Position numbers and translations under genes: made by a program
Notes under the pieces: generated by a model
What the model saw: the letters and a program-made list of their open reading frames with translations, nothing else
What the model was told of the DNA's origin: nothing
Database searches by the model: none
Origin: Salinivirgaceae bacterium
GTDB taxonomy: Bacteria; Bacteroidota; Bacteroidia; Bacteroidales; SZUA-534
DNA length: 36,504 nt
Assembly (NCBI GenBank): GCA_017557785.1
Contig: JAFYYA010000025.1
Span: forward strand, 1 to 36,504
Direction: 5' to 3'
Part shown: positions 1 to 36,504 of the stretch, piece by piece
Numbering within the stretch: the first letter of the stretch is position 1
How the letters are laid out: every line of letters starts with the position of its first letter

Positions 1-25
1 ATTTTTGATTTTTGATTTTTGATTG
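1..25. repeat. Heptanucleotide tandem repeat (ATTTTTG)x3
   Basis: Three exact head-to-tail copies of ATTTTTG occupy 1-21, followed by a partial fourth. The array lies just beyond the 3' end of the minus-strand gene at 49-729 and may continue left of the window. It belongs with the other 7-nt-periodic intergenic stretches at 12238-12251, 22957-22984, 23046-23120 and 24241-24282. Confidence 0.7.
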
Positions 26-48
26 AAATCAAAAAAAGAGACCTTATT

Positions 49-729
49 CTATTTGCAAATAATGTTTTTAACAGTAACCGAATCAATTGTCTGTAAATCC
101 TCTTGGTCTGTATCAAAACCATTCAATATTTTTATTGTATGCATCAAATTATATGACTTTAAAACGTTATTTACCACTTCTATATCAAACACTTCATAGT
201 CATCACAAATGGTGTCTCCGATATATTTGTTAAAATATTCAACAGCACCATTAATATACTTATTATACAAATAGTTAGTATAATCTACTCCTTCATATTC
301 GATAATAGGTTTCATTGCAAAACTATCACAATACATTACCGATTCATATCTATGAGCCTCATACACCGCAGCATTCTTATACATATAGGCATGGAATAAA
401 TTTTCACCTATTTGTTCTAATTCATAACCATTCCATAATGATAATTCTTGAATAAACACCCATTGACCGTTTTGATATTTATAAAACCGCTGAATAGCAG
501 CATCCGTAACTCCCGAACAATGTTGGTGTAAATGGACAATACATATGTCACCTATATAGAAAATACTACAATCATATTCTTCTTCAATGTCAACAGAGCG
601 TGAGAGACCATCTTGAAGCATTTCAGTCTTAACCTGATTGAAGTCAATTTCGCGATAATGGTTCTGCGCTACAACGTGTATGGCGGACAGCACAATTATC
701 ATTATTATAAATCCAAATCTTGCTCTCAT
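49..729 (-). CDS. Hypothetical exported protein, 226 aa
   Basis: I do not recognise this family. The protein starts with a plausible Sec signal peptide: an MRAR basic start, a hydrophobic stretch to about residue 20, and an A-Q cleavage point. The mature part is rich in Tyr, Asn, Ile and Glu and has scattered cysteines (for example residues 54, 63, 71 and 134) but no lipobox, so it is probably periplasmic or secreted. It is clearly more AT-rich than the permease gene 70 bp upstream, which points to a different history. It could be read through from the B12 operon, but nothing in its sequence links it to cobalamin. No clear promoter or terminator was found. Confidence 0.6.
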   Translation of the reverse strand: MRARFGFIIMIIVLSAIHVVAQNHYREIDFNQVKTEMLQDGLSRSVDIEEEYDCSIFYIGDICIVHLHQHCSGVTDAAIQRFYKYQNGQWVFIQELSLWNGYELEQIGENLFHAYMYKNAAVYEAHRYESVMYCDSFAMKPIIEYEGVDYTNYLYNKYINGAVEYFNKYIGDTICDDYEVFDIEVVNNVLKSYNLMHTIKILNGFDTDQEDLQTIDSVTVKNIICK

Positions 730-799
730 GGTACTTTTTTGTTAATCAGTTGTTTGCTTCTTGTTGGCGGCTGCCACGGTGTGACAGCCCTACAAAATT

Positions 800-1870
800 T
801 CATTCAAAACCTCGCATTCTTCGCTGACTGACAATAACATAAATCACTACCGGCGCACCGAAGAACGGCGTGACGGCATTCAGCGGCAAGACACCTGCGT
901 TGCCGGGCAGCAGGCAGACCAGATTGCACGCCAGCGCCACAACCGCGCCCACGAGCATCGTAACGGGCATCAGCACATTGTGGTTCGATGAGCCGATAAC
1001 CATCCGCGCAACGTGCGGAACGGCCAGACCAATGAACGAAATTGGCCCGCAAAAGGCTGTAACTATGGCCGATAGCAGTCCCGTTGCCACAAGCAGCAAA
1101 CTGCGAACTCGCCGAATATTAACACCCAAATTTTCGGCATAGTTAGCACCTAACAACAAGGCATTCAACGGTTTGATTAGCAAAACGGCCATCAGCAGGC
1201 CGGCCGACACGGTGCCTACAAAAACGGGCATCTGCGAAAGCGAAACACCGCTGAAACTGCCCAACCCCCAAATGGTGTAGGAATGGACGCCTTCGGCTGT
1301 GGCGAAAAAGTTGAGAATCGATATGAGCGACGACGCCACGTAGCCCACCATCATTCCGGCAATGAGCAGCATTGCGTTGCTTTTTATAACGCTGGAAAGC
1401 AGCAAAATAATCACCAAAACCACAAACGCGCCCACCAGCGCACCCGCAATGGTGGCCGTGAGCCCCATCAGGCTGCCTGCAGCCGAAAACGAGCAGCCAG
1501 AAGCCAGCGCAACCACCGCCACGCCAAGGCTTGCGCCCGAAGTGATACCCAAAATCGACGGGCCTGCCAGCGGATTGGCGAGCGTGGTTTGAAGCATCAG
1601 TCCGGCAGCCGAGAGTGCCGCACCGCAAAACAGCGCCGTAATGCACTGTGGCACACGCGATTGCAAAACAATCACCCGCCACGCCTGATTGCCGCCATCA
1701 CCACCCGAAAGAATATCGGCAACTGCGCCAAGCGGAATCCGCACCGAACCCAACGCAATGTTGAGCGCGGCGAGAATGACGAGCAGAAGTGATAATATTA
1801 TGTAGGTGCGGGTGGGGTTCACTTTTTTCTTTAAAAAACAGAATACCAATTTTTTACTCTTCAATGGCAC
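800..1870 (-). CDS. btuC: Vitamin B12 ABC transporter permease, BtuC-like (FecCD family)
   Basis: This is an inner-membrane permease of 356 aa, the usual family length, with about ten hydrophobic segments after a basic N-terminus. It carries the FecCD signature FCGPISFIGLAVPHVAR near residues 270-290, in the region that forms the coupling helices in BtuC. Other family-typical stretches are LQTTLANPLAGPSILGITSG and LPLNAVTPFFGAPVVIYV. The start overlaps the end of the binding-protein gene by 17 nt, which implies translational coupling. As the last recognisable member of the riboswitch-led operon it should import cobalamin or a related corrinoid. Without that context it could equally be called an iron-siderophore or haem permease, because the family does not separate by sequence alone. 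The very high GC content gives long false reading frames on both strands here. Confidence 0.88.
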   Translation of the reverse strand: MPLKSKKLVFCFLKKKVNPTRTYIILSLLLVILAALNIALGSVRIPLGAVADILSGGDGGNQAWRVIVLQSRVPQCITALFCGAALSAAGLMLQTTLANPLAGPSILGITSGASLGVAVVALASGCSFSAAGSLMGLTATIAGALVGAFVVLVIILLLSSVIKSNAMLLIAGMMVGYVASSLISILNFFATAEGVHSYTIWGLGSFSGVSLSQMPVFVGTVSAGLLMAVLLIKPLNALLLGANYAENLGVNIRRVRSLLLVATGLLSAIVTAFCGPISFIGLAVPHVARMVIGSSNHNVLMPVTMLVGAVVALACNLVCLLPGNAGVLPLNAVTPFFGAPVVIYVIVSQRRMRGFE

Positions 1871-2972
1871 TAAAGTAGCGCAATTTATAATCCGGCAGCA
1901 ATTCCGGGTGAAAAATCCTTACCAAATCGCGCAGAAACCAATCAGGACGGAACGGAACTTCGTCATAATAAGGCACATAATCGGTGTTGCAGCCGTAGAT
2001 TTGGCGAGTGCCGAAGGGTGTGAATTGGGTGTAAAGGTCATTTTCAGCGGCAAGCGCGGTGTAGGTGTAATCGGTGACGCGGTTGTACTTAAATAGCCAG
2101 AAATCAGCGTTGTTGGCGCGTTCAAACACCGTCTCGAAGGCCAGCGGAACAGCGCCCGATTTTTGGAAATCGGCAAATAGGTAATTGGCGCCGGCATCGG
2201 TGTAGAAACGGCCTGTGGTGCTGCATCCGCCGGGCACGTACCAGGCGGCGCCGGTTTTCAGGTCGGTGAGCAGGGTTGGGCGGGTGGTTGTCTGCAGGGC
2301 CGAGTCGCGCAGCGAGCAATAGTTGCGCTCAACCACGCAGAAAAGGCTGTCGGCCACATCGGCGCGACCGAAAAGCAAACCGTAGAAACGCATCCATTCG
2401 GCGCAAGCCAATGGCGAAACTTCCATATAATCAGCACATTCCACAATCGGGATGCCCATTTTTTCAATCGGGCCGTAGCCGCCATTCTCAAACGGCGACA
2501 GCAGCACAGCATCGGGGTGCATTTCGGCAACCCGCTCAATGTCGGGGCTCATAGCGTTGCCCGCGTCAACAATCTGCCCGTCGGCAATGCATTGACGCAC
2601 AATGGGTTGCTGCAGATATTCGGCATCGCAAACGCCCGCAATCTGATTGAGTGCGCCCAAACTCACAAGCAGCCCCGTGTGCACCGACGTGTAAACCAAT
2701 GCGCGGCGCACCGGCGTGCGGACTAGCGTTCCTATGGGCAGCGAGTGCGGCAGAGCCGAATCGGCGGGTACGAGCACGTAGGCGTGCAGCAGCCGCGCGG
2801 TGTCCCACGGATTGCGCAACTCGACAACAATGCAACTGTCCAATTGACTTATTTTCAAGTTTGTGGCATACTCGAAACTAATCGGCTCGCCGCCAATTGT
2901 TTGGCGTTGGTTGTGGCACGATTGCAGCGAAATGCCGCAAATGACTGATAATATGAAAATTAGTTTTTTCAA
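1854..2972 (-). CDS. btuF: Cobalamin-binding periplasmic lipoprotein, BtuF-like
   Basis: This is the substrate-binding component of the B12 importer, 372 aa. The N-terminus is a lipoprotein signal (hydrophobic stretch, then lipobox LQSC, with Cys near residue 19), so the protein is membrane-anchored, unlike the soluble E. coli BtuF. The fold is that of class III periplasmic binding proteins: SLGALNQIAGVCDAEYL begins the first lobe, the MHPDAVLLSPFENGG segment is the strand and loop typical of the family, and WYVPGGCSTTGRFYTDAGA begins the second lobe. It is translated after the BtuG-like gene, with a 59-nt gap containing a strong hairpin, and it overlaps the permease start. Ligand specificity rests on the operon and riboswitch rather than on residues I can identify. 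Confidence 0.82.
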   Translation of the reverse strand: MKKLIFILSVICGISLQSCHNQRQTIGGEPISFEYATNLKISQLDSCIVVELRNPWDTARLLHAYVLVPADSALPHSLPIGTLVRTPVRRALVYTSVHTGLLVSLGALNQIAGVCDAEYLQQPIVRQCIADGQIVDAGNAMSPDIERVAEMHPDAVLLSPFENGGYGPIEKMGIPIVECADYMEVSPLACAEWMRFYGLLFGRADVADSLFCVVERNYCSLRDSALQTTTRPTLLTDLKTGAAWYVPGGCSTTGRFYTDAGANYLFADFQKSGAVPLAFETVFERANNADFWLFKYNRVTDYTYTALAAENDLYTQFTPFGTRQIYGCNTDYVPYYDEVPFRPDWFLRDLVRIFHPELLPDYKLRYFSAIEE

Positions 2973-2987
2973 TTTCTTAAAATATTG

Positions 2988-3020
2988 AGAAATGCGGATG
3001 CACGAAGCACCCGCATTTCT
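2988..3020 (-). promoter_or_regulatory. Intercistronic hairpin between btuG-like and btuF-like genes
   Basis: A perfect 10-bp inverted repeat (AGAAATGCGG at 2988-2997, CCGCATTTCT at 3011-3020) has an extra inner pairing TGC/GCA. On the minus strand it follows the BtuG-like stop codon by about 11 nt. No long U-run follows it, so it is more likely an RNA-processing or 3'-protecting structure, or a leaky terminator, than a full terminator. Confidence 0.6.
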
Positions 3021-3031
3021 TTGTAAAGCAA

Positions 3032-4123
3032 CTATTTAATAAAAACAGCGTGGCTTGGATTAACGCTGCTTGTCTCGAATTTCGTGATGAATTTGCCGGT
3101 TTTGTCGAAGCGGTAGATGGTACCGTTGGTCACATAATCAGCAGCGCCAACATAGAAATCACCATTATCAGGGTCAATTTCAAACAGATAGATGGCTGCT
3201 GTTTTAAGTTCGGGGGTTGAAGTCAAATCCAAAATTTCCGAATCTTTGCCAGTTTTCACGTCGCGTACAAAAAAGTTTGTATTTATTGTGGCGTTCCAGT
3301 CGGCATCGTAAACAGTAGCTGCGTTTGCACAATAGAGTTTGCCGTCGTATGAAGCCATTTTTGTAGCTGAGCCAGAAGCTTTTACAGTTCCTGATTCAAC
3401 ATCTAAATTCACCATTTCAATTGAATAGGTTGGTGTGTAATAGGTGATGTAAACGCTGTCACCAACAACTGTAACTCTTTGGAAATTACCAATTTGAGCT
3501 TTGATGCTCTTTTTAAGAGAGAACGTAGTCAGGTCAATCACAGAAATTGTGCTGTCGTTAACGGGATATTCTGTTGAATTGCAGACAATCAGATCGTTAC
3601 CTTTTACGGCAATTCCTTCGGGATTCAAGCCTACTTCAACAGAACCTTTCGGTGCAACAATGGCTGCGGTGTCGAATTTCATAACCTTGTTACCCCAAGT
3701 TGATACATAGATAAATCCATCTTTTGCAGCAAGATAGCGTGGCGAGCCTTCGGTTTCGGTGAAAGAATATTGCTCAACTATTTTGCCTTTCTGATCGAGT
3801 TTCGCAAGGTAGTTCGAGCCTGAAACGCTCACATAAAGGCGATCGCCATAGGCAATCAAATCCTGGCCGGTATCACCCAAACCTTGACCATTTGCTGCGG
3901 CGAAAATCTTTGATTGATAAGCATTTTTGCCATCAGGATAGTACACATCGAGAGTTGCGTTGTTTGAATCCATTTTTCCTTCGTTCAGGATGTAAACTCG
4001 TTTAGCGCTGTTCACTGTTTTGTCATCACCATCATCGTCGTCCTTGTCGCATGATGAGAAGATCAACGAAGTGCTTACTAATAAAGCACTCAAACTCAAA
4101 ATTTTAACAAACTGCTTTTTCAT
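3032..4123 (-). CDS. btuG: Surface beta-propeller lipoprotein, BtuG-like (YncE/DUF5074 type)
   Basis: This is a 363-aa lipoprotein with a signal peptide ending in the lipobox FSSC (Cys near residue 25), followed at once by DKDDDDGDD. An acidic run just after the lipid-bearing Cys is the known surface-export signal of Bacteroidota lipoproteins. The mature part is a chain of short beta-sheet blades (for example DLIAYGDRLYVSVSG, GFIYVSTWGNKVMKFD, DFYVGAADYVTNGTIYRFD), consistent with a seven-bladed YncE-like propeller. In gut Bacteroides, BtuG is such a propeller; it binds B12 tightly on the cell surface and passes it to BtuB. The length, the lipidation signal and the position right after the BtuB-like receptor under a cobalamin riboswitch all fit. 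A generic DUF5074 protein is the alternative. Confidence 0.82.
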   Translation of the reverse strand: MKKQFVKILSLSALLVSTSLIFSSCDKDDDDGDDKTVNSAKRVYILNEGKMDSNNATLDVYYPDGKNAYQSKIFAAANGQGLGDTGQDLIAYGDRLYVSVSGSNYLAKLDQKGKIVEQYSFTETEGSPRYLAAKDGFIYVSTWGNKVMKFDTAAIVAPKGSVEVGLNPEGIAVKGNDLIVCNSTEYPVNDSTISVIDLTTFSLKKSIKAQIGNFQRVTVVGDSVYITYYTPTYSIEMVNLDVESGTVKASGSATKMASYDGKLYCANAATVYDADWNATINTNFFVRDVKTGKDSEILDLTSTPELKTAAIYLFEIDPDNGDFYVGAADYVTNGTIYRFDKTGKFITKFETSSVNPSHAVFIK

Positions 4124-4149
4124 TTTTTTTATGATTTAAAAGTTAAACA

Positions 4150-6102
4150 TTATAAAGTAAAATTCACTTGCAACTGGTAATTCCGCCCGGGCATCGGATA
4201 GTACTGAACCACGCAGTACTGCTTGTCGGTCAGATTGATACACGATAAACGGGCCGAAAGCGTGTTTTGTCCTATGCGGAAACTTCTTGATAATGTGGTA
4301 GATAACTCTGCGTATGGTTCAATCTCGTTGTCTTTGATGTTGTATTCCAAAAAGTAGCGCTTGCTCGAAATAAAAGATGACAACGACAGTGTTATCTTGT
4401 TGTATATCAGCGATGCCGACACGTTGCCCGAATGACGCGGCGTGTACGGAATCTGCGATTTGTAGAGTTTCGAGTTTTTGTCGGTTACGTCGAGCGCGCG
4501 CTGGTAAGAATAATTTGCTGTGGCTATCAACTGAAAATCACCAATTTGCGCGTCTTTGTTAACGGCAATGTCGGCACCCAGAATCTCAACTTCGCCATAG
4601 TTGGCCATCTTCCAAACGTAGAGCGTTGGGATGGCAACTATCTTATTCTCAATGCGGTTGGCATAGAAATCAGCCGACACGAAAAAGTCATCGGTACCTA
4701 AATTGCAGCCAACGTTCACTTCGCGGGCAATTTCTGGCTTCAATCCTGTTGTGCCTAACGTGGTGTAATACAACTCGTTGAACGTGGGCACACGGAACGT
4801 TTCCTTCAGTATGGCGCGGAAAACCGCAAAGCGATTGAAAAGTTTGAAACTGAATGCTGGCGAGAGTCGGTTGATGTCATCGGGATGCGAACCAAATTCC
4901 ACATTTTCAGTTATATGAGTTGCTACAAGTGTTGCCGTAGCGGTCACATGCGGTGCCGAAAACCGGGCGTTTGCCACTGAAAGCAACGTAAGGCGCCGCG
5001 GTTGCGGATTACCCATCATATTGCTTTTCAAAGTGTTATAAGCGGCGTCGCCGGCGAGCGAGAACGACAGAAAGCGCAAACTGTACATTCCCGCAACCGA
5101 CAAATAGCCTTCGTGCTGTGTGTTCAAATCGGTGCGCAAACCATTGGGGTACATTACGTTGCGGTCTTCGTACCGGTTCCACGAATAGTTGTATTTTGCT
5201 TGTAATCTGACGATTAGATTATCGCGCAAACGCCACCGTCCATCGTCTTGAACAAAAAAGTTTTTGTCCCAAAGCCGTTCGTTGGCTGTGGGGTTGTAGA
5301 AGATGACAGCACCCGGCAGGCCGCGTTCAGAGTAGAAACCATAGGCTTTCAAGTGGTTGCGGAAGCGGCTGCTGTCGTCGGTTGTCAGGTTGAGTTCGGC
5401 AAAAGCAGAACGGATATCGGAATTGATGCGCCGCTCGCGGATGGGGTGCTCGCGGTTGGGAATTGTAAAGCGATATTCGCCATCGGCCCGCATAAAATCG
5501 GCGTTTGCCGACACTGCAGTCCGGTCCGTCAGTTTGTGCGCCACGGCAATCCGCGCATCGGCCGCACCAAACGAGCCGCACTTTGCGCCAACATCGATTC
5601 GTGTTTTCCGCTCGTCGAATCCAAACCGCTTGCCGACAATGGAAAGTATTGCTGCTGAAGCAAATGCGCGTGCGGGTTGCAACAAGTCGTCAGTCTGACC
5701 GACGGCAAGCATCACGGTTTCAACGTTGTCGATGTTGAACCGCCCAACGTCAATTGGCCCTGCCTGACAGTCGCTCACCACCATGCCGTCGTAACTTACG
5801 GCCGTGTGCGCCGCGCCCATTCCGCGCACCGACACGGTTTTCAAGCCTCCAACACCGCCATAGTCCTTGACCGTGGTGCCGCCGAAATGCCGCACAACAT
5901 CAGCCACATTCTGCGCGCCAACGCGCTGAATCTCAACCGCCGACATCGTCTGCACGGGCATTGCGGTGCGGCGGTTCTGCTGAGCCTCAATATCGACGGC
6001 CTCAACATCACGATGGATGGTGCTGTCGTTTTGCGCAAACAATGAACCTGCCCACAGCAAGGCAATCGCCACAACTGCGAAACATTGAGTTAAAAACCTC
6101 AT
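4150..6102 (-). CDS. btuB: TonB-dependent vitamin B12 receptor, BtuB-like
   Basis: This is an outer-membrane TonB-dependent receptor of 650 aa. A Sec signal peptide (to about residue 23, cut after LFA) is followed by an N-terminal plug (about residues 45-160; VQTMSAVEIQRVGAQNVADV, SVRGMGAAHTAVSYDGM) and a 22-strand-type barrel ending in an aromatic/hydrophobic strand (YQLQVNFTL). The length is close to E. coli BtuB and much shorter than SusC-type receptors, and there is no carboxypeptidase-like N-terminal extension. It is the first gene after the cobalamin riboswitch, and the BtuG-like gene starts 26 nt after its stop. Expression should fall when cellular cobalamin is high. The plug segment VEAVDIEAQQNRRTAMPVQ probably includes the TonB box, though I cannot fix its exact residues. 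Confidence 0.88.
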   Translation of the reverse strand: MRFLTQCFAVVAIALLWAGSLFAQNDSTIHRDVEAVDIEAQQNRRTAMPVQTMSAVEIQRVGAQNVADVVRHFGGTTVKDYGGVGGLKTVSVRGMGAAHTAVSYDGMVVSDCQAGPIDVGRFNIDNVETVMLAVGQTDDLLQPARAFASAAILSIVGKRFGFDERKTRIDVGAKCGSFGAADARIAVAHKLTDRTAVSANADFMRADGEYRFTIPNREHPIRERRINSDIRSAFAELNLTTDDSSRFRNHLKAYGFYSERGLPGAVIFYNPTANERLWDKNFFVQDDGRWRLRDNLIVRLQAKYNYSWNRYEDRNVMYPNGLRTDLNTQHEGYLSVAGMYSLRFLSFSLAGDAAYNTLKSNMMGNPQPRRLTLLSVANARFSAPHVTATATLVATHITENVEFGSHPDDINRLSPAFSFKLFNRFAVFRAILKETFRVPTFNELYYTTLGTTGLKPEIAREVNVGCNLGTDDFFVSADFYANRIENKIVAIPTLYVWKMANYGEVEILGADIAVNKDAQIGDFQLIATANYSYQRALDVTDKNSKLYKSQIPYTPRHSGNVSASLIYNKITLSLSSFISSKRYFLEYNIKDNEIEPYAELSTTLSRSFRIGQNTLSARLSCINLTDKQYCVVQYYPMPGRNYQLQVNFTL

Positions 6103-6154
6103 AAAAAACTAAATACACTTGCCGATGGTTCCTTCCTCGAGGCCTTTCGGCGAA

Positions 6155-6330
6155 ACGTTTTGCAGGTCTTCTGGCTCATCTCAGATCGGTTCGCCTTCCC
6201 GTCCTTGCAGACAGTGGCAGTGAGTGTTTGAACCGCCCATCAGCGAGATTTACAGCAGCGGGACTGCTCCGGGTTTGCACCGGATTCCCTTTTAATGCCG
6301 GATGCGGAACCGCATGCGGCAACAAAACGT
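6155..6330 (-). promoter_or_regulatory. Cobalamin riboswitch
   Basis: Read on the minus strand, the leader contains the hallmarks of the AdoCbl-type riboswitch in order: AAAAGGGAATCCGGTG, a CCCGCTGCTGTAA segment, GCCACTG, GGGAAGGC, and the B12 box AGCCAGAAGACCTGC at 6162-6176. The ends pair exactly as P1 (6323-6330 with 6155-6162, 8 bp). A short hairpin (about 6121-6151, GCCGA pairing with TCGGC) lies between the aptamer and the btuB-like start and may be the expression platform. The leader controls the downstream four-gene uptake operon. Confidence 0.95.
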
Positions 6331-6332
6331 GG

Positions 6333-6340
6333 CAAAGATA
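6333..6340 (-). promoter_or_regulatory. Promoter -7 box of the B12 operon
   Basis: TATCTTTG on the minus strand matches the Bacteroidota -7 consensus TAnnTTTG and lies directly upstream of the riboswitch P1 stem. Transcription would therefore start almost exactly at the aptamer's 5' end. A clear -33 TTTG was not found. Confidence 0.65.
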
Positions 6341-6681
6341 TGGATATTTGGAATTTAGAAATTAGTATATCAGATTTTTGTTGTCCTAAATAAAGGGTCA
6401 TTGAGCACTTTTTTTGAGCCAAACATAAACTTGTTTTTCCAAAAAAACTACATTTACAACGAAAATCAAAAATCGACCGTTTTTGCACGATTTTCATTTT
6501 TCAAATACCGTTCGTTAAGTCAAACCTGCCGTTTGTTAATTGGCTATTGTTTTTTTGAATAGAAAATCGGTTTTTTGAAATATTTTTCGTCAAAGACAAA
6601 AAGAATGTAAAGCATTTGTAAAGAATGTAATATATAACTTGATATCAATAATTATGTTTAACTAATTTAATTTTACAAAAG
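6341..6681. other. Intergenic region upstream of the large secreted protein
   Basis: This is about 340 bp of AT-rich DNA between the divergent B12 operon promoter and the secreted-protein gene. I see no credible gene; a weak reading frame on the minus strand overlaps the riboswitch and is rejected. No exact TAnnTTTG box is visible for the plus-strand gene. The nearest candidate, TATAACTTG near 6632, is a poor match. A degenerate 7-nt periodicity (ATTTGGA, ATTTAGA, AATTAGT) occurs at 6346-6366. Confidence 0.5.
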
Positions 6682-9600
6682 ATGAGAAAATCCTTACTGA
6701 TTTTGGCATCGCTGTTTGTCGTGGGTAGCGCAGGCACCGCATTGGCACAGAGCGATTATCTATTGAGCGCTACGCCTATTGGCGACGGCCCAATTGAATT
6801 TAAACTTTCGGCATGCGACCAAACGCAAACACGCCCGTTGGTTATTAAAAACAACACCGACGAACCTATTAGTGGCATTATCGCTTCACAGAATGCCAAA
6901 ATTGAATTAGGCAACAAGGTTGCAGAAATGCCCTATTTAAACCTTGCCTTTGCAGAGAATTACGTTTATGCAATGAATTTAATGAACAATGCGATTATAA
7001 AACTCAATGCCAGCACATGGGAAGAAGAGAAAAGTATTAAACCCAATGAGTCTGTATACAGCATTGCTTACGACGGCAAAACACTATGGGCTTCAACCGA
7101 GAGTGGCAAAATTGTTGCTTACGATGCCAATCTGAATCCAACCGGCGCCAGTTTTGAAACTGGATACGATGGTCAGTTGATTGTATATTCTGGCACTGAA
7201 TTGCTGGCTATTGTATTCGATGAAGCCAATAATGAAGTTCGCGTTATAGCCATCGACACCAAAGGCCAGAAAACTGCTGATTACGGCACTCTGCCACAAG
7301 ATGGTGTTGGCGAGATGTGCACTTTCGACCCCAAAACACAAACACTTTGGTTCGTAGGTAGTGAAAACTTATACGCCTATAACCTTTCACATGGCAAGTT
7401 TGTAAACTCTGCCAGATTACCAATGAAGTTGTCTACTAATATGAATATTGTGGCTGGCTTCGACAACAACGGCAATGTCTATGTGCTTTCGGTAAATTTT
7501 TCGACCATGGATATGAGTTTTTATGCCGACAGCAAGATTTGCCTGTTTAGCGCTGGCTTCACTGCTTCGCACACATACATCGACCTGCAACCAGGCGAAC
7601 AAACCACCATTAACATCACTGCCGACGCATCACATGGTTCAAGCAGTACTCAAATTGAAGCCTACAACCCGGATGAAGACATTACTTATTTCAAACGCAC
7701 ACTCATCTCCAATCTTGACGTTGAAGCAGAATATGTAACAAGCCACACCACTTTTACAACATTTAAAGATTTCTCATGTACTGACACCGTATGGTTCAAA
7801 AACACCGGTTGCAAACAGATTATTATGAACTACGAACCCATATTGACATCGGGCACAGTTTTCACTAAAAAAGGAATTGTGATACCAGGCGCTGGTACGG
7901 GTGTACTTTATAATAATGATTCCATTGGCTGCATAGTTAGTTTCAATCCCACTTCAGTTGGTGAGTTTACTGATATACTCAAGGTACGTGCCAACGGCAC
8001 AGCCTTTGAAGTTGAACTTACAGGCACTTCCAAAGCCTTGAACTACACAATTGCCGACAACAACCCAAGCGCAACAATCACCAACTGCGGACCACTTACC
8101 GTGACTGATCAAATCACTAACGGCAACAACGTGCCAATGATTATTTCAAAAGAGACACATACCATTTTTACCATACACGCAAGTTATTGGGCGTCAGAAA
8201 TGTCTTGGAAATTATACAATGCCGATGGTAGTGTTGTTAAAGAAAGTAAAACATATTCAAGAAATACTGTATATACAGAATCATTTGTGCTTCCGGAAGG
8301 CTCATACACCCTATATATGTATGACAGTTATGGAGATGGTTGGGATGATGGCACTGGATATATTGACATTACAGGAAATGTGAATTTGTCTGGAGCAACA
8401 GTTACAGGAAGCCAAGCACAGGTATCATTTACTATAAATCCATGGTCTACAACCATTGCAGCCAACTCAAGCATTACAGGGTTCGATATTACGCCTGACA
8501 AACTCGACCCATCAGGCACAACCAATCTATATGTGTTTATTGAAGGCTTTGAAGAATCGCTCGAAGCCATAACACTCACCACCACAGGCAGCGGACAACC
8601 CGAACTGGCCGTTGCAGATGCAATCAACTTAGGTGATCTTTATCCAGACCAGACAAACAGCGTTGTGATACCTGTTACCAATAGCGGTTGCGCACCGCTT
8701 ACTGTTACCGCTCTTCAGCTTACTGGCGGTGAAAATAACAATATGATGTTTTGGGATTCTGAAAACGAAATACTGAGCAGCAATCTCTCTTTCGACAAAG
8801 TAATAGAACCAAATCAGACGGTTGAATTCACTCTCGCTGCTCGCCCCTACGGTGCTATTAACACCGAAGTAACTGATGTTATGAATGTTGTAACAACTGC
8901 CGGAACCGCCCAAATTCAATTGAAATCCGTCAACATTGGCTTACCGGTAGCCGAACTGTTATACGGTCAGTATGATAGTGAGATTAAAGACACTATACCG
9001 TGCAGCCATAGTGGTGCTGTAACAATAAAAAACAGCATTAAGAACTCTGGTACAGGCACTCTTAAAGTCAGCGAGCCGATGGAAATCCGCTATCAAGCCG
9101 GCACTACAGGAACTTGCTATTGCTACCTTTATGATGCTGATGGGCATTCTATTGGTAACACCTATTATTGTTCGTCTTTTGACATAAACAGATTTTATAC
9201 GTCAATTGAAGGCGATTACAGAATCAAAATTTCCAACTACAGATGTGACGGTACAATAAGTGTTATCAGCAATGGCAAAACACTGCTAACAATAAATCTC
9301 GCCGATGATAATGACGGCAATTACTATTTCACTCTGAACGCCGCCGACATTGCAACTCACAGCATTGCCGCAGGCGCGTCGAAAGAGCTACAGATGAGCG
9401 TTTACCCCGATCCAACATCAGTTACCAGTGATCAGACATTTTACTATTATCTTTTAACCAACGATGCCAACAACACAGAACTTACAATGTATGGTAAGGT
9501 CAGAGTTGTGCGTGCACCAAGCCTTGTGTTCCCTGAGACAATCGATTTTGGCGAAGTTACCCAAGGTCTATATGAATCAGCCTATTTGAGATATGAGAAC

Positions 9601-11880
9601 ATTGGCTGTGGTGATATCAGCGGATATAAAAATGTTTGGATTGTTGAAACAGGAACTCCGTTTGAGTATTACCCCGAGGCTGGTGGTGATTTATGGTTTG
9701 AACCAACAGGCGAACCTGGTGACTACACCGCCACCCTCAAGGTCGCAACCTACTACTATGTTCTGAGCGAAGAAGTTAAAGACACCTTCGAGATCACACT
9801 CAAAGGCAAGTGTCTGGCTGCACCGGCTTTAGTGTTCGATGGCGAAACCATAAACGTAACAGCCGAACCTGGCGCCGAGACCGTTACTGCCACCGCAACT
9901 ATTGGAAACAACGGACAAGGCACACTGATTCTCACTGATGCCACCAAAGCATTTTTGTATGGCAACGCAGGTACAGGCTCGAATGCCAACAAAATATATT
10001 GGAGTTTGGATCGGAAAACCGAAACAGGCAGTTGGACAACAGTTAAATCGGTTAGTTCGGATACTTATACCGCAGCCGGGCAATCCATCTATGTGAATAA
10101 TATATCATTGCCTGCTGGAGAATACCGATTGGTCATGGACTGCAGTGATTATTATGTTTATGGTTGGAACGGCGGTTACCTTGCTATAGAAACCGATGAC
10201 GGAATCCAACTGCTCAATGAGACACACGTGGCATCCACATCAAATAGGACAACCGTAAAATTCAATGTTACCGAGCGTCCGGAAATAACAGTTGCTGCCG
10301 GCGCCCAGACTAACATCGACATTGTTATCCCTATCAAAGGGCTTAGTTCAGGTAGTTATACGTTCTATCGCGAGTATAACACCAACGATGCTGCAAACGT
10401 TAAGATTCAAGTAAACGTTACTATTAATGATTCTTACGCTTATGATTTAAATAAGACGAAAGCCGTGTTTGAACCGGTTCACATCGGAGCAACAAGTTAC
10501 GCTTCAGTCACCTTGCGCAACCGTGGAACAGTGCCACTTGGCATCTCCGGCTATTCATACAAAGAATCTAGTCCAAAATTCCAAATTTACGATGTAATAG
10601 GCAGCGAAGCTCCTGGAGACTCTATCACCGTGAAACTTAAATTCACTGGCGATGAAGCAAAACTCTACCGCGACACACTGTACATTGCACACGGCACTGA
10701 GAAGCCTGATACCATCGCACTTGAAGCCACAGCAACCTTAACGCGCGTTATTGCAGTGAGCCCGGTTGAGCCAAACGGATTCTACCGCGTAGGCGACACC
10801 ATCAACATCAATGTGGTGTTCGATATGCCGATTTTGCTCAACGGCGGTGCCAACGACACAATGCTGATGCTGTTGAACACTGGCAAATTTGCAAAACTCT
10901 ACTACGATGAGAACAGCACCGATAATTACGCTCTCACCTTCCGCTACGGAGTTGAGAAAAACGACAACGTGGCCGCTCTCGATTATAAAGAAGACACTAT
11001 CTACCGCAACGGTCGCTATCTGTTGGAGCTCAACGACCCAACTTCAAGCATCAATTCAATTGTTCTGCCAAAGGTTGGTACATTTGCCAGCGCATACGCG
11101 ATAGCTCTTGACAACAAGGCTCCAGTGTTGACCGACACGGCCTTCAATCTGAACATTGCCGATATGCAACTCGAAGTGAAAGTAAAATTCAACGAGCCTG
11201 TCAGCGGCTTCAACGAAAAGAGCTTCCGTTTCGAAGGCGGTGCATCGCTCAAATCGTTCAACACCAAAGACAACCAGACTTATTCAGCTGTAATCGGGTT
11301 GGAGAGCTGCAAGGATATTGATGTGAGCATCAACGCCACTATCGCCGACCGAGCCGGCAACACCAAAAAAGTGAACGAATCGAAGAAAATACCGGCATTC
11401 CACGTCTATACACCAAGCGTTGTGGCTCCAACCTGCACCGAAGAAGGCTGCACTTTGCTTGTCTGCAGCGTATGCAAGCACGAAGAGAAAACGAATGTTG
11501 TTGCCGCCACTGGTCACGTGCCTGGCGAACCGACAATCGAAGTTAAGGTTGCCGCAACTGAGACCGCAGCCGGCAAGTGCGACACTGTGGTTTACTGCAC
11601 CGTATGCCACGCTGAGTTAAGCCGCACTGAAGGTGTTATTCCGCAACTGCAGACTGCAATTGCCGAAAACGAAGCCGCAGTTGCCATCTACGCCATTGGC
11701 CAGACCGTTATTGTTGAAGTTGCCGAGCCTAACGGCGACGAAATCATCGTGGTTGACGTGAACGGCCGCGTGGTTGCCAAAGCACAAGCCAACAGCACTC
11801 GCACCGAGATTACACTGCATGCAGCAGGAATCTACATGGTCAGCGTTGGCCATACAACAGAAAAGGTTGTGCTGCAATAA
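6682..11880 (+). CDS. Giant secreted multi-domain protein with ASH-type repeats and T9SS sorting domain, 1732 aa
   Basis: A Sec signal peptide (cut near residue 23, ALAQ) is followed by a beta-propeller-like section (about residues 60-300, with SIAYDGKTLWASTESGKIVA and FDPKTQTLWFVGSENLYAY). Next come several ASH/choice-of-anchor-D type beta-sandwiches marked by the recurring N-x-GC motif (NTGCKQI, TNCGPLTV, NSGCAPLTV, NIGCGDIS). Inserted among them are three related modules; the first carries DSYGDGWDDG near residue 548 and the third YGWNGGY near 1160. Near residues 1584-1655 is a Cys-rich repeat with C-x2-C pairs and TGHVPGEP. The last ~65 residues (VVDVNGRVVAKAQ, then GIYMVSVG) fit a divergent T9SS type A sorting domain without the usual YPNP start. 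It is probably anchored at the cell surface or released. Function is unknown. It is transcribed alone, with a terminator right after. Confidence 0.88.
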   Translation: MRKSLLILASLFVVGSAGTALAQSDYLLSATPIGDGPIEFKLSACDQTQTRPLVIKNNTDEPISGIIASQNAKIELGNKVAEMPYLNLAFAENYVYAMNLMNNAIIKLNASTWEEEKSIKPNESVYSIAYDGKTLWASTESGKIVAYDANLNPTGASFETGYDGQLIVYSGTELLAIVFDEANNEVRVIAIDTKGQKTADYGTLPQDGVGEMCTFDPKTQTLWFVGSENLYAYNLSHGKFVNSARLPMKLSTNMNIVAGFDNNGNVYVLSVNFSTMDMSFYADSKICLFSAGFTASHTYIDLQPGEQTTINITADASHGSSSTQIEAYNPDEDITYFKRTLISNLDVEAEYVTSHTTFTTFKDFSCTDTVWFKNTGCKQIIMNYEPILTSGTVFTKKGIVIPGAGTGVLYNNDSIGCIVSFNPTSVGEFTDILKVRANGTAFEVELTGTSKALNYTIADNNPSATITNCGPLTVTDQITNGNNVPMIISKETHTIFTIHASYWASEMSWKLYNADGSVVKESKTYSRNTVYTESFVLPEGSYTLYMYDSYGDGWDDGTGYIDITGNVNLSGATVTGSQAQVSFTINPWSTTIAANSSITGFDITPDKLDPSGTTNLYVFIEGFEESLEAITLTTTGSGQPELAVADAINLGDLYPDQTNSVVIPVTNSGCAPLTVTALQLTGGENNNMMFWDSENEILSSNLSFDKVIEPNQTVEFTLAARPYGAINTEVTDVMNVVTTAGTAQIQLKSVNIGLPVAELLYGQYDSEIKDTIPCSHSGAVTIKNSIKNSGTGTLKVSEPMEIRYQAGTTGTCYCYLYDADGHSIGNTYYCSSFDINRFYTSIEGDYRIKISNYRCDGTISVISNGKTLLTINLADDNDGNYYFTLNAADIATHSIAAGASKELQMSVYPDPTSVTSDQTFYYYLLTNDANNTELTMYGKVRVVRAPSLVFPETIDFGEVTQGLYESAYLRYENIGCGDISGYKNVWIVETGTPFEYYPEAGGDLWFEPTGEPGDYTATLKVATYYYVLSEEVKDTFEITLKGKCLAAPALVFDGETINVTAEPGAETVTATATIGNNGQGTLILTDATKAFLYGNAGTGSNANKIYWSLDRKTETGSWTTVKSVSSDTYTAAGQSIYVNNISLPAGEYRLVMDCSDYYVYGWNGGYLAIETDDGIQLLNETHVASTSNRTTVKFNVTERPEITVAAGAQTNIDIVIPIKGLSSGSYTFYREYNTNDAANVKIQVNVTINDSYAYDLNKTKAVFEPVHIGATSYASVTLRNRGTVPLGISGYSYKESSPKFQIYDVIGSEAPGDSITVKLKFTGDEAKLYRDTLYIAHGTEKPDTIALEATATLTRVIAVSPVEPNGFYRVGDTININVVFDMPILLNGGANDTMLMLLNTGKFAKLYYDENSTDNYALTFRYGVEKNDNVAALDYKEDTIYRNGRYLLELNDPTSSINSIVLPKVGTFASAYAIALDNKAPVLTDTAFNLNIADMQLEVKVKFNEPVSGFNEKSFRFEGGASLKSFNTKDNQTYSAVIGLESCKDIDVSINATIADRAGNTKKVNESKKIPAFHVYTPSVVAPTCTEEGCTLLVCSVCKHEEKTNVVAATGHVPGEPTIEVKVAATETAAGKCDTVVYCTVCHAELSRTEGVIPQLQTAIAENEAAVAIYAIGQTVIVEVAEPNGDEIIVVDVNGRVVAKAQANSTRTEITLHAAGIYMVSVGHTTEKVVLQ

Positions 11881-11898
11881 GCGGCATACCAATGCGAT

Positions 11899-11933
11899 AA
11901 AAAAAGGCTGCTCCGTGTGGAGCAGCCTTTTTT
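11899..11933 (+). terminator. Intrinsic terminator after the 1732-aa gene
   Basis: A perfect 9-bp stem GGCTGCTCC/GGAGCAGCC with a GTGT loop is followed by six T residues and preceded by eight A residues, so it can work in both directions. It starts 19 nt after the stop codon. Confidence 0.92.
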
Positions 11934-12183
11934 GTTATGATTCACAACAGTGCCACATGCCCATTGCGCTTTATTCTCTTTAAGATAGTAAGCAGGTAAT
12001 GGCCCAACATGAAAGCCAAACTGAATGAATGGGCTTATGCTAAATACTCTTTCCCTAAGTGCTGAATTGCAACGAAATCCCGCATTTGTGTTACAACTAT
12101 ACTGTAGGCCATGCAAAAAGCAACGCCTTTCTGACGCATTTATTCATAATAATCCTGCATGCATGTCGACAGCAGTATAACAC
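11934..12183. other. Intergenic, no gene seen
   Basis: This is about 250 bp between two terminators of converging genes. Reading frames of 60-94 codons overlap here on both strands but have no signal peptide, domain or promoter, and they run through the terminators. I see nothing that can be supported as a gene. Confidence 0.6.
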
Positions 12184-12220
12184 AACAAAAAGAGCCACCC
12201 GAATTGCTTCAGGTGGCTCT
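12184..12220 (-). terminator. Intrinsic terminator of the YfiR/TonB receptor operon
   Basis: On the minus strand a 9-bp stem AGAGCCACC/GGTGGCTCT is followed by TTTTG. It lies 34 nt downstream of the receptor stop codon. Confidence 0.88.
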
Positions 12221-12237
12221 CCCCAAACTAATAAATA

Positions 12238-12251
12238 CTAATCTCTAATCT
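12238..12251. repeat. Heptanucleotide repeat (CTAATCT)x2
   Basis: Two exact direct copies of CTAATCT abut the 3' end of the receptor gene. The array is short but matches the 7-nt periodicity seen in other intergenic gaps of this window. Confidence 0.4.
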
Positions 12252-12254
12252 CTC

Positions 12255-15200
12255 TTAGAATCCGAAGCTTACACCTACAGAGTAGATTCCACCAATCTTG
12301 TCACCGTAGGGGAACTCACGCTGCTCAGTATTGAGTAGGTTGTGTGCGTTCAAGTAAACCTCAATGCCATCAGCAGGTTTGTAACCCATCTTCAGGCTAA
12401 CGGTGAAGCGGTCGTCAAGTTTCTCTGTACTATACTTGGTAGCGTAGGTACGCTTGCCAATGTAGTTGCCATAGGCGGTGATATCGAACTTCGGTGTCGG
12501 CTTGTAGATAAGACCAATCATACCGTAGAACGATGGTGTTGCCTTGTGAACGTGACCATTCTCAAGCTTAGCTTCGTATGGTTTCGAGTTACCGAAGTAG
12601 AATAGGCCATTCTGGCTGTAGGTGCCGTATTCGAGCATGTAGTACGAAGCATATTCCTGCGGATCATCGCTAGCGCGAAGTCTTGCTTTCATATCTGCCT
12701 TGCCGGCATCATCAAGTGCGGCATATTCGGTTTGCAGAGCTTCAACATTGTCAATGTCGGTTACGGCACGCTGCAGATTACCCTGATATTCCATAAGGTA
12801 AGCCATGAACTTTTCAGGATCAGTCAGGAATGTGTTCTGGTCTTCATCAGTAAATACTCCTCTTTCGATAAGATTCATAATTGCATCGTACTGAATATCA
12901 TAAGTCAAATCGGGAACGCGGGTAATCATACCGAAAATCTGTCCCAACTGGCCAAGAACTTCAGAGTTCTGATTGTAGACATAGTAGTTGTCGATGGTGG
13001 TCTTCTGAATGTTAGCGTTTACCTTGGCAATCAACTTCTTCGAAATAATCCAGTCAACATTCACGCCAAAGCCCATCTGCTTAACCTTATAAGGCAGCTC
13101 ACTGTACTTGATTGACGATACAACACCAGACATACCCATGAATTTGGTAAGCACCGTCATATCCAGATTACCATCCTTAAGACCGTTCAAACCACCCAGA
13201 TTAGACGTGTCGGTCATGAAACCAAGGATGCCGACACCTTTCTGCACACCAGGTATGTCAATTTGACCTGTAGGCATGATAACCGATGAACGGTTGGCCT
13301 TGAGTGCGCCAAAGTCCTCGCTCTGTGAGTAGTACAGCTCGGCATCGACAAGGATTTTCTCTGTCGGACGCCAGCGGTAACCGAACTCAACGTTCTGAGT
13401 TTTTGCCAGCGGTGCATTCTTGTCGGCGTCGAAATAGATGCTGTCAGGCGGCATCATACCGTCGCGGTGCCATGTGTATTTGGTGTTCGAGTTAACGAAG
13501 TTGGCCGAACGCATAGCTGTACTGAACGACGCGCGGACAAGGTTGTTGTCGTTAATCAGGTAGTTGGCACCAACCTGGTACGACGGGTTCCACTTGTCAG
13601 GGATGTTGGTCTTGTCGAAACGAGCGGCACCAATCATACGGAAATTACCAACATGGAAATCAGCACGAAGACTCGGTGCAAAGTCGCTCAACTCAGCCTT
13701 GTTACCATCGAAATAGCCAGTCAGGTGCACCGGATTTGGCGATTTGTAATTATGGTCGTGATACGTCCATGTGAAATCAGTGATTTCTTTTAAATCCCAA
13801 GTATTGTATTGATTTGTGAAATCAGGAATATCATCAACAAAGTTTACATAGTTGTACGATACACCCGGCACCACATTCAGCATGTCGCCTAGCTTAAGGT
13901 CATACTCGGCACTAGCCTGGAAATTGTGTGCATAAATCTTGAAGCCCGGAGCACCTTTCATGTAGTCCTGCGGACCACCCATATAGTTGACATTCAAGCT
14001 CAAGCCCTTAACATAGGCATTCAAGTTGGCGTACCCTGTTTTAAACACACGCTCTGAGATTGAAACTGGCAATTCACCAACAGGATTGGTTGCAGCGCGC
14101 GACTGCTGATAGCCAACTGAAAGATCGAAGGTGATGTCGTCAGCCGGACGATACGACAGGTAAGAGTTGAAGCCGTACGATTTGCGTGACAAACCCGGGT
14201 CGTCATACATATTGCTGACCTGAAGTTCCCTCTCCATGCAATCGTATAAGGCATAAGGCATACCTTCTGCCAAATCCTTGAGGAATGCTGCCACAGTGGC
14301 TTCCGATGCCTGATCGGTACCATAATCCGCTTTAAATCCTTCAGGGTCTTTCTGAGCCTTCATCATTTGTATTTGAAGAATCTGTGCTTTCAACTCATCG
14401 GGAACCTCGCTGGCAATAGCACCAAAGGTGAACACTTGTTTCAGGTTCTCAAGGTCGGTCATCTTGTAGTATCCGCCCTGCGAAGCATCAACGAGTTTTA
14501 TTACTGACGGATCGTAACCTATTTGTCTGACTTGTGTCGGGTCTGTAGTTTCATTTCCGTTCTCATCCAGATAAACATATCCTTTTACGAAACGTCCCAT
14601 CTGGGCTTGGGTCATACTGCCTTCTTGCTGCGCTATTAATGCACGTTCCAGTTCATTCATATTCGAATAGAAAAGACCTTGTGTCGGGTAAACATAAAGG
14701 TCGTTGGCGTTGCGGCGGCGGTATTGCAAGTTGGCTGTAACGCCCACACTCAACTTCTTGTTGATGTTCTTGCGGAAGGCCACATCACCATAGTAGTTTT
14801 CATGAGTACCCATTGTCAGGTTGCCTTGCAGCTCCTTCGAGTTCTCACCCGGCTTCTCGGTGATGATGTTGATAACACCCATCATGGCGTTGGGGCCGTA
14901 GAGTGCGGCATTGGCACCGCGCACAACCTCAATACGCTCAATATCTTCGATGCCGATTGGCAGAATGTCGAAGTTGACATCGCCTGTTGCGTAGTTGTGA
15001 GCAATGCGGCCGTCAATCATCAACAAGGTGTTGGCGTTCTCGGTATAGAGCATCATCTGGTTGTCAGGAATGTTGTTCAAGCCACGGATGTGCACATCGT
15101 ACATACCGTTGGTTTTCTCCTGAACAATCAAGCCCGGAATCAGACGCAGTGCTTCCTCGATTGTAGTGATGCCGTAAGAGCGAATCTCAGCTTTGGTGAT

Positions 15201-15473
15201 AACCGTTGATGACAGCGGTGATTTGAATGAATCCTCAGCCTTCTTCGATGCCGATGACACCGATTTGTTCATAATCATGGCGAACAGTTCGTCCATTGAA
15301 ACACCCATCACATCTGCCAAATGAAGCACGTCTTCAAACGGCATCTCAAGCAGCTCGTCGTACGAAAGTTTCATAATGTCGTCCTTGGTCATCGACGACA
15401 CGTCTTTGGTTTGCGCAAACAACTGGCAGGTCATTGCCAAGAGCAGTGTGGCGCAGAATATCAGTTTTTTCAT
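12255..15473 (-). CDS. TonB-dependent receptor of the YfiR-associated type, 1072 aa
   Basis: This is an outer-membrane receptor with a signal peptide (to about residue 20, LFAQ). A short acidic helical segment follows (about residues 28-70, MTKDDIMKLSYDELLEMPF) in the place where SusC-type receptors carry a carboxypeptidase-like domain. SVSSASKKAEDSFKSPLSS leads into the plug (about 83-205, DVHIRGLNN, MIDGRIAHN, IEVVRGANAALYGPNAMMGV), then the barrel, ending in an aromatic C-terminus (GGIYSVGVSFGF). At 1072 aa it is long for a barrel without the extra N-terminal domain; the excess lies in two charged helical insertions (about residues 270-425 and a stretch near 850-945). It begins 35 nt after the YfiR-like gene and shares its promoter. 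There is no SusD partner. Substrate unknown. Confidence 0.88.
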   Translation of the reverse strand: MKKLIFCATLLLAMTCQLFAQTKDVSSMTKDDIMKLSYDELLEMPFEDVLHLADVMGVSMDELFAMIMNKSVSSASKKAEDSFKSPLSSTVITKAEIRSYGITTIEEALRLIPGLIVQEKTNGMYDVHIRGLNNIPDNQMMLYTENANTLLMIDGRIAHNYATGDVNFDILPIGIEDIERIEVVRGANAALYGPNAMMGVINIITEKPGENSKELQGNLTMGTHENYYGDVAFRKNINKKLSVGVTANLQYRRRNANDLYVYPTQGLFYSNMNELERALIAQQEGSMTQAQMGRFVKGYVYLDENGNETTDPTQVRQIGYDPSVIKLVDASQGGYYKMTDLENLKQVFTFGAIASEVPDELKAQILQIQMMKAQKDPEGFKADYGTDQASEATVAAFLKDLAEGMPYALYDCMERELQVSNMYDDPGLSRKSYGFNSYLSYRPADDITFDLSVGYQQSRAATNPVGELPVSISERVFKTGYANLNAYVKGLSLNVNYMGGPQDYMKGAPGFKIYAHNFQASAEYDLKLGDMLNVVPGVSYNYVNFVDDIPDFTNQYNTWDLKEITDFTWTYHDHNYKSPNPVHLTGYFDGNKAELSDFAPSLRADFHVGNFRMIGAARFDKTNIPDKWNPSYQVGANYLINDNNLVRASFSTAMRSANFVNSNTKYTWHRDGMMPPDSIYFDADKNAPLAKTQNVEFGYRWRPTEKILVDAELYYSQSEDFGALKANRSSVIMPTGQIDIPGVQKGVGILGFMTDTSNLGGLNGLKDGNLDMTVLTKFMGMSGVVSSIKYSELPYKVKQMGFGVNVDWIISKKLIAKVNANIQKTTIDNYYVYNQNSEVLGQLGQIFGMITRVPDLTYDIQYDAIMNLIERGVFTDEDQNTFLTDPEKFMAYLMEYQGNLQRAVTDIDNVEALQTEYAALDDAGKADMKARLRASDDPQEYASYYMLEYGTYSQNGLFYFGNSKPYEAKLENGHVHKATPSFYGMIGLIYKPTPKFDITAYGNYIGKRTYATKYSTEKLDDRFTVSLKMGYKPADGIEVYLNAHNLLNTEQREFPYGDKIGGIYSVGVSFGF

Positions 15474-15508
15474 TTTTCGTTATTTTTATTAATTTCTTAC
15501 TCAAACAG

Positions 15509-16015
15509 TTAGTTTACTGCCACACCCAGCGAAAGCAGCTGCGACGACACCTTGACGCCAAAATCGTTCAAGTGGTTTTGATTGACTTCAAAACTCTGCT
15601 TGCCGTCTTTTTTGATGTAGTTGATACCCGAAGTCGATTGTGCCAATCCTGGTTTGTCGGTGATGAGCACCACGCCCTTGCCTTTCACTTTGCCGGCAAT
15701 GGCTGCAGCGTCGTCCGACTTGTTCTCGGCCACATACACAATGTGCATTTTAGTGACCTCGTCGCTTGCGCTAATCTCCTTGATTTTGATTGCCTGCGAG
15801 CCAACGGTTTTGCGCTGTGCGATGGCGTTCAATTCGCCCACAATGGCCGGATTGCCGATTACGCCAATCACAAAATCACCTGACTGCTTGCTTTGTGGCC
15901 ACTCAATGTACTTTGTAAAGTTGTACATGAAAAGTGCCTTGAACTTCTCGTCCTGCGCCCTAGAAGTAAGGCACAAAGCGAAAAGTCCCAAAATAACTAA
16001 TGCGCTTTTCTTCAT
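15509..16015 (-). CDS. YfiR family protein (DUF4154), 168 aa
   Basis: A small periplasmic protein with a clear signal peptide (cut near residue 20, SRAQ). The mature part begins DEKFKALFMYNFTKYIEWPQ, the signature opening of the YfiR/DUF4154 family. It continues with FVIGVIGNPAIVGEL, VGSQAIKIKEI, MHIVYVAENKSD and GKGVVLITDKPG, and ends in the family's KQSFEVNQNHLND region. In Pseudomonas, YfiR restrains an inner-membrane diguanylate cyclase. In Bacteroidota the family often sits beside TonB-dependent receptors or sensor kinases, with an unsettled role. Here it is first in a two-gene operon with the 1072-aa receptor. The length is normal and the gene looks intact, in contrast to the truncated copy upstream. 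Confidence 0.88.
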   Translation of the reverse strand: MKKSALVILGLFALCLTSRAQDEKFKALFMYNFTKYIEWPQSKQSGDFVIGVIGNPAIVGELNAIAQRKTVGSQAIKIKEISASDEVTKMHIVYVAENKSDDAAAIAGKVKGKGVVLITDKPGLAQSTSGINYIKKDGKQSFEVNQNHLNDFGVKVSSQLLSLGVAVN

Positions 16016-16042
16016 ATCAATAGTTTTAAAAATTAAAGTTCA

Positions 16043-16050
16043 CAAATATA
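16043..16050 (-). promoter_or_regulatory. Promoter -7 box upstream of the YfiR gene
   Basis: TATATTTG on the minus strand matches TAnnTTTG and lies 27 nt before the start codon. It falls in the 61-bp gap between the two YfiR copies, so the intact gene has its own promoter. Confidence 0.6.
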
Positions 16051-16076
16051 AAAATGCATTTTTTCCGAACCATCAC

Positions 16077-16355
16077 TTATATGTAATCATAATCACATAT
16101 AGTCAAATTCTTCAGCATGCTGATTTTGATTGCCTGTGAGCCAACGGTTTTGCGTTGTGCGATGGCGTTCAACTCACCCACAATGGCCGGGTTACCGATT
16201 ACGCCAATCACAAAATCGCCCGACTGCTTGTTCTGCGGCCACTCAATGTACTTCGTAAAGTTGTACATGAAAAGTGCCTTAAACTTCTCGTCTTGTGCTT
16301 TTGCAGTGATGCTCAAGGCGATAAGTCCCAAAATAATCAATGCGCTTCTCTTCAT
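16077..16355 (-). pseudogene. Truncated second copy of the YfiR/DUF4154 gene, 92 codons
   Basis: The first ~78 codons are a close duplicate of the YfiR gene that starts 61 bp downstream on the same strand. From the mature start to QAIKI the two proteins differ at about one residue (PQNKQSG versus PQSKQSG), while the DNA differs at about 17 positions, nearly all silent. Homology stops abruptly near 16121, after which 14 unrelated codons (SMLKNLTICDYDYI) lead to a stop. The C-terminal half of the family domain is therefore missing. The signal peptide is intact but has diverged more than the mature part. It may be a dead remnant or a short exported peptide; I call it a partial duplicate. Confidence 0.8.
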
Positions 16356-16464
16356 AAATATTTCAAATTAAAGTTGCTTCTTCTCAAAAAATATCTCTTT
16401 AACACCAATTTTCTTGTACGAAACATTGCTCCCGAAAAGACATCATACCCGTTTGAAAACCAAC

Positions 16465-16508
16465 ATTAAAAAAACTGACATCCATCATTATTTTAGATTG
16501 TCAGTTTT
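16465..16508 (-). terminator. Intrinsic terminator on the minus strand
   Basis: A perfect 10-bp stem (AAAACTGACA at 16471-16480, TGTCAGTTTT at 16499-16508) is followed on the minus strand by TTTTTTTAATG. It sits about 11 nt downstream of the 16519 stop codon, so it implies minus-strand transcription from the region above it. Confidence 0.72.
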
Positions 16509-16518
16509 CTTGTCGGCA

Positions 16519-16761
16519 TCAACTTGCCCCCAATTCCACATCACCGATTTTGTCCCCCTCGGCATATCGGCCTAAAACCATCTCGCCGCCCTCAGCAGGA
16601 ATCCGTATATCAGAAAATGCGGTACAAATATTGCACTCGGCAATGCATGTCCGATTTATATTACTGATATATACAATGTTAGTAATAATATTGGGTGATA
16701 CTGCAAGGCAGTGCACGCTGCCCGAGAAACTCAAAAACGATGTTGGTGCTTTTCTTTTCAC
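16519..16761 (-). CDS. Possible small protein, ~80 aa, unrecognised
   Basis: No known family is apparent. The frame has only TTG (16767) or GTG (16761) near its 5' end, and I take the GTG, followed by KRKAPTSFLSF. The middle holds a small cysteine cluster (CIAECNIC). The tail is acidic and glycine-rich (GEMVLGRYAEGDKIGDV). Support comes from context: a TAnnTTTG box about 33 nt upstream and a strong terminator about 11 nt after the stop, which together outline a compact transcription unit. Against it are the non-ATG start and the overlapping plus-strand frame. The unit could instead encode a small RNA. Confidence 0.3.
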   Translation of the reverse strand: MKRKAPTSFLSFSGSVHCLAVSPNIITNIVYISNINRTCIAECNICTAFSDIRIPAEGGEMVLGRYAEGDKIGDVELGAS

Positions 16762-16793
16762 TTGCAATCAGATGTTTTCCCCTTGTACTATCG

Positions 16794-16801
16794 CAAATTT
16801 A
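16794..16801 (-). promoter_or_regulatory. Candidate -7 box for the small minus-strand unit
   Basis: TAAATTTG on the minus strand matches TAnnTTTG. The surrounding DNA is AT-rich, so a chance match is possible. Its value lies in being paired with the terminator at 16465-16508. Confidence 0.35.
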
Positions 16802-17176
16802 AAATTAACCTATTAAAGCACTTTGTAATCTGAAAAATTAGTCTAAAATTTTAAGGCTTTTTTCAAGTTTTTACCAATCATATAGCACTGAACAATAATT
16901 ATTTAAAATAACCGCAAACGTTGTCAGCTTCGAATTTAAAATAAAAGTATAATAACGGAAACACCATCAAACGATATGATTACCATCAGTAAAATAAATG
17001 TTTTCAGACATAAAATATAGCTACGAAACAGGTTGAATTATTGTTTGTCTCTGACAAGAAATGCATATTCCAGCCGACAAAGAATGAAATCCGCATTTTT
17101 TAATTGTTGCATAAATGCGGCGGCTTTTGTTGCTTTGCCATTCAAACAAATGCATTTCAAAACTAAAATCGGAACA

Positions 17177-18349
17177 ATGGGCAACAAATTGGAAACCAAC
17201 GGAAAAACCTTCAGTATGGTGGCAAAGACCTTCGCCGGACTTGAAGATGTGCTGGCCGGTGAACTGACCGCACTTGGCGCAACAAACATCAAAAAACTGA
17301 TTCGCGCCGTATCGTTCGAAGGTGACAAGGCCCTGATGTACCGCGCCAATTACTGTCTGCGCACCGCTTTGTGCGTGCTGAAGCCGATAGCCGATTTTGA
17401 AGCAAAAAATGAAGACTCCTATTATAAAGAGATTGGCCGCATCAATTGGGATGAGTATATGGGTGTGAATGAGACACTTGCCATTACGGCCACCACCAAT
17501 TCCACCATTTTCACCCACTCGCAGTATGCCGCTTTGAAGGCCAAGGACGCCATTGTCGACCAGTTCCGCCGCCGCACGGGCAAGCGCCCCAATGTGGATA
17601 CCGAAAATCCGGACCTTCGGATTGAGATTCACATTGCCCAAACACACGTTACGGTGCTGCTCAACAGTTCGGGCAATCCTCTCTACAAGCGCGGCTACCG
17701 CCAGGCAAGCGTCAAGGCGCCCATCAACGAAGTGTTGGCTGCCGGAATGATTATGCTCTCGGGGTGGAACGCAAAATCAGACTTTTACGACCCAATGTGC
17801 GGCTCGGGCACACTGCTCATCGAAGCAGCCATGATTGCCTACGGCATTGCCCCCGGCACCTTCCGCAGCCAATTCGCCTTTGAGAAGTGGTCCGATTTTG
17901 ATGCCGACCTTCTTTCTGACATTGCCGAAGAAACGCCCGAAGTGCCGGAATTCAAATACACCATTGCCGGCAGCGATTTGAATCCAGGTGCTGTGAAGGC
18001 GGCCGAGATGAACATTAAGGCGGCATTCCTAAGCAAGAAAATCAATGTGCAGTTGAAGAATTTCTTCGACCTGCGCCCCGCCACAGCAACAGGAACCATC
18101 ATAACCAATCCGCCTTACGGTGAACGCTTGCAACCCAACGATTTGCGCATCTTCTACCAGAAGATTGGCGACAAACTGAAAAGTGAATTCACCGGCTACG
18201 AAGTGTGGATTATCGGCAGCAATACCGAACTGATGAATTTCATCGGCCTGCGCCCCGAAAAGAAAATCAAACTTTACAATGGTGCGCTCGAATGCTCGTT
18301 CCGCAAATACAGTGTGTATGCCGGCAGCAAAAAGGACCGGTACGAATAA
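17177..18349 (+). CDS. THUMP-domain SAM-dependent RNA methyltransferase (RlmL/YpsC-like)
   Basis: Probably a 23S rRNA guanine-N2 methyltransferase of about 390 aa. The N-terminal THUMP region (about residues 5-155, VAKTFAGLEDVLAGELTALG) binds RNA. The C-terminal Rossmann methyltransferase shows the SAM-binding motif YDPMCGSGTLLIEAAMIA, the acidic motif AGSDLNPGAV and the catalytic motif TNPPYGERL. It corresponds to the RlmL half of E. coli RlmKL and lacks the RlmK half, as in many Bacteroidota. The frame is open back to 17033, but similarity to the family begins only after the ATG at 17177, and the upstream codons look non-coding, so I place the start there. It is a single gene, with the pyrC operon converging on it from the right. 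Confidence 0.85.
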   Translation: MGNKLETNGKTFSMVAKTFAGLEDVLAGELTALGATNIKKLIRAVSFEGDKALMYRANYCLRTALCVLKPIADFEAKNEDSYYKEIGRINWDEYMGVNETLAITATTNSTIFTHSQYAALKAKDAIVDQFRRRTGKRPNVDTENPDLRIEIHIAQTHVTVLLNSSGNPLYKRGYRQASVKAPINEVLAAGMIMLSGWNAKSDFYDPMCGSGTLLIEAAMIAYGIAPGTFRSQFAFEKWSDFDADLLSDIAEETPEVPEFKYTIAGSDLNPGAVKAAEMNIKAAFLSKKINVQLKNFFDLRPATATGTIITNPPYGERLQPNDLRIFYQKIGDKLKSEFTGYEVWIIGSNTELMNFIGLRPEKKIKLYNGALECSFRKYSVYAGSKKDRYE

Positions 18350-18472
18350 TGCATAATGACAAGTTGTGTCAAGAAAGGCTTGCGGCTAATATTATTGTTA
18401 CAAACAATAACCCCATACAAATGAGAATCCAAATTATTGACTCTTTACTATTACGAAAATCCCTAATCCAAC
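18350..18472. other. Convergent intergenic gap
   Basis: This 123-bp gap separates converging genes. The only structure noted is an AT-rich inverted repeat, TTATTGTT-ACA-AACAATAA around 18400, too weak to be called a terminator with confidence. Confidence 0.4.
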
Positions 18473-19813
18473 TCATAGCCTATCAAACTTCAGCGCCTCG
18501 CCTTTTCGGTCAGAAACAAACTTGCCGTTGCAGTAAACCAGATTGCCGTTTACAAAAGTATGGGTAACGGTCGAGCCGAAAGTGTGGCCTTCGAATGGCG
18601 ACCAACCGCATTTGTAGAGTGTGTTTGCCGATGTGACGGTTTGCGGCTTATCGGTGTCAATAATCACAATATCAGCTTTATAACCTTTACGGAGATAACC
18701 GCGGCGGTCGATTTTGAAAAGGTCGGCGGGTGCGTTGCACATTTTCCGCACAACATTCTCAATGCTGATTTTTCCTGCCTTGCACAAGTCGAGCATTACA
18801 AGCAGCGAGTGCTGTATCGACGGCATTCCCGAAGCCGAAGTGAAGTAACTGTCGCCGAACTTTTCAGCGGGCAAGTGCGGTGCGTGGTCGGTGCCGATGG
18901 TGTCAATCTTGCCCGATGTGAACGCGGCGGTCAGCGCCTCGCGGTCAGCAGCCGATTTGATTGACGGATTGCACTTTATGCGATAGCCGAGTGTTTGATA
19001 GCCCGCTTCGTCAAAGAACAGATAGTGTGGACAGGTCTCGGCGGTTATTTTCTTTTCGTTCAACGGTTTGGCTTCAAAAAGCGAAAGTTCGGCAGCCGTT
19101 GAAAGGTGTGCCACATGCAACCGTGCACCGTATTTTGTGGCAAGCGCCACAGCACGCTCGGTCGATTTCAGGCACGCCTCGGCGGTGCGGATTTTCGGGT
19201 GGCACGTTGCATCCACTTCGTTGGCGGGCAGCGCTTTATACCGTTCGATATTGGATCGGATAATCTGCTCGTCCTCGCAGTGCGCCACAATTATGCAGGG
19301 CGATTCGGCAAAAACATGCTCAAGCATATCAGTTTGGTTGACAAGCATATTGCCCGTCGACGAACCCATAAAAAGTTTGATTCCGCACACCTTGCTCGTG
19401 TCGGCCTTGCGGATTTCGTCTATATTATTATTGGTGGCGCCCAGATAGAAAGCGTAGTTTGCCACCGATTTTTCGGCAGCCAGTGTGGCGCGCTCATCAA
19501 GCAGTTGGTTGGTGGTTGTTTGCGGATTCACATTAGGCATATCCATAAACGATGTTACGCCCCCAGCCACAGCCGCTCGCGATTCCGACTCAAAATCTGC
19601 CTTGTGCGTCAGTCCCGGCTCACGGAAATGTACGTGCTCGTCAATCACACCGGGCATAACCAGGTGATTTTCAGCGTCAATAATGTTTTCAGAACCATCG
19701 GTTGCGGGCATTGTTTCCGTCACCGACTCAATCAAATCGTTGTTAATCAGAATATGACCGCTGAATTTTCGGCCATCATCAACAATTGTGGCATTCTTGA
19801 TGAGCGTTTTCAT
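18473..19813 (-). CDS. pyrC: Dihydroorotase
   Basis: Converts N-carbamoyl-aspartate to dihydroorotate in de novo pyrimidine synthesis; cytoplasmic, 446 aa. The amidohydrolase metal site is visible: DEHVHFREPG (residues ~58-67, the HxH pair and substrate-binding Arg), GIKLFMGSS, VAHCED, AETCPHY and GTDHAPH with the catalytic Asp. The N-terminal TLIKNATIVDDGRKFSG and C-terminal KADIVIID strands form the flanking beta-sandwich. The pattern is that of the longer, class I type. It is the last gene of a four-gene minus-strand operon, starting 3 nt after the glycosyltransferase stop. All expected residues are present. Confidence 0.95.
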   Translation of the reverse strand: MKTLIKNATIVDDGRKFSGHILINNDLIESVTETMPATDGSENIIDAENHLVMPGVIDEHVHFREPGLTHKADFESESRAAVAGGVTSFMDMPNVNPQTTTNQLLDERATLAAEKSVANYAFYLGATNNNIDEIRKADTSKVCGIKLFMGSSTGNMLVNQTDMLEHVFAESPCIIVAHCEDEQIIRSNIERYKALPANEVDATCHPKIRTAEACLKSTERAVALATKYGARLHVAHLSTAAELSLFEAKPLNEKKITAETCPHYLFFDEAGYQTLGYRIKCNPSIKSAADREALTAAFTSGKIDTIGTDHAPHLPAEKFGDSYFTSASGMPSIQHSLLVMLDLCKAGKISIENVVRKMCNAPADLFKIDRRGYLRKGYKADIVIIDTDKPQTVTSANTLYKCGWSPFEGHTFGSTVTHTFVNGNLVYCNGKFVSDRKGEALKFDRL

Positions 19814-19816
19814 CGC

Positions 19817-20554
19817 CTATGCGGCTTTGCGTTTGTAACTGCGGAACAGGCTGCGCCATTTCATCCGGATAACGCCGAAAACAGCCTCACTGAAGATTCC
19901 GCCGCTCATTTTCGATTGGCCTTCTTTCCTGTCGGTGAAGATGATAGGCACCTCGACAACATTGAAACCGAACTTCCAGGCCGTGAATTTCATCTCAATT
20001 TGGAATGCGTAGCCTTTGAATTTGATTTTGTCTAATTCAATGGTTTCCAACACTTCGCGGCGATAGCAGACAAATCCGGCTGTGGTGTCGCGCACCTTCA
20101 TCCGGGTAACCAGCCGCACATAAGCCGATGCGTAATACGACATCAGCACGCGGCCCATCGGCCAATTCACAACGTTGATGCCCGAAATGTACCGCGACCC
20201 GATGGCCACATCGGCACCGTTCGCGCAGGCGTTGTAAAGGTTCAGAAGGTCGTCGGGATTGTGCGAGAAATCGGCGTCCATTTCGAAAATGTACTCGTAG
20301 CCTTCAGCAATCGACCACTTGAAACCTTCAATATAAGCCGTTCCCAGGCCCAGCTTGCCCTTTCGTTCCTTAATGAAGATTCGGTCGGGAAACTCTTGCA
20401 TTAGCCGCTTAACAATATCGGCCGTCCCGTCGGGGCTATTGTCTTCAACAACAAGCACATTAAACCCGCCCTCGAGCGATATCACCTTGCGTAAAATGGC
20501 CTCAATGTTCTCTTTTTCGTTGTACGTCGGAATTATGACAATCTTGTCCTTCAT
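19817..20554 (-). CDS. Polyprenol-phosphate mannosyltransferase-like family 2 glycosyltransferase
   Basis: About 245 aa, soluble, GT2 fold. VIIPTYNEKENIE opens the nucleotide-binding half, VVEDNSPDGTADIV follows, and the metal-binding motif is EMDADFSHNP. GTAYIEGFKWSI, MSYYASAYVRLVTRMKVRDTTAGF and the acceptor-side EVPIIFTDRKEGQSKM match dolichol/polyprenol-phosphate mannose synthases (DPM1-like). The two hydrophobic C-terminal segments of some bacterial relatives are absent. It probably transfers a hexose from a nucleotide sugar to a lipid carrier at the inner face of the cytoplasmic membrane. The frame could start seven codons earlier (20575), but family alignment favours MKDKIVIIPTYNE at 20554, leaving a 27-nt gap to pgi. 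Confidence 0.88.
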   Translation of the reverse strand: MKDKIVIIPTYNEKENIEAILRKVISLEGGFNVLVVEDNSPDGTADIVKRLMQEFPDRIFIKERKGKLGLGTAYIEGFKWSIAEGYEYIFEMDADFSHNPDDLLNLYNACANGADVAIGSRYISGINVVNWPMGRVLMSYYASAYVRLVTRMKVRDTTAGFVCYRREVLETIELDKIKFKGYAFQIEMKFTAWKFGFNVVEVPIIFTDRKEGQSKMSGGIFSEAVFGVIRMKWRSLFRSYKRKAA

Positions 20555-20581
20555 AATTATTTGTTTGTTTAGCAACCAAAC

Positions 20582-21925
20582 TTATTTCAATTTCTCTTTA
20601 ATCGCCTTTGATTCAGCCTCGTAGCCCGGTTTGTCGAGCAAGGCGAACATATTTTTCTTGTAAGCCTCAACGCCGGGTTGGTCGAACGGATTCACATCGA
20701 GAATATAGCCCGAAATGCCGCAAGCCAACTCGTAGAAGTAGATGAGTTGACCGAGATTGAACTCGTCGAGTTTCGGAATCGAGATGCGGATGTTTGGCAC
20801 GCCGCCGTCCACGTGAGCCAGAATGGTGCCCAGTTCGGCCATTTTGTTCACCTCGTCGATGTGCTTGCCCGACAGGAAGTTAAGTCCGTCAAGGTTTGCA
20901 GCGTCCGACGGAATTTGCAGGCTTGTGTTTGGCTTTTCAATCGAGATGACCGTCTCGAACAGACAGCGCTGACCTTGCTGAATGTACTGTCCCATACTGT
21001 GCAAATCCGACGTGAAATCGACGCTTGCGGGGAAAATGCCCTTCTGTTCCTTGCCTTCGCTCTCGCCGTAGAGTTGCTTCCACCACTCGGCAAAGAAGTG
21101 CAGTTTCGGGTTGTAGTTGGCCGTCAGTTCAATGCCTTTACCCTTCTTATACAGCGCGTTACGCACAGCGGCATACACTGCCGACGGGTTCTGTTCAAAA
21201 TCGATGTCGGCGCCTGTCGATTTTTCCATTTCGGCGGCACCGCCCACAAGTTGCTCAATGTCGAATCCAGCAATGGCAATCGGCAGCAGGCCCACGGGTG
21301 TGAGAACGCTGAAACGGCCGCCCACGTTGTCGGGAATGACGTATGTCTTGTAACCCTCTTGGTCGGCCAGGGTGCGCAGTGCGCCGCGTTTGGCGTCGGT
21401 GATGGCCACAATGCGGTCAACTGCCTCTTTCTTGCCGAATTGCGCCTCGCAGTCGGCCTTCAGAATACGGAAGGCGATGGCGGGCTCGGTTGTGGTTCCC
21501 GACTTCGAGATGACCACAATGCCCCATTTGCGATTCTTCAGAACGCCTTGAAGTTCAGTTAGATAATCCTCACCGATATTCTGTCCCGCAAAAACAACCA
21601 GCGGATTGTTGTGCGGCTTGAGTTGAGCGAAACTGTCCGACAGTGCGTCGATGACGGCTTTTGCGCCCAAATACGAGCCGCCGATGCCGATGACCACAAC
21701 CACCTCGCACAACTGTTTCATTTTCTGCGCGGTAGCCTTGATGTCAGCAATCTCGGCAGCCGAAATCGACGATGGCAGGTTCACCCACCCCAGAAAATCG
21801 TTGCCTTTGCCAGTTTGTTTGTAAAGTGCGGTAATATTCTGTTTAACAGCATCTTTGTAGGCCAGAACGTCGGCTTTGCTGATGAAACCGAGCGTTTTTG
21901 AATAATCGACCTTTAAGTTCGACAT
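20582..21925 (-). CDS. pgi: Glucose-6-phosphate isomerase
   Basis: Interconverts glucose-6-phosphate and fructose-6-phosphate; cytoplasmic, 447 aa, the normal size of the short bacterial form. Sugar-phosphate-binding and catalytic segments are visible: [73 protein letters not shown] and the C-terminal [19 protein letters not shown]. It starts 3 nt after the gpsA stop, so the two are translationally linked. The gpsA-pgi pairing is common in Bacteroidales. Nothing unusual was seen. Confidence 0.96.
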
Positions 21926-21928
21926 TTT

Positions 21929-22924
21929 TTATGATAATTTTTCGGTTAAATTCTTGATTGTCACGCGTGGTGCGGCACCCTCGTAAAGAATCGAGTACAG
22001 GCTTTCCGAAATTGGCATATCCACGTTGTGCTTCTTGTTGATTTCGTGGATGCACTTCGACGCGTAATAGCCTTCGGCCACCATATTCATCTCATTTTTA
22101 ATGTATTCAACCGAGTAGCCCTTGCCAATCATTGTGCCAAAATAGCGGTTGCGGCTGAACTGCGAGTAAGCCGTCACCAGAAGGTCGCCAAGGTAGGCGC
22201 TGTCTTTTATGTCGCGGTTGATTGGGTAAACCTTGTCGGTGAAGCGTTTCATCTCGCGTATTGCGTTGGAAATGAGCACTGCAAGAAAGTTGTCGCCATA
22301 GCCCAGAGTGGTGCAGACGCCAGCCGCCAGCGCGTAGATGTTTTTCAGCACAGCGGCGTATTCGGTGCCCAGAATATCGTCGGAAATGACGGTGCGCACG
22401 TAGCGGTTGCGCATCATATCGGCCACAGCCATAGCCTTTTCCTCTTCAGTGAAAGCGATGGTGATGTACGACAGGCGCTCGAGCGCGATTTCCTCAGCGT
22501 GGCACGGGCCCGTGATGATGCCGATGTTGTTGTACGGCACGTGGTGAACCTTGTGCAGATAGTCGCCAACCAGCAGATTATCTTCGGGAATGATGCCCTT
22601 GATGGCCGAGACCACCGTCTTTTCGGTGAGCGATTCGGTCAGGCCCGAAAGCGCCGATTTCAGGTAGGCCGACGGCGTCACGAACAGAATTGTGTCGCTG
22701 TTGCGGACCACTTCGTTCACGTCAGTTGTCAGGTTCAGATTTTTGGTATCGAACTCTACCGAACTCAAATAGAGCGGGTTAGTGCCCACCTTTTTCATAT
22801 GTTCCACCGCCTCGGGGTCGTGCATATACCAGTTCAGCGGCTGCGGTTTTTCCTCAATTATCTTTGCAATGGCGGTCGCCCAACTGCCACCACCAATTAT
22901 TCCTACTCGTCCTAATTCAAACAT
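21929..22924 (-). CDS. gpsA: NAD(P)-dependent glycerol-3-phosphate dehydrogenase
   Basis: Reduces dihydroxyacetone phosphate to sn-glycerol-3-phosphate for phospholipid synthesis; cytoplasmic, 331 aa. The N-terminal Rossmann motif is VGIIGGGSWATAIAKI (Ala where GSWGTA is usual). Further family segments are SAIKGIIPEDN, ITGPCHAEEIA, the catalytic-lysine region AAVLKNIYALAAGV, and LGDLLVTAYSQFSRNRYFG. The frame extends to a TTG at 22945, but that codon lies inside the -7 box at 22943-22950, so I place the start at the ATG at 22924 (MFELGRVGIIGGG). It is the first gene of the gpsA-pgi-glycosyltransferase-pyrC operon. Confidence 0.94.
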   Translation of the reverse strand: MFELGRVGIIGGGSWATAIAKIIEEKPQPLNWYMHDPEAVEHMKKVGTNPLYLSSVEFDTKNLNLTTDVNEVVRNSDTILFVTPSAYLKSALSGLTESLTEKTVVSAIKGIIPEDNLLVGDYLHKVHHVPYNNIGIITGPCHAEEIALERLSYITIAFTEEEKAMAVADMMRNRYVRTVISDDILGTEYAAVLKNIYALAAGVCTTLGYGDNFLAVLISNAIREMKRFTDKVYPINRDIKDSAYLGDLLVTAYSQFSRNRYFGTMIGKGYSVEYIKNEMNMVAEGYYASKCIHEINKKHNVDMPISESLYSILYEGAAPRVTIKNLTEKLS

Positions 22925-22942
22925 TTCAAAATTGTTTTTTGG

Positions 22943-22950
22943 CAAATATA
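22943..22950 (-). promoter_or_regulatory. Promoter -7 box of the gpsA operon
   Basis: TATATTTG on the minus strand matches TAnnTTTG and lies 18 nt before the chosen gpsA ATG. It implies a very short 5' leader and rules out the upstream TTG as a start. Confidence 0.65.
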
Positions 22951-22956
22951 GATTTT

Positions 22957-22984
22957 AATTACGAATTATGAATTACGAATTGTG
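22957..22984. repeat. Heptanucleotide repeat AATTACG/AATTATG/AATTACG/AATTGTG
   Basis: Four consecutive 7-mers share AATT and differ at one or two positions. They lie just upstream of the gpsA promoter and form the first half of a gap that is 7-nt periodic for most of its length. Confidence 0.7.
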
Positions 22985-23001
22985 CGACTGCGCTGTCTAT
23001 T

Positions 23002-23029
23002 GTAGAGACGTGGCGCACCGCGTCTCTAC
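23002..23029. repeat. Palindromic hairpin GTAGAGACG...CGTCTCTAC
   Basis: A perfect 9-bp inverted repeat (23002-23010 and 23021-23029) has a 10-nt loop that can pair partly (TGG with CCG). There is no T-run. The sequence resembles dispersed palindromic repeats with GTAGAGACG arms known in other bacterial genomes. It sits between two heptamer arrays. Confidence 0.65.
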
Positions 23030-23045
23030 TTCCGTGTGAGAATCT

Positions 23046-23120
23046 GTTGTCCGTTGTCTGTAGTCTTTAGTCCATTAACGATTTACCAATTCGCCATTAA
23101 ACCCTTAACTCTCAACTCTC
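23046..23120. repeat. Degenerate heptanucleotide array downstream of thiL
   Basis: The segment divides into consecutive 7-mers whose sequence drifts: GTTGTCC, GTTGTCT, GTAGTCT, TTAGTCC, then ATTAACG, ATTTACC, and finally CTTAACT, CTCAACT, CTCACCC. The last unit overlaps the thiL stop codon. No reading frame or stem-loop explains the period. Confidence 0.6.
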
Positions 23121-24168
23121 ACCCCTTGCCATTCCCATACGCATTCCACCCTTGTGCCGAGATTCGCGCACTGCCAGCGTTGCGGCCGATGAGCGTGTAA
23201 ACTTCGGGTTCGTTGGTGATTTGGCCGATGATGGATATTTCCTGCATTTTGCCCGCAATCTCAACCTGCTCGGCGGGGATGGTGAAGAGCAGTTCGTAGT
23301 CCTCGCCGCCGTTCATTGCCAGCATTGTGGCGTCCATATTCATTTCGGCGGCCACGGCTTCGGTTTGCGCGTCAACGGGCAGTTTGTTCTCGTAGATTTT
23401 CACGCCCGTGCCCGACTGTTTGCAGATGTGCAGCAGTTCCGACGACAGTCCGTCGCTCACGTCAATCATTGCCGTTGGTGTGAGTCCGTTTTTGCGGATG
23501 GCAGCAATCACGTCGCGGCGCGCTTCGGGTTTTAACTGCCGCTCAATCACATAGTCGTATTTCGACAGGTCGGGTTGAGTGTTGGGGTCAATCATATAAA
23601 CGTCCTTCTCGCGGCGCAGAATCTGCAGTCCGGCGTAGGCCGCACCCAAATCGCCCGACACGCAAACCAAATCGCCCGGTTTGGCGCCGTTGCGGCAGAA
23701 GGCTTTGCCCGGCTCCACCTGCCCGATGGCCGTTATGCTGATGACCATTCCCGTCATCGAACTCGTGGTGTCGCCGCCCACAAGGTCAACATCATAGCGC
23801 TCGCAGGCGCGGCGGATGCCGTCGTAGAGTTGCTCAAGCGCCTCAACCGAGAATTTCGACGACACGGCCAGCGAAACGGTAATCTGCTTTGGCGTGGCGC
23901 CCATCGCGTAAACGTCCGAGAGATTGACCATTACCGCTTTGTAGCCCAAATGCGCGAGCGGCGTGTAAACAAGGTCGAAATGGATGCCCTCGGCCAGAAG
24001 ATCGCTTGTCACAACCAAGTCGTTGCCTTCCGATTTTATGATTGCGGCGTCGTCGCCGATGCCCTTCACAGTTGCGCTGTTTTTGATGCCGAACGGTTTT
24101 GTGAGCCGCTCAATCAGCCCGAACTCGCCCAAATCGGACAGCGGGGTGGCAGTTTTCTTGTCTGTCAT
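23119..24168 (-). CDS. thiL: Thiamine-monophosphate kinase
   Basis: Phosphorylates thiamine monophosphate to thiamine diphosphate with ATP; cytoplasmic, about 349 aa. Family segments are present in order: LGEFGLIERL at the N-terminus, the Mg/ATP-binding KGIGDDAAII, VVTSDLLAEGIHFD, NLSDVYAMGATP, DLVGGDTTSS, LVCVSGDLGAAYAG, MIDVSDGLSSELLHI and NGGEDYELLFTI. The frame is open to 24243, but the -7 box at 24188-24195 places transcription start below that codon. The ATG at 24168 (MTDKKTATPLSDLGEFG) is therefore the start. It is transcribed on its own, divergently from the SPOR-domain gene. Confidence 0.94.
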   Translation of the reverse strand: MTDKKTATPLSDLGEFGLIERLTKPFGIKNSATVKGIGDDAAIIKSEGNDLVVTSDLLAEGIHFDLVYTPLAHLGYKAVMVNLSDVYAMGATPKQITVSLAVSSKFSVEALEQLYDGIRRACERYDVDLVGGDTTSSMTGMVISITAIGQVEPGKAFCRNGAKPGDLVCVSGDLGAAYAGLQILRREKDVYMIDPNTQPDLSKYDYVIERQLKPEARRDVIAAIRKNGLTPTAMIDVSDGLSSELLHICKQSGTGVKIYENKLPVDAQTEAVAAEMNMDATMLAMNGGEDYELLFTIPAEQVEIAGKMQEISIIGQITNEPEVYTLIGRNAGSARISAQGWNAYGNGKG

Positions 24169-24187
24169 TTTTCGTACGATTTTAGCG

Positions 24188-24195
24188 CAAAGGTA
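24188..24195 (-). promoter_or_regulatory. Promoter -7 box of thiL
   Basis: TACCTTTG on the minus strand matches TAnnTTTG and lies 19 nt before the thiL ATG. It decides the start choice. Confidence 0.65.
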
Positions 24196-24240
24196 AAAGA
24201 ATTTTGGTGTGTGCGGCGGATGGTTTTGTGCGTTGGACTT

Positions 24241-24282
24241 CATTACACTTTACTCATTTAACATTTCACATTACACATTTTT
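24241..24282. repeat. Heptanucleotide array CATTACA/CTTTACT/CATTTAA/CATTTCA/CATTACA/CATTTTT
   Basis: Six consecutive 7-mers keep a C-A/T-T-T core and drift elsewhere. The array fills the space between the divergent thiL and SPOR-gene promoters and ends where the plus-strand -7 box begins (24284). Confidence 0.72.
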
Positions 24283-24283
24283 A

Positions 24284-24291
24284 TATCTTTG
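24284..24291 (+). promoter_or_regulatory. Promoter -7 box of the SPOR-domain gene
   Basis: TATCTTTG matches TAnnTTTG and lies 21 nt before the ATG at 24313. Confidence 0.62.
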
Positions 24292-24312
24292 TGGCGCAAA
24301 AACTGAAACGCA

Positions 24313-24786
24313 ATGGCTAAAAGATTGTTTTTCACCATACTGATTGCCGTAATTGCCGCAGGCACAGCCCGTGCGCAAAGTAGCGACCTTTTCTACCAGC
24401 TCAACGAAGCGCAGCCCGGCTACGGCAAGGTTACGCTCGACCAAGACGCCAAGCTCACGCAAATGGTTGGCGCTTACGCCGATGCCAACAAGCGCGAAGG
24501 CATAAAAGGCTACCGCATTCAGATTTACTCGGGCTCGGGACAGAACGCCCGCGCCACAATGCAGACCACCAGCCAGCAGTTTCTGAAAAACTTCCCCGAT
24601 TTCGACCCCGCACAGGTTTATCCCGAATACAAAACGCCGTACTTCAAACTCAGCGTGGGCGATTTCCGCAGCCGCGGCGAAGCCAACGCCTTCTACCACA
24701 AAATCCGCGAGCTTTACCCCGACTCATACGTTGTGAATTCGAAGATAAAATTCCCGAAACTCACGCCTGATGATGTGATGGAATAG
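24313..24786 (+). CDS. SPOR domain-containing exported protein, 157 aa
   Basis: A Sec signal peptide (to about residue 22, ARAQ) leads a small periplasmic protein. Its C-terminal ~85 residues form a SPOR domain: GYRIQIYSGSGQNARATMQ, a central helix region QQFLKNFPDF, then YFKLSVGDFRSRGEANAFYH and YPDSYVVNSKI, the usual beta-alpha-beta-beta-alpha-beta pattern. SPOR domains bind denuded peptidoglycan glycan strands, typically at the division site. No catalytic domain is attached and there is no lipobox. A role in cell-envelope or division support is likely but not proven. It is monocistronic and divergent from thiL. Confidence 0.88.
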   Translation: MAKRLFFTILIAVIAAGTARAQSSDLFYQLNEAQPGYGKVTLDQDAKLTQMVGAYADANKREGIKGYRIQIYSGSGQNARATMQTTSQQFLKNFPDFDPAQVYPEYKTPYFKLSVGDFRSRGEANAFYHKIRELYPDSYVVNSKIKFPKLTPDDVME

Positions 24787-24820
24787 CGCGGTCTTGCGCC
24801 GAAAAATTTCGCCAGTATCC

Positions 24821-24848
24821 CCAATCGGTTGTGATTCAGACCGATTGG
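24821..24848 (+). terminator. Probable terminator after the SPOR-domain gene
   Basis: A perfect 9-bp inverted repeat CCAATCGGT/ACCGATTGG lies 35 nt after the stop codon. It is followed by a T-rich but interrupted stretch (TGTAGTTTACTTTTC), so termination may be moderate. Confidence 0.5.
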
Positions 24849-24874
24849 TGTAGTTTACTTTTCACAAAACAAAA

Positions 24875-24905
24875 TTTGTCGTTTAAAAAATAAACTCTAT
24901 CTTTG
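24875..24905 (+). promoter_or_regulatory. Promoter of the initiator tRNA
   Basis: TTTG at 24875-24878 (-33) and TATCTTTG at 24898-24905 (-7) are separated by 19 nt, the ideal Bacteroidota arrangement. Transcription would start about 30 nt before the mature tRNA. It is the best-formed promoter in the window. Confidence 0.8.
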
Positions 24906-24940
24906 CAGTCGCAAATCGGGTAACGATTTTGCCTATACAT

Positions 24941-25013
24941 CGCGGGGTAGAGCAGTTGGTAGCTCGTTGGGCTCATAACCCAGAGGTCGCTCGTTCGAGT
25001 CGGGCCCCCGCTA
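24941..25013 (+). tRNA. Initiator tRNA-fMet (CAT)
   Basis: A complete cloverleaf: acceptor CGCGGGG pairs with CCCCGC, the D stem is GAGC/GCTC, the anticodon loop CTCATAA carries CAT at 24974-24976, and the T stem GCTCG pairs with CGGGC around TTCGAGT. Initiator hallmarks are three consecutive G:C pairs at the base of the anticodon stem (GGG/CCC) and an unpaired first acceptor position (C1 against U72). The discriminator is A and CCA is not encoded, as expected in Bacteroidota. A promoter precedes it and a terminator follows. Confidence 0.96.
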
Positions 25014-25014
25014 C

Positions 25015-25055
25015 TAAAAAGTCAATCAGAAATGGTTGACTTTTCTTTTTCACCC
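25015..25055 (+). terminator. Intrinsic terminator of the tRNA gene
   Basis: AAAAGTCAA and TTGACTTTT form a 9-bp stem around a loop of about 10 nt, followed by CTTTTTC. It begins right after the tRNA 3' end. Confidence 0.82.
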
Positions 25056-25144
25056 GCCTTCCATTTTACGCGCAATCTTCACAACATGCTGATTTTTATA
25101 CATTTATAAAACCAAAAAAAATGCTTTCCAATGGCATTTTCGAC

Positions 25145-25152
25145 TACATTTG
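25145..25152 (+). promoter_or_regulatory. Promoter -7 box of the PepSY-like lipoprotein gene
   Basis: TACATTTG matches TAnnTTTG and lies 33 nt before the ATG at 25186. Confidence 0.6.
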
Positions 25153-25185
25153 TGGTGCACAATTAACATTTAATAAAAAAAAACA

Positions 25186-26097
25186 ATGAAAACACTAAAA
25201 GCATTTCTTTCCTGCGCCTTAATGGCGACTACGATTATCGCCTGCGATAAAAACAACGACAATACAGACGACTCACATCTGAAAGACCTTCCTGAAAATA
25301 TTCAGGGTGACTTTTCCTCCCGCTACCCTGATGCGAAAGTCGACGGCTTCTGTTTGTTTGGTGATTCGTTAAATATGGCCGAAATCGACTTTTATGACAA
25401 AGACGGGCTTTCGAACATGGCATACTATAAAGATGGCAAGTGGCTGTCGAACAGAAAAAACATAACTCTTGAAGCGGATTCAGATTTGATACCGGGAAAA
25501 GTCTATGACACATTTGCAAAACTTGGAATACCGAAAGCGCAAATTATTGAGCACCTTTTCGAAGATGCAAAAAGTGGCATTGAGCAGAAGCAATACCAAT
25601 TTGCTTTCGTAGGTACATACAACTTCGGCACGGGTGACATAAATAACTACGCCAACAATATAATTATAGCCGAAGACGGCACTCTGCTATCGCACAACGA
25701 CTATCAGCTTTGTGACCCGGTAAAGATTGTTCCCTATGTTCACACTGATTTTATTCAATTTGCGCAAAGCAAATATCCCGAAGCTAAAATCCTTGGCTCG
25801 ACTTACGACGGAAGGAATGTGGTTGTGTTCATCAGCCACGAGAAAATTGTTAAGCACGTGGTCATTTATAAAGATGACAACAACAAATTATCATGGGTGA
25901 AAACATGGTATCCGCTCGACATCAACACCAATTTGCCTGAATCGGCGATTGAAGACAAAAATGATTATCTGTCGCAGCACCCCGATGCAAAACTGACTGC
26001 AATACGGCATGAAGAAGATGCAACGGGTGCGTATTACTGCTTTACTTTCTACCTGACAATTGACAGCGGGGAAATAATCAGTTCGAAAATCGAATAA
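25186..26097 (+). CDS. PepSY-like (DUF2874-type) lipoprotein, 303 aa
   Basis: A lipoprotein: the signal peptide ends in IIAC (Cys near residue 20) and is followed by DKNNDNTDD, an acid/Asn-rich stretch compatible with surface export. The mature part holds about three diverged PepSY-like units, each with an F-x5-YPDAK-type helix end followed by beta strands: FSSRYPDAKVDGF, FAQSKYPEAKILGSTYDG and YLSQHPDAKLTAIRHEED. The Bacteroidota PepSY-like family is usually shorter, with one or two units. Such proteins are common as exported proteins of unknown role; the family name 'beta-lactamase-inhibitor-like' refers to fold only. It is a single gene between the tRNA and a terminator. Confidence 0.75.
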   Translation: MKTLKAFLSCALMATTIIACDKNNDNTDDSHLKDLPENIQGDFSSRYPDAKVDGFCLFGDSLNMAEIDFYDKDGLSNMAYYKDGKWLSNRKNITLEADSDLIPGKVYDTFAKLGIPKAQIIEHLFEDAKSGIEQKQYQFAFVGTYNFGTGDINNYANNIIIAEDGTLLSHNDYQLCDPVKIVPYVHTDFIQFAQSKYPEAKILGSTYDGRNVVVFISHEKIVKHVVIYKDDNNKLSWVKTWYPLDINTNLPESAIEDKNDYLSQHPDAKLTAIRHEEDATGAYYCFTFYLTIDSGEIISSKIE

Positions 26098-26120
26098 TCA
26101 CACCCCGATAATTAAAACAC

Positions 26121-26157
26121 AAAGGCCGGGACCCACAGCGGGATTCCGGCCTTTGCC
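26121..26157 (+). terminator. Bidirectional terminator between converging genes
   Basis: AAAGGCCGG (26121-26129) and CCGGCCTTT (26146-26154) form a 9-bp stem with an inner CCC/GGG pairing. It lies between the ends of the PepSY-like gene and the minus-strand fibre gene and could serve both. Confidence 0.75.
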
Positions 26158-26175
26158 TTCTTATGAAACGATTTT

Positions 26176-29100
26176 CTATCTCTTCATCAGTTCTTCAACC
26201 ATACGCTTCAACTCTTCCACTTCTTTCTGCAGTTCGTCTTTCTCTGCTTTCAACTCTTTCACAGCTTCAATCAGCACCGGTGTAAGGTTTTCGTATTTAA
26301 CTGCCTTGAAGCCTTCGTTGTCAGTAACAACCAGTTCCGGCAAAACTTCTTCAACTTCCTGTGCAATGACGCCAATCTGCTTTTCATCGCTGAAGCCATA
26401 GCTCATGTTTTTCACATCCTTGCCTTTGGCGGCAGCCATCTCTGCCTTGTTCTTCCAGTAGAATGTCACGCCACGAAGTTTCAGCACCTTGTCCAAAGCG
26501 CCGTCAAGTGACTCAACATCTTTTTTCAGGCGCATATCAGATGAGCTGCAAGAGCCAGTATAGGTAATGCTGCCATTGACGGTCATGTTGCCGTTCTTTG
26601 AGACAATCAAAGCATCGCTTTTTGAATCTTCAGACTGGCCGTTGCCAATCACAAACAGATTGTCACTTTCCCACCACGAATCCGGATTATTCTGGTCGCG
26701 GCTGGTATTGAATGAGCCTATTGCCACTTCGCCAAAAGAATATGCAGTTGAATAATTACCCAAAGCAATAGAATTGCGTCCGATGGCAGTTGCATTATAA
26801 CCCAGCGCAACAGAGTTTTCGCCGCTGGCGGTTGTGCTGCATCCAAGAGATGTTGAATGCTGACCGCTGGTTGCATTGTAGCCCAAAGCAACCGATGCTT
26901 CGCCGCTGGCGGTTGTTCCGCAACCTAAAGCCATAGAATTGCCACCAGTAGCCGTTGCATGATAACCCATAGCGGTAGAGTAATCGCCATTGACATTAGA
27001 GAATGCACCCAAAGCCAGAGAATTCTTTTTGCTGGCCAATGCTTTATAACCCAGAGCGGCGGCACCTACTCCTGCGGACGTCGCCCAATCGCCAATTGCA
27101 AAAGCACTGTCAGCAGATGCTGTGGCACCAACTCCAAAAGCATAGCTGGCGACGCCTTTCGCCTGTGCGAATTTTCCGAAAGTAAATGCGTCTTCGCCAA
27201 CATTTTCTGCGTCTTTAGAACCGCCGACCATAAAGGTATTCTTGTCGGGATACCAGTTCATGCGGCTTTCGGTGTTAACGGTTATGGCATCTTTGCGCAA
27301 GTCGATATTGAAATCATCAACATAGAATTTAGTACTGTCTGGATTGACAGTCATATATGCTGATTCTTTGCCTTTGGTTGCATCGCGACCGGTAATGAGG
27401 AAACCCCTACGCTTGATTTTCGAAGCATCATTGTCAAATTTTATTTGCGTACCGTCGGTAGCAACTTTCATGTAATCGGTGGTTTCTCCATCCTTTGTTG
27501 CTGTGCGGCCTGTTACCACGAATCCGCTGCGGCGGGCTTTATCGCTGCTATCAAGTTCGTCATCAACAAACACTTTGGTTCCCTCGTCGTTCACAGTGAA
27601 ATAGTTGGTTGGTTGGCCGCCCTTGGTGGCATCGCGGCCGGTGATGAGGAAGCCGCTGCGTTTGATTTTGTCACCGTCATTGTCATCGACAAACACTTTG
27701 GTTCCCTCGTCGTTCACAGTGAAATAGTTGGTTGGCTGGCCGCCCTTGGTGGCATCGCGGCCGGTGATGAGGAAGCCGCGGCGTTTGATTTTGTCACCGT
27801 CATTGTCATCGACAAACACCTGCGTGCCACTACCGTCAACCGAAAGGAAATCGGTGCTTTCGCCTTCCTTGGTGGCGTCGCGGCCAGTAATAAGGAAGCC
27901 GCGGCGGCGTATCTTGCTGCCGTCAGCATTGGGGTCGACAAACACTTTGGTTCCCTCGTCGTTCACAGTGAAATAGTTGGTTGGCTGGCCGCCCTTGGTG
28001 GCATCGCGGCCGGTGATGATGAAGCCGCGGCGTTTGATTTTATCGCCGCCATCTTTGTCATCAACAAACACTTGTGTGCCATCACCGTCAATCGCAAGCA
28101 AATTGGCTGTTTCACCTTCTTTGGTTGCTGTACGGCCTGTTACCCGGAATCCACTGCGACGCGCCTTGGCATCATCGTCATCAACAAACACTTGAGTTCC
28201 CTTGCCATCGACTGCCAAGTAATCAACGCTTTCTCCATCTTTAGTAGCATCACGGCCTGTGATAAGGAAACCGCTGCGTTTATGGACGCCGATAGCTTTG
28301 TCGCCATTATCTTCTCCATCGACAAAGACTTTTGTACCTTCGTCGTTTACAGTGAAATAGTTGTTCTGGTTGCCCTCTTTTGTGGCAACACGGCCAGTGA
28401 TGAGGAAGCCGCTACGGGCAGCCTTGGTTGCGTCATCATCAACAAACACTTTCGTACCCTCGTCACCTTTGATTGAGAGGAAGTCGGCGTTCTCGCCCTT
28501 GGTTGCCACACGGCCTGTTACCAAGAAACCGCTACGTGCAGCCTTCGAATCGTCGTTGTCGACAAACACCTTTGTACCCTCATCGCCTTTGATTGAGAGG
28601 AAGTCGTTATTGGCACCGTCTTTGGTTGCCACGCGGCCTGTTACCAGGAAACCGCTGCGGGCTGCCTTCGAGTCATCGTTGTCAACGTAAACCTGTGTAC
28701 CGTCGCCGTTTACGGCAAAGTAGTCTTTCGGCTGGCCGTCTTTGGTCGCAACGCGGCCAGTTACCAAGAATCCGCTGCGGGCTGCCTTGCTGTTGTCGTC
28801 GTCAACATAGACGCGCACACCGTCGGGATATACGGCAAACACCACGTTCCCGTCTTTGTCTTTCACTTCAAAGAGTGCGTCATCAGAACCGCTAGGGTTG
28901 ACTGTGCCAACTGCCTGCGCACTGCTGCCGCTACGAGCTGCGTAGAGAGCCACTGGTACGGCTTGAATCTTTGTCGCACCAAAATCAGCGTAGTTGGTGC
29001 CGCCTTTCACATCAATTGAGATGTGCAGCCATGCCGACTTGGTCCAATCGACATTTTTAAGTTTTGTGCCATCCATCGGTGTACCGCGACCAACAGTCAC

Positions 29101-29328
29101 ACTCAGCACGCCAAACTCGTTGGTTGTTGCGGTTTGAACTTCCTTATACATGACGTTGGTTCCAGCACTGTCGGCTATTGTAAGAATCAAGCCAACTTTT
29201 TGCGTTTTAACTAAGTCGCCATTCGGGTTTCGTATCACTGCCTGGTACGAGAATCCGTCAGTTTGTGCCACTGCCGACATTATGGCCACAGTGGCAGCAA
29301 TTGTCAAAAAAATACTCTTTAGTCTCAT
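26176..29328 (-). CDS. Repeat-rich fibre-like surface protein with YadA-head-type repeats and S74 intramolecular chaperone, 1050 aa
   Basis: A signal peptide (to about residue 21, AVAQ) is followed by an N-terminal domain common in Bacteroidota fibre proteins (TDGFSYQAVIRNPNGDLVK to about residue 140). Next, at about 165-655, come twelve tandem units of about 41 aa, each built on RxGF(L/V)(V/I)TGRxATK, a short linker, and a DGTQVFVDDxD strand. Residues about 705-875 hold head repeats of the trimeric-autotransporter type (SYAFGVGATASADSAFAIGD, NSMALGCGTTASGEASVALG). Residues about 929-1024 match the peptidase S74/intramolecular chaperone domain (SSDMRLKKDVESLDGALDKV, then KQIGVIAQEVEEVLPELV). 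A heptad coiled coil ends the protein. In phage tail spikes this domain trimerises the fibre and cuts itself off. No T9SS sorting domain is present. Monocistronic. Confidence 0.88.
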   Translation of the reverse strand: MRLKSIFLTIAATVAIMSAVAQTDGFSYQAVIRNPNGDLVKTQKVGLILTIADSAGTNVMYKEVQTATTNEFGVLSVTVGRGTPMDGTKLKNVDWTKSAWLHISIDVKGGTNYADFGATKIQAVPVALYAARSGSSAQAVGTVNPSGSDDALFEVKDKDGNVVFAVYPDGVRVYVDDDNSKAARSGFLVTGRVATKDGQPKDYFAVNGDGTQVYVDNDDSKAARSGFLVTGRVATKDGANNDFLSIKGDEGTKVFVDNDDSKAARSGFLVTGRVATKGENADFLSIKGDEGTKVFVDDDATKAARSGFLITGRVATKEGNQNNYFTVNDEGTKVFVDGEDNGDKAIGVHKRSGFLITGRDATKDGESVDYLAVDGKGTQVFVDDDDAKARRSGFRVTGRTATKEGETANLLAIDGDGTQVFVDDKDGGDKIKRRGFIITGRDATKGGQPTNYFTVNDEGTKVFVDPNADGSKIRRRGFLITGRDATKEGESTDFLSVDGSGTQVFVDDNDGDKIKRRGFLITGRDATKGGQPTNYFTVNDEGTKVFVDDNDGDKIKRSGFLITGRDATKGGQPTNYFTVNDEGTKVFVDDELDSSDKARRSGFVVTGRTATKDGETTDYMKVATDGTQIKFDNDASKIKRRGFLITGRDATKGKESAYMTVNPDSTKFYVDDFNIDLRKDAITVNTESRMNWYPDKNTFMVGGSKDAENVGEDAFTFGKFAQAKGVASYAFGVGATASADSAFAIGDWATSAGVGAAALGYKALASKKNSLALGAFSNVNGDYSTAMGYHATATGGNSMALGCGTTASGEASVALGYNATSGQHSTSLGCSTTASGENSVALGYNATAIGRNSIALGNYSTAYSFGEVAIGSFNTSRDQNNPDSWWESDNLFVIGNGQSEDSKSDALIVSKNGNMTVNGSITYTGSCSSSDMRLKKDVESLDGALDKVLKLRGVTFYWKNKAEMAAAKGKDVKNMSYGFSDEKQIGVIAQEVEEVLPELVVTDNEGFKAVKYENLTPVLIEAVKELKAEKDELQKEVEELKRMVEELMKR
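27350..28850 (-). repeat. Array of twelve ~120-bp coding repeats
   Basis: The array encodes the twelve RxGFxxTGRxATK units. Units at 27571-27693 and 27694-27816 are both 123 bp and differ at about two positions. A third near-copy begins at 27943. Units towards the N-terminus (28400-28850) form another subfamily (SIKGDEGTKVF). The pattern points to recent unit duplication or gene conversion. Confidence 0.85.
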
Positions 29329-29394
29329 TGATTAAAGTTATTAGTGGTTAATAATAAATATATGATTCAAATTAAGGCATTTGCCATACGAGTT

Positions 29395-29402
29395 CAAAAG
29401 TA
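29395..29402 (-). promoter_or_regulatory. Promoter -7 box of the fibre protein gene
   Basis: TACTTTTG on the minus strand matches TAnnTTTG and lies 66 nt before the start codon. A TTG about 20 nt upstream could be the -33 element. Confidence 0.55.
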
Positions 29403-29504
29403 CAAAATGTTTATTATAGAAACAAGAATGACTTAACAAACATCATAATTTTACATTAAATAATACCGTCATCGCCAATCGTCAACTTTTTTTCGAATAA
29501 CTAT

Positions 29505-29533
29505 TTTGACTTAACAAATAAACTCTACATTTG
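29505..29533 (+). promoter_or_regulatory. Promoter of the CoA-transferase gene
   Basis: TTTG at 29505-29508 and TACATTTG at 29526-29533 form a -33/-7 pair with 17-nt spacing. The upstream in-frame TTG (29531) falls inside the -7 box, so translation must begin later, at the ATG at 29567. Confidence 0.65.
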
Positions 29534-29566
29534 CGCACAAAATATTTGAATAATAATTCACGTAAA

Positions 29567-30877
29567 ATGTATAATAATACAAAAATTAATTTCGTTTCAG
29601 CCGCCGAAGCGGTTAAGGTCGTCAAATCGGGTGACCATGTTCATTTGAGTGCCATTGGCAATGCACCTCAGGTGTTGATTAAGGCATTGTGCGACCGCGG
29701 ACGAGCCGGTGAGTTGAAAAACGTTCATATCCATCACTTTCACACCGAAGGCGAAGCGCCCTACTCTGCTCCGGAGTTTGAAGGCGTGTTCCAGCACGAT
29801 GGTTTCTTTGTTGGCGCCAACACCCGCAAGAACGTTCAGGCCGGGTATGCCGACTATATTCCCGTATTCCTTGGCGAAGCCGCACGGCTCTACCGCGAAG
29901 GCTATCTGCCCTGCAACGTGGCAATGATTCAGGTGTGCCCGCCCGACGAGCACGGATATGTTTCGCTCGGCGCATCGGTCGATGCCTGCCTGGCAGCAAT
30001 GGAAGTGGCCGAATACGTGATTGCCGTTGTCAATAAAAACGCACCGCGCGCCTTCGGTCAGGCAATGATTCACATGAGCCGCATAAATATTTTTGTTCAG
30101 GACGACTCGCCGCTCATTGAGAAATTCTACGAAGAGCCAAGCGAGACCGACCTTGCCATTGGCCGCCACTGCGCCGAGCTGATTGACGACGGCGCCTGCC
30201 TGCAGCTGGGCATTGGCTCGCTGCCGAACGCCACTCTGGCCTGCCTTGGCAACCACAAAAACCTCGGCATACACACCGAAATGTTTGCCGACGGCGTGCT
30301 GCGACTGGTTGAGAAGGGCGTAATCACTGGCGCAAACAAGGCTCTCGACCGCGGCAAGATTGTTTCGACATTCCTGCTCGGAACAAACAACGTTTACAAG
30401 TTTGTGGACAACAACCCGCAGGTGCTGATGCAAGACGTGGCCTACACCAACGACCCGTTCATCATTGCGCAGCAGCCAAAAATGACGGCAATCAACTCAG
30501 CCATCGAAATTGACCTGACCGGCCAGGTCTGCGCCGACTCAATCGGCACAAAGCAGTTCTCGGGCGCTGGTGGACAAATCGATTTCATCTACGGTGCTTC
30601 GCGGTCAAAAGGCGGCAAGGCCATCATTGCCATGCCATCGATGACCAAAAAGGGCGTGAGCAAGATTGTGCCAACTCTGACTCCAGGGGCAAGCGTAGTC
30701 ACCACACGCTTCCACATCCACTGGTTTGTGACCGAGTTTGGCGCCGTTAACCTCTATGGCCGCACCATGCAGGAGCGTGCAAAACTGATTACCAGTGTTG
30801 CCCACCCGAGCGTGCAGGAAGATTTGGACCGTGCGGCATTTGAGCGCTTCGGCCCGCACTTCCACTTTGGTAAGTGA
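29567..30877 (+). CDS. Acetyl-CoA hydrolase/transferase family protein (4-hydroxybutyrate or butyryl-CoA:acetate CoA-transferase type)
   Basis: A cytoplasmic CoA-transferase of 436 aa. The N-terminal half (AAEAVKVVKSGDHVHLSAIGNAP, HHFHTEGEAPY) and the C-terminal half carry the usual two-domain fold. The presumed catalytic Glu lies in GIHTEMFADGV, the position that forms the glutamyl-CoA thioester in 4-hydroxybutyrate and butyryl-CoA:acetate CoA-transferases. GIGSLPNATLACLG and SGAGGQIDFIYGASRSKGGK are family glycine loops, and FGAVNLYGRTMQERAKLI closes the protein. The likely role is moving CoA between acetate and a four-carbon or similar acid in fermentation. Substrate cannot be fixed from sequence, and no butyrate or succinate pathway genes are adjacent. 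Confidence 0.88.
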   Translation: MYNNTKINFVSAAEAVKVVKSGDHVHLSAIGNAPQVLIKALCDRGRAGELKNVHIHHFHTEGEAPYSAPEFEGVFQHDGFFVGANTRKNVQAGYADYIPVFLGEAARLYREGYLPCNVAMIQVCPPDEHGYVSLGASVDACLAAMEVAEYVIAVVNKNAPRAFGQAMIHMSRINIFVQDDSPLIEKFYEEPSETDLAIGRHCAELIDDGACLQLGIGSLPNATLACLGNHKNLGIHTEMFADGVLRLVEKGVITGANKALDRGKIVSTFLLGTNNVYKFVDNNPQVLMQDVAYTNDPFIIAQQPKMTAINSAIEIDLTGQVCADSIGTKQFSGAGGQIDFIYGASRSKGGKAIIAMPSMTKKGVSKIVPTLTPGASVVTTRFHIHWFVTEFGAVNLYGRTMQERAKLITSVAHPSVQEDLDRAAFERFGPHFHFGK

Positions 30878-30885
30878 TTAAATCC

Positions 30886-30899
30886 CCGATAGCTATCGG
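30886..30899. repeat. Perfect 14-bp palindrome CCGATAGCTATCGG
   Basis: A complete palindrome with no loop begins 9 nt after the CoA-transferase stop codon. There is no T-run. It may be a dispersed intergenic palindrome or a dimeric protein-binding site. Only one copy was noticed in the window. Confidence 0.6.
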
Positions 30900-30925
30900 A
30901 ATAAATATGACTAGAATTAACACAT

Positions 30926-30956
30926 AAAAAAGAGCCGCAAATTGCGGCTCTTTGAG
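30926..30956 (-). terminator. Intrinsic terminator of the surface-protein operon
   Basis: On the minus strand AAAGAGCCGC and GCGGCTCTTT form a 10-bp stem around a short AATTT-type loop and run into TTTTTATG. It follows the lipoprotein stop codon by about 14 nt and could also act for the plus-strand CoA-transferase. Confidence 0.88.
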
Positions 30957-30969
30957 TTTATACGTTTAC

Positions 30970-31659
30970 TTAGATTTTTATGTAAATGGTTTCCCATTCC
31001 GACCATTCGCCATCGTTGTCGCATACGCGGAACTCAATGGTGGCCAAGCCCTTCTCTTTGAAAATGTAATTAATCTTGCTGAGTGGCGTGACAACCGAGT
31101 AAACAATATCCGACGGACTGGTGATTTTGTACTCGTACTGCTCAATTCCGCCACCTTTGTTTGCGTCGGTATCATAAGATTGACTCAAGTCGATTTCCGC
31201 TTCAGTGTCGCTCAAATTCTTAATCAGTTTGGCGCTACCTTTAGCAACAGGCTTAGTGTTATAGAAGGCCAACAGCTGGAAAGACAATTCCGAACTTTTA
31301 CCGTAGATGTCTGTCGCCGTAATGGTTCCATTAACAGTACCAATATTTGCGACTGTGATTTTCAGCACGCTGTCGGCCAATTCGCAATCAAAGACACCAG
31401 TCGTGTCGGCCAAGGCCAAAACGGGTGCCTTGACATGAACATCGTGGCAGCGGAATCCGTAACTCTGCAAGTGGCTGATTTTAACCGAATCTGTCAAGAC
31501 GGTTAGGTGAAGGTCGCTGACATTGGCCGTCCACTCAAACAGCGGCGCGTCATCAATTTCATAGAAATAATCTTCGCGATGGCAGCTGCTTGCGGCAACC
31601 ATAAAAGCAAGACCACACAGCAGCGATATTCTTCTTATTTTAAAATTATTAGCATTCAT
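30970..31659 (-). CDS. Lipoprotein with PKD-like C-terminal domain, 229 aa
   Basis: The signal peptide ends in the lipobox AASSC (Cys near residue 26), followed by HREDYFYEIDD, an acidic stretch that could favour surface export. Two beta-rich halves are visible. The first (about 40-125) contains DSVKISHLQSYGF and ITATDIYGKSSELSFQLL. The second (about 130-229) has PKD/cadherin-like features: TKPVAKGSAKL, the Asp-rich IDLSQSYDTDANKGG, and a final FRVCDNDGEWSEWETIYIKI. The start is 2 nt from the end of the TraO-like gene, so the two are co-translated. I do not recognise a named family. It may be the lipid-anchored partner of the small outer-membrane protein and the giant secreted protein upstream. 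Confidence 0.75.
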   Translation of the reverse strand: MNANNFKIRRISLLCGLAFMVAASSCHREDYFYEIDDAPLFEWTANVSDLHLTVLTDSVKISHLQSYGFRCHDVHVKAPVLALADTTGVFDCELADSVLKITVANIGTVNGTITATDIYGKSSELSFQLLAFYNTKPVAKGSAKLIKNLSDTEAEIDLSQSYDTDANKGGGIEQYEYKITSPSDIVYSVVTPLSKINYIFKEKGLATIEFRVCDNDGEWSEWETIYIKI

Positions 31660-31661
31660 GT

Positions 31662-32219
31662 TTAATTGAATTTTCGATTGTTTTTAGGTTTAAAATCCAA
31701 CAGCCAGCTGCCGCCCAAGGTCAGCTGCGGAACAAATTTGTCGATTTTTCCAAAACCGGCGCGTTCCTTGGCTTCGAACCAGACAGTCCATTGATAATTA
31801 ATAAAATACTTGCATTTGCAGCCAAGCTCGCCAAGGCACATGAACGATGTTTTTTCGACATCTTCGACTTTGCTTTTCATGTGGTCGAGACCGATTTGGA
31901 CACCCGCAACACCATCAACATAAAACTTGTCGTTACAATTGCAGAAATTATAACACAGCTGATTGTCAATAGCATAACGCATAAAATCTGTGAATCCCTT
32001 CGATCCGCCGCTAATGTTCAGGCGCGAATCGAGACTGACTTTCTCGTTAAACCAATAAGAGTCGCCGATTGTGCCACCATAAGAGTGGTCCGACATGAAG
32101 AATCCCGCATTAAGCGTAATTGCACCTTTAATGTGATTGCGCAATGGGTGCGCGCTCAATCCGCTGACACTAACCCCAAGCAGAATGGTCAGCAATGGTT
32201 TTAATATTCCTTTAATCAT
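31662..32219 (-). CDS. Small outer-membrane-type protein resembling conjugal transfer TraO, 185 aa
   Basis: A signal peptide (to about residue 23, LSAHP) precedes a beta-rich chain that looks like a small outer-membrane barrel: KGAITLNAGFFMSDHSYGG, CYNFCNCNDKFYVDGVAGV, ELGCKCKYFINYQWTVWFEA and LTLGGSWLLDF. The order (ligand-free N-terminal strands, a tyrosine-rich middle, an 'ARER'-like KERAGFG, and a last strand) resembles TraO of Bacteroides conjugative transposons, but no other transfer gene is present. It carries several cysteines in C-x-C pairs, unusual for a barrel. It lies 12 nt after the giant T9SS gene and 2 nt before the lipoprotein gene. The TraO relation is a judgement by eye. Confidence 0.6.
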   Translation of the reverse strand: MIKGILKPLLTILLGVSVSGLSAHPLRNHIKGAITLNAGFFMSDHSYGGTIGDSYWFNEKVSLDSRLNISGGSKGFTDFMRYAIDNQLCYNFCNCNDKFYVDGVAGVQIGLDHMKSKVEDVEKTSFMCLGELGCKCKYFINYQWTVWFEAKERAGFGKIDKFVPQLTLGGSWLLDFKPKNNRKFN

Positions 32220-32231
32220 AAGTCCGATCCG

Positions 32232-35200
32232 TTAATACTTCACAATCTTCTCGTAATGAGCATTACCGCTGCCGTCGACAACAATAACTGTGTACGCTCC
32301 TTCGGGGAAGGCCGATATGTCTATCTTGGCAGCTGACGATACTTCCGCGTCGAACACAACCCCGCCTGTGCTGCCGACGATTGTCACATGCGATTCGCCT
32401 TCGGATTCAACCATTAGGAAGTCGGTTGCCGGGTTAGGATAAACGCTGACAGTGCTTCCGCCGTTGTCAGCCACATCGGTGAACGCACTGCTGACGGTGA
32501 TGTGGTTGGTCCTGATGGTTTCAACAACACAGCCTTCACGGCTGACTAACCGCAGACGAACGCTGAACACACCATCGTTGTTATAGTAGTGCCACGGTTC
32601 TTCTTCGAACGAACCATCGGCACCATCGCCAAAATTCCATTCACACCGCACAAAGTTGGTTGAGTTGTTTGCAAAATGGATTGCTTCGCCAGCGCGTACA
32701 ACTATCTTGTCAGTCACAAAATCGGGGTTCATGTCGATAACATTCAACACCACGTTCTCTTTGGTCAAAAGATCGCCAGAGCTACTGTAGGACCGCAGTT
32801 CCACAGTGGTGCTTTCGGTTATGGTCATCATATAAAGCTCCGGACTTGCGGCAAGCTGATTGCCACTGGCATCGAACCATCTGTACAAGCCGCCTTCGAT
32901 GCCCGATGCCTGGATTCTTACAGTATCGCTCTTGCAATAAAGTTCCTTGAGATTGGCCAAGCTGACCACCGGCTGTTTGATTGTCAAATCGACAACATTG
33001 GTGCTCAGAACATCATCGCCATCGATAACCGCACGGTAGAACGACGCTGATACCGATAGCCCAACAGGCTGATAATTGGCTGCAGTGGCGCCTTGAATCG
33101 GTTCGAAAGCGCTGTCGCCTTCTTTCTTCCAATACCATTGATATTTTGGCGAACCATCAGTGTTGCCACCGCTTGCACTAACCACATTTTTCAGCGACGG
33201 CAACCGCTGACCGGCATAATAGAAATCGCTGGTGCGGCTTGCTGCGATGGAACCACTCTTGAGCGGCACATTAACCTGGAACTCGAACGCCAGTTTCTCC
33301 TGGTCACCACTGATGTCGTAGCGGCGGTAGGTGGTGTTGGTTCCTGGCAGCACGTCGATTGTGGCGGTTGTGTCGCTAATAGGCACAAACTCCCCGTTAT
33401 TGCTGGCCGAGCTCTTCTCCCAACGGTAACGGTAGGTGCCGTTGCCGCCTGTGGCGGCTGTTCCAGAGAGCGAAATCGAATCATTATCAATAGTATATGA
33501 TGTCTCGGCTGCGGTACCTGGAATCAAATCGGGCCAAACATCGAGCGATGCCACTTCCGTAGTGATGATTCTGGTGGGATAGAGCGAATCTGTCACCACG
33601 CAACGGTAATCGACGGCTTCGGTAACTGTGATGGCAAGAATCGGATTATCGTTGTCCAGAATGTTCTGCCATTCACCATTTGCGAATGTTTGCCACTGAT
33701 AGTCGTAGCTGCCACTTCCGTTTATCACTCTAACTTCAATGGGCGTAGTTTTGCCGTAAGACAGCTTCTCTTGGGCATATATCAGTGTGTCTATCTGCAT
33801 ATTAGCCGTCCAAGTGCATTGCAATTCAGCCGATTCTTTTTCTTGATGGTCACCGCTGATGACAACTTTATAGAGATAAGAGATTGCCGCATTGGTGTTG
33901 TTCTCGTGATTGTCGGTGTATGTAAACTGATTGCCACCGACTGCCGTCCAATCGGTTTCGGCATTTTTGCGATACCACTGATAGCTGTAAACGCCGTCGC
34001 CGCCCGATGCCGTAATTGTAAGACTCACATTGTCGCCGCCATAGACAACGCTGCTGCCCATAGGTTGGATTTTGCCGATTTTCAACGACGGACGATGGGT
34101 AACATTGGCCACTTCCGACACGCTGGTCTGATTGTCGCCCGACACCACCACCCTGTAGTATATCACTATTGGGGCATCGGTCTCATTATCACCGGTTTCG
34201 GCAAGCGCGTTGCTTCTTGCGCCACGAATATCAAGCCATTCGGTGTTGTCGTTGCTCACCTGCCACTGGTAGGTATAATTGCCGTTGCCACCCGACGGGT
34301 TGGCAGTAAGCGTTACGCTACCGCCGCTGTAGGTTGTTTGGCCACTACCGGTAATGCTGCCTGAGACCAATGCCGGACGCCAGGTTACTGAAACTGCTTC
34401 AGCATAAACAACTTGGTTGTCGCCCAAAACTTTAACGCGGAAATATTTAGTCTGATTTGACCCACTTACCTGGCAAGTGGCGTCTCTTGCACTGGAGATA
34501 TCGCTCCAATTGACATTGTCGAGACTGACTTCCCACAGGTACGAGCAATCACCATTGCCACCCGAAGTGTTTGCCGTGAGTTGAACGCTTCCACCGCTGT
34601 ATGTGGTGGTGGCGCCCTTGATGACAGCCGCCAAAGCCGGGCGGTATGTCACCGTAACCGACGATGTTGCTTCTGTATAGCCATCGCTGGATACCACCAC
34701 GCGATAGTATTTTATTAGATTGCTGGTTCCGGCATTTGTACTGCTTGCAGTAAATGATTGGTTTGTTGCTCCCGAAACATCAACCCAGTTTGAGCCTTTC
34801 TTCATTTGCCATTGGTAGGTGTATGTGCCATCGCCACCCGACGGGTTGGCCGTAAGCGTTACGCTGCCGCCGCTGTAGGTTGTCTGACTTCCACCCGTGA
34901 TGGTTCCTGCCATCAAAATCGGACGCCAGGTTACTGAAACCGCAGGCGATTCATCGGTCTGGCCATCACCGGATATTGCAACTTTATACATCACCGTCTG
35001 GTCTGTCCCGCTTACTGTGCAGGTCCGGTTGGTTGCACCGGCATTGCTCGTCCATGTGTTGCCACCATCGGTGCTCTGATACCACTGGTACGAATAGGTG
35101 CCTTCGCCGCCACCGCCTGACGCATGGGCAGTGAGTTCGACATTGTCGCCGCCAAAGGTGCTAATGTTGCCGCCAGTGATGGCTTCTGCCACCAATACCG

Positions 35201-36503
35201 TATGCCACGATACGGTCACCGGCACTGCGTAGAACTCCTGATTGTCGCTTGTTACTTTGACGCGGTATTTTTTTGTCAAATTCGAGCCTGACGAGTTTGT
35301 ATTAGTCTCGGAATAACTGTTGCTGTTGCCATTCACAAGAATCTTGCTCCATGCTGAGCCACTGTACACTTCCCATTGATAAGAGTAAGTACCATTGCCG
35401 CCTGTGGGATTGACAGAAAGCGTAATGGTGCCGCCACTGCGGGTGCTCTGGCCACCGCCAGAGATTTCGCCCACAGCCAAAGCCGGACGCCATTCAACAG
35501 TAACATAATCCGATTCCATTGTCTGACCGTCGCAAGTGACAGCAACTTTATAATATTTCATCTGTCCCGAACCTGACACATAGCATTTGTCGTCGCCTGC
35601 AATATTGCTCCAGACGGAACCGTCAACACTCTCCTTCCACTGGTATGTATAACTACCAACGCCGCCCGCCGGACTAACTGAAAGTTGGACACTGCCGCCA
35701 CTATAGGTGGTTACTCCGCCACCAGCGATGCTGCCCAAATTGAACGGCAAATTCCACGTTACCGAAACCACAGCCGATGTTGCTGTCTGGCTATCGCCAT
35801 CGGTTACGACAACTTTATACTGCTTTGTCTGATCGTATCCGCTATCTTCAAGCTCCAAGTCTGTTGCACCAACAACACTATTCCAAGTATTGCCGCTGTC
35901 GGTGCTCCGATACCATTGGTATGTATAAGTGCCGCTGCCTGTTCCGCCGGTTGCCACACCAATTTGAAGAGTTACGCTGCTGTTGCTGCCCACAACTTTA
36001 TTTCCGCCAGTGATTGTTCCGGCCACTACTGGTGAGCGCCAGGTTACCGAAACTGCCGATGCCGTTGCTTTCTGGTTGTCGGCATCGGTTACAATAACCT
36101 GATATTTTTTAGTTACGCCCGAGCCGCTGGCACTGTACGACATCGAGTTTGTGCCAACGTTGGTCCACGAGCTGCCGTTGTTGCTGCTCTCCTGCCACTG
36201 GTATGAATAACTGCTGCTATTACCACCCGATGCCGCGCCAACCGAAAGGCTCACGCTGTTGCCGCTGTATGTTGTTCCACCGCCACCGCTGATAGTACCA
36301 GCTACCAACTGCGGACGCCAAGTTACGGTAACTTCGCCCGAGTATTTTGTCTGACTGTCGCCAGTTACTTTTATACGGTATTTCTTTGATAGATTTGTAG
36401 TTCCTGTGTTTGTATTACTTACATCGCAAGTCAAACTAGTTTGTCCTGATATGTCGCTCCATTGCGAGCCATTATAAACCTGCCACAGATAGTTATATGA
36501 ACC
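32232..36503 (-). CDS. Giant Ig-like/PKD-repeat T9SS-secreted protein (5' end beyond window)
   Basis: The reading frame stays open to the right edge, so the N-terminus and signal peptide are missing; at least 1423 codons are visible. From the edge inward there are about 12-13 tandem beta-sandwich units of about 85-95 aa, each with TTYSGGSVTLTANPSGGxG, TYTYQW, a Trp-containing strand, KYYRVVVSGDxQT and VTWRPxLxAGTI. The last two or three have drifted. A PKD domain follows (FANNSTNFVRCEWNFGDG, then HYYNNDGVFSVRLRLV). The C-terminal ~80 residues are a typical T9SS type A sorting domain: VSVYPNPATDFLMVE, VTIVGSTGGVVFDA, FPEGAYTVIVVDGSG, YEKIVKY. It should be exported across the outer membrane and attached to the surface. 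The SprB-like architecture suggests an adhesin or gliding-type filament. It is first in a unit with the TraO-like protein and the lipoprotein. Confidence 0.88.
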   Translation of the reverse strand, partial: GSYNYLWQVYNGSQWSDISGQTSLTCDVSNTNTGTTNLSKKYRIKVTGDSQTKYSGEVTVTWRPQLVAGTISGGGGTTYSGNSVSLSVGAASGGNSSSYSYQWQESSNNGSSWTNVGTNSMSYSASGSGVTKKYQVIVTDADNQKATASAVSVTWRSPVVAGTITGGNKVVGSNSSVTLQIGVATGGTGSGTYTYQWYRSTDSGNTWNSVVGATDLELEDSGYDQTKQYKVVVTDGDSQTATSAVVSVTWNLPFNLGSIAGGGVTTYSGGSVQLSVSPAGGVGSYTYQWKESVDGSVWSNIAGDDKCYVSGSGQMKYYKVAVTCDGQTMESDYVTVEWRPALAVGEISGGGQSTRSGGTITLSVNPTGGNGTYSYQWEVYSGSAWSKILVNGNSNSYSETNTNSSGSNLTKKYRVKVTSDNQEFYAVPVTVSWHTVLVAEAITGGNISTFGGDNVELTAHASGGGGEGTYSYQWYQSTDGGNTWTSNAGATNRTCTVSGTDQTVMYKVAISGDGQTDESPAVSVTWRPILMAGTITGGSQTTYSGGSVTLTANPSGGDGTYTYQWQMKKGSNWVDVSGATNQSFTASSTNAGTSNLIKYYRVVVSSDGYTEATSSVTVTYRPALAAVIKGATTTYSGGSVQLTANTSGGNGDCSYLWEVSLDNVNWSDISSARDATCQVSGSNQTKYFRVKVLGDNQVVYAEAVSVTWRPALVSGSITGSGQTTYSGGSVTLTANPSGGNGNYTYQWQVSNDNTEWLDIRGARSNALAETGDNETDAPIVIYYRVVVSGDNQTSVSEVANVTHRPSLKIGKIQPMGSSVVYGGDNVSLTITASGGDGVYSYQWYRKNAETDWTAVGGNQFTYTDNHENNTNAAISYLYKVVISGDHQEKESAELQCTWTANMQIDTLIYAQEKLSYGKTTPIEVRVINGSGSYDYQWQTFANGEWQNILDNDNPILAITVTEAVDYRCVVTDSLYPTRIITTEVASLDVWPDLIPGTAAETSYTIDNDSISLSGTAATGGNGTYRYRWEKSSASNNGEFVPISDTTATIDVLPGTNTTYRRYDISGDQEKLAFEFQVNVPLKSGSIAASRTSDFYYAGQRLPSLKNVVSASGGNTDGSPKYQWYWKKEGDSAFEPIQGATAANYQPVGLSVSASFYRAVIDGDDVLSTNVVDLTIKQPVVSLANLKELYCKSDTVRIQASGIEGGLYRWFDASGNQLAASPELYMMTITESTTVELRSYSSSGDLLTKENVVLNVIDMNPDFVTDKIVVRAGEAIHFANNSTNFVRCEWNFGDGADGSFEEEPWHYYNNDGVFSVRLRLVSREGCVVETIRTNHITVSSAFTDVADNGGSTVSVYPNPATDFLMVESEGESHVTIVGSTGGVVFDAEVSSAAKIDISAFPEGAYTVIVVDGSGNAHYEKIVKY

Positions 36504-36504
36504 G

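Follow-up and report, generated by a model that had tools for sequence, protein, structure and literature searches.

The window, by which we mean the whole 36,504-nucleotide stretch of Salinivirgaceae DNA that we analysed, contains on its minus strand one long open reading frame whose recognisable parts follow one another as listed here from the N terminus to the C terminus.

26176..29328, minus strand: whole gene, 1050 amino acids, ATG start (ORF call)
29266..29328, minus strand: signal peptide, residues 1-21, with a predicted signal peptidase I cut between AVA and Q (by eye)
28927..29265, minus strand: MAT-type N-terminal domain, residues 22-134, presumably the docking part near the cell (NF053851, below its curated cut-off)
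28780..28881, minus strand: likely degenerate stalk unit 0 (adapter), residues 150-183 (unit-profile match)
27301..28779, minus strand: 12 stalk units of 40-46 amino acids, residues 184-676 (motif spacing and unit profile)
26644..27186, minus strand: YadA-type head repeats, residues ~715-895, presumably the far tip once cleavage has occurred (PF05658, PDB 7o23)
26542..26643, minus strand: linker, residues 896-929, ending at the presumed cleavage site (gap between the head and S74 matches)
26329..26541, minus strand: S74 intramolecular chaperone/protease, residues 930-1000 (PF13884, SDxxxK)
26539-26541, minus strand: Ser930 codon, within the S74 domain
26179..26328, minus strand: coiled-coil-like C terminus of the chaperone piece, residues 1001-1050 (heptad-like by eye)

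The gene stands alone, with both flanking genes (25186-26097 and 29531-30877) on the plus strand, and a Pfam scan of 20 further window proteins, a subset of the window's ORFs, found no phage-type family among them. One neighbour (32232-36434) carries a T9SS sorting domain (PF18962, Pfam). A weaker match to such a domain, under the cut-off, was seen at another (6682-11880).

YadA_head (PF05658) matched at 8.6e-27, with seven stretches at E <= 1, and Peptidase_S74 (PF13884) matched residues 930-1000 at 6.9e-17, both above the Pfam cut-offs; the initial annotation had likewise placed a YadA-like head ahead of a phage-type S74 chaperone. Because SSDMRLKKD begins at residue 929, the serine of the S74-type SDxxxK motif is Ser930 (SDMRLK, residues 930-935). 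A product running from residue 22 to residue 929 is calculated to contain 908 amino acids (95.9 kDa), in line with the 'about 905' residues forecast for the trimmed fibre, and the released C-terminal piece 121 amino acids (13.8 kDa). Among solved structures, BpaC (PDB chain 7o23) matched residues 750-895 at 1.4e-20, and the other chains matching by sequence were further YadA-type heads, 6f45 (a phage long tail fibre distal subunit) and 7dc3 (myelin regulatory factor, which PMC10769870 names among S74 proteins). The models for Ata (over residues 592-872), BimA and YadA also matched the protein, all far under their cut-offs.

In PHROGs, numerous tail fibre families matched the S74 region (best 3.9e-38), the fibre-family matches extending to residues 1034-1049, which brings to mind a domesticated or resident fibre of a phage or contractile-system tail. 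Our protein shares with phage S74 tailspikes and fibres, such as those of K1F endosialidase and T5 (named in PMC10769870), the C-terminal S74 domain, the Ser-Asp site and the coiled-coil-like end, and its N-terminal domain also occurs on two putatively viral contigs of IMG/VR. However, the fibre gene is chromosomal and is accompanied by no phage-type family among the window proteins scanned, a signal peptide and a MAT-type domain replace the virion-attachment domain, about 13 genes bearing this domain reside in the same genome, and tblastn searches of 50,697 phage records returned nothing for either the N-terminal domain or the repeat region (residues 184-680). We therefore regard a tail-fibre origin as extremely improbable. 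The looser likeness drawn in the initial annotation, that of a phage tail spike laid out behind a Sec signal, agrees with the sequence evidence.

Between the N-terminal domain and the head lies the stalk, in which the motif TGRxATK recurs exactly 12 times at residues 190-646, 40-46 amino acids apart, within a unit of consensus RSGFLVTGRxATK...YFxVxxxGTxVYVD; the reading frame and its twelve repeats were thus as first described. By eye, each unit holds three short beta strands (GFLVTGR, YFAVN and TQVYVD). A profile built from 60 stalk units found 13 units in the protein, the additional one being a degenerate unit, DALFEVKDKDGNVVFAVYPDGVRVYVD, at residues ~150-183, which scored 24.9 bits versus 18.6 for the best of 2000 shuffled sequences. 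Its counterpart in four distant relatives scored 8.9-14.2 bits, no better than the best shuffles, and we consider it likely, although not proven, that this unit 0 is kin to the twelve; the count of twelve holds for the TGRxATK units and probably omits this one.

The initial annotation could not assign the repeat to a named family and proposed a profile search of the 41-amino-acid unit. That search, together with comparisons against Pfam, PHROGs and the PDB, yielded no credible known family: no PDB chain matched the repeat, and PHROG matches over the stalk (best 1e-5) contained no single stretch that passed, so we rejected them as summed weak pieces. Two Pfam families did exceed their cut-offs over the repeats, namely DUF6843 (38 bits; three stretches at E <= 1, none at 1e-4) and PadR (31.5 bits; no stretch at E <= 1). 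Because each is a sum of weak hits and neither matched any other of the 62 domain-bearing proteins that we assembled, we set both aside as artefacts. Nameless as the repeat is, it is not unique. A profile of the stalk start matched 31 of 198 genomes of the order Bacteroidales, spread over 20 family codes (many of these matches span only the first unit or two), and all 31 genomes also contained the MAT-type domain. At lower identity the unit was found in MAGs whose labels go no further than Bacteroidales or Bacteroidetes (for example, L096, L102, L108 and L130). Judged by these sequence matches, the 41-amino-acid unit also builds the stalks of further MAT-like proteins.

The N-terminal domain had been described simply as exported, and its export signal is indeed present: an n-region, a hydrophobic core and AxA followed by Q directly precede the domain. 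What had gone unrecognised is the family to which it is related. Within the whole protein, the NCBIfam model NF053851 (mosaic adhesive trimer N-terminal domain, Bdello_MAT_N) matched residues 12-114 at 2.4e-10, and the isolated domain matched at 8.1e-12 with 45.2 bits, compared with a curated cut-off of 60. The same model matched 13 of 13 N-terminal domains from the same genome (alignment A1), 61 of the 62 domain-bearing proteins (alignment A3, which includes the fibre protein) and proteins in 39 of 148 genomes of the phylum, with none of the 148 over the curated cut-off, and it matched none of 14 control genomes. Because the matches fall under that cut-off, they indicate distant kinship and not membership of the curated subfamily. 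We accordingly classify the ~115-amino-acid domain as a distant relative of the MAT N-terminal domain, a kinship that draws on the match to this model and on the published description. Gln22, the first residue after the signal peptide, is at least 90% conserved in domain alignments A3 and A4. This near-invariant glutamine fits the Q-rule of the Bacteroidetes, by which signal peptidase I substrates have Gln at +1; the glutamine itself is described as not being a generic sorting signal (PMC5837995).

MAT fibres were published in 2024 as a prey-recognition kit of the predator Bdellovibrio (PMC10769870). According to that account, all 21 Bdellovibrio MATs carry a beta-rich domain of ~130 amino acids immediately after the signal peptide, 13 of the 21 end in an S74 domain with SDxxxK, Bd3182 cleaves itself at the catalytic serine, the proteins reside on the cell surface, and crystallised tips include S74, TNF/C1q-like and C-type lectin folds (PMC10769870). 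Because our N-terminal domain is distantly related to that of the MATs, the layout of the Salinivirgaceae protein has a published precedent: in the S74 group of B. bacteriovorus MATs (Bd3182) the same order of signal peptide, N-terminal domain, long fibre and C-terminal S74 domain with SDxxxK is found. Unlike the Bdellovibrio proteins, ours falls below the NF053851 cut-off, has a stalk of 41-amino-acid units and a YadA-type head ahead of S74, has paralogs with collagen-like stalks and belongs to a Bacteroidota genome with a T9SS. Our search of open-licence PMC listings found no paper on MATs in Bacteroidota; no word beginning 'bacteroid' occurs in the main text of PMC10769870, whose supplementary tables 3 and 4 may list some.

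Like Bdellovibrio, with its many MAT paralogs per genome, this bacterium has several such genes. A profile of the N-terminal domain gave 14 matches in its genome (153 contigs, 3.0 Mb). The number of genes is about 13, because two of the matches, one at the end of contig C138 and the other at the end of C97, overlap exactly over 124 bases and probably represent a single gene. Of 18 ORFs examined from this genome, eight, including the fibre protein, have an S74-type SDxxxK near the C terminus, the remainder being truncated by contig ends or bearing other tips, and the stalks consist of 41-amino-acid units, collagen-like GXY runs or both. More broadly, one type of N-terminal domain carries collagen-like, 41-amino-acid, FLGxxAG or YadA stalks and S74, FISUMP, Lcl_C or C1q tips. 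At E <= 1e-4, Pfam detected collagen in 18 of the 62 domain-bearing proteins, S74 in 17, YadA_head in 8, FISUMP in 4, Lcl_C in 4 and C1q in 2, in classes that may overlap. The C1q, FISUMP and Lcl_C tips, the latter two of which we take to be lectin-like, parallel the TNF/C1q-like and C-type-lectin tips of Bdellovibrio. By sequence, then, the paralogs bear other stalks and tips on a common N-terminal domain, just as the parts of the fibre protein, their order and its S74 motif are directly legible.

A quick tree was drawn from 70 N-terminal domains. On this tree, which has few columns and in which 12 of 67 inner branches are well supported and most forks are weak, the S74 tip requires at least six changes, as scored with our own pattern, which misses some cases (L106 was scored as lacking S74 despite its SDxxxK). 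L096, with S74, units and YadA, forms a well-supported sister pair with L109, which by pattern scoring has neither S74 nor 41-amino-acid units.

The family extends well beyond this genome. The domain profile from alignment A1 matched 35 of 148 phylum genomes, with one to three matches in 33 of the 34 positive genomes other than our own, and related proteins were present in all 10 congeners examined. At least 526 of 585 candidate stretches, at no fewer than 79 loci, were confirmed as relatives in named records. Among the matches listed, the two closest relatives come from one Salinivirgaceae MAG obtained from yak omasum. Other Salinivirgaceae MAGs with relatives were recovered from stomach chambers of sheep, yak and buffalo, and remoter relatives occur in many Bacteroidota; such neighbours would by themselves place the window in this Bacteroidales lineage. 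One relative record among those listed (L098) is labelled Candidatus Gracilibacteria.

How such a protein would leave the cell and stay on it is the point at which other explanations deserve weight. As the initial annotation had noted, no familiar anchor is evident: at E <= 1 neither Pfam nor NCBIfam listed a T9SS sorting domain for the fibre protein, Pfam listed no YadA_anchor, and we saw no lipobox in its signal peptide by eye. A simple pattern found no lipobox cysteine in any of 79 relatives among the matches listed. Sorting domains were likewise absent from all 62 domain-bearing proteins (Pfam at E <= 1e-4; NCBIfam at E <= 0.01, where TIGR04183 and TIGR04131 are, we assume, the sorting-domain models). 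This lack of a classical anchor would suit an extracellular-matrix or otherwise released structural fibre that is not a cell-bound adhesin. We consider that reading quite unlikely, however, because MATs with a related domain have been localised to the Bdellovibrio cell surface (PMC10769870).

The YadA head repeats, shared with YadA, BpaC and Ata, and the sub-cut-off matches to the Ata, BimA and YadA models raise the question of whether the protein is a type Vc trimeric autotransporter whose membrane barrel has been lost or replaced. Yet S74 stands in the place of the C-terminal barrel in our protein, and polarity is reversed, the conserved cell-side end being N-terminal and the C terminus variable. 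Across 60 genomes, including its own, no YadA_anchor exceeded the cut-off (weak matches under it occurred in two, G003 and G050, and none in its own genome), whereas the E. coli control was positive. A derived type Vc protein is thus very improbable.

A stronger contender, which we nonetheless think unlikely, is that these proteins are T9SS cargo lacking a recognisable C-terminal sorting domain, exported through SprA by some other signal and fastened to the gliding/T9SS machinery. Adhesins that travel as T9SS cargo, SprB among them, are likewise long repetitive proteins of T9SS bacteria, and the window neighbours described above include one protein with a sorting domain and one with the weaker match. 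SprA was present in all 35 domain-positive genomes of the 148 from the phylum, and the domain was found in none of 31 SprA-less genomes (p = 9e-5). The 198 genomes of the order gave a similar picture (129 of 187 with SprA contained the domain versus 1 of 11 without; p = 1e-4), as did a count by genus (107 of 145 versus 0 of 6; p = 5e-4). As a first control, SusC-type receptors were found in 10 of the 11 SprA-less order genomes at E <= 0.001, a permissive threshold that E. coli also passes, and below 1e-200 in 7 of the 11.

Against this, the association is confounded by lineage: 19 of the 20 SprA-less phylum genomes listed share one family code, and FimA-type fimbriae, a second control that gave the reverse pattern to SprA in the order, mark a group (20 order genomes) poor in SprA and in the domain alike. 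Within the FimA-bearing stratum the domain occurred in 4 of 13 genomes with SprA and 0 of 7 without (p = 0.25), and within the FimA-less stratum in 125 of 174 and 1 of 4, respectively (p = 0.08), both comparisons having small numbers and low power. G292, the sole SprA-less order genome in which the domain occurs, has a completeness of 82%, and SprA is found in a congener. Because the association loses significance when stratified by FimA-type fimbriae, dependence on the T9SS is no more than a possibility. SprB-type cargo also differs in having the C-terminal sorting domain that none of the 62 domain-bearing relatives has. To our knowledge, moreover, Bdellovibrio displays MAT fibres without a T9SS.

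Weighing these alternatives, we conclude that the protein is likely to be a Bacteroidota variant of the published MAT type with an unnamed stalk repeat, and a secreted, modular, trimeric adhesive fibre. In the scheme that we favor, Sec and signal peptidase I would export the chain, and the C-terminal S74 domain and coiled coil, as in established families of this kind, would bring three chains into register. The S74 and coiled-coil piece may then cut itself off before Ser930, for which Bd3182 offers a precedent. The ~115-amino-acid N-terminal domain might dock on the cell, a role unproven even in Bdellovibrio, while the 12 or 13 stalk units would push the tip outwards. What remains at the tip, the YadA-like head, would be the exposed binding part, and the fibre could serve in adhesion. 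Trimer, cleavage and surface location are all deduced here from the amino acid sequence.

A broader reading, toward which we are tentative and lean slightly against, is that Bacteroidota carry a widespread unnamed fibre system in which a MAT-type domain, free of T9SS sorting domains, lipoboxes and barrels, provides a common docking and export route for trimeric stalks and tips that can be swapped (YadA heads trimmed by S74, and lectin-like, C1q-like and collagen-like parts), and that the rumen lineage has enlarged this system to roughly a dozen fibre genes in each genome. Because many genomes hold few such genes, the anchor or export partner becomes tractable, and the 41-amino-acid unit offers structural studies a new stalk module. 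If the MAT kit, with a distant docking domain, does span the Bacteroidota, it would be a general bacterial surface-display system, and the range of its fibres could account for the way in which gut and rumen Bacteroidota grip specific glycans, cells or plant fibres.

Besides the fibre protein, Pfam scans of the window covered these proteins, two of which matched a type IX secretion system (T9SS) sorting domain:

32232-36434, minus strand: protein of 1400 aa with SprB repeats and a T9SS sorting domain
31662-32219: small protein that follows the 1400-aa protein
30970-31659: second small protein after the 1400-aa protein
6682-11880, plus strand: protein of 1732 aa with HYDIN/ASH-type Ig-like domains

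The scan returned no Pfam match for either small protein, and the 1400-aa protein and these two neighbors are possibly a surface protein with its partners. The T9SS sorting match in the 1732-aa protein was weak and fell under the cut-off.

Elsewhere in the same genome (G000), two S74 proteins (L017 and L020) are cut by contig ends, at the starts of contigs C49 (reverse) and C90, respectively. Because the two agree at 95 of their first 97 residues, the repeats probably break the assembly, and gene counts in this genome are therefore approximate. By eye, the C-terminal parts of two other relatives there (L021:1-5298 and L023:741-2837) appeared parallel-beta-like or FISUMP-like, not S74-like.

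In another genome, a profile search found eight stalk-repeat matches, in open frames of eight different lengths, on a single strand of a single contig (G230:C40:77731-95932, spanning ~18 kb); this region is likely a tandem cluster of MAT-like genes. The MAT-type N-terminal domain also occurred on two IMG/VR contigs (L051:6001-6402 and L052:6001-6375), which may represent host DNA adjoining proviruses; the C-terminus at L052 was judged by eye to be WSSTE/lectin-like.

When the order's 198 genomes are compared, the MAT-type domain and fimbriae of the FimA type tend to be mutually exclusive, with the domain present in 4 of 20 genomes with FimA versus 126 of 178 without it (p = 1.4e-5, ignoring lineage).
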